A stretch of 43,150 bases of DNA from Candidatus Shapirobacteria bacterium (lineage in GTDB: Bacteria > Patescibacteriota > Microgenomatia > UBA12405). Both the position numbers and the translations under genes were made by a program. This document shows positions 1-43,150 of the stretch, in pieces (within the stretch, counting starts at the first letter, position 1; each line of letters begins with the position of its first letter). Where the stretch lies: assembly GCA_018062705.1 (NCBI GenBank), contig JAGORQ010000006.1, forward strand, positions 1 to 43,150. Reading direction: 5' to 3'. Below the pieces are notes generated by a model. That model was given only the letters and a program-made list of their open reading frames with translations. It did no database searches and was not told where the DNA came from.

Positions 1-215
1 TTGAGCATGGTGCGAACTGGCTCGGTGCTCTTACCTTTGACTTGGGAATGCTTGGCAACCCACAACTCATACCCCGGAGCAACTTCGAGCATATAACCAT
101 AATCTTTGGGGTATTCAAGTTTTTTTTGGACCTTCATTTCGAGAACATCTCGATAGAATGGCATTAACTTGTCGGGGTCCTCGGAAAATAGAAAAAATTT
201 GTATTTACTAAACAT
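1..215 (-). CDS. VOC-family (glyoxalase-fold) protein, 3' end outside window
   Basis: Partial gene of 71 codons running off the left edge; the ATG is at 215-213. The protein starts MFSKYKFFLFSEDPDKLMPF and continues with a Y-R-D-V-L-E-M-K segment, then a YGYMLEVAPGYELWV strand. This is the usual first half of a vicinal-oxygen-chelate module (beta strand, then a helix of the type FYRDVLEMKV). It resembles the complete VOC protein at 917-1300, including the Lys/Glu-rich region after the first helix and a similar ending strand (HSQVKG here, HSEVKG there), so the two may be an old tandem duplication around the PIG-L gene. Substrate cannot be told; many such proteins are metal-dependent lyases, dioxygenases or antibiotic-binding proteins. 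It lies 5 nt after the stop of the PIG-L gene, in a probable operon. Confidence 0.7.
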   Translation of the reverse strand, partial: MFSKYKFFLFSEDPDKLMPFYRDVLEMKVQKKLEYPKDYGYMLEVAPGYELWVAKHSQVKGKSTEPVRTML

Positions 216-220
216 ACTTT

Positions 221-916
221 TTAAATAACTAAATATTCAAAGTCTAATAATCTGTTGGCCTTGAAAAAATTATAGTCACCTGGTTGAGCTTTCTTAAAGT
301 TGAATTGAGTTTTGTGACACCTAAGACAGCGAATTTTGGTCACCTTATCAATTAAACCTAGTTTTACAATAATATTTGGTTTTAAAGGATTTACCTCTCT
401 TATGGCCATATGAGACGCTTTTGGTTTGTGTTTGTACTCGGCAATAGTCGAGTAAGCCAGACGACAGGGTGGGACAATCAAACTGGTGACAACATCAGAC
501 AATGTAATATGGTCAGAATGACCATAGATGCCGTCAGGCTCGAGGGTAATAACCATGTTAGGTGAGAATGAGTTAATTTCTTGACTGAGATATTTTTTGA
601 GTTGGTTGATTTGAGTGTGCAGACCACCATCTTTGAAACTTTTTATATCAAAACTGGTAACACCTAATATTTTGAAAACTTTGACTAATTCCTTTTCTCG
701 GGCTTCAGCTAAACTATCTGTTGGTTTGAGACCGTAGCGTAAAGTACTGGCCTCGCCGCGAGTAACAGTAACTACTTTGACGATTATTTCATTTTTAATT
801 AATTGACGAATGGTACCGGACAAAAAGACCGCTTCATCGTCGGGGTGAGGCATGAAAACTAGGACTTTGTCACCACTTTTTAATTTCAATTTTTCCAATA
901 GTTTAAACTCCGCCAT
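221..916 (-). CDS. PIG-L/LmbE-family zinc deacetylase
   Basis: 231 aa. The diagnostic motif MPHPDDE is at residues 22-28, with zinc ligands His24 and Asp27 and a probable catalytic Asp26. The second His pair sits in YGHSDH (His133, His136). These fit N-acetylglucosaminyl-PI or mycothiol-type de-N-acetylases that remove N-acetyl groups from sugars. No signal peptide is seen, so it is likely cytoplasmic. It begins one base after the stop of the VOC gene at 917-1300 and is followed by another VOC gene, so the three are probably co-transcribed. The natural substrate in this organism is unknown; sugar or envelope glycan deacetylation is the family default. Confidence 0.85.
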   Translation of the reverse strand: MAEFKLLEKLKLKSGDKVLVFMPHPDDEAVFLSGTIRQLIKNEIIVKVVTVTRGEASTLRYGLKPTDSLAEAREKELVKVFKILGVTSFDIKSFKDGGLHTQINQLKKYLSQEINSFSPNMVITLEPDGIYGHSDHITLSDVVTSLIVPPCRLAYSTIAEYKHKPKASHMAIREVNPLKPNIIVKLGLIDKVTKIRCLRCHKTQFNFKKAQPGDYNFFKANRLLDFEYLVI

Positions 917-1300
917 TTATTCTTTTGGTCCAATTAATTGCACCAGGTTGCCGTCCAAATCGGAAAAAGTGGCAAACCATTTGTCGAAAGTTGGGGCTTT
1001 AAAAGGTGACGCTATAAACTTGACTCCCTTGGATAGCAAATCATCATAGGCTTGCTGGACAGAGTCAACATTGATATTGAACATTATTCGACAGGGATCT
1101 TTACTAAGACCTTTGACCTCGGAATGTTGACCGATCCATAACCAGGTACCACCTGCGAAAAATTCAAAGAGTCTGCCGGTATCCTGAGGATGATTAATTT
1201 CTTCAACCACTTTTAGTTCAAGAGTATTTTGATACCAATCGGCCAATTGCTTCCAGTTTTCGGACCAAATAAGGATGGTGGAGATTTTTTGATATTGCAT
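917..1300 (-). CDS. VOC-family protein
   Basis: 127 aa single VOC module (beta-alpha-beta-beta-beta twice). Visible parts are ADWYQNTLELKVVEE (first helix and strand), a WLWIGQHSEV strand, MFNINVDSVQQAYDDLLSKGVKF (second half), and the terminal FSDLDGNLVQLIGP, the common VOC ending whose Asp/Gln sits near the metal site. A -10-like TATAAT (1306-1311) lies 5 nt before the ATG and overlaps the preceding stop codon, so it may have its own leaderless start besides operon transcription. Family membership is secure, function is not. Confidence 0.8.
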   Translation of the reverse strand: MQYQKISTILIWSENWKQLADWYQNTLELKVVEEINHPQDTGRLFEFFAGGTWLWIGQHSEVKGLSKDPCRIMFNINVDSVQQAYDDLLSKGVKFIASPFKAPTFDKWFATFSDLDGNLVQLIGPKE

Positions 1301-1306
1301 AGTTGA

Positions 1307-2194
1307 TTATAAACCAGAACTAAAATAGGTATTTAAGTTGTCTAGTATTTTTTTGGTTAGCCTGTTGCCAGATTCTTTGGTTTTGCCGGCGGTAACTGGT
1401 GTAGCGATAACATTAGGTAAATCTTTGACTTGATCTATGTACTCTTGGTTATCTAATATAAAAAAATTCTGGCCTTTTTTGATCCAGTCAACAAGACTGG
1501 GAAAATCGAAAATAGTACCGATGGCAGTATTTACCAAAACAGCTTTTGGCTTGATGAGCGAAAGCTCGTGAGGACCAATAATTTTTTGATTTCGGGGAAC
1601 GCTAATAGAAATTACATCGGAGTTTGAGAGGAGGGTGTCGAGTTCTTGGTAGACTAAACCTTTACTTTCCCATTCCGGATTTTTGGTCCGCGAAAAATAG
1701 ATTACTTTCATATTAAAACCAAGGGCTAACCTGGCAACTTGCTGACCTACTGCTCCCAATCCAATTATGCCAATAATCTTATTATTTAGCTCTGAAGGAA
1801 CCGTGTCGAGCTGGTATTTACCAAAACCACGATATAAATTGAGTATTTGACAAAATACAAATTCGGCAGTGGCTTCGTCTGCATAATCGGTAACATTTTT
1901 TAAAACGATATTGTGTTTTTTGACTTCTTCAACATCAACTTTGGTCAGACTAGTGCCACAAATTCCAATGTATTTAATATTGGGACAAGCGTCTAAAACT
2001 TTTTTGGTAATTGTAGAATTCCATGATCCTAGAACAGCGTCGGCATTACCAATTCGACCGATTGTCTCCTCCTCTGTTTGACTATCGTCTTGATAAAAAA
2101 CTATTTTCTCTTCTGAAAAACTTTGAATTTCATCCTCAATATTCTTGGGAAGGTTGAGAGAGTTTATGGTTGATATTTTTTGAAATTTGTTCAT
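1307..2194 (-). CDS. D-2-hydroxyacid dehydrogenase homologue lacking catalytic Arg and His
   Basis: 295 aa, close to the length of this NAD-dependent family. The Rossmann fingerprint GLGAVG is at residues 145-150, followed by the conserved strand and acidic/Arg turn (VIYFSRT). The dimer/substrate domain flanks it (residues 1-110 and 265-295). In active members the segment here read VNTAIGT carries Arg (VNTARG), and the segment here read TPVTAG carries His (PHxAG). In this protein those positions are Ile225 and Val267, so two members of the catalytic triad are gone while the nucleotide fold is kept. It may be an NAD(H)-binding regulator or an enzyme with altered chemistry. It lies 6 nt upstream of the VOC gene at 917-1300. 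Confidence 0.8.
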   Translation of the reverse strand: MNKFQKISTINSLNLPKNIEDEIQSFSEEKIVFYQDDSQTEEETIGRIGNADAVLGSWNSTITKKVLDACPNIKYIGICGTSLTKVDVEEVKKHNIVLKNVTDYADEATAEFVFCQILNLYRGFGKYQLDTVPSELNNKIIGIIGLGAVGQQVARLALGFNMKVIYFSRTKNPEWESKGLVYQELDTLLSNSDVISISVPRNQKIIGPHELSLIKPKAVLVNTAIGTIFDFPSLVDWIKKGQNFFILDNQEYIDQVKDLPNVIATPVTAGKTKESGNRLTKKILDNLNTYFSSGL

Positions 2195-2356
2195 GAGACT
2201 AATCCCCCAACCTCAATAAATTATTATTTAATAACTAATGGAATTTGACCAAGACTAACCTGATAAAGTACTATGTTTTTAAGCTTTTCGACCATGATTT
2301 ATAATAACAATCTCAAAAAAAAAATTAATTTTTTATTAGTAGTTTTATAAATCACT
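2195..2356. other. Intergenic region, AT-rich
   Basis: 162 bp between two minus-strand genes. It holds long A and T runs (about 2310-2350) and no convincing ORF, tRNA or strong hairpin. The T-rich part, read on the minus strand, may help end transcription after the hydrolase gene, but I see no stable stem. Confidence 0.4.
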
Positions 2357-2881
2357 CTAGGTATGGGGTAAAACTTCTGGTAAATCAGTTTTATTACCCT
2401 TACTTATAGATAGATGACCCCCGTTTGGTACTAATACAAATTTTCCGCCTAGCTTTTTACACATATCTTCGGCAACTTGAACCGGCGTGTATGGATCGTT
2501 GTCGGAATGAATCACGACAAATTCTTTGACATTTTCTTTGATTTTATCGTGATCAATTTTATTAGGCCAAAAAAGACGGTGTTCTGGCGCCAAGCCATCA
2601 TCAAAGTCCCATCCTGAAACTAAAATTAATTTATTAAATTTTTGCCTTTCGGCTAGACGTAGGCCGAGAAGTGCGCCTAGAGAATGACCAACGACCAAGG
2701 TGTTTTCATCAACTTTTAGCAACTGGAGCATTTGTTCCATGTCTGGAAGGTTAGTGCGCACAGTAGGCAGATCAGGAATAGATACTTTATACCCTTTCTT
2801 TTCTAATTCAATTCTTAACCATGGAAGCCAATCACTTTCTGGGGTGCCGTACCAGGAAATTAATATTAAAGCGTTTTTCAT
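2357..2881 (-). CDS. RBBP9/YdeN-type serine hydrolase
   Basis: 174 aa, the typical size of this compact alpha/beta hydrolase group. The nucleophile elbow GHSLG is at 65-69 (Ser67), the acid lies in HSDNDPYTP (Asp127 or Asp129), and the base in GGHLS (His156), so the triad is complete. The N-terminal ALILISWYGTPESDWLPWL with Trp residues is characteristic of RBBP9-like proteins. Substrate unknown; cytoplasmic. TATAAT (2887-2892) sits 5 nt before the ATG, an example of the leaderless-type arrangement found across the window. Confidence 0.85.
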   Translation of the reverse strand: MKNALILISWYGTPESDWLPWLRIELEKKGYKVSIPDLPTVRTNLPDMEQMLQLLKVDENTLVVGHSLGALLGLRLAERQKFNKLILVSGWDFDDGLAPEHRLFWPNKIDHDKIKENVKEFVVIHSDNDPYTPVQVAEDMCKKLGGKFVLVPNGGHLSISKGNKTDLPEVLPHT

Positions 2882-2908
2882 GACTTATTATAACGCTTGG
2901 AGGAAAAA

Positions 2909-3322
2909 TTACTTTAAAGTTTTAAATTCAAAATAGTTTTCGGAAACAAGTTTTTTCCACTTGGCGGTTTCATTTGGCGGGCCAATGTCATTTTTGGAAT
3001 ACACCAATAAAATTTTGACAACTTTATTTTCGTTATCAACTGCTGCCACAACTCGATTGCCGGAACTTTTGGCAGACACGTTGCTGCCGGCAATTTTGAA
3101 ATCTAATTTAACTAAAATATACCCATTACAAGGACAAATTATGTCGAGCTTCGAGTCGGTGGAAATATTGCGTGGGGCAACGTTGGCGTAACGGGAGAGA
3201 ATTTCCTTGATGGCAATTAAAGTAATATCCCACTGTTTACCTTTGTACTTTTTAGCAAAACTGCTAACAAAATGCCGATCGGCAAATTTTTCAATATAAA
3301 CGGAATGACCGTTAGTAGACAT
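2909..3322 (-). CDS. Probable toxin of a Panacea-type toxin-antitoxin pair (RelE-like?)
   Basis: 137 aa, overlapping the end of the HTH-Panacea gene by 11 nt, the usual order antitoxin then toxin. The second half (KLDFKIAG..., then SGNRVVAAVDNENKVVKILLVYSKND) resembles the RelE/HigB-type mRNA-interferase core in which a basic strand is followed by V-V-K-I-L-L-V-Y-S-K, but I cannot prove the fold by eye. No signal peptide or membrane segment. The toxin role is inferred mainly from partnership with a Panacea domain, a domain known to pair with many unrelated toxins. Confidence 0.6.
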   Translation of the reverse strand: MSTNGHSVYIEKFADRHFVSSFAKKYKGKQWDITLIAIKEILSRYANVAPRNISTDSKLDIICPCNGYILVKLDFKIAGSNVSAKSSGNRVVAAVDNENKVVKILLVYSKNDIGPPNETAKWKKLVSENYFEFKTLK

Positions 3323-3995
3323 ACTCCGATTCTTGTTGAGTAATTAATTCGTAGGGAATAACTTCTCCTGGGGTGCAAATTTTGTAGGGTAGTTGCTCGT
3401 GGGTAAATTTGACAATCTCTTCGGTTCGCCTGCCTTGCCATTTTTGGGAAACGTTATTGATTAGTTTAATCTCATCTGGGTTGAGGATTTTGGTTTTAGA
3501 CATTTCCCCAGCTCGGGACAAACTGATCATTTGGCTTTTGTCATTTTTGAGTTCCAAATTTAGGGTGCCATCGTTGATTAATTCTTCAACCTTAGCAAAA
3601 AAAATGTCGGGGACAGGGCCAAGCGGTAACCGGCGATATTTGGCGCCAGTCATGGGCTCTAAGTGCTGGTAATACCAGGCAAAGTCGTTGAGATAAATTA
3701 ATTTGGCTAATTTTGTTTTGGTAATTTTGCCATCAGAGTCGGCACCGTGGCGAATAGTTTCGAGCAACACTTCTTTGTATTTGGCTTCGTCAAAAATACC
3801 TTCAGTCAAAATATCTTTTGGCTCGCAACCAATTTTGTTGGCTAGTTTATTGATTTGCTCGAGCGTGGGGCTAGTCTCCCCTTTTTCCATGGCATTATAG
3901 GTGGGCCGGGAAACGCCCAAAATATTGGCCATTTCTTCTTGGGTCCAGCTATTTTTAGATCTGATATTACCGAGGAAGTTTGTTGCTTGAGTCAT
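3312..3995 (-). CDS. HTH-XRE plus Panacea (DUF4065/SocA-like) antitoxin
   Basis: 227 aa. Residues 8-65 form an XRE-type helix-turn-helix (SWTQEEMANILGVSRPTYNAMEKGETSPTLEQ region). Residues about 75-185 carry the Panacea/DUF4065 signature: KLAKLIYLNDFAWYYQ, then TGAKYRRLPLGPVP, then a helical pair. In this family the Panacea domain neutralises a co-encoded toxin and the HTH binds its own promoter. The next gene overlaps by 11 nt and is the probable toxin. The promoter is clear (see 4004-4043) and leaves only 8 nt between the -10 and the ATG, so the mRNA is probably leaderless. Confidence 0.85.
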   Translation of the reverse strand: MTQATNFLGNIRSKNSWTQEEMANILGVSRPTYNAMEKGETSPTLEQINKLANKIGCEPKDILTEGIFDEAKYKEVLLETIRHGADSDGKITKTKLAKLIYLNDFAWYYQHLEPMTGAKYRRLPLGPVPDIFFAKVEELINDGTLNLELKNDKSQMISLSRAGEMSKTKILNPDEIKLINNVSQKWQGRRTEEIVKFTHEQLPYKICTPGEVIPYELITQQESEYVY

Positions 3996-4003
3996 GATAA
4001 ATA

Positions 4004-4043
4004 AGTTTACACTGACAAAATATGTGTGTCAAGTATTTTGACA
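4004..4043 (-). promoter_or_regulatory. Promoter and palindromic operator of the toxin-antitoxin operon
   Basis: Read on the minus strand: -35 TTGACA (4032-4027), 17-nt spacer, -10 TAAACT (4009-4004), then 8 nt to the ATG at 3995. The -35 is one arm of a palindrome TGTCAA-N5-TTGACA (4027-4043). A further TGACA half-site at 4013-4017 faces it across the spacer. Overlap of promoter and inverted repeats is what autorepression by the HTH antitoxin would need. Confidence 0.7.
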
Positions 4044-4061
4044 TGATAATGTAAAACTATT

Positions 4062-4655
4062 TTAACAATCGGGTTCTTTGGTGATAACACTCGTTTTGGG
4101 CTGAAATAATTGCCCGGTGTCGATATTTAGACCTTGGATGTTGACGACGGAATACAAACCAATACTTTTTGCCTGCTCATCAACCGATTGGTCTGATGTT
4201 TTGATTAGAGCTTCTATTTGTTCATCAGTTGAGGTGATTTTGATTGGTAGCCAATTGGTTAATCGCCATTTTTGGGTTTTATTATTAAAAGACTGAGGGG
4301 TAATAGCCACCCAAAAAAATTGGTGGGGATCATTGAATAATTTTAAAAATGCCATCATCCGAATATCTTTGTTTAGATTTTTGGTTTCAGATACATCCCA
4401 ATATTCTTTTTTGAGAGGAAAGCTGTGATGGTATTCGAGGGTGGCCACCAGTCCAGCATAAACAGTAGTGTCTTCATTTCTTTTCTCCAGTTGGCGTTTG
4501 AGTTTTTTGGTGGTTTTGTTAATTTTTTGATAATCGCTAAAGGTTTCAAAAAGTGGGTAGGCCAGGGTGTTTTTGCCACTTTTGATAAACAAAAGTACAA
4601 TAAACATGTTTTGAGGAAAGGTGGGGGTGAGGGAGCAGAATTTTTTAGTTTTCAT
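4062..4655 (-). CDS. Hypothetical protein with hydrophobic N-terminus
   Basis: 197 aa, not recognised. Residues 15-25 (QNMFIVLLFIKSG) are hydrophobic but short for a membrane anchor; the next segment holds a basic coiled-coil-like stretch (KINKTTKKLKRQLEKRNED). The C-terminal half is a mixed alpha/beta sequence with several Trp and aromatic residues (HQFFWVAITP). It is transcribed away from the LexA-methyltransferase gene, sharing the control region at 4656-4755. Nothing suggests a specific function. Confidence 0.6.
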   Translation of the reverse strand: MKTKKFCSLTPTFPQNMFIVLLFIKSGKNTLAYPLFETFSDYQKINKTTKKLKRQLEKRNEDTTVYAGLVATLEYHHSFPLKKEYWDVSETKNLNKDIRMMAFLKLFNDPHQFFWVAITPQSFNNKTQKWRLTNWLPIKITSTDEQIEALIKTSDQSVDEQAKSIGLYSVVNIQGLNIDTGQLFQPKTSVITKEPDC

Positions 4656-4669
4656 TTGATGTCTATAAG

Positions 4670-4739
4670 TTTACTCTGTTAGAGTTGACAGTAAATATTT
4701 TATAATCTATATTTAATTATAATCGAAAATAAATCGAAA
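4670..4739 (+). promoter_or_regulatory. Promoter and candidate operators of the LexA-methyltransferase gene
   Basis: On the plus strand TTGACA (4685-4690) is followed by 17 nt and TATATT (4708-4713); another AT-rich -10-like stretch follows. The -35 lies inside an inverted repeat TTTACT-N14-AGTAAA (4670-4695). Downstream, AATCGAAA occurs twice with an 11-bp period (4721-4728 and 4732-4739), a one-helical-turn spacing suited to a dimeric repressor. No classic E. coli (CTGT-N8-ACAG) or Gram-positive LexA box is seen, so the fused repressor would have its own site. The divergent gene starts at 4655. Confidence 0.45.
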
Positions 4740-4755
4740 GTAATTTAACCGATAA

Positions 4756-6327
4756 ATGCTTAGAAAAAGACAAAAACAAGTATTGAGTTTTATCCTTAAG
4801 TTCCAAACTAAATTTGGTTACTCGCCATCGCTTGAAGAAATAGCTAGACATTTGCAGCTAAAATCGGTATCGACAATACATCATCATATTAAATCACTTG
4901 AATCTCTGGGTTTAATTAATAAAGAAGTGAATCAACCAAGAGGAATTAATGTGACTGAAGTTGATCAAGTGTTTAAAATTCCGTTAGTTGGACTAATAGC
5001 GGCCGGTCAACCAATTGAGGCAATAGAGGAACAACAAACAATGATCTCTGTGGTGAATAGCCATATTACTGACCCAAAAGATTTTTATGCATTAAGAGTG
5101 ATTGGAGAAAGTATGATTGATGAAGGTATTTTTGACGGGGATATTGTGGTAATTAAAAAACAATCGGTGGCTGAAAACGGTCAGACAGTGGTGGCGATTA
5201 TTGATAATAATCAGGCAACTCTTAAAAAGATTTACCGAGAAAAATCCCGATTTAGATTGGAACCAAGAAATCAAGCAATGTTGCCATTTTATCGCGAAGA
5301 CGTGGAGATTAGAGGAGTGGTCTATCAAATAATTAGCAATATCAATACTAGTTCCTTTGTCGACACACACAAACATTTAGCTCATGGTTTCAGAACTATT
5401 GATTTATTTGCCGGGATAGGTGGTATCAGACTTGGTTTTGAAGATGCTGGTTTTACAACAGTATTTTCCAATGATTTTGAACCAAAATGTAAAGAGACGT
5501 ATGATTTAAATTTTAAAGATTCAAAATTAGTAGTTGAGGACATTCGAAAAATTGGAATTGACGACTTACCTCCATTCGATTTTTTGTTGGGGGGCTTCCC
5601 CTGTCAGGCTTTTTCAATCGCCGGCTACCGAAAAGGTTTTAACGATGAAAAGGGCAGAGGAAATTTATTTTTTGATATTGCCAGAATTATTGAAGCCAGA
5701 AAGCCTGAGGGTTTTTTGCTTGAAAATGTGAAGAACTTAAAAGGTCATGATGGAGGAAAGACTTTTAAAATAATTGAAGAAACTTTAGTTAACTTGGGAT
5801 ATCATCTAAAAGTCAAAGTGCTCAACAGTATGGAGTATGGAAACATTCCCCAAAACCGAGAAAGAATCTATATAGTCGGTTTTAGAAATAAAAAATATGC
5901 TGAAAATTTTAGATTTCCAGAACCGGTTAAACTTACCAAAAGTGTGGTTGATTTATTAGAAAAAGATGTACCGGAAAAATACTTTTATAACGGAAAACCG
6001 CTGTATGACAGAATTAAAGATTCAGTGACTGAAGAAGGCAAGGTGTATCAATGGAGAAGGAAATATGTAAGAGAAAATAAAAAAGGTGTTTGTCCGACTT
6101 TGACGGCAAATATGGGTATGGGTGGTCACAATGTTCCAATAATCAGAGTTAAAAAAGGAATCAGAAAACTAACACCATTAGAGTGTGCAAGAATACAAGG
6201 TTTTCCATTGGACTATAAATTGCCAAATATTTCAGACGCAGCGCTTTATAAACAAGTGGGAAATTCGGTTAGTGTACCGGTGATTGCTCGGGTAGCTAAA
6301 GAAATATACAGAGTAATGAACAGTTAA
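4756..6327 (+). CDS. LexA-like autocleaving repressor fused to DNA cytosine-5 methyltransferase
   Basis: 523 aa. Residues 1-65 are a LexA winged helix (RQKQVLSFILKF...GYSPSLEEIARHLQL). Residues 74-195 are the S24 LexA peptidase: cleavage site Ala83-Gly84 in LIAAGQP, nucleophile Ser119 in GESMIDEG, general base Lys157 in ATLKK. After a short linker, residues 213-523 form a full C5 methyltransferase: motif I DLFAGIGGIRLGF (216-228), motif IV GGFPCQAFS with Cys283, motif VI ENV (323-325), motif VIII QNRER (366-370), motif IX LTPLECARIQGFP, motif X QVGNSVSVPV. Both halves look intact, and one frame runs without break. The enzyme would methylate cytosine C5 in its site using SAM. It meets the probable endonuclease gene tail-to-tail with a 4-nt overlap. 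Known restriction systems use separate control proteins; here the repressor appears built into the methyltransferase. Cleavage at 83/84 would separate the DNA-binding domain from the peptidase-methyltransferase part. Confidence 0.92.
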   Translation: MLRKRQKQVLSFILKFQTKFGYSPSLEEIARHLQLKSVSTIHHHIKSLESLGLINKEVNQPRGINVTEVDQVFKIPLVGLIAAGQPIEAIEEQQTMISVVNSHITDPKDFYALRVIGESMIDEGIFDGDIVVIKKQSVAENGQTVVAIIDNNQATLKKIYREKSRFRLEPRNQAMLPFYREDVEIRGVVYQIISNINTSSFVDTHKHLAHGFRTIDLFAGIGGIRLGFEDAGFTTVFSNDFEPKCKETYDLNFKDSKLVVEDIRKIGIDDLPPFDFLLGGFPCQAFSIAGYRKGFNDEKGRGNLFFDIARIIEARKPEGFLLENVKNLKGHDGGKTFKIIEETLVNLGYHLKVKVLNSMEYGNIPQNRERIYIVGFRNKKYAENFRFPEPVKLTKSVVDLLEKDVPEKYFYNGKPLYDRIKDSVTEEGKVYQWRRKYVRENKKGVCPTLTANMGMGGHNVPIIRVKKGIRKLTPLECARIQGFPLDYKLPNISDAALYKQVGNSVSVPVIARVAKEIYRVMNS

Positions 6328-7163
6328 GTTTCAAATTTTACGATTGTATTTTGAATTCTGGTTACAAGATTTTTTATAAAATTGGTGTCAATGGTATTAT
6401 CCCGTAGATTAATATGTTCGGCATGAAAGTCGGTGGTGATTTTTATCGTATTACCTGACTCGATCCACTCTCTTGGTTTAAGCCTTAATTCTAGTCGCTT
6501 TTTTGCTTTGTATATTTTGGTGTTACCAAATTTGTTTGGAATGAAATTTTTTAAAAAGATCGAGGATTTAGCTTTTTTTAATAAACTAACGCCATCTATT
6601 GCTGTGTCGTCTACTCTTGCTCCCGTTAAATAAAAGGTGGCTCCGTTATTTGAGTCATTTGGTCTTAAAATGAAAAAGTAATAAATATCGTCTATCTCAT
6701 AATCATTCTTAACTTTTGCCAATTTATTTGAATAAAGTGTTAACCAACCTTTAATAATTTCCTTAAATTTCCCCTTGGAAAATAAAGTGTCGAGAGACAG
6801 TCCAGTATCTTTAAATTGTTGTCCCAAGGACGCTTCGCCACTGTCTCCTTTTGTGGGTAAACCACTTGGGTCAACTTGCATGTTCAGCATTTTGAGGTCC
6901 GCCCCCCATTTACCACTTGCACTATATATATCTATTGGATAAGACCCTGACCCAACTGGTTCCACGTTGAGAGCTTGGGTAAACCACTGTTCAATATGTT
7001 CTTTAGGAACTTGGATTGGCAGGTTTTTTTGACCAACTAACGGCTCTGGCTGAGATATAAGTGATTTGATTATGAAGTATTTAATTATTTCTTTTGCTTT
7101 ATCGTCTAAAAATGATTCAACATCTTTTTTGTTAAGTGGATTAATTACGTATTTTGAGGTCAT
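6324..7163 (-). CDS. Probable type II restriction endonuclease (partner of the LexA-methyltransferase)
   Basis: 279 aa, convergent with the methyltransferase and overlapping it by 4 nt. No family is recognised with certainty. A PD-(D/E)xK-like arrangement is visible: Asp78 in SYPIDIYS, then Asp89-Leu-Lys91 in WGADLKM, within a segment rich in Gly and Trp as in many restriction enzymes. C-terminal half is helical and basic. The location beside an orphan-looking C5 methyltransferase is the main reason for the call. TATAAT (7169-7174) lies 5 nt before the ATG. It could instead be an uncharacterised DNA-processing protein. Confidence 0.6.
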   Translation of the reverse strand: MTSKYVINPLNKKDVESFLDDKAKEIIKYFIIKSLISQPEPLVGQKNLPIQVPKEHIEQWFTQALNVEPVGSGSYPIDIYSASGKWGADLKMLNMQVDPSGLPTKGDSGEASLGQQFKDTGLSLDTLFSKGKFKEIIKGWLTLYSNKLAKVKNDYEIDDIYYFFILRPNDSNNGATFYLTGARVDDTAIDGVSLLKKAKSSIFLKNFIPNKFGNTKIYKAKKRLELRLKPREWIESGNTIKITTDFHAEHINLRDNTIDTNFIKNLVTRIQNTIVKFET

Positions 7164-7255
7164 GAGCGATTATACCGCTGAAGAGCGAATAACGTTTAAT
7201 ATCAAAACTTATAATGATGGGAAAAGAGAAAAGATTGGATTATAATGGGGCACAT

Positions 7256-8044
7256 ATGGCGCATTTTCAATCTACAGCGGGGAGGGTTTATTTTGATGAA
7301 AAAGGATTTGGAGAGCCACTAATTTTTGTCCATGGGAGAACATTGGACTCGCGGATGTGGCAACCACAAATTGATAAATTTTCTAAAAATTACCGGTGCA
7401 TTACTTATGATCTAAACGGTTTTGGACAATCAGAAATACCCAAAAATGGTTATGATCCAGTGCTAACCCTACGGGAGTTGTATGATCATTTAAAAATAAA
7501 TAAGGCAACGATTATTGCCTTGTCACTCGGGACTCATATAGTTATTAACTTTGCATTGGAAAATCCGGAGCTGGTAGACAAATTGGTACTGATGTCCTGC
7601 ACAATTTCTGGGGCTGAATTTGGTCAGGAATTTATGGACGACTGGAACGCTGTGGAAAGTCAGGCAATGGCAGGGGATTTGAAAAAGGCTAAAGAATTGT
7701 GGATAAACTGCCGAGCTTTTGGACAATTGAAAGGCAATCGGCTGGAGAATTATGAATTGTTTTTGAAAATGGTGGCGGAATATACTGGTTGGGATATTAT
7801 TAATCCGCCAAAAAAAATGCCCCGACCTGGAGTAATGGAGAGGTTGGGAGAAATAACGGCACCAACACTAGTGATGACTGGGGACAAAGATTATCCGGAT
7901 TTTAGGAAAAACGGAGAGATACTGGGGTCAAGCCTGCCAAATGCTCGGACGGAAATTATTAAAAATAGCAGCCATATGGTGAATTTGGAATTCCCCGAAT
8001 TGGTGAACGAATTGATTGGAGAATTTCTCGTAGCGGGAAAGTGA
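7256..8044 (+). CDS. Alpha/beta hydrolase
   Basis: 262 aa from this ATG; the frame is open further to an ATG at 7214, but TATAAT at 7241-7246 lies 9 nt before 7256 and homologues begin near here, so I prefer 7256. Oxyanion-hole region is LIFVHGRTLDSRMWQPQ; nucleophile elbow is ALSLG (Ala in place of the first Gly); acid in VMTGDKDYPD; His in NSSHMVNLEFPE. A complete fold of the epoxide-hydrolase/esterase type with a lid region around residues 130-190. Substrate unknown. Confidence 0.85.
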   Translation: MAHFQSTAGRVYFDEKGFGEPLIFVHGRTLDSRMWQPQIDKFSKNYRCITYDLNGFGQSEIPKNGYDPVLTLRELYDHLKINKATIIALSLGTHIVINFALENPELVDKLVLMSCTISGAEFGQEFMDDWNAVESQAMAGDLKKAKELWINCRAFGQLKGNRLENYELFLKMVAEYTGWDIINPPKKMPRPGVMERLGEITAPTLVMTGDKDYPDFRKNGEILGSSLPNARTEIIKNSSHMVNLEFPELVNELIGEFLVAGK

Positions 8045-8059
8045 TATAATTCCTATAAT

Positions 8060-8512
8060 ATGGGTAAAGAAGTGGGTGTAATATTCAATGATCGGATGGC
8101 TGCTATACCGGAAATGACGGGAGCGGTGGCACTGGTCAGAGCTCATCCAGAGATGGCAAATCAGGCAATAGAAGCCTATCGACAAATGATTAAAGTAATG
8201 ACGGGATTGAGCGAGGCTGACTGGGCAGGAATTCGGGAGACCAACATGCTAGTGCGCTACGAAAAAATGAAATCAACTGAGGTGGTGGGAGAAAAATTTG
8301 AAAATGGGGCAAATCAATTTGTAGCCAAGTTGGGAGCGGAAAGACTGACAGAGGTGGTGGAGTTTTTGGATGGTGAATTTGGAGACTCAGAAGAATCGAT
8401 AAAAGGAGTCGATAAATTATGTGAAATGATGGAAAAGGCACACGCCAAAAAAATGGCTGATCCAGATTGGGTACCAAAAGATGGTGACCCAGAATCAGAT
8501 GGAATTGTGTGA
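8060..8512 (+). CDS. Hypothetical acidic helical protein
   Basis: 150 aa, no family recognised. Mostly helical and acidic, with many Glu, Met and Lys. The tail (DPDWVPKDGDPESDG) is disordered-looking. Two TATAAT boxes (8045-8050 and 8054-8059) precede the ATG; the first gives a start near the ATG. The next small ORF continues in exactly the same frame after the TGA, so the pair may be one interrupted or read-through gene (see findings). Confidence 0.55.
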   Translation: MGKEVGVIFNDRMAAIPEMTGAVALVRAHPEMANQAIEAYRQMIKVMTGLSEADWAGIRETNMLVRYEKMKSTEVVGEKFENGANQFVAKLGAERLTEVVEFLDGEFGDSEESIKGVDKLCEMMEKAHAKKMADPDWVPKDGDPESDGIV

Positions 8513-8551
8513 GGGCAAACAACGTTAAATGACGACCAATCAAAAATTCAT

Positions 8552-8815
8552 TTGGCAGTAGGACACGCATTATCCCAAATTATTTTTCAAAAATTTAAAC
8601 CAAAATTGGGAGAATGGGCCAAGGATGATTTGGTGAGTTTGCCTGACTTAATGACTTGGGTGGCAATGAAGTACCCGACACAATTGACAACAGAACTGAG
8701 AGATTTGGTGCAAACTTGGTATTTACCTAAACCAGAAAGTTTGGGGTGGATATCTGATGCAAGATTTGAAACAACTAAAAAAGTTCAAGAGCGTTTACAA
8801 ACTGATGAGGATTAG
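8552..8815 (+). CDS. Small hypothetical protein, TTG start or continuation of preceding gene
   Basis: 87 aa if started at the TTG. The frame is open from directly after the TGA at 8510-8512 with no ATG or GTG. The residues upstream of the TTG (LNDDQSKIHLAVGHAL...) look like protein sequence, suggesting a non-standard start or loss of a start. The content is helical with several Trp (LGEWAKDDL, MTWVAMKYP, VQTWYLPK). No family recognised. Confidence 0.45.
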   Translation: MAVGHALSQIIFQKFKPKLGEWAKDDLVSLPDLMTWVAMKYPTQLTTELRDLVQTWYLPKPESLGWISDARFETTKKVQERLQTDED

Positions 8816-8853
8816 AAAGAGGTTGAATGAGGACGTTTACAAAATAAACACCT

Positions 8854-9282
8854 TTATTTTTTTGGAGAAAATTCAATTATCCACTCAATACCGTATTTGT
8901 CCCGGAACATGCCCATGTAGGTGCCATAAGGGCCGTCGCCCATAGGACCTTCAACTTCGCCACCAGCAGACAGTCCGGTAAATAATCGATCAGCTTCTTC
9001 TTTGGAGTCGGCATTAACTAAAACTTTGCTTCGATTTTCATGCTCATTAACAAGTCCCAAAATTTCGGGGACATCGTTGGCCACCAACACAGAACCACTG
9101 CCGATGGGTAGGGCAATATACATAATTTTATTGGCTTCTTTTTCGGAGGGGGTGAAGTCGGCACTCGACAAGTCTTTAAAGCGAACAATTTTGGTAAACT
9201 CGCCACCGAAGACTGATTTGTAAAAGGTGAATGCCTCCTCGGCGTTACCGTTGAAATTGATCCAGGGATTTATGGTTGTCAT
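8854..9282 (-). CDS. PhnB-like VOC protein
   Basis: 142 aa. Opening INPWINFNGNAEEAFTFYKSVFGGEF is the classic start of the PhnB/3-demethylubiquinone-like VOC group, and it ends GMFRDKYGIEWIIEF, the matching C-terminal motif. The central strand IALPIGSGSVLVANDVPE is also typical. Function in these proteins is usually undefined; none of the signature suggests antibiotic resistance in particular. Convergent with the ORF ending at 8815; an AT-only potential stem at about 8841-8862 lies between. Confidence 0.88.
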   Translation of the reverse strand: MTTINPWINFNGNAEEAFTFYKSVFGGEFTKIVRFKDLSSADFTPSEKEANKIMYIALPIGSGSVLVANDVPEILGLVNEHENRSKVLVNADSKEEADRLFTGLSAGGEVEGPMGDGPYGTYMGMFRDKYGIEWIIEFSPKK

Positions 9283-9361
9283 ACGTTTTATAATATCAAA
9301 TTAAAATAATCGGATAAAGATATTTTTGTTGAATGCAGTGGGTAAGCTATAATCAGCAGGG

Positions 9362-9850
9362 ATGATTAATTCTAAAATATCAATTGTAAAACTGGGGCCT
9401 GATGAATGGCAGAAATATAAGCGCATTAGACTGGAAACTCTAAAAGCAGAACCGAAAGCATTTAATTCAACTTATGATGAATCTTTAACCTACCCCTCAG
9501 TTTATTGGAAAGAAAAACTGGGCAACAATAATAACTTATTTGCTTTTGCTAAAGATAATAAAAAGATTATTGGAATAATGAATTTGACAATTGGTGAGGA
9601 GGGCGAGACTGACGAAACAGCAGTAATTCATGGTGCTTATGTAAACCAAAATTACAGAGGTCAAGGTGTTGGAAAAAGTCTATTAAATTATTTGCTGGAA
9701 GAAGTTAAGAAGAATGATGAAATTAAACTTTTAAAACTTTGGGTCAAAGACACACAAATAACAGCTAAAAGACTTTATGAAAGTATGGGATTTGAATTTA
9801 CTGTAAAAGCAGGAGAGCATACTTCAATAATGGAAAAGAGACTTAAATAA
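9362..9850 (+). CDS. GNAT-family N-acetyltransferase
   Basis: 162 aa. Motif A is at VIHGAYVNQNYRGQGVGKSLLNYLLEE, with the acetyl-CoA pyrophosphate loop Q/R-x-x-G-x-G (RGQGVGK), followed by motif B around KLWVKDTQITAKRLYESMGFEF. The early part (EWQKYKRIRLETLKAEPKAF) is the usual RimI/Rim-like start. Acceptor unknown. TATAAT (9348-9353) is 8 nt before the ATG. Confidence 0.9.
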   Translation: MINSKISIVKLGPDEWQKYKRIRLETLKAEPKAFNSTYDESLTYPSVYWKEKLGNNNNLFAFAKDNKKIIGIMNLTIGEEGETDETAVIHGAYVNQNYRGQGVGKSLLNYLLEEVKKNDEIKLLKLWVKDTQITAKRLYESMGFEFTVKAGEHTSIMEKRLK

Positions 9851-9852
9851 TG

Positions 9853-9945
9853 TAGTTCCGACGTCTATGATGGGGTACGGACCCCTTTCTGGTTGGATTA
9901 TGTGTTTTGATGCTCCCACCCCTTGGAGTCAATAAGAACAGCAGT
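9853..9945. repeat. Dispersed ~100-nt repeat, copy 1
   Basis: Starts AGTTCCGACGTCTATGATGG and contains GGGGTACGG, a TGCTCCC segment and GGAGTCAATAAGAAC. The first part matches copies at 10316, 10716 and 15228; the GGAGTCAATAAGAAC segment is shared with copy 2 only. Lies directly after the GNAT stop. No ORF. Confidence 0.6.
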
Positions 9946-9959
9946 TAGAGGATATTAAT

Positions 9960-10301
9960 CTACAAAGTTTCTTCTTGTTCAATATAAAATGCTGGTGTGG
10001 TAACCAGTAGCATTTTACATTTTCCTTTATAGAAAAAAATTGAACCTGCAGGTACAACTACCAAATCGCCTGGAACAAAGTTTTCATTTTGACCATCAAT
10101 TTCAAAAATGCCAGACCCCTCTAAAATGTAATAAATGAAATCGCATTTATGCTCAATTATCTTTGTTTCATGACCATTTTCAGTCTCTATTAAACAAACA
10201 CCTGTTCGGTCAGTAATATCATCTACAGGAAATATTTTTCCCTTTATGCCAACTTTTTCAAAAGAATAGTTATCAGCTGTTTTTAGAATATGCGATTTCA
10301 T
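9960..10301 (-). CDS. Cupin-domain protein
   Basis: 113 aa single cupin barrel: the motif-1 region HETKIIEHKCDFIYYILEGSGIFEIDGQ and the motif-2 region FVPGDLVVVPAGSIFFYKG are both visible. The metal-binding His/Glu set is incomplete by eye (His at HETKIIEHK; the second-motif His is replaced), so it may bind ligands rather than catalyse. The promoter-start region (TAAAAT then CAGGCT then ATG) is almost identical to that of the unrelated gene starting at 10705. Confidence 0.82.
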   Translation of the reverse strand: MKSHILKTADNYSFEKVGIKGKIFPVDDITDRTGVCLIETENGHETKIIEHKCDFIYYILEGSGIFEIDGQNENFVPGDLVVVPAGSIFFYKGKCKMLLVTTPAFYIEQEETL

Positions 10302-10430
10302 AGCCTGATTTTATCAAAAGTTCCACAGTCCATGACAGGGTGGGTTAAATTTAGGGTAAAAAGTGCTTGCTCTCCATCTTCCTTCGACAAGCTCAGGACA
10401 AGTGGAGTCAATAAGAACTGCTGTGTGTGG
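10296..10430. repeat. Dispersed ~100-nt repeat, copy 2
   Basis: AGTTCCACAGTCCATGACAG, then GGTTAAATTTAGGG, then GCTTGCTCTCC, an embedded FDKLR-type palindrome (10382-10400) and GGAGTCAATAAGAAC. Shares its upstream 25 bp, including the start region of the adjacent gene, with copy 3. Confidence 0.6.
10382..10400. repeat. Short dispersed palindrome (TCCTTCGAC...AGGA), copy 1
   Basis: TCCTTCGACAAGCTCAGGA; the same 19 bases recur at 15575-15593 inside the 3' end of the GIY-YIG gene. Arms TCCT/AGGA and the inner TCGA/AGCT region give an imperfect hairpin. Non-coding here. Confidence 0.7.
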
Positions 10431-10444
10431 ATACTAAGGCAAAG

Positions 10445-10705
10445 TTACTTTTGCTTACTTGCCCAGATATTCTTAAAAAATGGCAAACTTAAAGTTGATA
10501 ATAAAAATCCTAATGATGGTATAACAGCATTTAGCCAAGGATTATTTACCCCGATTGCCTTCATATAGAAACCAATACTCAAAAAAGTAAAGATTATTAG
10601 TAATAATTTTCTGGTCAAACTTGTTTCCCAAGCCTTATCAACTTCAACCTTTTTGTTCCGATTTTCAATTATCTTAATTCTTTTTTCCAGTTCTTCAACT
10701 TTCAT
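10445..10705 (-). CDS. Small membrane protein with N-terminal coiled coil
   Basis: 86 aa. Residues 1-25 (MKVEELEKRIKIIENRNKKV) form a charged heptad-like helix. Two transmembrane helices follow (LLLIIFTFLSIGFYMKAIGV and LNAVIPSLGFLLSTLSLPFF). No family recognised beyond small two-TM proteins. Shares its promoter/start region with the cupin gene at 9960-10301. Confidence 0.65.
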   Translation of the reverse strand: MKVEELEKRIKIIENRNKKVEVDKAWETSLTRKLLLIIFTFLSIGFYMKAIGVNNPWLNAVIPSLGFLLSTLSLPFFKNIWASKQK

Positions 10706-10800
10706 AGCCTGATTTTATCAAAAGTTCCGCAGTCTATGATGGGGTATGTTAAATTTAGGTTCAAAAAGTGTTTGCTCCCCGCATTGGAAGAAATTAGGAA
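10700..10800. repeat. Dispersed ~100-nt repeat, copy 3
   Basis: AGTTCCGCAGTCTATGATGG, GGGTATG, TTAAATTTAGGTTCAAAAAG and TTTGCTCCCC. The best match to copy 4 in the middle part and to copy 2 in the left part. Confidence 0.6.
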
Positions 10801-10830
10801 GGCTGTTTGCGGGTAATGTATCATATTTAT

Positions 10831-11748
10831 ATGATTACTCTGGTAATTATCATCACTAGCTTACTTTTTTTAGTGAAATCGGCAGATGTTTTTGTAGACC
10901 AAGCTTCTGCCTTTGCAAAAAAACTTAAAATAAGTGACTTTCTAATTGGTTTTACTGTTGTAGCTTTTGGGACATCTCTTCCTGAACTAATTTCTACAAT
11001 TTTTTCAGCCTTGGCTGGTCATAATCAATTAGTAGTTTCCAATATTATTGGCAGCAACATTACCAATTCTTGTTTGATATTTGGTTTAATCGCTATTTTT
11101 AATAACTTCAAAATCCGCAAGAGAGATGTGGATATAAATATACCTTTAAATATGGCGGCTTTAATGGCATTCTGGGCATTGGCTGTGTTTATGGGTTTTA
11201 CTTTGAACTGGTCGGCAGGCATATCACTTATCTTGGTTTTTTTCGTCCTACTGGTTTTGTCGAAAGAGTATAACCACATTAAAATCGCAAAACTTAACAT
11301 GACACAATTTAGTCCGTTAGTTTTGATTTTGTCGTTAACTTTTTTAGTAATATCAGGAAAAATCTGTATTGAACAAATTATTAACCTGGCGAATCAATTA
11401 AAAGTCTCGGAGACTATTTTGGGATATTTTTTACTAGCCGTCGGAACTTCATTACCTGAACTTGTAACTACCTGGGTAGCAGTTAAGAAAAATGATGGTG
11501 AGTTAGCTGTAGGAAATATCTTGGGATCTAATTTATTTAATTTACTTTTTATATTTGGAATTTCAACATTTATTAGACCAATACAGCTCGTCGGTTTTAG
11601 AACTGACTTAGTTTTTTTGACAGGAATAACCCTGGCGACCTACTCCTTTGCCATAACGGGCAAGAAATACTCTTTTAATAAAAAAGAAGGCCTGGGATTG
11701 TTGTCGCTTTATGTCTTGTTTGTGGTGTTTCAAATTTTTGGAACCTAA
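10831..11748 (+). CDS. CaCA-family Na+/Ca2+ (cation/proton) antiporter
   Basis: 305 aa from ATG 10831; the open frame reaches a TTG at 10807, but a TATCAT -10 (10819-10824) 6 nt before 10831 and the membrane-start MITLVIIITSLLFL favour this ATG. About 10 transmembrane helices in two halves. The two alpha repeats are plain: VVAFGTSLPELISTIFSAL...GSNITN (first half) and LAVGTSLPELVTTWVAV...GSNLFN (second half); the acidic Glu of each SLPEL is the ion-binding residue. Exchanges Ca2+ or K+ against Na+ or H+ across the inner membrane. Confidence 0.92.
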   Translation: MITLVIIITSLLFLVKSADVFVDQASAFAKKLKISDFLIGFTVVAFGTSLPELISTIFSALAGHNQLVVSNIIGSNITNSCLIFGLIAIFNNFKIRKRDVDINIPLNMAALMAFWALAVFMGFTLNWSAGISLILVFFVLLVLSKEYNHIKIAKLNMTQFSPLVLILSLTFLVISGKICIEQIINLANQLKVSETILGYFLLAVGTSLPELVTTWVAVKKNDGELAVGNILGSNLFNLLFIFGISTFIRPIQLVGFRTDLVFLTGITLATYSFAITGKKYSFNKKEGLGLLSLYVLFVVFQIFGT

Positions 11749-11784
11749 ATTGAAAATTGGATGGTCTGGTAAACTATCCATACC

Positions 11785-11991
11785 ATGACCCAGAATGTGA
11801 CCAACTTTGTCCAAGACTATCGGAGTAAAAACAAAATCACCCAAGAAGAACTTGGAGGGGCAATTGGAGTGACTCGCCAAACTATTATTGCGATTGAAAA
11901 AGGTAATTACACACCTTCTGTGTTGTTGGCTTTAAAGATTGCAAAATATTTCAACACGACTGTTGAGAAATTGTTTACAATAGGGAAATAA
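11785..11991 (+). CDS. Small XRE-family regulator (YozG/YgzD-like)
   Basis: 68 aa, one helix-turn-helix domain ([28 protein letters not shown] region), ending with the [10 protein letters not shown] tail typical of single-domain XRE regulators. TAAACT lies 9 nt before the ATG. The next gene, a membrane protein, starts 2 nt after its stop; XRE plus SDERE-type membrane protein is a common pair, so it probably controls that gene. Confidence 0.88.
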
Positions 11992-11993
11992 AT

Positions 11994-12347
11994 ATGATTA
12001 TTGAAATTATTAGTGCTGCGGTCATATTAGGAATTGCAATTATATTTTTAAATCCTGGCCATTTGACCATGCCAGACACCATGGTGTCAATGTTGGCAGT
12101 GGCACTCATAGTCTCTTTCTTGACATTTGCAGCTTATCTCTTCCGAGAAAAATCGTCAGATGAGCGGGAGGCAATACATATTCTGACTGCAGGGAGGATT
12201 TCATATCTAGTTGGAGTTGGTACCTTGATTGTGGGAATTGTTGCTCAAGCATTGAAACATGAAATTGATCCATGGATGGTTATTGCTCTGTGTACTATGG
12301 TCTTTTCAAAGCTTGTTTCTCGAATCTACTCTCATTTCAGAATGTAA
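11994..12347 (+). CDS. Membrane protein co-transcribed with XRE regulator
   Basis: 117 aa with four hydrophobic helices (IISAAVILGIAIIFL; MVSMLAVALIVSFLTFAAYLF; ISYLVGVGTLIVGIVAQAL; WMVIALCTMVFSKLV). The cytoplasmic motif SSDEREAIHILTAGR resembles the SDERE motif of small membrane proteins that accompany YozG-type regulators. Function not known. Confidence 0.75.
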   Translation: MIIEIISAAVILGIAIIFLNPGHLTMPDTMVSMLAVALIVSFLTFAAYLFREKSSDEREAIHILTAGRISYLVGVGTLIVGIVAQALKHEIDPWMVIALCTMVFSKLVSRIYSHFRM

Positions 12348-12354
12348 AGTTGAC

Positions 12355-12383
12355 TTGACATTTATATTTTGATTTACTAGACT
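12355..12383 (+). promoter_or_regulatory. Promoter of the redox-repair operon
   Basis: TTGACA (12355-12360), 17-nt spacer, TAGACT (12378-12383), then 8 nt to the ATG at 12392. There is no room for a Shine-Dalgarno site, so the transcript probably starts at or next to the ATG. Confidence 0.75.
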
Positions 12384-12391
12384 GAATAAAT

Positions 12392-12916
12392 ATGAAAAAC
12401 TCAACAACCTTTTTGGTAATTATAGTAGTTTTGACGATCACTGCCTTTGGTATATACAGGCTGATGCAAAACTCTTTTCAATCTGAATCAATGATGCCAG
12501 AAGAAGAGACAACCATGGAACCAACAGCACTGATGATGAAGAAAGACGACACCGTCGATGAGAGTGATAAAACTGTAGAAGAGATGATGGTTGAATCTCG
12601 ATATATCCAATACAGTAAACCAACTCTCGATAACACTTCAAACAACCGACGCATCCTATTCTTCTACGCATCCTGGTGTCCAACCTGCAAACCCGCCGAT
12701 GCCAGCTTTTCCCAAAACATAGAAAAAATTCCTCAGGGCGTTACATTAATTCGGGTCAATTATAATGATCCAGAAACAGATCAAGAAGAAAAAGATTTGG
12801 CTAAAAAGTATGGCATTGTCTATCAGCATACCTTTGTCCAAATTAATTCTTCAGGAGAGGTCGTAACAAAATGGAACGGTGGACAAATGGACGAATTACT
12901 ATCTAATATTAAGTAA
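12392..12916 (+). CDS. Membrane-anchored thioredoxin-like protein
   Basis: 174 aa. Residues 5-25 form a signal anchor (TTFLVIIVVLTITAFGIYRL). A Met/Glu/Asp-rich linker follows (to about 75). The thioredoxin domain has its active site SWCPTCK (Cys96, Cys99) and a later VYQHTFVQINSSGEVV strand where the cis-Pro is replaced (VYQHTF rather than VxxxPT). It would face outside the membrane as a thiol donor/acceptor. First gene of an operon with the DipZ-like electron carrier (stop to ATG gap 2 nt) and MsrB. Confidence 0.88.
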   Translation: MKNSTTFLVIIVVLTITAFGIYRLMQNSFQSESMMPEEETTMEPTALMMKKDDTVDESDKTVEEMMVESRYIQYSKPTLDNTSNNRRILFFYASWCPTCKPADASFSQNIEKIPQGVTLIRVNYNDPETDQEEKDLAKKYGIVYQHTFVQINSSGEVVTKWNGGQMDELLSNIK

Positions 12917-12918
12917 CA

Positions 12919-14646
12919 ATGATATTACTTATCGCATTTGCATTTCTAGCTGGAATAATAACAGTACTATCACCGTGTATATTACCTGTCCTGCCGATTA
13001 TTCTGACTTCGAGTGTCGGTGGAGTGTATACAGGCAAATCCAGACCAATGGGAGTAGTTGTCGGATTTGTTTTGAGTTTTGCTTTCTTTACACTATTTTT
13101 ATCAACTATTGTTCGGCTTAGTGGTATTCCCGCAGAAACCCTTAGGCAATTATCGATCATTGTGGTGGCAGGGTTTGGAATTTCGCTACTTGTCCCCCGG
13201 TTTCAAATCTTTATAGAACAGTTATTTTCTAAGTTGGCAGGACTGGTGCCCAGCAGTGGGCAGAGAACTGGCTTTGGAGGCGGGCTGTTGATTGGGCTTT
13301 CGGTGGGACTTCTGTGGACACCTTGCGTTGGTCCGATCTTGGCATCAGTCATATCATTGGCTATTACCGGGACGGTTACTTTTGAGGCTTTTTTAATAAC
13401 GCTCGGCTACTCGCTAGGGACGGCAATACCAATGTTTTTGATTATGCTAGGAGGTCAAAATGCGCTCAGAAAGGTACCCTGGTTACTGGCAAACTTGGGA
13501 GTAATTCAAAAAATATTTGGAGGGCTAATGATAATAACTGCTATTAGCATATTCTTTAATATTGATCGAAGATTTCAAACTTTTGTCCTAAATACATTTC
13601 CAAAATATGGGACAGGCCTTACCAAACTGGAAGATAATGAGTTGATTCGTAAACAGTTAGATAAACAATCTGACTCGCAAATTAAGAAAAATGACATGGG
13701 TAAACCGTTGTTCAATTTAATTATGCCAAAAGGAGTCAAGGCACCTGAAATAGTTCCTGGAGGGGTCTGGATTAACTCTGATCCACTGACACTGGACGAA
13801 TTAAAAGGAAAAGTGGTTATTGTAGATTTTTGGACATATAGCTGTATTAATTGCCAGAGAACTCTACCCTACTTACGAGAGTGGTATAAAAAATATAGTG
13901 ACAAAGGATTGGTAATAATCGGGGTTCATGCTCCAGAGTTTGAATTTGAAAAAAGTGAGAAAAATGTTGCTAGGGCAATTAAGGATTTTGAGCTAACTTA
14001 TCCAATTGTTCAAGATAATGATTTTGCTACCTGGAGAGCCTACGACAATCGATACTGGCCGGCGAAGTATTTTATAGATAAGGAAGGCTATATCCGTTAT
14101 TCACACTTTGGGGAAGGAGCCTATGATGAATCGGAAAAAGTTATCCAAGAACTTCTTAAGGAAGCTGGAGCAACCGATTTGTTCTCTGAAATAAACAATC
14201 CAGTTTATCAAATTCAGTCTAAAACTCCGGAAATATATTTGGGATATGGACGTATAGACAATTTTGCATCCCCAGAGACAATCAAAAAAGACTTGTTGGG
14301 AACATATAGTGCACCAAAAAGTTTAAGAAATAGTGAATTTGCCTACACGGGTGATTGGAAGGTGATGAGTGAGTACGCTAACCCCCAAAAAGGGGCGAAG
14401 TTAACACTTAGCTTTGATGCTAAAGAGGTCTTTTTGGTGATGAGGACAAATGGGACTCCGGCAAAAGTAAATGTTTATTTGGACGATAAAATGGAGAGTT
14501 TTGGAGAAGATAATCAAAATGGGGTGGTAACAGTTGACAGTGACCGGCTTTATAAATTAATTGAGCTTCAATCTCCGGGTCAACATATTCTGAAATTAGA
14601 ATTTGAAGATAGTAATGCCGAAATCTTTGCATTTACGTTTGGGTAA
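12919..14646 (+). CDS. DipZ-like CcdA-TlpA-CBM fusion, transmembrane thiol electron carrier
   Basis: 575 aa. Residues 1-220: CcdA/DsbD beta-type membrane domain with its two redox cysteines, LSPCILPVLP (Cys20) and WTPCVGPIL (Cys136). Residues about 275-420: TlpA-like thioredoxin domain with CINC (Cys309, Cys312) and cis-Pro region YWPAKYFID. Residues 430-575: beta-sandwich like the carbohydrate-binding-type C-terminal domain of mycobacterial DipZ. It carries electrons from cytoplasmic thioredoxin across the membrane to extracytoplasmic thiols. Its neighbours, an anchored thioredoxin and an anchored MsrB, are the likely acceptors. Confidence 0.92.
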   Translation: MILLIAFAFLAGIITVLSPCILPVLPIILTSSVGGVYTGKSRPMGVVVGFVLSFAFFTLFLSTIVRLSGIPAETLRQLSIIVVAGFGISLLVPRFQIFIEQLFSKLAGLVPSSGQRTGFGGGLLIGLSVGLLWTPCVGPILASVISLAITGTVTFEAFLITLGYSLGTAIPMFLIMLGGQNALRKVPWLLANLGVIQKIFGGLMIITAISIFFNIDRRFQTFVLNTFPKYGTGLTKLEDNELIRKQLDKQSDSQIKKNDMGKPLFNLIMPKGVKAPEIVPGGVWINSDPLTLDELKGKVVIVDFWTYSCINCQRTLPYLREWYKKYSDKGLVIIGVHAPEFEFEKSEKNVARAIKDFELTYPIVQDNDFATWRAYDNRYWPAKYFIDKEGYIRYSHFGEGAYDESEKVIQELLKEAGATDLFSEINNPVYQIQSKTPEIYLGYGRIDNFASPETIKKDLLGTYSAPKSLRNSEFAYTGDWKVMSEYANPQKGAKLTLSFDAKEVFLVMRTNGTPAKVNVYLDDKMESFGEDNQNGVVTVDSDRLYKLIELQSPGQHILKLEFEDSNAEIFAFTFG

Positions 14647-14648
14647 AT

Positions 14649-15218
14649 TTGATAATGATCACTAGTTCCATTTTTAAGTTCAAAAACGCATTTGTTTTTA
14701 TTACAATAATAACCCTCTTGGTGGGGGGAGTACTTTTAGTACTTCAACCATTAGAAAAATCATCGTTACAAAACAATTCGTCTCCACAACAGATAACGAG
14801 CGAAATTGTCTCGGGCCGTTTTGACCCTGATAAACAAAAGGCTGATGTCGAATGGAAGCAGATACTAAGCCCTAAACAGTATTACATACTACGTGAAGCA
14901 GGAACCGAAACACCTTTTACTGGCGAGTTAAACAATGAGAAGAGAAAAGGAACATATTATAGTGCGGGTTGTGACCTACCACTTTTTCGATCTGAGCAAA
15001 AGTATGATTCCGGAACTGGCTGGCCGAGTTTTTGGGCACCAATTAATGAAAATTCACTGGTGTTAAGAAATGAGACAGGACTTGGTGATGATAGAATTGA
15101 AGTCCTCGATAGATGCGGTGGACATTTGGGTCACGTCTTTGACGACGGTCCGCAACCGACTGGTAAGCGATATTGTATGAATTCCGTTGCCCTCTACTTT
15201 GTGCCTGATAAAAATTAG
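14649..15218 (+). CDS. msrB: Membrane-anchored peptide methionine-R-sulfoxide reductase
   Basis: 189 aa: signal anchor at residues 12-32 (NAFVFITIITLLVGGVLLVL), then a full MsrB domain with TGWPSFW, CGGHLGHVFDDGP and the catalytic Cys176 in RYCMNS. It reduces Met-R-SO in exported proteins, with electrons supplied by the upstream DipZ/thioredoxin pair. The zinc site is incomplete: each of the usual two CxxC pairs keeps one Cys only (YSAGCDLP and LDRCGGH). Zinc-free MsrB proteins are known, so activity is still likely. It follows the DipZ-like gene by 2 nt. Confidence 0.92.
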   Translation: MIMITSSIFKFKNAFVFITIITLLVGGVLLVLQPLEKSSLQNNSSPQQITSEIVSGRFDPDKQKADVEWKQILSPKQYYILREAGTETPFTGELNNEKRKGTYYSAGCDLPLFRSEQKYDSGTGWPSFWAPINENSLVLRNETGLGDDRIEVLDRCGGHLGHVFDDGPQPTGKRYCMNSVALYFVPDKN

Positions 15219-15227
15219 GTGTATAAA

Positions 15228-15300
15228 GTTCCGCATTCCACGGCGGGGTACGTTAAATTTAGGTTCAAAATGGCGTTGCTCCCCCTCTAAGATTCCCTTC
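15228..15300. repeat. Dispersed ~100-nt repeat, copy 4, carrying a tRNA-Asn 3'-end copy
   Basis: AGTTCCGCATTCCACGGCGG, then GTTAAATTTAGGTTCAAAAT, then TTGCTCCCCCTC. Bases 15278-15295 (GCTCCCCCTCTAAGATTC) are identical to the tRNA-Asn gene 3' end at 15679-15696, in the same orientation. Confidence 0.65.
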
Positions 15301-15349
15301 ATTACATTCAGGGCAAGCTCACTTTTGTTATATAGCGATAGAATAAATT

Positions 15350-15625
15350 ATGTGGACATTGTATTTGCTACTTTGTGATCAGAAAATTATATATACCGGA
15401 ATTACGAACGATCTAAACCATAGGATAAAACAGCATCTATCCAAAAATTCTACTTATACCAAGCAATTTTCTGATCTGAAATTAATACATAGTGAGAATT
15501 ACAATACAAAATCAGAGGCGGCAAAAAGAGAAAAAGAAACCAAAGGTTGGAGTAGAAATAAGAAGATTTCCCTCTCCTTCGACAAGCTCAGGATCGGGAC
15601 AAGCTCACCCCACTCCGTGGGTTGA
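15350..15625 (+). CDS. GIY-YIG endonuclease-domain protein with repeat-derived tail
   Basis: 91 aa. The GIY-YIG core is YLLLCDQKIIYTGITNDLNHRIKQH (Tyr, Gly and Arg of the nuclease site present) with a Glu in RKEKETKGW-type helix (KREKETKGWSRN). This matches the small UPF0213/YhbQ group. The last ~17 residues (SFDKLRIGTSSPHSVG) are encoded by the dispersed palindrome at 15575-15593 and adjacent repeat, replacing the normal C-terminus. It sits between the two 18-bp copies of the tRNA-Asn 3' end. Confidence 0.85.
   Translation: MWTLYLLLCDQKIIYTGITNDLNHRIKQHLSKNSTYTKQFSDLKLIHSENYNTKSEAAKREKETKGWSRNKKISLSFDKLRIGTSSPHSVG
15575..15593. repeat. Short dispersed palindrome (TCCTTCGAC...AGGA), copy 2, coding
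   Basis: Identical to 10382-10400 (19/19). Here it lies inside the GIY-YIG reading frame and encodes FDKLR. Confidence 0.7.
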
Positions 15626-15641
15626 ATTTATAGTGAGAAGA

Positions 15642-15677
15642 CATCAAAAAAGCCCTAAAAATAGGGCTTTTTTGATG
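15642..15677. terminator. Bidirectional intrinsic terminator
   Basis: A perfect 15-bp stem (CATCAAAAAAGCCCT paired with AGGGCTTTTTTGATG) with a 6-nt loop. A-run and T-run on the two sides make it work in both directions, ending the GIY-YIG gene (plus) and the tRNA-Asn transcript (minus, 3 nt after the tRNA 3' end). Confidence 0.85.
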
Positions 15678-15679
15678 TG

Positions 15680-16001
15680 CTCCCCCTCTAAGATTCGAAC
15701 TTAGGACCAATCGCTTACAAGAAACCCTGAAATTTCAATCAGGCTTGGACTATATTATATTCCGACGATGTCGGAACTCGGGTGCTCTAGGGTGTAATCA
15801 CCTAGTCTCTGAACCCTCCTACGCTAAAGCTTCGGCGGGGCAATGCCCTCTTGGACTTTAACTAAGGCGCGGCTGCGGGTTGCCATATCGCCTCATCGGC
15901 GACTTAGGTTTCACGCAATTCTCCCGATTTTTCAATTCCGATTACTCGGAAAAGCTGCTCTTTAGGAACAGGCGAGCGCTCTACCACTGAGCTAAGGGGG
16001 A
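15680..16001 (-). tRNA. tRNA-Asn(GUU) interrupted by a group I intron
   Basis: Exon 1 is 16001-15968 (34 nt), exon 2 is 15717-15680 (38 nt). Spliced: acceptor TCCCCCT/AGGGGGA, D-arm GCTC/GAGC, anticodon stem CTCGC/GCGAT (one C-U mismatch at 27-43), loop CTGTTAA giving anticodon GTT, T-arm CTAAG/CTTAG with TTCGAAT, discriminator G73, which is typical of Asn. CCA is not encoded. The intron splits the anticodon between positions 35 and 36. A -10-like TATAAT lies at 16038-16048 upstream on the same strand. Confidence 0.85.
15718..15967 (-). other. Group I self-splicing intron in tRNA-Asn
   Basis: 250 nt, no internal ORF. The 5' splice site follows U35; exon CUGU can pair with GCAG in the intron to form P1 with the required U-G wobble at the splice site, and the intron ends in G. 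Core elements are visible: the R/P7 sequence GTTCAGAGACTA and, later, the S-like ATATAGTCC before the 3' end. Size and position suggest the tRNA-type (IC3-like) subgroup, which is an inference. Confidence 0.85.
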
Positions 16002-16099
16002 ATGATTGAGAAGACTGATTTTAAAAAGAGCTTTTGGATTATATTATATTTTGGGGGTAAAAGACAGATTTAGGTTGGTTTGGGTGTTAGAATAGCCAT

Positions 16100-16708
16100 A
16101 TGATAAAAGCAATCACTTTTGATTTGGATGGGGTGTATTTTGTTAATGGTAAAGAAAATTTTATTAAAAATTTGGGGATTAAATATGGAGTGAGCGAGGA
16201 TGAGACAAAAAGGGTGTTTTTGAAAAGTGAGGAGATGAATAATTTGTATAAAGTGGGGAAAATGACTGATGAAGAGTTTTGGACTTTTGCCACAAGGGAG
16301 TGGAAAATTGAGGTGGACTGGAAGGAAATACCAAAATTAATGATTGAGGGGTATGAGGTGGATGAAAAAGTGGTGGAAGTGGTTAGGGCAGTGAGGAAAA
16401 ATGGTTACAAAACTTTGATTTGTAGTAGCAATTTTCCGGCGAGAATTAATGGACTGCAAGAAAGATTTAAATTTTTAAATGATTTTGATGCGAGAGCGTT
16501 ATCGTATGAAGTTGGTGTTAATAAGCCAGATAAAAGATTGTATGAAGAATTGATTAAAAAGTCTGGTTTTGAGGCAAGCGAGGTAGTCTATTCTGATGAT
16601 GAGTTGGTAAGGACAAACGCGGCCAAGGAAGTAGGTTTATCGGCATTTTTGTATGAAAATTTTGAACAGTTTTGCGGAGAACTAAAGAAACTGGGGGTGG
16701 AATGGTAA
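16100..16708 (+). CDS. HAD-superfamily hydrolase
   Basis: 202 aa. Motif I FDLDGV (nucleophile Asp8 and Asp10), motif II at LICSSNFPAR, motif III Lys in GVNKPDKRLYEEL, motif IV VVYSDDELVR. A helical cap lies between motif I and II as in haloacid dehalogenase-like phosphatases. TAGAAT is 6 nt before the ATG. Substrate unknown. Confidence 0.88.
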   Translation: MIKAITFDLDGVYFVNGKENFIKNLGIKYGVSEDETKRVFLKSEEMNNLYKVGKMTDEEFWTFATREWKIEVDWKEIPKLMIEGYEVDEKVVEVVRAVRKNGYKTLICSSNFPARINGLQERFKFLNDFDARALSYEVGVNKPDKRLYEELIKKSGFEASEVVYSDDELVRTNAAKEVGLSAFLYENFEQFCGELKKLGVEW

Positions 16709-16716
16709 ACTGGTGA

Positions 16717-17166
16717 ATGAGAGAACAGGATATTACCTCTTTAAATATAGATACATCAGAATTTGAAAAGTTAAAAATATCGGCAGTAGCGATAGTGCTA
16801 TTTGATAAGGATGGTAGAGTTTTTTTGAAACAGAGAAAGAAAGATAGCGAAACAGCACTGATAAGTGGAGTTGGAAGATTACATGAAGAACCTGATAATC
16901 CAGACAAGGCTATTTTGGGAGAGGTTTTCCACAGTATCGGTTTGAATGTGCCTTTAGCAAGAATGTTTGTTGATACCGGCAGTAATCAAAATATTGGCGT
17001 CTATGCTGGTTTTGTGGAAAACAGTAAAGCTGCTCTTGGTGTGGCTGGTAACAGTATAGGTAGAAAATGGGTTGACTTAGAAAAAGCAGTAGGAACAGAA
17101 TTGTACAAAGGACAGGAAAAATATATTAAGAGAGTATGGGGGATGATTAACAAAAATGCCCAATAA
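16717..17166 (+). CDS. Degenerate Nudix-fold protein
   Basis: 149 aa. The fold is recognisable from KISAVAIVLFDKDGRVFLKQRKKD, followed by a Nudix-box position read GRLHEEPDNPDKAILGEVFHSIGL. The key REUxEE part of the box is altered (GEVFHS), so metal-dependent pyrophosphatase activity is doubtful. It may serve as a binding protein, as in isopentenyl-isomerase-like or regulatory Nudix members. It lies 8 nt after the HAD gene. Confidence 0.65.
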   Translation: MREQDITSLNIDTSEFEKLKISAVAIVLFDKDGRVFLKQRKKDSETALISGVGRLHEEPDNPDKAILGEVFHSIGLNVPLARMFVDTGSNQNIGVYAGFVENSKAALGVAGNSIGRKWVDLEKAVGTELYKGQEKYIKRVWGMINKNAQ

Positions 17167-17184
17167 TATAGTAAAATAGCCGGT

Positions 17185-17637
17185 ATGAAAATAATCTTGG
17201 TGCGACACGGTGAAGCGGGGAAAAATTTGGGGTTAATGATGCCGGGGGAAAAAGAAAACTTGACGGCCAAGGGAGTAAAGCAAGCGGTGGAATTGGCAGC
17301 AGAGCTAGCCGGGACAAAAATTGGGGCAATTTATTGCTCCCCAACTCTTCGTTGCCAACAAACTTTAGATGAGATTTTGCGGATTCGGGATGATAATATG
17401 CCGATTCATTTGACCTCGATTGTTGGACCAAAATTGAAGAAAGAAAAATATACACAACTGCAACACCGAATAGAGATATTTTTAGATGATTTGAAAAATG
17501 ACCATGAAAAAGATGAGACAGTTCTAGTGATAAGTCACTTGAGACCGATTGAAATGATGACCTGGTTGGTAAACAAAGAAAAGACAAGATTGGAAAATGG
17601 GATGAAGACAGAACTAGATTTAAGATTTACGAAGTAA
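17185..17637 (+). CDS. Histidine phosphatase (phosphoglycerate mutase-like)
   Basis: 150 aa. The phosphohistidine motif is LVRHGEAGKN (His8), with Arg in YCSPTLRCQQT and the second His in LVISHLRPIEMM. Short version similar to SixA-type phosphatases. TAAAAT is 7 nt before the ATG. The last residues (DLRFTK) and following bases are made by a simple repeat (AGATTTAAGATTTACGAA) that recurs near 39466-39500. Confidence 0.85.
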   Translation: MKIILVRHGEAGKNLGLMMPGEKENLTAKGVKQAVELAAELAGTKIGAIYCSPTLRCQQTLDEILRIRDDNMPIHLTSIVGPKLKKEKYTQLQHRIEIFLDDLKNDHEKDETVLVISHLRPIEMMTWLVNKEKTRLENGMKTELDLRFTK

Positions 17638-17659
17638 GATTTAAGAATAGGACAAAAAA

Positions 17660-18052
17660 TTAGCTTATCCAACCAAACTTGACAAAGTCGGCGCGGGTGT
17701 AGGAGGCTAGATCAACATCTTTGAGCTCGGAGAGGGAAAACCATTTTACTTCCATAGTTTCTTCAGGAATCATGGCTTTTGGTTCACCAACAATAAAACC
17801 ACCAAAAATAGTGACAAACCAGTCGTCCTCACCACTGTTAAAGATATCTTCATGAATAATTTTATCGATAGTAAAGTCTACACCCAATTCTTCTTTTATT
17901 TCCCTAACTATGGCTTGTTCTTTGGTCTCACCGGGATCAATTTCTCCTCCTGCATTCTCCCATTTACCTGGTTGGCCACGGCTTTGAAAACTGCGACGAT
18001 GGAGCTAGATTTTGTCACCTTGCTGGATAACTGCGGTGACGGCGTGTTTCAT
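17660..18052 (-). pseudogene. Nudix hydrolase interrupted by an amber codon
   Basis: From ATG 18052 the frame reads MKHAVTAVIQQGDKI, then TAG (18007-18005), then LHRRSFQSRGQPGKWENAGG and on through a perfect Nudix box (GGEIDPGETKEQAIVREI then KEELGV) to TAA at 17660. 130 codons apart from the stop, normal length for a MutT-like NTP pyrophosphatase. There is no start codon between the amber codon and the Nudix box, so re-initiation cannot rescue the enzyme. Either a recent nonsense mutation, a sequencing error, or suppression of TAG. Confidence 0.8.
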
Positions 18053-18060
18053 TTATATAG

Positions 18061-18080
18061 ATTCCCGCCTACGCGGGAAT
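18061..18080. repeat. Palindrome ATTCCCGC-CTAC-GCGGGAAT
   Basis: 8-bp perfect stem with a 4-nt loop between the Nudix pseudogene and rpoD. Lacks a strong T-run, so more likely a dispersed palindromic element than a terminator, though it could do both for rpoD on the minus strand. Confidence 0.6.
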
Positions 18081-18091
18081 GATTTTAATAT

Positions 18092-19177
18092 TTATTCCAA
18101 ATAATCCTGAAGTTTTTTGCGACGGCTGGGGTGGCGTAATTTTCGCAAGGCTTTGGCTTCGATTTGGCGAATGCGCTCGCGAGTAACATTGAAAATTTTG
18201 CCGACTTCTTCGAGTGTTTTGGGAGTTTCACCAACCAGACCAAAACGGAGAGAGAGAACTTTTGATTCACGCTCATCTAGAGAATTGAGGACTTCCTCGA
18301 TGGATTCGCGGAGAAGCTCCATGCTAGTTTCCTCGTAGGGAGACATTTGAGTAGTATCTTCGATAAAATCACCGAGAAATGAGTCTTCATCGTCACCAAC
18401 TGGGGTGGCGAGCGAAGTGGTGTCTTGAGAAATTCGATAAATTTCTTCAACTTTTTCGACGGTTATACCGACTTCTTCGGCAATTTGTTCAATATCAGGC
18501 TCGCGACCGAGACGTTGGGTGAGAGCGCGGGTAGCCTTGTAAACCTTGTTGATGGTCTCGACCATGTGAACAGGAATACGAATGGTTTTGGCTTGATCGG
18601 CAATTGCTCGAGTAATTGCCTGGCGAATCCACCAGGTAGCATAGGTGCTAAATTTGAAACCGCGCTTCCAATCGAATTTTTCGACTGCGCGCATGAGACC
18701 TTGATTCCCCTCTTGGACTAAATCCAAAAAGGATAAACCGCGACCGATGTACTTTTTGGCAATAGAGACAACTAGACGCAAGTTGGCGTTGATTAAATCC
18801 TCGCGGGCTTCGTCTGAGCCTAGCTCAATGGCCTTGGCTAAAGAGACTTCTTTTTCGAAATCGAGCAAATCAATTTTGCCGATTTCTTTGAGGTACATGC
18901 GAACGGAGTCAACGGTATTTTTCTGGGCAAGTAGGGCTAAAATGTCGGCACTGCCGGCTTTGGCCTTTTTGGAATCGATGGCTACCTGAGATTCAACTTT
19001 GTCGAAGACATCGATGCCCTTTTCAAAAAGATAATCAAAAAGTTGGTCGATTTCGTCGATATATTTTTCTGGCTCGGAAACTTGAGTGAGAATTTCTTCT
19101 TGGGTGAGATAGTGAAGTTTTTTGGCTAGCTTAACGAGGTTTTGTTTTATTTTGGAAAAATCGAGGGAGGTTGACAT
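18092..19177 (-). CDS. rpoD: Primary sigma factor RpoD/SigA
   Basis: 361 aa from ATG 19177; the open frame extends to 19255 but the extension overlaps dnaG and lacks conservation. Region 1.1-like start (residues 15-60), region 1.2 [11 protein letters not shown], region 2 including [37 protein letters not shown] and the -10 recognition helix [17 protein letters not shown], region 3, and region 4 with [27 protein letters not shown] for -35 binding. The vegetative sigma factor. TACAAT lies 8 nt before the ATG. dnaG-rpoD adjacency is a conserved bacterial arrangement. Confidence 0.95.
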
Positions 19178-19211
19178 TGGACTATATTGTATAAGATAAA
19201 TGCCTAAAATA

Positions 19212-21020
19212 CTAGCTTTTTGTACTAGAAAGGCCCGACAGGTGCAAGAGGACACTATTATAATCCTTTTCTAGGGTAGATAAAAGTGCTTCGTCACCAA
19301 CTGTTTCGGCGCGGGCGATCTGGTCGCCGAGAGTTTTTAGTTGGTCACGATAAAGGAGCGACAGCAACTGATTGATAATTTTGCTAATTTCTAAGCGACG
19401 ATGAGTTGACTCGATAGTAGTATTAGTCGCCAGGAGAAAGACGTCTTGAAAAGTGGGTTGAAGCTCGGGAGGAAGTTTGGTGATAAACAATTTGGGAGAA
19501 AACTTTTTGAGACGAAGTAATTTGTCAAAAATTAGTTTGAAGCGAGGAGTGGTAAAAGTATAATTTTTCTTGATTTTGCGAGAAACAAGAGCGGGTTGAC
19601 GACTTCCGAAAATAAGGGACAGGAGATATTCTTCGAGTTTTTCTGTTTTTGAATGTTGAACGGCCGGGTCATTAAGTCCAACTAATGTTGGACTCCGACC
19701 CGGTAAATTCTTTGTTGTGACAGGTGACGAATTTATTTTTTTGGACTCTTCGAGAACTGATTCGGGAGAAGAGCCAATTTCTAGAGCCAGTTTGTTTAAA
19801 TAATCGGAGCGAATAACTGAATTTTTGATTTGGGTAATAAAAGGTAAGACCTGAGACAGAACAGTTTTCTTGCCGGAAACTGAATTGATATCAACACTTT
19901 TAACGGCTGAAGCGATGATAAAGTCCCAAACCGGAATGGGTGATCCAACTTGGGTTTTGAAAAATTCCGGATCGGCTTTGACTGCTTCGTCGGGATCTTT
20001 GAAGCGGTCGCCGAGGCTGACTACCTTGATATCGAAATCCATTGAGTCGGCCAGGGCAATACTTTTGCGGGCAGCATTATTGCCGGCAAAATCGGAATCG
20101 AGAGCGAGAATAAGAGTGTCGGTATAGCGATGAAGAAGTTGGAGCTGATCGGGGGTAAAGGCAGTGCCTTTGATGGCGACTATATTTTGGATACCAGATT
20201 GAAAGGGAGAAATCATGTCAAACTCACCTTCGGTGACGACGACTGATTTGGCCGATTTAATGGCTTCTTTGACGAGATTGATACCAAAAAGAGTTTGACT
20301 TTTGTGATAAATGGAAGTTTCGGGAGAATTGATGTATTTGGCACTGTTGGGATTTTTGGAGAATGGTAGAATTCTTCCGGAAAACCCAAGAATACGATCG
20401 CGAAAATCGACTAGCGGGAAAACCAGCCGGTCTTGGAAACGGTCGTAGAGCTGACCTCGACCGTAGTGGCTATTACCAAAAGTGCCGGTATCGATTAACT
20501 CGGGAATAGTAAAATTTTTCTTCAAAAGATATTGGGAAATTAGGCTGGTGTTGGTGGGGGCATAACCAATTTTGAAAAGCTTGATAGTGTCAAGAGTAAT
20601 CCCCCGTTTTAAGACGTAATCGAGGGCTGGTTTACCTAAAGGATGGGAAGTTAAGATGTAGTGATAAAATTTGGCGACTTCTTGATTGACCAAAAATAAG
20701 CGTGAACGGTGCGATTCTTCTTGAGTTAAATGAGCGCTTTTGACCAGGGTGACACCGGCAATTTTGGCGAGATCTTCGAGGGCCTCGCGAAAATCAATTT
20801 TGTTGAATTCTTGAACAAAGGTAAAGACATCACCCGATTTGCCACAACCAAAACATTTGAAAATTTGGAGCTCGGGGGAAACAGTGAACGATGGGGTTTT
20901 TTCACCATGAAAAGGACAACAAGCGATGTGGTGACGACCGCGTTTTTTGAGGGGCAAATAACGATTGATGATCTCGACAATATCCAGCTTTTTTTTGATT
21001 TCTTCCACCTGAGAGTCCAT
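19212..21020 (-). CDS. dnaG: DNA primase DnaG
   Basis: 602 aa from ATG 21020, preferred over an ATG 15 nt upstream because TAAACT lies 5 nt before it and the protein then begins [20 protein letters not shown] as usual. CHC2 zinc finger: [12 protein letters not shown] ... [11 protein letters not shown] (residues ~35-60). TOPRIM domain with [10 protein letters not shown] and the acidic [17 protein letters not shown]-terminal helicase-binding region follows. Makes RNA primers at the replication fork. Confidence 0.95.
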
Positions 21021-21046
21021 GAGGTAGTTTAACATTAAACAGAGTC

Positions 21047-21106
21047 ATCCCTGCGGCCTGCCCGCAATCGCTAAAGCGATAGCTTTTGCAGGCGGGAGGC
21101 AGGGAT
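21047..21106. repeat. Large imperfect palindrome upstream of dnaG
   Basis: Outer arms ATCCCTGC/GCAGGGAT, middle arms CCTGCCCGC/GCaGGCGGG, inner CGCT/AGCG. About 60 nt. Dispersed-element type, distinct from the GTAGAGACG palindromes. No coding content. Confidence 0.65.
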
Positions 21107-21149
21107 CCATTTATTAATTGTTTTGTTATTAGAATGGTTTTTATTTATT

Positions 21150-21174
21150 AGAGACGCCATGTATGCCGTCTCTA
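21150..21174. repeat. REP-like palindrome AGAGACGCC...CGTCTCTAC
   Basis: Near-perfect copy of the element found inside the RAYT gene, 75 bp upstream of the RAYT start. Other copies: 21585, 31125, 31192, 39507. Confidence 0.7.
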
Positions 21175-21212
21175 CAAAAATACAGAATAGACAAGGTGAT
21201 ATCAAAGATTGA

Positions 21213-21241
21213 TTGACAGAATAATTGCGTAAGATTAATAA
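21213..21241 (+). promoter_or_regulatory. Promoter of the RAYT gene
   Basis: TTGACA (21213-21218), 17-nt spacer, TAATAA (21236-21241), then 7 nt to the ATG at 21249. Confidence 0.6.
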
Positions 21242-21248
21242 TATTTTA

Positions 21249-21866
21249 ATGATTGATGATGACCATAAAGACACGTTTAATGAGCAATACAAAATAAAAT
21301 CGGCTAGAAATATAAAATGGAATTATTCGAGCAGCTGGTGGTATTTAGTAACGATTTGTACTGTGCACCATAATAAGTTTTTTGGAAAAATTGTTGATAG
21401 TCAGATGGTTTTATCAAAAATGGGATTGATTGCCGATAATTGCATTAAGGAAATTCCCAAACATTTTTCAAATGTTTACATGGAAGATTTTATGGTGATG
21501 CCAAACCATGTACATATGTTGATAAAATTGAAATATTCTGGTTACGTAGATTCGAATGACAGTAGAGCCATTGAGTGTGTTTCCGTAGAGACGCCATATA
21601 TGGCGTCTCTACAAAAAACAAACGGGCAAAAAGCAGATCCAGAGTATTTTTACAGAATAGGTCAAAAATCAAAGCAAATGTTGCCAAAGGTTGTACAACA
21701 ATACAAATCCGCCGTAACCAGATTGGTTAACCCAAGAACAACATTTTTTGGTTGGCAAGAAAGATACCATGAAGAAATAATTAAAGACGCCAAACATTTT
21801 CAATCAGCAAAATATTACATCAAAAATAATATTAAAAATTGGTCAAAAGACAAAGAAAATGTTTAG
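21249..21866 (+). CDS. REP-associated tyrosine transposase (RAYT, Y1_Tnp)
   Basis: 205 aa from ATG 21249; an upstream TTG (21225) is less likely because the promoter ends 7 nt before the ATG. Y1_Tnp features: YLVTICTVHHNKFFG, the HUH motif in MVMPNHVHMLIKL, the catalytic Tyr in VVQQYKSAVTRLV and FGWQERYHEEIIKDAKH. Single-strand endonucleases of this family process palindromic REP elements. A perfect 28-bp palindrome (21585-21612) lies inside the coding sequence, adding VETPYMASLQ in frame. Confidence 0.92.
   Translation: MIDDDHKDTFNEQYKIKSARNIKWNYSSSWWYLVTICTVHHNKFFGKIVDSQMVLSKMGLIADNCIKEIPKHFSNVYMEDFMVMPNHVHMLIKLKYSGYVDSNDSRAIECVSVETPYMASLQKTNGQKADPEYFYRIGQKSKQMLPKVVQQYKSAVTRLVNPRTTFFGWQERYHEEIIKDAKHFQSAKYYIKNNIKNWSKDKENV
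21585..21612. repeat. Perfect REP palindrome inside the RAYT gene
   Basis: 14-bp arms: GTAGAGACGCCATA and its exact complement. In frame with the transposase ORF, between the HUH motif and the catalytic Tyr region. Confidence 0.85.
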
Positions 21867-23077
21867 TTTTTTATTTGGACATTAATATGTCGCGGGGTGA
21901 TGAAAAATAGATAGACAGTGACAAAAATACATAAGAGACCGAGGAGGGAAAACGTAGAACGGATACCAAACAGATCGGAGGTGATACCAGCTAAGGTAGG
22001 GCCAATAATATAGCCGATGTTGGCGGAAAAATCCTTCAAACCAATTATTTCATTGTCATGGATATCGGACTCGGACACATAATCAATAAAGGCGCCGGCG
22101 GTGGCCGACCAAGCCAGGGTGCCAAAAATGGTCGAACAAAAAACCAAAGCCAACAGGAGGTGAGGAGTGGAGACAAAATGAAACGGTAATAAAAAGAGTG
22201 AAGAAACAATAAACGCAAGATAAGCCGTCCGCTTTTTACCAAAACGGCTGGTAAGTGTTTCGGCAAATTTGGCGACAAAAACTGCCGGTAAGACATAGAC
22301 AACCATAAATAAGATACTGAAATTTTTGAACTCGGGAAATTGCTGGGAAAAGATTGGGCCAATGGTCCAAAATGCCGAATCAAAAATATAAAATAAAGTG
22401 TTGAAGAGTAGTATTGGAAAAAGGATATGGGAAAACTGGCGCCACAATTTAATTTCACCACGCCAACGGAGAGAAATTACCTGACGCGGACCATTGTCAA
22501 AAAAGCCCGAAGGCGAAGATATGGAAAATAAAACAACATAGAAACAAAGACTAATGGCCAAAAACAAATAAATAAAATAAAGTGAGGTGGGCGAGAGTGA
22601 CCAGTTGGTAATCAGGTAGGCAATCAGCAGTGGTCCGATAAAGTAGCCGACCGATTTGAAAGTACCGATAATGGTAATGTTTTGAGTGTGTTCGGAACGG
22701 TGGGAAATACGGGCAGAAAGATCGTAGATACCAAAATTAATAAAGTCATAAATAAGACCCCAAGCAGACATCAACAAAAGATAGATGGCCCAATGATCGG
22801 TTGACCATAATAATAGTGGGTAGGTGAGGCAAATAATGAATACAAAGATAAAATAGCGGAGGTAGTGGCTAAAACGAAATACCTTGCTGATAATAAAATC
22901 AAAGATGGCACCGGAAACGGCTGAAACGGAAATTAGTAAACCGATTTGAGTATTGGACAATCCCCGACTCTCCATCAGGATGGGGGTAATGTAGGACAAG
23001 ATACCGTCGTAGATAGACCAAAAGAAAAGCATGAGACCGGCGGTATATAAAATTTGCTTGTTTTTGACCAAAGACAT
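21863..23077 (-). CDS. MFS transporter
   Basis: 404 aa, about 12 hydrophobic helices. The loop between TM2 and TM3 and a repeat after TM8 (FAETLTSRFGKKRTAYL) match the MFS GxxxDRxGRR-type motif. TM1 region LYTAGLMLFFWSIYDGILSYITPILMESRGLSNTQIGLLIS is typical of sugar/drug MFS carriers. Substrate cannot be told. Starts one base after the permease stop, so it belongs to a three-gene minus-strand operon (25327 to 21863). Confidence 0.88.
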   Translation of the reverse strand: MSLVKNKQILYTAGLMLFFWSIYDGILSYITPILMESRGLSNTQIGLLISVSAVSGAIFDFIISKVFRFSHYLRYFIFVFIICLTYPLLLWSTDHWAIYLLLMSAWGLIYDFINFGIYDLSARISHRSEHTQNITIIGTFKSVGYFIGPLLIAYLITNWSLSPTSLYFIYLFLAISLCFYVVLFSISSPSGFFDNGPRQVISLRWRGEIKLWRQFSHILFPILLFNTLFYIFDSAFWTIGPIFSQQFPEFKNFSILFMVVYVLPAVFVAKFAETLTSRFGKKRTAYLAFIVSSLFLLPFHFVSTPHLLLALVFCSTIFGTLAWSATAGAFIDYVSESDIHDNEIIGLKDFSANIGYIIGPTLAGITSDLFGIRSTFSLLGLLCIFVTVYLFFITPRHINVQIKN

Positions 23078-23078
23078 G

Positions 23079-24143
23079 CTAGATAAAGGCGGCTAACAAG
23101 CCAGCGGTAAAACAAAGAATAACTAGAACTAGTTTGAATTCTGTTAGAAAATTGTGGGGAAGACGAAACCGAATTAGACAAATAAGTAGAGCGGAAATAA
23201 AAATAGTGATGTGGCCGGTGAGAGATAGAACAAGAACTAAGGAAATGGGATTTAAGAGGACTGACGAGAGTAAAACGATAAGTGAGAAGATGTTGGAAAC
23301 TGGTGCAGAGAATGCTAAATCGTGGAAAAACAATTCTTTGACAACTAACAAAAAGTTTTGCGTGGCTTGGAAGGTAACCAATAGCCCAAAAAAGGCAATG
23401 TATTTGGCGACATTAGGATAATTAATGAAGATACCGGTGAGCGAGTCGGAACTAACCCCAGTAGGGCTAAGGCGGATGATGGAGAATATAAACAAAAGGT
23501 AAATTAAGCTAGTTATAAATAGACCATAGAGAGAAGCTTGAGGTAAAAATTTGGATTTAATTTCGGGAATTATAGTAAAACCACTGAGAGCGAAAATGGC
23601 AGGACCGTAGAATAAGAAATTAGGAGAATAAGACAAATTACTAATGACGAATGACGAATTACTAATTGAAAACACGAATAAAAATAAAGGAACAAGGACA
23701 AGTAGAATAGATAAAAAAGAATGCCAGAGGGGAGAACGGGAGCGGGATTGGGAAAAAATAAACCACAAAATAGACAACTCGAAAAAGGTAATGACTGAAT
23801 AATCAAAACCGGGAAAGAGGATGACTAAAAAACTACTAAATAATTTTTGATAAGCAGTAGTGGCACCAATAGCCAAAAGCAAAAGATTGAGTGTGGCCAG
23901 TCTTTTGAATTTTTTGCCAAGATAGGTTTGAGCATAGCCAGCTAATTGATGGCGACCGGGAGTAGACAAAACTATCTCGCCATAAAATTGATTTAGTGAA
24001 GCGGTAATCAGAATTAAAAATAGAAAAAAAACCGAGGCAAAAAAAATATTGGAATGAACAAAAACGTAGGGTAAGGTGAATATGCCGGCACCGAGAGTAC
24101 CGCTAATTTGGAGAAAAATTGCGGATAAAAACGCAGGATTCAT
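23079..24143 (-). CDS. Amino acid permease (APC/AAAP type)
   Basis: 354 aa from ATG 24143; the frame is open further upstream but that part lies in the previous gene, and TAATG overlap of stop and start argues for this ATG. About 10-11 TM helices. Start FLSAIFLQISGTLGAGIFTLPYVF contains the G-x-G-I-F-x-L-P motif of amino acid permeases (TyrP/Mtr-like). An in-frame segment ISNSSFVISNLS (about 23636-23672) is made of a simple repeat that also occurs in the intergenic DNA at 26475-26505. Confidence 0.82.
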   Translation of the reverse strand: MNPAFLSAIFLQISGTLGAGIFTLPYVFVHSNIFFASVFFLFLILITASLNQFYGEIVLSTPGRHQLAGYAQTYLGKKFKRLATLNLLLLAIGATTAYQKLFSSFLVILFPGFDYSVITFFELSILWFIFSQSRSRSPLWHSFLSILLVLVPLFLFVFSISNSSFVISNLSYSPNFLFYGPAIFALSGFTIIPEIKSKFLPQASLYGLFITSLIYLLFIFSIIRLSPTGVSSDSLTGIFINYPNVAKYIAFFGLLVTFQATQNFLLVVKELFFHDLAFSAPVSNIFSLIVLLSSVLLNPISLVLVLSLTGHITIFISALLICLIRFRLPHNFLTEFKLVLVILCFTAGLLAAFI

Positions 24144-25327
24144 TAGTTGATACCGATTTTTTCGGTAAACTTCAACTTGTATTTTTGTTGCTGATAAAAT
24201 CGGGCAACTAGTTTGTCGATAAGCCAAGTGCCGATGACCAGCACAAAAAAGTACCAAAAACCAACTAAGGTAAATTTGGGTAATTGATCCTTGGTAAGAT
24301 AGCCAAAAATGCCAGCCAGCACACCAACTGTAGTAATCATGCGGAGTGAATTGATGCCATTGGCAGTGCTTTGGGCTTTGGCTTCGTTTAACACCTGAAT
24401 GGCGGTAGTAACGTAATCGCTAGTCATCTTCCAAATTTCCTGGATATAAGCGTGGGTATCGATCAGAGTTTCGTATTTATATTGAAAAAGGGACAGCAGA
24501 GCATCATCAAGCTCGAGTTTTTTGGCAATTGAGGAGCGAGTGCGGACATAGCTACTCATTTGAGCAATCCGGCTTTTGATAAGATTGATAGTTTTTTCGT
24601 AGGAATCTAGCTGTTGTCGAAGTGGCTCAATTTCGGTACCAGAGATTGAACCGCGTTCCTTGATGACAGAGATTTCCTCCCAAATTTGGCGGTGAAGATC
24701 GAGGTAGCGCTGGAGCTGGTCTTTGAATTCGCGGAAAAATATCTGCATTTCGACCATTTCACGAGTATGTGTAAATTTTGGCGGACTAACGATAATGATA
24801 TAAGACGGTGTTTTGTGGACTGTGAGTTTGTTGGTGGTTATTTGGCTGTAAACTTCACCAATTTTCAATCCCGCCAAATCTTGCTTTGACAAGGGAGACT
24901 GGCCACTATTAATAGAGATAACTGTTTGGTGAGGAGTTTTGATGGCGGCCAACACCTTGGGGGTGGGAGCGCCGAGAGAAAAAATATAACTAATGGCTGG
25001 ATGGAGAGTGGTGTCAAAATAATGACGGAGCTTGGCTTCGGCTTGAAGAACATCAGAAGAATTGAGACTCAAAACGTAAAGACCATCTTCGTAGTAATGG
25101 ACTTCAATACCACTTTTGGTGACAGCTTTGACATATTCAAAATCCCCTGGCTCGCGGGTAACGGAAATAAAATCAAACTGGTTAAAGTAATTTTCTAATT
25201 TGACTAGGGAAAGATTGAGATGAGATTTGCCACGAGCAAAGAGGTCATAAATTTCGGAGAGATGAAGAGTGGTGCGTTGATACCAACCACCAAAAGTGAC
25301 GGTGGTTTGATTTTTCTGACTAGGCAT
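24143..25327 (-). CDS. CorA-like two-TM membrane protein without GMN
   Basis: 394 aa. N-terminal 190 residues alpha/beta and cytoplasmic, then a long helical region (200-330; coiled-coil-like, EMQIFFREFKDQLQRYLDLHRQIWEE), then two C-terminal TM helices (MITTVGVLAGIFGYL and GFWYFFVLVIGTWLI). This order is like CorA Mg2+ channels, but the GMN signature after TM1 is absent (GYLTKD). I therefore call it CorA-like by architecture only. First gene of the operon with the two transporters. Confidence 0.6.
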   Translation of the reverse strand: MPSQKNQTTVTFGGWYQRTTLHLSEIYDLFARGKSHLNLSLVKLENYFNQFDFISVTREPGDFEYVKAVTKSGIEVHYYEDGLYVLSLNSSDVLQAEAKLRHYFDTTLHPAISYIFSLGAPTPKVLAAIKTPHQTVISINSGQSPLSKQDLAGLKIGEVYSQITTNKLTVHKTPSYIIIVSPPKFTHTREMVEMQIFFREFKDQLQRYLDLHRQIWEEISVIKERGSISGTEIEPLRQQLDSYEKTINLIKSRIAQMSSYVRTRSSIAKKLELDDALLSLFQYKYETLIDTHAYIQEIWKMTSDYVTTAIQVLNEAKAQSTANGINSLRMITTVGVLAGIFGYLTKDQLPKFTLVGFWYFFVLVIGTWLIDKLVARFYQQQKYKLKFTEKIGIN

Positions 25328-25402
25328 TAAATAAGATTAGCAGAAAAAAAAGGGAGAGACACTGATGAATGATATTTATATAAATGCCGACTAAGTTTGA
25401 AT

Positions 25403-26464
25403 ATGGACGCAAAACAAGCACTGGTAAATTTTGTACCAATTATTGATAAAAAATTGGAGGAATACTGGAAAACAGAACTAGCTAAAAATTTTGGGTATAA
25501 CCAACATCAAAGAGATTTGGTGGAAAAAATGTTGAAACACGCATCGGAACACAGCTTGAGATCATCAAAAAGACTACGAGGTGCTTTCACTTATTATGGC
25601 TATATGTTGGGAAAATCGGTGGATGAGAGAATTTGGAAAGCATCTATGGGAGTGGAGCTAGTTCATACAGCTCTGTTGATGCATGATGATTTTATGGATC
25701 AAGACAGTGTTCGAAGAGGTAGACCGACTACACATAAGTATTTTGAAGACGGAGATAAGCATTATGGAGAGACGATGGCGGTAAATATGGGTGATGCAGT
25801 ACTGGAAATTGGGCAAGAGCTATTGATTGATGCTGATTTTGAAGATCGACTAGTTAGGAGGGCTACAAAAAAGATGTTGAGGGGAATTACTCAAACAGTC
25901 TGGGGCCAAGCATATGACTCGACACTGGAAAAAATAATGGAGGTTGTGGGTGAAGAAGATGTGATTGTGCTTCATAAAGCCAAGACGGCAATTTACACTT
26001 ACGAAAATCCTTTATATATAGGAGCGATTTTGGCGGGATTGGAAGGAGAAGTGTTTGAGGTTCTGACTGAATATTCAATGGATGGCGGGGTGGCGTTCCA
26101 ATTGCAGGATGATATTTTGGGTGTCTATGGCGACCCGGAAAAAACCGGTAAATCGGCAAATTCTGATTTATTACAAGGAAAAGTAACCCTACTGATTTTG
26201 GATACATTAAAAAAAGGCACGCCAGAGCAAGTGGCTGATCTGAAAAAAGTCTGGGGAAAAAGAGTGGCAACGACTGACGATATTGAAAAAGCTAAAAAAG
26301 CAATTGCTGACTGCGGAGCGCTCGACTATTCCCGAAGTATTTCGCGGGATTATGCCTCCAAAGCTGCCAAAACAGCAGAAAGACTGAGAGGACTTAATTT
26401 AAATTCCGAAGCGATTGATTTTATTCAAGGAATTGCCGAGTATATGGTGACGAGGGAAGTGTAA
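25403..26464 (+). CDS. Polyprenyl diphosphate synthase
   Basis: 353 aa from ATG 25403 (an in-frame TTG lies 6 nt upstream). First Asp-rich motif HDDFMDQD with following RRGRPT; second Asp-rich motif QLQDDILG then GKSANSDLLQGK. An all-helical prenyl chain-elongating synthase condensing IPP onto allylic diphosphates, probably for quinone, carotenoid or undecaprenyl-type lipids. Chain length cannot be decided by eye; residues before the first motif (GVELVHTALLM) suggest medium length. Confidence 0.9.
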   Translation: MDAKQALVNFVPIIDKKLEEYWKTELAKNFGYNQHQRDLVEKMLKHASEHSLRSSKRLRGAFTYYGYMLGKSVDERIWKASMGVELVHTALLMHDDFMDQDSVRRGRPTTHKYFEDGDKHYGETMAVNMGDAVLEIGQELLIDADFEDRLVRRATKKMLRGITQTVWGQAYDSTLEKIMEVVGEEDVIVLHKAKTAIYTYENPLYIGAILAGLEGEVFEVLTEYSMDGGVAFQLQDDILGVYGDPEKTGKSANSDLLQGKVTLLILDTLKKGTPEQVADLKKVWGKRVATTDDIEKAKKAIADCGALDYSRSISRDYASKAAKTAERLRGLNLNSEAIDFIQGIAEYMVTREV

Positions 26465-26579
26465 CTTAAATTAACAATTAATAATTAATAATTACTAATT
26501 GAAAACAGGAAAATAACAGAGAAGATTTTATCCAAGAGATTGCTAAGTGTATGATGGCTAGAGACGTGTAAAATAAAGT
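26465..26579. other. AT-rich intergenic with simple repeat
   Basis: Contains AATTAATAATTAATAATTAC and ATTACTAATTGAAAACA; the latter string matches the in-gene repeat at about 23650-23670. The end carries TAAAAT (26569-26574) 5 nt before the next ATG. Confidence 0.5.
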
Positions 26580-26948
26580 ATGGCGGAGAAAATAAAAAGT
26601 GATCAGTTAACAGTTGCGAATGAACAGTTAGCAACCAGAGAAACCCCAAAGGAATCGGGGGTGATGAAGGATGTGGGGGAAGTGGAGGTACGATTACCTC
26701 ATGAAGTAAAAAGTTGGATGGAAAAGGTAGAAGAAGATCCAGCCCAGCAAGTAGTAAATGACAATAGTGGTCAACCGATAATGCAACCGTCGGCACCAGC
26801 TGATCCAAGAGTGGTATTGCCAATTACCCGGAAAAAATTTGTGGAAGGATTTAAGAAAAAGATTGATCAAGCCGGTAAATGGCTATCGACTTTTGTGTTT
26901 AAAGTGATTAAGCTTAAGAGAGGAAAAATTAAATTTCAGGAAGAATGA
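26580..26948 (+). CDS. Hypothetical protein co-transcribed with the conjugation-type ATPase
   Basis: 122 aa. Charged, disordered N-terminal half, then LPHEVKSWMEKVEEDP, then a basic C-terminus (KKFVEGFKKKIDQAGKWLSTFVFKVIKLKRGK) that could lie on the membrane. The ATGA overlap with the ATPase gene shows translational coupling, so it probably works with it. Known in CPR only as a neighbour; no function assigned. Confidence 0.6.
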   Translation: MAEKIKSDQLTVANEQLATRETPKESGVMKDVGEVEVRLPHEVKSWMEKVEEDPAQQVVNDNSGQPIMQPSAPADPRVVLPITRKKFVEGFKKKIDQAGKWLSTFVFKVIKLKRGKIKFQEE

Positions 26949-29278
26949 ATCTAGACACACTAACGCAGATGGTGCAGAATTTTCTGCTGTTTGTGATACT
27001 AACAGTGCTAACTTTTGCCCTATTATGGGGAGCATTTTGGCTGTTTACACTATGGTATAAATGGAAAGATAGAGAAAAAAAAGCCTTGGAAATGGTAACA
27101 ATGCTGGTGGCTGTGCCAGAAGACAATGAAATAAAAATTGATGCCATGGAGCAAATAATTAATTCGTTTGCCAACTTGTATAAAGGCGCCAGGTTTAAGT
27201 GGCTCCAAAGATTTATTGCTCAGCCATGTTTGTCGCTCGAACTTATCGGCACGAATGAAGATGTGAGATTTTATGTGTGTGTGCCCAAAAAATTTCAAGA
27301 CATGGTGGAAAAACAAATATACGCTGTCTACCCCGGAGCTGATTTGAAGGTGGTGGATGAACCAAATATTTATCCAGAAGATGGGAAGGTGGAATATGCT
27401 TGGTTAGCCATGAAAAAAATGGTGTTTTACCCACTAAAAACTTTTAAAGAAATTTCAACTGACCCTCTCGCTGCATTTATCTCGGCTTTATCAAAAATTT
27501 CCAAAGGAGAGACTGTAGCAATACAAATAGTAATATCACCGACTGATGGTAGTTGGGCTAAAGGTGGCAAAGGATTTATTAGTTCGACTAAAAAAAGTGA
27601 GGCTAATCCAGAAAAAGCCAGCTACAAAGTGGATGCTAGACAGTTGGAAGCGGTAGAAAATAAAACTAATAAGCCAGGTTTTGAGACAGCCATTAGAATA
27701 GTGTCTTGCGCGCCATCAAGCGAAATTGCCAAGACAAATATAAGTAATATAAAATCGTGTTTTTCTCAATTTGAGAGTCCGTGGAATAAATTGTCGTCGA
27801 AAAAATTGCGACTCAAAGGACTGTTTATGGAAGATTTTATCTATAAATATCAGGCGATATTTTGGGGGAAAAATAAAACTATTTTGTCGTCGGATGAAAT
27901 TGCCTCGATTTTTCATTTTCCTAACAGATCGGTAGAATCCCCCATTATTCACTGGTTGAAATCGAAGAAAGCACCGGCACCAAACGAATCGGCCACCGAA
28001 GGCATTTGGATTGGTGACAACACCTATCGAGGCACGACTCGAAAATTTTATGTGTCAACCAAAGATAGACAGCGACATTTTTATATCGTGGGACAAACCG
28101 GTGTGGGAAAGTCGTGGCTACTGGCTAACATGGCGATTCAGGATATTAAGGCAGGACGAGGAGTATGTTTTATTGACCCGCACGACACTTTTGAAATGAT
28201 TTTGGAGAGGATTCCACCAGAGCGAGTAGATGATGTAATTTACTTTGATCCTTCAGTGATGGATCGACCAATGGGTTTTAATGTGATGGAGTGTGAGCGG
28301 GAAGATCAAAAGGACTTTGTGACAAGCTCAATTATTAACCTGATGTACAAATTGTACGATCCGTACAAAACAGGTATCGTCGGCCCCCGATTTGAGCACG
28401 CGATTCGGAACATCATGTTGACGGTGATGGCCGAGCCAGGGGCCACTTTTATTGAAATTGTGCGCTGTTTGACAGACCCATCGTATGTGCAACAGATGTT
28501 GCCAAAAGTGGCTGATCCTATGGTTAAAAGATACTGGACCGACCAGATTGCTAATACCAACGAATTCCATAAATCAGAGGTGCTCGACTACATTGTGTCG
28601 AAGTTTGGCCGGTTTATTACCAATACGATGATGCGAAATATTATTGGACAGTCGACCTCGGCTTTTAACTTCCGCAAGGCCATGGATGAGGGAAAAATTT
28701 TGATAATTAATTTGGCCAAGGGGACTATTGGTGAGGAAAACTCGTCATTTTTGGGTTTGGTGTTGGTGCCAAAAATTCTAATTGCGGCGATGAGCCGGCA
28801 AGATATCCCCGAACCGATGCGAAAAGATTTTTATTTGTATGTGGATGAGTTTCAAAATTTTGCGACTCAAGATTTTGCGGTGATCATGAGCGAGGCGCGG
28901 AAATACCATTTGAATTTGATTGTGGGCAATCAGTTTATCAGCCAGATGGATGATGAAATTAAAAATGCAGTGTTTGGAAACGTGGGATCGATTTGCTCAT
29001 TTAGAGTGGGTATATCGGATGCTGGTTTCCTGGTTAATCAATACAAACCGGTATTTAATGAACATGATTTGATTAATTTGCCAATGGGAAATACTTACTT
29101 AAAAACCATGTTGAATGGTGTGCCACAACCACCATTTTCGGTGCAAGTGTCGGCAGAAGAGGTGAGGAAACCAGGCAACCGTGAACTAGCGGAGATGATT
29201 AAACGATTGTCGGCATTGAAATATGGAAGGCCGAGGGAGATTGTGGAAACTGAAATAGCCAAACGGGCAAGATTTTAA
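26945..29278 (+). CDS. Membrane-anchored VirD4/TraG-like ATPase (type IV secretion/pilus type)
   Basis: 777 aa. TM helix at residues 9-35 (NFLLFVILTVLTFALLWGAFWLFTLWYKW). Residues 50-350 form a non-ATPase domain. Walker A GQTGVGKS is at about 383-390; FIDPHDTFEM and a Walker B at YLYVDEFQNF (~632) follow, then a sensor QFISQMDDEIKNAVFGN and the last strand. This is the HerA/VirD4/TraD fold with a TraG-type DEFQNF. In CPR genomes this protein is linked to type IV pili/DNA uptake; a role in DNA transport is inferred. A Shine-Dalgarno-like AGGA precedes the ATG by 4 nt, one of few in the window. Confidence 0.88.
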   Translation: MNLDTLTQMVQNFLLFVILTVLTFALLWGAFWLFTLWYKWKDREKKALEMVTMLVAVPEDNEIKIDAMEQIINSFANLYKGARFKWLQRFIAQPCLSLELIGTNEDVRFYVCVPKKFQDMVEKQIYAVYPGADLKVVDEPNIYPEDGKVEYAWLAMKKMVFYPLKTFKEISTDPLAAFISALSKISKGETVAIQIVISPTDGSWAKGGKGFISSTKKSEANPEKASYKVDARQLEAVENKTNKPGFETAIRIVSCAPSSEIAKTNISNIKSCFSQFESPWNKLSSKKLRLKGLFMEDFIYKYQAIFWGKNKTILSSDEIASIFHFPNRSVESPIIHWLKSKKAPAPNESATEGIWIGDNTYRGTTRKFYVSTKDRQRHFYIVGQTGVGKSWLLANMAIQDIKAGRGVCFIDPHDTFEMILERIPPERVDDVIYFDPSVMDRPMGFNVMECEREDQKDFVTSSIINLMYKLYDPYKTGIVGPRFEHAIRNIMLTVMAEPGATFIEIVRCLTDPSYVQQMLPKVADPMVKRYWTDQIANTNEFHKSEVLDYIVSKFGRFITNTMMRNIIGQSTSAFNFRKAMDEGKILIINLAKGTIGEENSSFLGLVLVPKILIAAMSRQDIPEPMRKDFYLYVDEFQNFATQDFAVIMSEARKYHLNLIVGNQFISQMDDEIKNAVFGNVGSICSFRVGISDAGFLVNQYKPVFNEHDLINLPMGNTYLKTMLNGVPQPPFSVQVSAEEVRKPGNRELAEMIKRLSALKYGRPREIVETEIAKRARF

Positions 29279-29312
29279 GAATTTCAAATTTCGAATTTCA
29301 AATTTCAAAACG
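29279..29312. repeat. Left inverted repeat of the four-helix-bundle gene
   Basis: Built of AATTTCAAATTTCGAATTTC-type units ending CAAAAC. Its reverse complement matches 29673-29698. Directly precedes the ATG. Confidence 0.65.
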
Positions 29313-29319
29313 AAAAAAA

Positions 29320-29673
29320 ATGAAATATGATTTGGAAGAGAGAACAGAAAAATTTGGAGAAAGCGTAATTATAATATTAAGAAAATTAAAACCTTCACCG
29401 TTGAACAGTCGAATTATTAACCAGCTGGTAGGATCAGCTGGCTCAATTGGAGCTAATTATTGTGAAGCTAACGGTAGTGAAAGTAAAAAAGATTTTGTTC
29501 ATAAGCTAAGGATTAGTCTTAAAGAAATCAAAGAGACGAAACATTGGATAAAGTTACTGTCTGTGGCAGAACCGCAAATTAAAAGTGATTTGGTTCCTGT
29601 TTGGCAAGAGGCGCAGGAGTTGTTCGCGATATTTACAAAGATTTTAAAAACCTGTTCAATTAATGTGCCTTAG
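29320..29673 (+). CDS. Four-helix-bundle (S23/23S rRNA intervening-sequence) protein
   Basis: 117 aa. Typical sequence pattern: R-x-x-x-F-x-x-x-V-I-x-x-L-R at the start, NQLVGSAGSIGANYCEANGS in the middle (helix 2-3 with the SIGANY-E-A signature), DFVHKLRISLKEIKETKHWI, and a final long helix. Such proteins form pentamers; function is unclear. The gene is boxed by inverted simple repeats on both sides, as a cassette would be. Confidence 0.9.
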   Translation: MKYDLEERTEKFGESVIIILRKLKPSPLNSRIINQLVGSAGSIGANYCEANGSESKKDFVHKLRISLKEIKETKHWIKLLSVAEPQIKSDLVPVWQEAQELFAIFTKILKTCSINVP

Positions 29674-29698
29674 TTTCGAAATTTGAAATTTGAAATTC
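29673..29698. repeat. Right inverted repeat of the four-helix-bundle gene
   Basis: GTTTCGAAATTTGAAATTTG and on; starts in the stop codon and mirrors 29279-29312 in opposite orientation. Confidence 0.65.
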
Positions 29699-29706
29699 TA
29701 AATTTT

Positions 29707-30573
29707 TTAGAGCTCTTTGAGCTTAATTCCCTTAGACTCTTCTTTTGAATCAATTAATTCCAAATATTTTTCGGTAGTACTGATCCGCTTGTGGCCAACG
29801 ACTTGGGAAACAACGTCAATAGGGACGCCGGATTTGAGCTGGAAAACAATGAAAGTGTTGCGAAGATCATTAACCTTGACACCTTTGATATCAGCTTTGT
29901 CAAAATAGCGATTTAGAAGGCTTCTGATGTTGCGAGCCAAAAGACGACGACCAGTTTTGGTGACAAAAACGTTTTTGGCTTTGGTGTTGTAGCGAGTCTC
30001 TTCAAGATAACGATTGAGAGCCGAACGAGAAGAATTGTTGAGAGGGACGGTGCGATCAGAGTGGCTTTCGTAACTTTCGATGAAAACTTCGTCGTTTTTG
30101 ATATTTTCGAGCTTTAGATTTTCAATTTCTTTGATTCTGAGACCGGCTTGAAGCATCAACTCGACAATGGCGGTGGCGCGAACATCGTTGCGACAGGCGT
30201 CACGAAGAGAACGATACTCTACTGGTTTGAGAATTTTGGGTAAATCATTTTCGTATTTGGGATGCTTGACCTCGGTGGATGGATCAAAAGTAGTGACCTT
30301 CTCGGTAACTAAAAAAGAGAAAAAATTTTTGATAGAGTTTAGCTTGCGACTAATTGATTTGGCGGTATAGTCGTTTTTACCTAGATCCTTCTTAAAATTT
30401 TCAATATTGGCACCAGTAACCCCGTCGACAGTAGTAACTTCCTGAGTTTTGAGGAAGTTGATTAATTGGTTGATGTCGCCCTTGTAGGCTACAATAGTAT
30501 TAATGGACTTACCTTTTTTGGCAAGTGCATCAGTAAAGAGCTTTAGAGTGCTTTCAAGCGAGAGTTCGGTCAT
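29707..30573 (-). CDS. Tyrosine recombinase, Xer-like
   Basis: 288 aa, the size of XerC/D. SAM-like N-terminal domain (ESTLKLFTDALAKKGKSINTIVAYKGDINQLINFL). Catalytic domain: Arg-I in QAGLRIKEIENL, box II read VNDLRNTF, GHKRISTTEKY with His and the nucleophile Tyr. The HxxR His of box II is Asn and the beta-hairpin Lys is not obvious (SHSDRTVPL). Could be the chromosome-dimer resolvase or an integrase; no phage genes are near, so housekeeping is more likely. Confidence 0.85.
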   Translation of the reverse strand: MTELSLESTLKLFTDALAKKGKSINTIVAYKGDINQLINFLKTQEVTTVDGVTGANIENFKKDLGKNDYTAKSISRKLNSIKNFFSFLVTEKVTTFDPSTEVKHPKYENDLPKILKPVEYRSLRDACRNDVRATAIVELMLQAGLRIKEIENLKLENIKNDEVFIESYESHSDRTVPLNNSSRSALNRYLEETRYNTKAKNVFVTKTGRRLLARNIRSLLNRYFDKADIKGVKVNDLRNTFIVFQLKSGVPIDVVSQVVGHKRISTTEKYLELIDSKEESKGIKLKEL

Positions 30574-30597
30574 TTATTATTATTGAATTCTTAAAAT

Positions 30598-30912
30598 ATG
30601 ACTTATAGTAACATAAATTGGGACAAAGCACAAGTATTTGGAGTGGGGGTATTGGCAGGGGTGGTGATCATATCAGCTTTGGGAAACATCAATAAGCAGT
30701 ATTGGACCATCAAAGAAGCCAGGCAAAAGGAGTCTGATTTGCAAGAAACAGTGGTTGAACTAAAAACTGAAAATAATGTACTGAAGCAACAATTAGAGTA
30801 CGCCACTAGTAGTGCAGCAATAAACAGACGGCTTAGAGGGGAGATGGGGGTAGGTACCCAGGATGACTACTGGATTGAACTTCCCCCGGAAGCAAAGACA
30901 TTTACTAAATAA
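30598..30912 (+). CDS. FtsB/FtsL-like single-pass coiled-coil protein
   Basis: 104 aa. TM helix at 14-30 (FGVGVLAGVVIISALGNI), then heptads (IKEARQKESDLQETVVELKTENNVLKQQLEYA), then a short periplasmic tail. This is the architecture of divisome proteins FtsB/DivIC or FtsL, but also of other small coiled-coil membrane proteins. Divergent from the Xer-like gene with 24 bp between starts. Confidence 0.55.
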   Translation: MTYSNINWDKAQVFGVGVLAGVVIISALGNINKQYWTIKEARQKESDLQETVVELKTENNVLKQQLEYATSSAAINRRLRGEMGVGTQDDYWIELPPEAKTFTK

Positions 30913-30983
30913 CTACTGCGTGCTAAACTGCTAGAGTTCTTTGTCAACTACGCTCGTTTCGAGCTTCGTTGTACCGAGTGACA

Positions 30984-31053
30984 TGCGGGGTAGTGTACGG
31001 CTGCACGTGAGGCTCATAATCTCACAGGCTGGGTTCAACTCCCAGCCCCGCAA
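30984..31053 (+). tRNA. tRNA with CAU anticodon (Met, elongator-like)
   Basis: 70 nt, no CCA. Acceptor TGCGGGG/CCCCGCA, D-stem GTGT/GCAC, anticodon stem TGAGG/TCTCA, loop CTCATAA, T-arm CTGGG/CCCAG with TTCAACT. The 1-72 pair is intact and the anticodon stem lacks the three G-C pairs of initiators, so not fMet. tRNA-Ile2(CAU) cannot be excluded, but a tRNA-Ile(UAU) exists in this window. Confidence 0.85.
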
Positions 31054-31080
31054 CTGAGGGCATTAAAGAAAATGTCACAA

Positions 31081-31108
31081 AAAAACTCCTAAAATTAGGA
31101 GTTTTTTT
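31081..31108 (+). terminator. Intrinsic terminator after tRNA-Met
   Basis: Stem ACTCCTAA/TTAGGAGT with a 2-nt loop, A-run before and T7 after. Could act both ways. Confidence 0.8.
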
Positions 31109-31124
31109 GTTGGAAAATTATATT

Positions 31125-31167
31125 AGAAACGCACACCCACCGCGGCGGGCAGGCAGTGCGTCTCTAC
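31125..31167. repeat. REP-like palindrome, long variant
   Basis: AGAAACGCAC...GTGCGTCTCTAC with an inner CCCACCGCGGCGGGCAGGC part. Related to the RAYT palindromes. Confidence 0.6.
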
Positions 31168-31191
31168 AATCAACAAAGTTATATTTTTTGT

Positions 31192-31221
31192 TTTAGAGAC
31201 GTTATATATAACGTCTCTAAA
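31192..31221. repeat. Perfect REP-like palindrome
   Basis: 15-bp perfect arms starting TTTAGAGACGTTATA. Intergenic. Confidence 0.75.
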
Positions 31222-31291
31222 AAAATACAGTATATTCACGTTGGCTTCAAACTATTTAGATAGACTAGATAGAAGCTATTTGATTTGGTAG

Positions 31292-31320
31292 TAGACACTA
31301 CTATAGAGGTTTGATATTAT
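31292..31320 (+). promoter_or_regulatory. Promoter upstream of a short terminated transcript
   Basis: TAGACA (31292-31297), 17-nt spacer, TATTAT (31315-31320). The intrinsic terminator lies only about 75 nt downstream. Confidence 0.55.
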
Positions 31321-31324
31321 TTGA

Positions 31325-31397
31325 ATGTTCTATGCTGAAAGGCACAGAGCCACCTGATTTATCACAAGAAGGTCGTCATTAACTTGACGGCTTTTTT
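31325..31397 (+). ncRNA. Candidate small RNA or attenuated leader upstream of the FkbM gene
   Basis: From just after the promoter to an intrinsic terminator (31372-31397), about 72 nt. It begins with a possible mini-ORF of 10 codons (31325-31357, M-F-Y-A-E-R-H-R-A-T). Local stems include GGC/GCC around AGGCACAGAGCC and TGAT/ATCA. It does not match any riboswitch or sRNA class I know. The FkbM gene starts 43 nt after the terminator. Confidence 0.35.
31372..31397 (+). terminator. Intrinsic terminator before the FkbM gene
   Basis: GTCGTCA paired with TGACGGC (one G-U), 6-nt loop, followed by T6. Confidence 0.7.
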
Positions 31398-31440
31398 GTT
31401 GGATTTATTTACTAAAATTCACTTATGGTACAATTGCCCT

Positions 31441-32310
31441 GTGAATCCAGATAAATTGTTTAAATATGCATTGGCGGCAGTAAAACATCCCGGAAGAATG
31501 ATTGTATGTGCATATTCAGAAGTAACCAGAAAACGAGTTGATGTCTGTTTTAATATTGAAGGGCACCCTGATCCAATAAGTGTATTTTTACCGGACAGCA
31601 TTGGTAGATATTTATATTTAATGGGTAGCTTTGAAGAGTATGAACCGGAGACAAACATGATGCTGGACCAAATAGTAAAAAGAGGTGATACTGCAATGAT
31701 AGTTGGTGCTCATATCGGTACACACGCTATAAAGACAAAACGACTAGTAGGTGAAACAGGGACAGTAGTTGCGTTTGAACCAACTCCAAATACTTATGGC
31801 TTTTTACAAAAAAATTGCTTGAAAATTGGTATTAAAACTGAGAATATGGCAGTAACTAACGGTAAAGATCAAAGAATTGATATGGTTGTGTTCGACGAGC
31901 GACATTCGGCGTGGAACAGTTCCTTCACACCTAGATCAAGTAATTGGCAAAAATGGCAACCAAGGACGGTTAGTGTTCCAGCAGTTTCGATTGACGTATA
32001 TTGTGATAATCATGAACTTGAGACTGATATTTTGTTGCTTGACATGGAAAATGGAGAGAGAGAGGCAATTGTTGGTAGCACTAATCAAATTTTAGAACAT
32101 CAACCGAGCATAATCATCGAATGTGGCGATAAGGGTAGATCAGCCGACAACAGCACCAGAGCCTGTTTACAGCTTTTAGAAAGTTATGACTATTCGCTTT
32201 ATGAGGCTGACATGGTAAATAACAAACTAGTGAGACATAAAATAAAGCAAGAATATCCAGACGAATATCAAAACGTGCTTGCACTTCACCCAAGAAGAAA
32301 CCTAATCTAG
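31441..32310 (+). CDS. FkbM-family methyltransferase
   Basis: 289 aa from GTG 31441, chosen over a TTG at 31384 because the latter lies inside the terminator and TACAAT is 6 nt before the GTG. SAM-binding region: GDTAMIVGAHIGTHAI, then VVAFEPTPNTYGFLQKN (acidic end of strand 2), later VSIDVYCDNHELETDILLLDMENGEREAIVGS and a PSIIIECG strand. FkbM enzymes O-methylate sugars and natural products; the target here is unknown. Confidence 0.88.
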   Translation: MNPDKLFKYALAAVKHPGRMIVCAYSEVTRKRVDVCFNIEGHPDPISVFLPDSIGRYLYLMGSFEEYEPETNMMLDQIVKRGDTAMIVGAHIGTHAIKTKRLVGETGTVVAFEPTPNTYGFLQKNCLKIGIKTENMAVTNGKDQRIDMVVFDERHSAWNSSFTPRSSNWQKWQPRTVSVPAVSIDVYCDNHELETDILLLDMENGEREAIVGSTNQILEHQPSIIIECGDKGRSADNSTRACLQLLESYDYSLYEADMVNNKLVRHKIKQEYPDEYQNVLALHPRRNLI

Positions 32311-32385
32311 TGGGCATGCATGGACTTTCTTCGATAAACTCACTAATACCCCGCCGGTGGCGGAAGCTGAGATTCATTAATTGAG

Positions 32386-32458
32386 TAGGTGCACATGGGA
32401 TCGAACCATGGACCCCCGACTTATAAGATCGGTGCTCTAACCACTGAGCTATGCACCC
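32386..32458 (-). tRNA. tRNA-Ile(UAU)
   Basis: 73 nt, no CCA. Acceptor GGGTGCA/TGCACCT (1-72 is G-U), D-arm GCTC/GAGC, anticodon stem CCGAT/GTCGG, loop CTTATAA giving anticodon TAT, T-arm CATGG/CCATG region with TTCGATC. Decodes AUA directly. Most bacteria instead use a CAU tRNA modified to lysidine by TilS. Confidence 0.85.
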
Positions 32459-32546
32459 AAAACTAAGGAATTATACCAACTTCGCCCTGAAGTTTTATAT
32501 AGCAATGAAAACTTGACTTTTTGGGTTATATTTGGGTAAATTAGAT

Positions 32547-33224
32547 GTGGCTAAATATGAGGAAAAAATTAGAGCCAGAGAATTGAGATTAAAGGGTAAA
32601 AGTATAGGTAATATTGCAAGAATAGTCGGAGCTGGAAAAAGCACTGTAAGTATATGGTGCCAAGATATTTTTCTATCAGAAATACAAAAGGATGTTCTAA
32701 AAAGTAAAGGAGAAAATTTGGTTCACAAAGGCAGATTGGTTGCATCTGAAAATAGAAAACGGGAAAGGTTAAGTCGTGTTGAGCAATATAAAATCATTGG
32801 AATAAATAAAGTTGGAAAAATTTCAAAAAGGGAGTTGTTTTTGATTGGTGCAGGTTTATATTGGGCTGAGGGAGGTAAAAATCAAAGAAAAGTAGTTTTT
32901 ATCAATTCCGACTCAAAAATGATTTTGTTTTGGGTGTCTTGGATTACTAAGTGTTTGGGAGTTACCAGAGATAGAATTACTTGCCGGGTAGAGATTAACG
33001 AAATACATAGAAACAGAATAGAAATTATTGAAAGTTACTGGTCAAAATTAATAAATATTCCCCTATCACAATTTACTAAACCGAGTTTTAAACACTCTAA
33101 AGTGAATAAAATTTATAAAAATAGTGATGAATATTTTGGGTCGTTACAATTAACCATTAAGAAAGGGACGAATTTAAATTATGAGATATTGGGTTATATG
33201 GAGGGGTTGGCTAGTGTAGCGTAA
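32547..33224 (+). CDS. HTH plus LAGLIDADG-like protein
   Basis: 225 aa from GTG 32547, preferred to TTG 32532 because TTGACT (32513-32518), 18 nt and TAAATT (32537-32542) end 4 nt before it. Residues ~5-50 form a helix-turn-helix (IRARELRLKGKSIGNIARIVGAGKSTVSIWCQ). The core LFLIGAGLYWAEGGKNQRKVVFINSDSKMI resembles the LAGLIDADG-fold family common in CPR and Actinobacteria, with WAEGGK at the acidic active position. May be a homing-type nuclease or a DNA-binding derivative. It lies between two tRNA genes. Confidence 0.7.
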   Translation: MAKYEEKIRARELRLKGKSIGNIARIVGAGKSTVSIWCQDIFLSEIQKDVLKSKGENLVHKGRLVASENRKRERLSRVEQYKIIGINKVGKISKRELFLIGAGLYWAEGGKNQRKVVFINSDSKMILFWVSWITKCLGVTRDRITCRVEINEIHRNRIEIIESYWSKLINIPLSQFTKPSFKHSKVNKIYKNSDEYFGSLQLTIKKGTNLNYEILGYMEGLASVA

Positions 33225-33252
33225 GTTAAGTAATGATAAAATATGAGCACAT

Positions 33253-33325
33253 GGCAGGGTAGCTCAACGGTTAGAGCAGTCGTTTCATAAGCGACAGGTT
33301 GCGGGTTCGAATCCCACCCCTGCTA
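33253..33325 (+). tRNA. tRNA with CAU anticodon (Met or Ile2)
   Basis: 73 nt, no CCA. Acceptor GGCAGGG/CCCTGCT (1-72 G-U), D-arm GCTC/GAGC, anticodon stem GTCGT/GCGAC, loop TTCATAA, T-arm GCGGG/CCCAC with one C-A mismatch and TTCGAAT. Lacks initiator features. With 30984-31053 this is the second CAU tRNA in the window; one could be Ile2, which only TilS presence and identity elements would decide. Confidence 0.82.
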
Positions 33326-33339
33326 CATTTTTTGGTAAA

Positions 33340-34203
33340 TTATTTTGCCAGGGCGAGGAGGTATATACCTGCAAAGGCGATTGATGCAGCAATAAATTTA
33401 CGCAGGAGATCATGTTTTTCCTTGAGAATAAAAAATTCTAAGATGATTACTAGAAATATCATCGAATTATTGATGGCATCAATTCTACCCACCTCACCGC
33501 CTTGTGAATAAGATAAAAAAGTAAAGGCATTAAAACTAACACCAAAAAGAGCAGCGAGGGAAATTGTTTTTAACGTTCTTAAACTAACTTTTGGTAGTTC
33601 CGAGATAATAATTTTTGGACGAAATACTAGCCCAAAAAGACCGGAAGTAAGACAAAATATTGGTAAGTAAAATAAAGGATTGATAGTGGTAACAAATGAT
33701 TTATCAATTGAAAAAGCTACTCCCCAAAGCAAACCACCCGCAATAGCTAGCCAATTATATTTGTCAAAGTGCAAATTTTTACTGTATTTTACGGTTACTA
33801 TTGCAAGAAAAACTAATAATATACCAATAAATTTTAGAAGACTGGTAGACTCATGGAAAAATATAATGCCTAAGGACGTGGACATGACTATCGAAATTGT
33901 GCCAAGAATGGTTGACAATCCAGCAGAAGAACCTTTGTAGCTACTATAGTAGAGGGTGCCACCCCAAAAATAAATTACGCCTAAAACTAAAAGTTTGGGT
34001 AGTAGGGCAAGTGGAAAACTAATGTTGTGATTAGAAAATAAAAAGAAAAGAATAAATCCAAAAAATGCCTGTATAAGCCAAACTACAAAATTATTAGTTT
34101 CGGAACTGATATTTTCTGGAGCAATTAGGGAAATTTTTTGAGAAATTTCGGCACCGGCCATCATTATAACCGATAGTAAGACAAAGATTAACCAAAGTGG
34201 CAT
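33340..34203 (-). CDS. EamA/DMT-superfamily transporter
   Basis: 287 aa, 10 hydrophobic helices in two EamA halves (each ~140 aa); the last helices end SIAFAGIYLLAL and the middle has ILGTISIVMSTSLGIIFFHEST. Family members export amino acids or metabolites. It starts one base after the stop of the YbaK-TrpRS gene, so it is the last gene of the Trp operon; export of Trp or a Trp-derived product is an inference from context. Confidence 0.87.
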   Translation of the reverse strand: MPLWLIFVLLSVIMMAGAEISQKISLIAPENISSETNNFVVWLIQAFFGFILFFLFSNHNISFPLALLPKLLVLGVIYFWGGTLYYSSYKGSSAGLSTILGTISIVMSTSLGIIFFHESTSLLKFIGILLVFLAIVTVKYSKNLHFDKYNWLAIAGGLLWGVAFSIDKSFVTTINPLFYLPIFCLTSGLFGLVFRPKIIISELPKVSLRTLKTISLAALFGVSFNAFTFLSYSQGGEVGRIDAINNSMIFLVIILEFFILKEKHDLLRKFIAASIAFAGIYLLALAK

Positions 34204-34204
34204 G

Positions 34205-35659
34205 TTATTTTATCCCCATGACGGTTAACACTTCGTCTAGCGTTTTGGATGCTTCGGCGCGGGCTTTACGCGAGCCTTCGTCGATAATTTGATTGAGTAA
34301 ATCGGTTTTACCTTCAAACTCAGCACGTTTGGCGCGGATGGGGTCTAAGAATTTATTGAGAGCTAGGGCTAATTTAGTTTTGACTTCAACGTCACCAACA
34401 GTCCCCTTTTGATAGCGATCTTTGAGGTCGGCGACTTCGGCCAAATTATCATTAAAAGCATCGTGATAAATAAAAACTGGGTTGCCTTCGATATGACCTG
34501 GGTCGGTGGGACGAATCCGGGTGGGGTCGGTATACATACCTTTGACTTTTTTGTTAACTGTATCGGCATCATCGGACAAATAAATACAGTTGCCAATGGA
34601 TTTGCTCATTTTGGCCTGACCATCGGTTCCAACTAAAGTACCACCGTCACCAATGAGGGCTTCGGGGATAGGAAAAATGTCTTTGAAGCCTTTGTTGAAA
34701 TCGCGGGCAATTTCCCGGGTGACTTCGATATGGCTTTGCTGATCTTTGCCCACCGGCACCAAATTGGCCTTGACCATGAGAATGTCGGCAGATTGCAGAA
34801 CCGGGTAATTAAGTAGACCAAGAGAAGGTGCCTCAAGATGGAGATCGTGCATGACATCTTTGAGAGTAGGGACACGTTGGGCTCGAGGAACACTAATTAA
34901 ATTGCTAAAAATAGTGGATAGATAGGTAACTTCTGGTACTCGGCTTTGTTGATAAATGACTGATTTGGCGGGGTCAATACCAACGGAAAGATAGTCAAGA
35001 ACTAGCCCCCTAACCCGGTCGTTGAGACCCGAGGTCTTGTCGAAGGTGTTGGCGGTAGTTAAAGTGTGCAAATCGGCCATGATAAAAAAGCACTCATATT
35101 CATCTTGAAGGCGGACGCGGTTTTTGAGCGTGCCAACATAGTGACCTAGATGGAGTGGACCGGTAGGCCGGTCGCCGGTGAGGATACGAGGTTTAGCCTT
35201 GATGGTGGCGATATCAACAATTTGGGAATTGGGGATTTTCTTGAGGTCGGCTGATTTGTATTTTATAGTTACCTCCAAACTACCAGAGCCACCGTAAATA
35301 AACTCTTTTTCAAGTACTTTCTGATCTATTAAGGTCTGCAATCCTGTAATCATGTGAGCCGCTCCACGCTCTAAACCGGTTATTTGGCTAAACTCGGTAG
35401 GACTGGCGATTTGGAGTTTTTTGACACCCAACATCTCTTTAATTTTGGGAATGTTTAGCTCGGTATCACCACGACGAATAAAGGCAAAATATTTTTCATC
35501 CGCTTTCATGACTAAAGTAGCGGAACTTTCACTAACTGGTAAACCTAAATAATTCATGACCTCGGCTACTTCGACAAACAACGGATGGTCAATGAGAACA
35601 TGCTCAATTTTGAGCTCGGTTAATTTTTGAGAATAGTTGGAAACAATTTGGTTGTTCAT
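34205..35659 (-). CDS. trpS: Bacterial-type tryptophanyl-tRNA synthetase with N-terminal YbaK-like deacylase domain
   Basis: 484 aa, about 150 longer than usual TrpRS. Residues 1-145 match the YbaK/ProXp fold: SSATLVMKADEKYF with Lys52 in the place of the catalytic YbaK Lys, then NIPKIKEMLGVKKLQIASP, GLERGAAHMITGL and FIYGGSGSLEVTI. Residues 155-484 are a full class Ic TrpRS: HIGH motif PLHLGHY (168-174), KMSKS at 350-354, and ADLHTLTT and VPVGKDQQSHIEVTREIAR regions. The first domain would hydrolyse mischarged tRNA; TrpRS is not known to need editing. It follows an archaeal-type TrpRS gene by 16 nt. Confidence 0.92.
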   Translation of the reverse strand: MNNQIVSNYSQKLTELKIEHVLIDHPLFVEVAEVMNYLGLPVSESSATLVMKADEKYFAFIRRGDTELNIPKIKEMLGVKKLQIASPTEFSQITGLERGAAHMITGLQTLIDQKVLEKEFIYGGSGSLEVTIKYKSADLKKIPNSQIVDIATIKAKPRILTGDRPTGPLHLGHYVGTLKNRVRLQDEYECFFIMADLHTLTTANTFDKTSGLNDRVRGLVLDYLSVGIDPAKSVIYQQSRVPEVTYLSTIFSNLISVPRAQRVPTLKDVMHDLHLEAPSLGLLNYPVLQSADILMVKANLVPVGKDQQSHIEVTREIARDFNKGFKDIFPIPEALIGDGGTLVGTDGQAKMSKSIGNCIYLSDDADTVNKKVKGMYTDPTRIRPTDPGHIEGNPVFIYHDAFNDNLAEVADLKDRYQKGTVGDVEVKTKLALALNKFLDPIRAKRAEFEGKTDLLNQIIDEGSRKARAEASKTLDEVLTVMGIK

Positions 35660-35675
35660 AAAGACTAGTGAAATT

Positions 35676-36848
35676 TTAACATTTGTAATCCAAAAGCGAT
35701 GAGAGCGGAGTGCTTAATATAAATTTGTCAAGATTACTTTCTTTATTTTTTTGTTTTGATTGGTGGGCTTCAATTAATTCGCAAACAAAGATCGTAGTAA
35801 TTTCTTTTAGTTCTGACATGGTGATTTGGCCATGTAAATAGCGTGATTTAATATTTTTTATAAATTTGTCGTCGGGATGGTGAAAATTTAGTAGGGAAAA
35901 AACCGAACAAATGTCGGGAATGCCACCAAGCTCTTGATAAACATCGAGTGCAGATACGGCACCGGTATAAGCCCGACTAATTTTACGACGAATATCGTCA
36001 GAAGAATCGCTAAGATAAATGGCAGTGTTTGGTTTTGAGGCCGACATTTTGTCGTCGGGTCCGAGAAGGCTGGGTAAAAAACGAATAACTAGTTCAGATG
36101 GAGGAGTCATGCCGATTTTTTTGGCGACGTCTCGCGCCAATAAAATATAAGGGTGTTGATCAATTCCAACGGGAATAAGGGTCACTTTTGGACCTCCAAA
36201 TTCGGGGAGTTGAGGCAATAATATTTGAGCCATTTGGACAACACCACGATAAAATATTTGGCCGGGAGTAGTGAGAGAGTCATCACCAAATACCTGACGT
36301 AATTGATTAAACGAAACATGCTGACTAAGGTACATAGCAAAGTTGTAAAGTTGAGGATATTCGGAGTCGATAAATATATGAGTTTTACTGGAATCAAAGC
36401 CAAATTTAATAATATCTGGAAGGATTGAAGTGCGGGCAATTTGACGACTTTGGGCGAGTGAACCAATCTTGCCATCGACCAATGATTCATCATTTGTGAG
36501 AGGAATAAATAGTCGACCTCCAAGTTTTTGGAGATTGAGGAGTAAGTCAAACAGGGCTTTGTGTCCCAAGTGAAGGGGTGATGAGGGATTGAGTCCAGAG
36601 ACAACTACAAATTCCTGCCTCTTGGCAATTTTTTCAATTATTGATTCTAGGTCAAGGTGGGCGATGGCGATATTGCGACGAAAATGGGGTGGCTGAAGTT
36701 CGAGAGGCAAATAGGCTTTGATTTTGTCGAGACTAGAGAGGCCGTTTTTGGTGGTCTCGTATAAATAATAATCCTCTAGTCTTTTTTTGATGACCAATTT
36801 GGATTGATATTCTTGGTGTGATTGGGCAATAGCCTGCGGACTGTTCAT
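35676..36848 (-). CDS. Archaeal/eukaryotic-type tryptophanyl-tRNA synthetase
   Basis: 390 aa. HIGH motif SSPLHLGHKAL (89-99), signature LIPVGIDQHPYILLARDVAKKIG, and KMSAS at 267-271 (DDKMSAS), which is the archaeal/eukaryotic version rather than KMSKS. C-terminal part RAYTGAVSALDVYQELGGIPDICSVFSLLNF fits the same group. Class Ic enzyme charging tRNA-Trp. A second TrpRS in tandem with the bacterial-type one is unusual in a reduced genome. ATGA overlap with the preceding gene. Confidence 0.9.
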   Translation of the reverse strand: MNSPQAIAQSHQEYQSKLVIKKRLEDYYLYETTKNGLSSLDKIKAYLPLELQPPHFRRNIAIAHLDLESIIEKIAKRQEFVVVSGLNPSSPLHLGHKALFDLLLNLQKLGGRLFIPLTNDESLVDGKIGSLAQSRQIARTSILPDIIKFGFDSSKTHIFIDSEYPQLYNFAMYLSQHVSFNQLRQVFGDDSLTTPGQIFYRGVVQMAQILLPQLPEFGGPKVTLIPVGIDQHPYILLARDVAKKIGMTPPSELVIRFLPSLLGPDDKMSASKPNTAIYLSDSSDDIRRKISRAYTGAVSALDVYQELGGIPDICSVFSLLNFHHPDDKFIKNIKSRYLHGQITMSELKEITTIFVCELIEAHQSKQKNKESNLDKFILSTPLSSLLDYKC

Positions 36849-37804
36849 AGGTTTTTTAACTCAATCAATAACTTAGTTATTTTCTCGATAGCTAAACTTT
36901 TTAGTTTTTTTGGATTTGAATAAATATTATTTTTGTAAACAGGAAACTCAGATTCTTCGTTTTTTAACTTTTCTGCCATATCGGTAATAAACAACAAATC
37001 TAATATTGGATTTGGTAAATTTGGGTTGGTAGTGATGTAAGTATCGTCAATTAGTTGCTTAACTTTTTCTATTGATGTATTTAAAATTATTCTGAAATCC
37101 TGCATTTGGTTACTCCCAGCTTTATATGGGGTCAGCCCAAATTCTTCAATTTCCGGATGCATCAAAAAATAAGAAAAATCTTGGCCTAAAGGAAATGTCG
37201 GTGTCAGATAAATACTTTTTAATTGATTAAGTTTTAATTTTTTACAAATAATTTTGGCAGCTAGGTCATAATATTTTTCTCGGGGTGGACCGATTTTAAT
37301 ATCAAACATTGTCCCAGTGGCTACAGCTTCAAATCCATAGCGAAAACCAGTCTCCTCTTCTTGCTTGATTTTATTTTTTAATACTGTTTTAGATAATAAT
37401 TCAATAACTTTCTGATTGTTTTGTCCTGCACTCTCAACTAATTTAATTCGCTCTTTTATTTGTTCCGAGTCGAAAAGTTTGCTCATTAAAACAAAATTGA
37501 TAGGTAAATTAAAATGTTTTTTCAGCTTTTCACAATATGCCAGACGACTATTTCCTACTTCGTCAATGTCACAATTCAGTTTTTGACTTGATTTGTTAAT
37601 TCCTGAGGCAATGTCGGCAATTACAACTGTTGATTCAATTTTAATATTTGATCTAGCTAGTATTCGATGGAGTAGTGATAAGAAAAAATAATATTTAAGA
37701 GAGTCTAGGGTCATGCCGTGAGAATCATATGTTTCGCCATAAAAACACCTCCTGTTTGTCAGGCTATTTTTCAATTTACTTACTATCAAATTGTAATTGG
37801 TCAT
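36845..37804 (-). CDS. Uncharacterised protein of the Trp operon
   Basis: 319 aa from ATG 37804. The frame is open to 37864, but that part is the tRNA-Trp gene. Not recognised. A Rossmann-like strand STVVIADIASGINK follows an N-terminal helix, and segments such as FDIKIGPPREKYYDLAAKI and YLTPTFPLGQDF recall the order (not the motifs) of class Ic synthetases. There are no HIGH or KMSKS motifs. If real, this would be a synthetase-like paralogue, as cyclodipeptide synthases are; that is speculation. It starts 2 nt after the tRNA 3' end and overlaps the TrpRS start by 4 nt. Confidence 0.75.
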   Translation of the reverse strand: MTNYNLIVSKLKNSLTNRRCFYGETYDSHGMTLDSLKYYFFLSLLHRILARSNIKIESTVVIADIASGINKSSQKLNCDIDEVGNSRLAYCEKLKKHFNLPINFVLMSKLFDSEQIKERIKLVESAGQNNQKVIELLSKTVLKNKIKQEEETGFRYGFEAVATGTMFDIKIGPPREKYYDLAAKIICKKLKLNQLKSIYLTPTFPLGQDFSYFLMHPEIEEFGLTPYKAGSNQMQDFRIILNTSIEKVKQLIDDTYITTNPNLPNPILDLLFITDMAEKLKNEESEFPVYKNNIYSNPKKLKSLAIEKITKLLIELKNL

Positions 37805-37806
37805 AG

Positions 37807-37879
37807 TGGGTGGAAATGGGTTTGAACCATTGTCGCCGGTTTTGGGGACCAGCATTCTAACCAACTGAACTATCCACCC
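37807..37879 (-). tRNA. tRNA-Trp(CCA) with C33
   Basis: 73 nt, no encoded CCA. Acceptor GGGTGGA/TCCACCC, D-arm GTTC/GAAT, anticodon stem CTGGT/ACCGG (one T-G), loop CCCCAAA, so anticodon CCA with C at 33 where U is near-universal; T-arm AATGG/CCATT with TTCAAAC; discriminator A. The 5' end is 5 nt after the attenuator terminator and the 3' end 2 nt before the next ORF. Confidence 0.85.
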
Positions 37880-37883
37880 AAAT

Positions 37884-37904
37884 AAAAAACCCGCTTTCGC
37901 GGGT
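37884..37904 (-). terminator. Attenuator terminator of the Trp operon
   Basis: Minus-strand stem ACCCGC-GAAA-GCGGGT followed by T6. Its 5' arm can alternatively pair with the antiterminator strand at 37947-37957. Confidence 0.88.
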
Positions 37905-37957
37905 GTAGATATTTTTGGAAAAACTAAGGATTTACGATATTAAAACATCTCCCGCGA
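37897..37957 (-). promoter_or_regulatory. Antiterminator of the Trp attenuator
   Basis: Leader strand TCGCGGGAGAT (37957-37947) pairs with ATCT-ACA-CCCGCGA (37910-37897): 7 + 4 bp with a 3-nt bulge, about 36 nt loop. Forming it removes the 5' arm of the terminator. The strand lies in leader-peptide codons 15-19, six codons after the Trp pair. Confidence 0.8.
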
Positions 37958-38003
37958 GCAGGCTTGAGTTGCACCACCAAGATTGAGAGACGATTAATTT
38001 CAT
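37932..38003 (-). CDS. Trp leader peptide with tandem Trp codons
   Basis: 23 codons plus TAA. Codons 9 and 10 are both TGG, the only Trp codons. ATG is 7 nt after an extended -10 (TGC-TATAAT, 38016-38011), so it is probably translated as a leaderless start. Stalling at Trp codons would leave the antiterminator strand free; finishing at TAA would cover part of it and let the terminator form. This is the classic trp-attenuation design. Confidence 0.85.
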   Translation of the reverse strand: MKLIVSQSWWCNSSLLAGDVLIS

Positions 38004-38010
38004 TGGAGGA

Positions 38011-38019
38011 ATTATAGCA
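38011..38019 (-). promoter_or_regulatory. Extended -10 promoter of the Trp operon
   Basis: TGCTATAAT on the minus strand. No good -35 is seen at 17 nt, consistent with an extended -10. The same TATGCTATAAT string precedes the L25 gene (38700-38710, plus). Confidence 0.65.
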
Positions 38020-38079
38020 TATTGAGTCGCTTGGGTAACTTAAGTAACTTATGTTGCTTAAAAAGGTGTATGATTAATT

Positions 38080-38709
38080 ATGAAATGGTGGGTGGTGGGA
38101 ATAATAATTGTGACAATAATAGGAATAATTATTTTTAGGCCAGACACGACAGACGATACGGATAAGACTTATACTGTGAAAAGGGTAATTGATGGCGACA
38201 CACTGGTAATTGATAACAATCAGCTAGTAAGATTGGCAAATATTGATGCACCAGAAAAAGGCTTATGTGGATTTGATGAGGCAAAAAATGAACTGGAGAA
38301 AATGGTACTTAATAAAAAGATAACCATTGAAGGTGACACAAACGACAAGTGGGGTAGGTTACTAGTGACAGTCTGGGTAAATAAAGAAATGATTAATGAA
38401 AAAATAGTTAAAAGTGGCTGGGTAAGATATGACAGCCAAGGAAAAAATAAATATTTACAAGATGTTGATAATGCTGTCGAAAAAGAAAAGAAGGGTATTT
38501 ATGGAAAATGTGTTGAAGAAACAAATAATGTTAAACCTAATTGTTTGATAAAAGGAAATAATCGTAATGGGAACAAAATATTTGTAAAGCCAGGGTGTAA
38601 AAATTATTCAATTACCGATATTGCCACCGATCAGGGCGACCAGTGGTTTTGCAGTGAAGCTGAAGCGGTAGAAGCGGGGTACAAGAAAGCATTGAATTGT
38701 ATGCTATAA
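38080..38709 (+). CDS. Exported/anchored staphylococcal-nuclease-like thermonuclease
   Basis: 209 aa. Signal anchor at 3-19 (WWVVGIIIVTIIGIIIF). SNase domain: VIDGDTLVID, VRLANIDAPEKG (catalytic Arg), Glu in ELEKMVLNKK, and KWGRLLVTVW (second Arg). C-terminal Cys-rich region (NCLIKGNNRNGNKIFVKPGC then FCSEAEAVEAGYKKALNC) is a small domain common in secreted SNases. May degrade extracellular DNA, a nucleotide source for such organisms. TATGAT lies 5 nt before the ATG. Confidence 0.9.
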   Translation: MKWWVVGIIIVTIIGIIIFRPDTTDDTDKTYTVKRVIDGDTLVIDNNQLVRLANIDAPEKGLCGFDEAKNELEKMVLNKKITIEGDTNDKWGRLLVTVWVNKEMINEKIVKSGWVRYDSQGKNKYLQDVDNAVEKEKKGIYGKCVEETNNVKPNCLIKGNNRNGNKIFVKPGCKNYSITDIATDQGDQWFCSEAEAVEAGYKKALNCML

Positions 38710-38774
38710 TCACTCTGTTTATTTATGGGATAGAGGTAGCTCCGAGTTAGTGAGCCAAGGCTTCCCAAAATTAT
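38700..38774 (+). promoter_or_regulatory. Extended -10 and leader of the L25 gene
   Basis: TATGCTATAAT (38700-38710, overlapping the nuclease stop) and a ~58-nt leader with no start codon or clear Shine-Dalgarno. Unlike most genes here it has room for a structured leader; a small GCTC/GAGC stem is possible. Confidence 0.45.
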
Positions 38775-39461
38775 ATGACCAAAAAAAATCCCGTCCTTAA
38801 GGCTGAAGTTAGAACTGTTACTGGTAGAAAAGTAAAACATTTGAGAAATTCGGGACAACTACCCTCTTCGGTTTATGGTAAAGACATGGAGCCGATTTCG
38901 ATTCAAGTATCAGAAAAAGAAATGGCCAAAATTTTTGCTCACTCGGGTGAAAGTGGTTTGGTTGATTTGGACCTAGACGGAAAAACATTGCCAGTACTTT
39001 TCCGCAACCCTCAATACCACGCCGTATCTGGACTGTTGACTCATTTTGATTGCTACAAAGTTAATTTGAAGGAAAAAATTACTACCGCTGTACCAATTGA
39101 ATTTGTAGGTGAAGCACCAGCAACCAAAGAAGGTAAAGTGTTGGTTGAAGTAGTTAATGAAGTGGAAGTAGAAGCACTGCCCGCTGATTTGCCAGAGAAA
39201 ATTGAAGTTGACCTAAGCAAACTAGTGTCGGTAGATGTAATGATAACTGTAGCTGATATTAAGATTGATGGTAAATACGAAATAAAATCTGATATGTCCC
39301 AAGTGTTGGCCAAGGTAGAAGAGCCACGAGTAGAAGAAGTGGTGGTAGCTGAAGCACCAACGGAAACGGTGGTAGCCCCTGCCATGAACCAGAAGACTGA
39401 AGAGGAAAAAGCGGCTGACGATGCCAAGAAGGCAGAGGAAAAGAAAAAGGAGAAGGAATAA
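38775..39461 (+). CDS. rplY: 50S ribosomal protein L25 (CTC form)
   Basis: 228 aa. N-terminal L25 domain (KAEVRTVTGRKVKHLRNSGQLPSSVYGKDM...) binds 5S rRNA; residues ~95-190 are the TL5/CTC C-terminal domain (VPIEFVGEAPATKEGKVL..., EVEVEALPADLPEKIEVD). A long acidic/Ala/Lys tail ends the protein (EEKAADDAKKAEEKKKEKE). Structural part of the large ribosomal subunit. Confidence 0.95.
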   Translation: MTKKNPVLKAEVRTVTGRKVKHLRNSGQLPSSVYGKDMEPISIQVSEKEMAKIFAHSGESGLVDLDLDGKTLPVLFRNPQYHAVSGLLTHFDCYKVNLKEKITTAVPIEFVGEAPATKEGKVLVEVVNEVEVEALPADLPEKIEVDLSKLVSVDVMITVADIKIDGKYEIKSDMSQVLAKVEEPRVEEVVVAEAPTETVVAPAMNQKTEEEKAADDAKKAEEKKKEKE

Positions 39462-39465
39462 AACA

Positions 39466-39506
39466 GATTTAAGAAATAAGATTTAAGATTTACGAATAAG
39501 ACAATA
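39466..39506. repeat. Simple dispersed repeat (AGATTTAAGATTTACGAATA)
   Basis: Same string occurs at 17610-17650, where it forms the end of the histidine-phosphatase gene. Confidence 0.55.
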
Positions 39507-39531
39507 GTAGAGACGCACACTGCGTCTCTAC
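39507..39531. repeat. REP-like palindrome
   Basis: 11-bp arms GTAGAGACGCA/TGCGTCTCTAC, 3-nt loop. May also end the L25 transcript. Confidence 0.75.
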
Positions 39532-39540
39532 AAGAATTCT

Positions 39541-39996
39541 TTACTTAACCAATTGATAGTAGAGTGTAGAAATATCAGAGCGGATGGGGTCGAGAGTATA
39601 GGCTTTGGTGAGTGAGGCTTTGGCATCGTCGGTTTTGCCTAAAATAAATTGCACTCGAGATAACTCTACCCAATCATCGGCAGATTTACTTGGTTTGACG
39701 ACAAGATTATTAATATTTTTGCGGATTTCTTGAGGGTCATGAGCCAGGCGATAAACCAGAGTGTCGGCAGGATCGAGGCTGAGAGCCAACTTGTTGGCAG
39801 TAACCCAGTCGCCATGACTGGCGAAGTAATACCAAAGTTGGAGGTGGCCATAGTAACGTGTGCCAGTGTTGAGAGAGCTAGATTCGAGCTTGGCGGAAAT
39901 CAACTTGGGATCAAAAGGATAAAGAAGTGAAGCACTCAGGGCGATTAGGGTGATTAGGGAAATAAAGGTAAGAGGAAAAGTAGAATTAAATTTCAT
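39541..39996 (-). CDS. Membrane-anchored TPR-like protein
   Basis: 151 aa. Signal anchor at 8-28 (PLTFISLITLIALSASLLYPF). Helical repeat region afterwards: YYGHLQLWYYFASHGDWVTANKLALSLDP and ADDWVELSRVQFILGKTDDAKASLTKAYTLDP, the latter a clear TPR. Overlaps the ValRS stop by 11 nt, so translated after it. Probably a protein-protein interaction module at the outer face of the membrane. Confidence 0.75.
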   Translation of the reverse strand: MKFNSTFPLTFISLITLIALSASLLYPFDPKLISAKLESSSLNTGTRYYGHLQLWYYFASHGDWVTANKLALSLDPADTLVYRLAHDPQEIRKNINNLVVKPSKSADDWVELSRVQFILGKTDDAKASLTKAYTLDPIRSDISTLYYQLVK

Positions 39997-42253
39997 GGGG
40001 CCATAATGAGGTAATTAGCAATTTTTCGTCAAAACCCAATCCACCCCCAACCCCTCCTTTGACAAGGAGGGGGGAGGACAATAGTTCTTGGTAAACAGCT
40101 TCTGTTACAAATGGGGCGAAGGGATGAATTAGTTTTAGACTGGTAATGAGAACATGGAGTAAGACCGGGACAGCATCTTCACCTCTGTCTTTGATAGCTT
40201 CGATGTAGACATCGCAAAAATCATGCCAAAAAAAAGCGTAAAGGTCGTCGGTAGCCTGACCGAAACGATAGGAGGTGATGTTTTTGGTGGTGGATTTTAT
40301 TAATTCGTTCAATTTGTCTAAAATCCCCCTGTCTGCCTCGCAGACTTCCCCCTTTGACGAAAGGGGGAGAAAAATATTTTTATTATTTTTTTCAATAAAC
40401 ATTAGGACAAAGCGGGAGGCGTTCCAGATTTTGTTGACAAAATTGCGTTGAGCGCGAATTTTATCCTCAGATAGTGCAACATCGGAACCAGGGGCAACGC
40501 CAATAACTAGGGCAAGGCGAAGAGCATCGGCACCATGAGCCTCAGCAATGCCGACTGGATTAATAGTATTACCCTTAGATTTGGACATTTTTTGACCTTT
40601 ACCATCTAAGACTCGCGAGTGCATGTGAGCTACTTTAAATGGTATCTGGCCGGTGACATAAACCCCCATCATGATCATGCGAGCTACCCAGAAGAAGAGA
40701 ATATCCCACATGGTGTCCAAAACTGTGGTGGGGTAAAAATATTTGAAGTCCTCAGAGTGATTACCATCAGGTTCCCAACCAAGAGTGGAGTAGGGCCACT
40801 GTCCAGAGGAAAACCAAGTGTCAAAGGTATCGGTTTCTTGAAGAACAAGTTCGCTAGTTTTTTGTGCCTCTTCCCTAGTTAAATAGTATTTGGCGCCGAT
40901 AGGGGCAAGAAGAGTTTGGAGGCCAGAGGCGACTTCGGAATATTTAGCGATTAGATTCTTGGCATAGTCAGTAACATTTTTCTTATCTTTGTCGACGTAA
41001 GTTATTAAAATATCCGGATTTTCGGTGAGGTTGTACCAAACCGGAATGCGGTGACCCCAAACAATTTGGCGAGAAATAGGCCAATCTTTGATGCCTTTCA
41101 TCCAGGTGAGATAATCGCGTTTGAAACGGGCGGGGAAGATTTTAACAGCGTCTTTTTTGACCACTTCAATGGCTTTATCGGCTAATGGCTGTATTTTGAC
41201 AAACCATTGGGGAGCGGTGATTGGCTCGATGGGGTTACCACATTTGTAACAGTGGCCAACTTCGTGGGTGTAGTCAACGGTTTTTTCCAAAAGTCCGGCT
41301 GATTCCATGTCGGCGATGACGGCAGTACGGAGCTGATTGGGAAATAAACCGTGATAAATTTCTGGCACATTTTGATTAGCTTTACCGTCGTAATCGAAGA
41401 TACGAATGAATTCAAGATCGTGAGTTTTGGCCATGTCAAAATCCTCAGGTGAATGACTCGGCGTGACCTTGACAGCACCAGTGCCAAACTTGGGATCGAC
41501 TGACTCTTCGGCGATAATGGGAATTTCTCGCCCGACTAAAGGCAGAATAATTTTGGTACCAATTAATTTTTGATAACGAGGATCAGTTGGATTAACGGCA
41601 ACGGCAGTGTCGCCCAACATAGTTTCGGGGCGGGTGGTGGCCACAGTTACAGAGCCGTATTTGAAATACCAAAGATGACCGTTAACAGTTTTGTGTTCAA
41701 CCTCGAGATTGGAAAAAGCGGTGCCACAACGGGTGCAGTAATTAACAATTTTTTCGTCACGATAAACTAGTCCGTCATCGGACATTTTTTTGAAGACAGC
41801 AAAAACTCGGTGGTTGTGGGCCGGGTCGAGGGTAAAACGCTCGCGAGTCCAGTCGAGAGAAAAACCGAGACGCTTGAGTTGAGATTTGGCGATAGTCCGA
41901 TTTTCGTTTACATAGTCGGAAATTAGTTGGAAAAGAGTGTCGCGGTCGTAATCAAAACGAGATTTACCATCTTTTTTGAGCTTTTTTTCAAAAACAAATT
42001 GGGTTTCAATACCGGCATGATCGGTGCCAGGAAGCCAAAGGGTAGGATCGCCCAACATGCGGTGAAACCGGACTAAAATATCCTCGACAGTGAAGAGAGC
42101 GTGACCGGCATGGAGCGGTTCGTTGGCGTTGGGAGGAGGGAGGATGACAGTAAAAGGTGTCTTGGTGTGGTCGATGGTCGGAGTAAAAGCCCCTGATTTT
42201 TCCCAAAGGTCATAAATTAAAGTTTCTGATAAAGGCGAGTACGTTTTGTCCAT
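39986..42253 (-). CDS. valS: Valyl-tRNA synthetase with repeat-derived insertions
   Basis: 755 aa. HIGH motif LHAGHA, PGTDHAGIETQ, CP1 editing domain with VATTRPETMLGDTAVAV, KMSKSKGN, and a short C-terminal anticodon domain; the C-terminal coiled coil of longer ValRS is absent. Two segments in the C-terminal third, SSKGEVCEADRG (about 40320-40372) and SPLLVKGGVGGGLGF (about 40035-40075), are encoded by G/C-rich palindromic repeats (CCCCCTTTGACGAAAGGGGG-type) and are foreign to ValRS. TAAAAT is 5 nt before the ATG. Confidence 0.93.
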   Translation of the reverse strand: MDKTYSPLSETLIYDLWEKSGAFTPTIDHTKTPFTVILPPPNANEPLHAGHALFTVEDILVRFHRMLGDPTLWLPGTDHAGIETQFVFEKKLKKDGKSRFDYDRDTLFQLISDYVNENRTIAKSQLKRLGFSLDWTRERFTLDPAHNHRVFAVFKKMSDDGLVYRDEKIVNYCTRCGTAFSNLEVEHKTVNGHLWYFKYGSVTVATTRPETMLGDTAVAVNPTDPRYQKLIGTKIILPLVGREIPIIAEESVDPKFGTGAVKVTPSHSPEDFDMAKTHDLEFIRIFDYDGKANQNVPEIYHGLFPNQLRTAVIADMESAGLLEKTVDYTHEVGHCYKCGNPIEPITAPQWFVKIQPLADKAIEVVKKDAVKIFPARFKRDYLTWMKGIKDWPISRQIVWGHRIPVWYNLTENPDILITYVDKDKKNVTDYAKNLIAKYSEVASGLQTLLAPIGAKYYLTREEAQKTSELVLQETDTFDTWFSSGQWPYSTLGWEPDGNHSEDFKYFYPTTVLDTMWDILFFWVARMIMMGVYVTGQIPFKVAHMHSRVLDGKGQKMSKSKGNTINPVGIAEAHGADALRLALVIGVAPGSDVALSEDKIRAQRNFVNKIWNASRFVLMFIEKNNKNIFLPLSSKGEVCEADRGILDKLNELIKSTTKNITSYRFGQATDDLYAFFWHDFCDVYIEAIKDRGEDAVPVLLHVLITSLKLIHPFAPFVTEAVYQELLSSPLLVKGGVGGGLGFDEKLLITSLWPHEI
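40030..40078. repeat. Palindromic repeat inside valS, copy A
   Basis: CCCCTCCTTTGACAAGGAGGGG core with a GGGGGTGG flank; encodes SPLLVKGGVGGGLGF in frame. Confidence 0.7.
40322..40369. repeat. Palindromic repeat inside valS, copy B
   Basis: CCCCCTTTGACGAAAGGGGG core preceded by a CTGCCTCGCAG hairpin; encodes LPLSSKGEVCEADRG in frame. Confidence 0.7.
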
Positions 42254-42548
42254 TATTTATTTTATACTGTCCCGAGCCAAAAATTCTTACCATTGGCCCT
42301 ACGACGAAATGTTTAATAATAAGGGTTTGGGCAAGCCAAACCCCTACTTTACCCAATAGTTTATAGGGTGCCAATTTTAACCAATTTGGCGTTTGGCGGG
42401 GTCTAATAACAAATATGTTTTTTATTTTGGGCTCGAGCAAGTCGAGCCCCTACTTTACAAAAACACTTTGCGTTTTTCCTGAATCTACGGAGTGACTAGC
42501 TCCATCATGGATTTTCAATAGTATATCAAAATGATGTTAAAATATCCC
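42254..42548. other. Gene-free region with two inverted repeats
   Basis: Contains GGGTTTGGGCAAGCCAAACC (about 42324-42344) and GGGCTCGAGCAAGTCGAGCC (about 42427-42447), each a 7-8 bp stem followed by CCTACTTTAC, so the two are copies of one element. No ORF conserved; the 76-aa minus-strand ORF crossing here is made by the repeats. It ends with TAAAAT (42538-42543) 5 nt before the next ATG. Confidence 0.6.
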
Positions 42549-43150
42549 ATGAAAGTGGTCAAAACCCCTCTGTCCGCCGAAGGCGGACATCTCACCTCCC
42601 CTTCGAGGATCTTCGACTTGAAAAAGGGAGAAATAACTAAGGCCGCAGAGGTAATTAAACAGGGTGGATTGGTGATTTTTCCCTCAGACACGGTCTATAT
42701 TTTGGCGGTGGATCCAACCAACCAAAAAGCAGTCGATAAACTGTTGGCGTTTAAAAATAGATGGGCGGGGAAGGCAATATCGATTGCAGTACTGGATAAA
42801 AAAATGGCTGAGGACTACGTGGTACTAAATGAAAACGCACTAAATATTTATGCTAATTTACTCCCTGGACCATTTACGATTGTGTCGGAAGGAAAACACA
42901 AGGTGGCTAAGGGAATTGAGGCGGAGAACGGGACTCTGGGAATTAGAATTCCGGATAATAAATGGATTCATGATTTGGTGGAAATGTTGGGGGTGCCAGT
43001 AACTGCCACATCGGCGAATTTATCAGGAAGAACCCCAAACTACACAGTTAATTTTGTCAAAAAAATATCCCAAAAAAAGCAGGACATGATTGATTTGATT
43101 GTGGATGCGGGCAAACTACCTCGAAACAAACCGTCGACAGTGGTGGATGC
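42549..43150 (+). CDS. Threonylcarbamoyl-AMP synthase (TsaC/Sua5), 3' end outside window
   Basis: 200 codons to the edge. Core features: GGLVIFPSDTVYILAVDP (Ser-Asp in place of the usual Thr-Glu), KNRWAGKAISIAV, LLPGPFTIV, TLGIRIPDN and VPVTATSANLSGR. It makes TC-AMP for t6A37 of tRNAs that read ANN codons. Residues about 6-22 (TPLSAEGGHLTSPSRIFD) come from a palindromic repeat (GTCCGCCGAAGGCGGAC and flanks) placed between the start and the first strand. Confidence 0.88.
   Translation, partial: MKVVKTPLSAEGGHLTSPSRIFDLKKGEITKAAEVIKQGGLVIFPSDTVYILAVDPTNQKAVDKLLAFKNRWAGKAISIAVLDKKMAEDYVVLNENALNIYANLLPGPFTIVSEGKHKVAKGIEAENGTLGIRIPDNKWIHDLVEMLGVPVTATSANLSGRTPNYTVNFVKKISQKKQDMIDLIVDAGKLPRNKPSTVVD

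Follow-up and report, generated by a model that had tools for sequence, protein, structure and literature searches.

A predicted leader-peptide attenuator sensing Trp-tRNA in front of an archaeal-type tRNA-Trp/TrpRS operon of a Candidatus Shapirobacteria bacterium

In Streptomyces coelicolor, trpRS1, which encodes an auxiliary and antibiotic-resistant tryptophanyl-tRNA synthetase (TrpRS), is controlled by ribosome-mediated attenuation. This would be the nearest functional parallel to the element described here. Candidate attenuators have also been predicted upstream of trpS2 and leuS in Streptomyces, and the same paper cites the pheST attenuator of gamma-proteobacteria (PMC1262725). As at our locus, a leader peptide with cognate codons, an antiterminator and a terminator precede an aminoacyl-tRNA synthetase gene. 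However, these systems are from another phylum, their synthetase genes come without a tRNA gene, ORF1 or a second synthetase, and no sequence relation has been shown. The trpLE(G) attenuator of Sinorhizobium meliloti has a leaderless trpL (PMC7298713). It resembles the leader in the window (the whole 43,150-nucleotide stretch of DNA analysed) in its consecutive Trp codons, its mutually exclusive RNA structures and its leaderless translation, the last being only probable in the window. Conversely, the S. meliloti attenuator controls Trp biosynthesis, whereas the window has a tRNA and Trp-charging enzymes. Neither trpB nor trpE was found in the genome (95% complete); hence, the organism is probably a Trp auxotroph.

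The operon behind the element is itself known. Mukai et al. (2017; PMC5370408) found the order tRNA-Trp(A73)-ORF1-TrpRS-A1-TrpRS in Microgenomates, pointed out that the proteins are free of Trp and suspected Trp-dependent regulation. No attenuator or leader was reported in that work ('attenuat' occurs 0 times in the text). Our literature search, which left most subscription journals outside its scope, brought up no paper that describes leader-peptide attenuation in CPR bacteria (Patescibacteria). These bacteria account for much of bacterial diversity and, to our knowledge, little is known about their gene regulation. The mechanism that we propose is classic. The novelty lies in the lineage, in a tRNA gene and an archaeal-type charging pair being gated in this way, and in the breadth.

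The element and the operon are on the minus strand (Table 1). An earlier note on this DNA had described an extended −10 element, a 23-codon frame with Trp at codons 9 and 10, an antiterminator and a terminator; all were confirmed base by base. Strand 1, absent from that description, has its partner in the GGGAGAT of strand 2 and completes the classic set of 1:2, 2:3 and 3:4 helices. The leader ATG, at position 38003, is 7 nt downstream of the −10 box. Hence, the transcript probably starts at, or adjoining, the ATG. The frame is probably leaderless because a Shine-Dalgarno sequence has no room.

Table 1. Features of the leader and of the operon downstream, in window coordinates.
Feature	Position	Strand	Remarks
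Extended −10 promoter element TGC-TATAAT	38011–38019	−	Without a good −35
Leader ORF MKLIVSQSWWCNSSLLAGDVLIS*, 23 codons and TAA	37932–38003	−	Probably leaderless
Strand 1, GTCTCTC	37985–37991	−	Inside leader frame, before Trp codons; pairs with strand 2
TGG TGG, codons 9–10	37974–37979	−	Putative stall site
Strand 2, TCGCGGGAGAT	37947–37957	−	Common to protector (1:2) and antiterminator (2:3)
Strand 3, ATCTACACCCGCGA = ATCT-ACA-CCCGCGA	37897–37910	−	Common to antiterminator and terminator
Intrinsic terminator (3:4), ACCCGC-GAAA-GCGGGT-T6	37884–37904	−	
Second tRNA-Trp(CCA)	37806–37879	−	G1-C72 and A73 (archaeal identity)
ORF1 of Mukai 2017	36845–37804	−	Class Ic aaRS-like; function unknown; without Trp residues
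Archaeal-type tryptophanyl-tRNA synthetase (TrpRS-A1)	35676–36848	−	Without Trp residues
Bacterial-type TrpRS	34205–35659	−	N-terminal YbaK-like domain; without Trp residues

The T-run of the terminator is only 4 nt from the start of the tRNA at 37879. A promoter would not fit into 4 nt, and the tRNA is therefore unlikely to be transcribed from a start downstream of the terminator. The gene upstream of the leader is divergent. With this arrangement, and the only fitting promoter upstream of it, the terminator has no obvious other transcript to stop. Two inferences follow from the anatomy. To have a terminator separate the tRNA from the only fitting promoter is sensible only if termination is conditional, and control cannot be translational for the first product, because that product is a tRNA. 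Membership of the attenuator class calls for a short leader ORF in which codons for the regulated amino acid are clustered, for an antiterminator and a terminator that exclude each other, and for regulated genes that act on the sensed amino acid. The window has the WW pair, one strand common to both structures with a 1:2 protector in addition, and Trp-charging genes downstream.

The controlled genes had been given as a tRNA-Trp and two TrpRS genes. These are indeed seen downstream, along with ORF1, although the operon and its archaeal-type TrpRS had already been published (PMC5370408). All the parts that define the Mukai operon are present: a tRNA-Trp with G1-C72 and A73, ORF1, an archaeal-type TrpRS and then bacterial trpS. 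Gene order and archaeal tRNA identity are the same as in the published operon; unlike there, trpS carries the YbaK-like domain. A housekeeping bacterial-type tRNA-Trp lies on another contig (G000:C41:1346-1416). Together, ORF1, TrpRS-A1 and TrpRS contain 0 Trp residues in 1,193 aa, against about 12 expected from the Trp share of long frames in the window. This is as expected for genes needed during Trp starvation.

ORF1, of 319 aa, has no Pfam match, and Pfam and PDB sequence searches gave nothing convincing; a homologue compared with viral_contigs had no match either. Its predicted structure is a TyrRS-like class Ic fold (mean pLDDT 78), for which the best PDB match by Foldseek is the TyrRS of N. 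equitans (E 3.6e-9, TM-score 0.66 on the query). The published prediction was without a Rossmann domain (PMC5370408). We dropped the idea of a cyclodipeptide synthase because Foldseek gives TyrRS-like class Ic folds. As modelled, the fold fits a pseudo-synthetase partner of TrpRS-A. ORF1 is present in 7 of 374 genomes of the class; homologues are at loci L056, L057, L058 and L070-L073.

We folded the leader from successive 5′ ends, mimicking masking by the ribosome. The free leader folds into 1:2 and the terminator (−30.2 kcal/mol). With a ribosome placed at the Trp codons, so that just the RNA downstream of it can pair, the antiterminator forms (−27.7 kcal/mol); once pairing is confined to RNA past the stop codon, the terminator forms (−11.5 kcal/mol). 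These are the structures that the attenuation reading of the earlier note leads one to expect. The geometry on which it relied holds for the stalled ribosome, which frees strand 2 for 2:3. It holds less well at the stop codon, said there to place the ribosome over the antiterminator strand. The attenuator class also asks for a stop at which the ribosome covers strand 2. Here the stop (leader nt 70–72) is 13 nt beyond strand 2 (nt 47–57), so a ribosome resting there would cover strand 2 only in part. Re-pairing of 1:2 behind this ribosome may share the work.

We conclude with high confidence that the element is a ribosome-mediated, leader-peptide transcription attenuator that senses Trp-tRNA, in the absence of any transcript, ribosome or reporter data. 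The start site, the stalling, the termination and the direction of the response, including that translation of the leader alters termination, are inferred. Transcription would begin on the leader ATG or no more than a few nt away, with a ribosome translating the leader behind RNA polymerase. When charged tRNA-Trp is scarce the ribosome would stall at codons 9–10, covering strand 1. Strand 2 would then be free to pair with strand 3, no terminator would form, and tRNA-Trp(A73), ORF1, TrpRS-A1 and bacterial TrpRS would be transcribed. When Trp-tRNA is plentiful the ribosome would run through strand 2 to the stop. With strand 2 masked, or re-paired with strand 1, the 3:4 terminator would form 4 nt before the tRNA. 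Without translation, 1:2 and 3:4 would form and transcription would also stop. Hence, the operon is predicted to be read through mainly under scarce Trp-tRNA.

About 15 of 35 genomes of the family, and G051 of another family, have leaders of the same kind in front of trpS and/or tRNA-Trp. The same operon is preceded by a leader in Ca. Shapirobacteria CG2_30_35_20 (G032) and, across a scaffold gap, in G019. Elsewhere in the family the leader is in front of ordinary trpS and/or tRNA-Trp (G017, G021, G005, G031, G012, G009, G013, G015, G024, G026 and G033); in G029 it is at a contig end. In several relatives, too, tRNA-Trp is within a few bases downstream of the terminator. The relatives' genomes are drafts. 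About half of the family genomes gave no match; some are incomplete and others may truly lack the leader.

All 15 complete leaders retain Trp where the ribosome would stall, as WW or as W followed by Arg or Gln. Conservation of both the tandem Trp codons and the stems had been set as a check. The Trp and both helices pass it, but the pair itself is reduced in several relatives to a single Trp codon, often followed by Arg. Otherwise, the leader peptides share only short motifs (SQSWW, SRSWR or SFYWR; ..AGD.. or ..SGD..). In 14 of 14 family leaders the start codon is 6–10 nt past a TGn-extended −10 (TGn-TATAAT), and no Shine-Dalgarno sequence fits in any of them. These two properties make leaderless translation of the leader likely. 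Outside the family, leaders differ in length and in the position of the stop; within it, the leader of G005 ends after 14 codons. The related tRNA-Trp-ORF1-TrpRS operons of G172 and G167 gave no WW leader, and none was seen in archaeal copies. Hence, the ORF1 operon does not by itself include the attenuator. The distribution of the leader is separate from that of ORF1; the leader follows trpS and tRNA-Trp in the Shapirobacteria-type family. Inside the operon of G032, before bacterial trpS, there is a second leader-like element (L051 6063-6174; G032:C30:25062-25173), with a 6-base assembly gap where Trp codons would be expected.

We measured covariation with a swap test. The energies of the 1:2 and 2:3 duplexes formed by each leader's own partners were compared with those of partners exchanged between leaders, in 50,000 permutations. 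For 15 leaders own pairing was better in 50,000 of 50,000 permutations for both helices; mean energies were −14.9 (own) versus −11.6 (swapped) for 1:2, and −17.6 versus −13.7 for 2:3. Relatedness among the leaders inflates this test. The non-redundant set agrees: with nine divergent leaders, the own value was reached in 1 (1:2) and 8 (2:3) of 50,000 permutations. RNAalifold on a MAFFT alignment recovered only part of 2:3, with two compensatory pairs; its consensus is of little use because the helix registers shift. Our claim rests on the swap test and not on that consensus. On this comparison of sequences, compensatory changes have preserved helices 1:2 and 2:3. Together with the stall-site Trp, this supports the reading as Trp attenuation.

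A covariance model built from eight Trp leaders only (R1) was run over 374 genomes of the class. It finds leaders with His, Thr, Lys, Phe/Tyr, Cys and Trp codons before matching genes. The codon cluster matches the downstream gene in 21 of the 38 matches examined; the permutation mean is 4.2, and 21 was never reached in 200,000 permutations. The clusters were assigned by eye with the genes already known, and so not blind. About 17 of the 38 are without a matching gene, and some of these are probably false. The His leaders precede hisS in seven cases confirmed with NCBIfam. One, MNFTNYFVHHTHTVVTNRRGAVLA* (L154), is in the genome studied here at G000:C14:5884-5765, with one gene between leader and hisS. 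The suggestion that this organism has few other visible regulators therefore needs softening; it has at least this one more such element. Further His-codon leaders (HHTHTVV...) with a terminator are before hisS at L138, L139, L156, L158, L159 and L167, and in several genomes His leaders are close behind tRNA-His. R1 also finds Thr codons before thrS, Lys before class I lysS, Phe before pheT, Cys before cysK, Phe/Tyr before DAHP synthase, and Trp before trpE and a trpB-like gene.

A broader model (R2) was run over 380 genomes of the phylum. It adds Ile codons before an ileS-like gene, Phe before pheS and Lys before lysS. Outside the class, it finds W..W before trpS (G573 and G549) and a run of Asn before an asparagine synthase-like gene (G597). 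The names of the genes behind these added leaders were read from sequence and not profile-scanned, E-values are rough because calibration was short, and several phylum matches are again without a matching gene. In the genome studied here R2 rated only the Trp and His leaders well; a weak match in the window at 31189-31080 (minus strand) was no convincing leader. We think it likely that attenuation is general in Patescibacteria (CPR). One scaffold, consisting of a short frame, a GGG-rich strand 2 and a terminator, would be re-coded for Trp, His, Thr, Lys, Phe/Tyr, Cys, Ile or Asn before matching synthetase or biosynthesis genes. The Trp version described here would gate the archaeal-type tRNA/TrpRS pair, thus sensing a product of its own operon.

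Could the locus be a plain terminator beside a chance short frame, with no switch? Short frames are common in AT-rich DNA and terminator-like sites are not rare, 0.4 being expected by chance in 500 bp. However, we scanned 1.19 Mb of strand sequence for a WW frame, a terminator and a 2:3 complement of at least 6 nt, and every match was a leader of this same type. Shuffling window sequence in triplet blocks left no match in 1.04 Mb. A chance origin, which we find scarcely credible, is also contradicted by the conservation and covariation, by the codons being specifically those for Trp, and by the location between promoter and tRNA. Similarly improbable, in our judgement, is a T-box, or another riboswitch binding tRNA or a ligand, that would detect uncharged tRNA-Trp or Trp directly and without translation. 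T-boxes of Firmicutes do have the same kind of target genes, and a related genome has a weak match (L073; 36.1 bits versus a gathering score of 93). In this stretch, though, the T-box covariance model (RF00230) had no match, even at E up to 10, and the leader is short for a T-box. Moreover, such a riboswitch would leave unexplained the conserved Trp-containing frame with its start codon adjoining the promoter, and the matching codon clusters before other amino-acid genes. The Rfam family with the same logic is Trp_leader (RF00513). The leader aligns to it over the full length with 26.9 bits (E=0.0024), below the gathering score of 41, and is not a member by the Rfam criterion.

A switch that depends on the ribosome need not sense Trp-tRNA in particular. 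It could respond to translation in general, that is to whether the leader is translated or not, or to inhibitors. Since the terminator form is also what the free leader adopts, translation as such would be needed for expression, and the likely leaderless start could add control of its own. Against this, leader codons match the regulated genes across many genomes, and we consider a merely general response very unlikely. An attenuator sensing Trp-tRNA is the reading that we retain. It provides a concrete, testable sensor for a puzzling operon, in a bacterium with both bacterial and archaeal Trp-charging systems. If the wider pattern is true, it would give a first map of amino-acid control in a hard-to-culture phylum, from sequence alone. 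The codon cluster would then name the sensed amino acid, aiding annotation of unknown downstream genes.

Several other observations were made. Leader peptides rich in Trp, Phe/Tyr, Lys, Cys, Thr, Ile or Asn codons are at loci L140, L144, L145, L146, L149, L150, L151, L152, L164, L165, L166, L170, L173, L188, L190, L191 and L209, spread over Patescibacteria; the genes behind them are trpE, trpB-like, DAHP synthase, lysS, cysK, thrS, pheT, pheS, ileS-like and asparagine synthase-like. In two different classes, at L147 (G257) and L198 (G400), Cys/Thr-rich leaders (NCTCTT and TSSTCTAC) precede genes that appear to be related and whose function is unknown; the metabolite concerned may be readable from the leader. 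The sub-threshold T-box match at L073 (11687-11830, plus strand) comes from a Microgenomates genome, where it precedes a ValRS-like gene, and CPR bacteria may thus use T-boxes as well. A T-box proposed by eye in L072, from a GGTGGCAC motif, was unsupported by Rfam. The window also has a group I intron match (RF00028) at 15726-15977 on the minus strand, with 51.3 bits against a cut-off of 50. Finally, a AAGTAACTTAAGTTACC-type repeat is just upstream of the promoter (38061-38025, minus strand); such repeats are also found at G000:C49:1633-1669 and upstream of the leader of G017 (L077).
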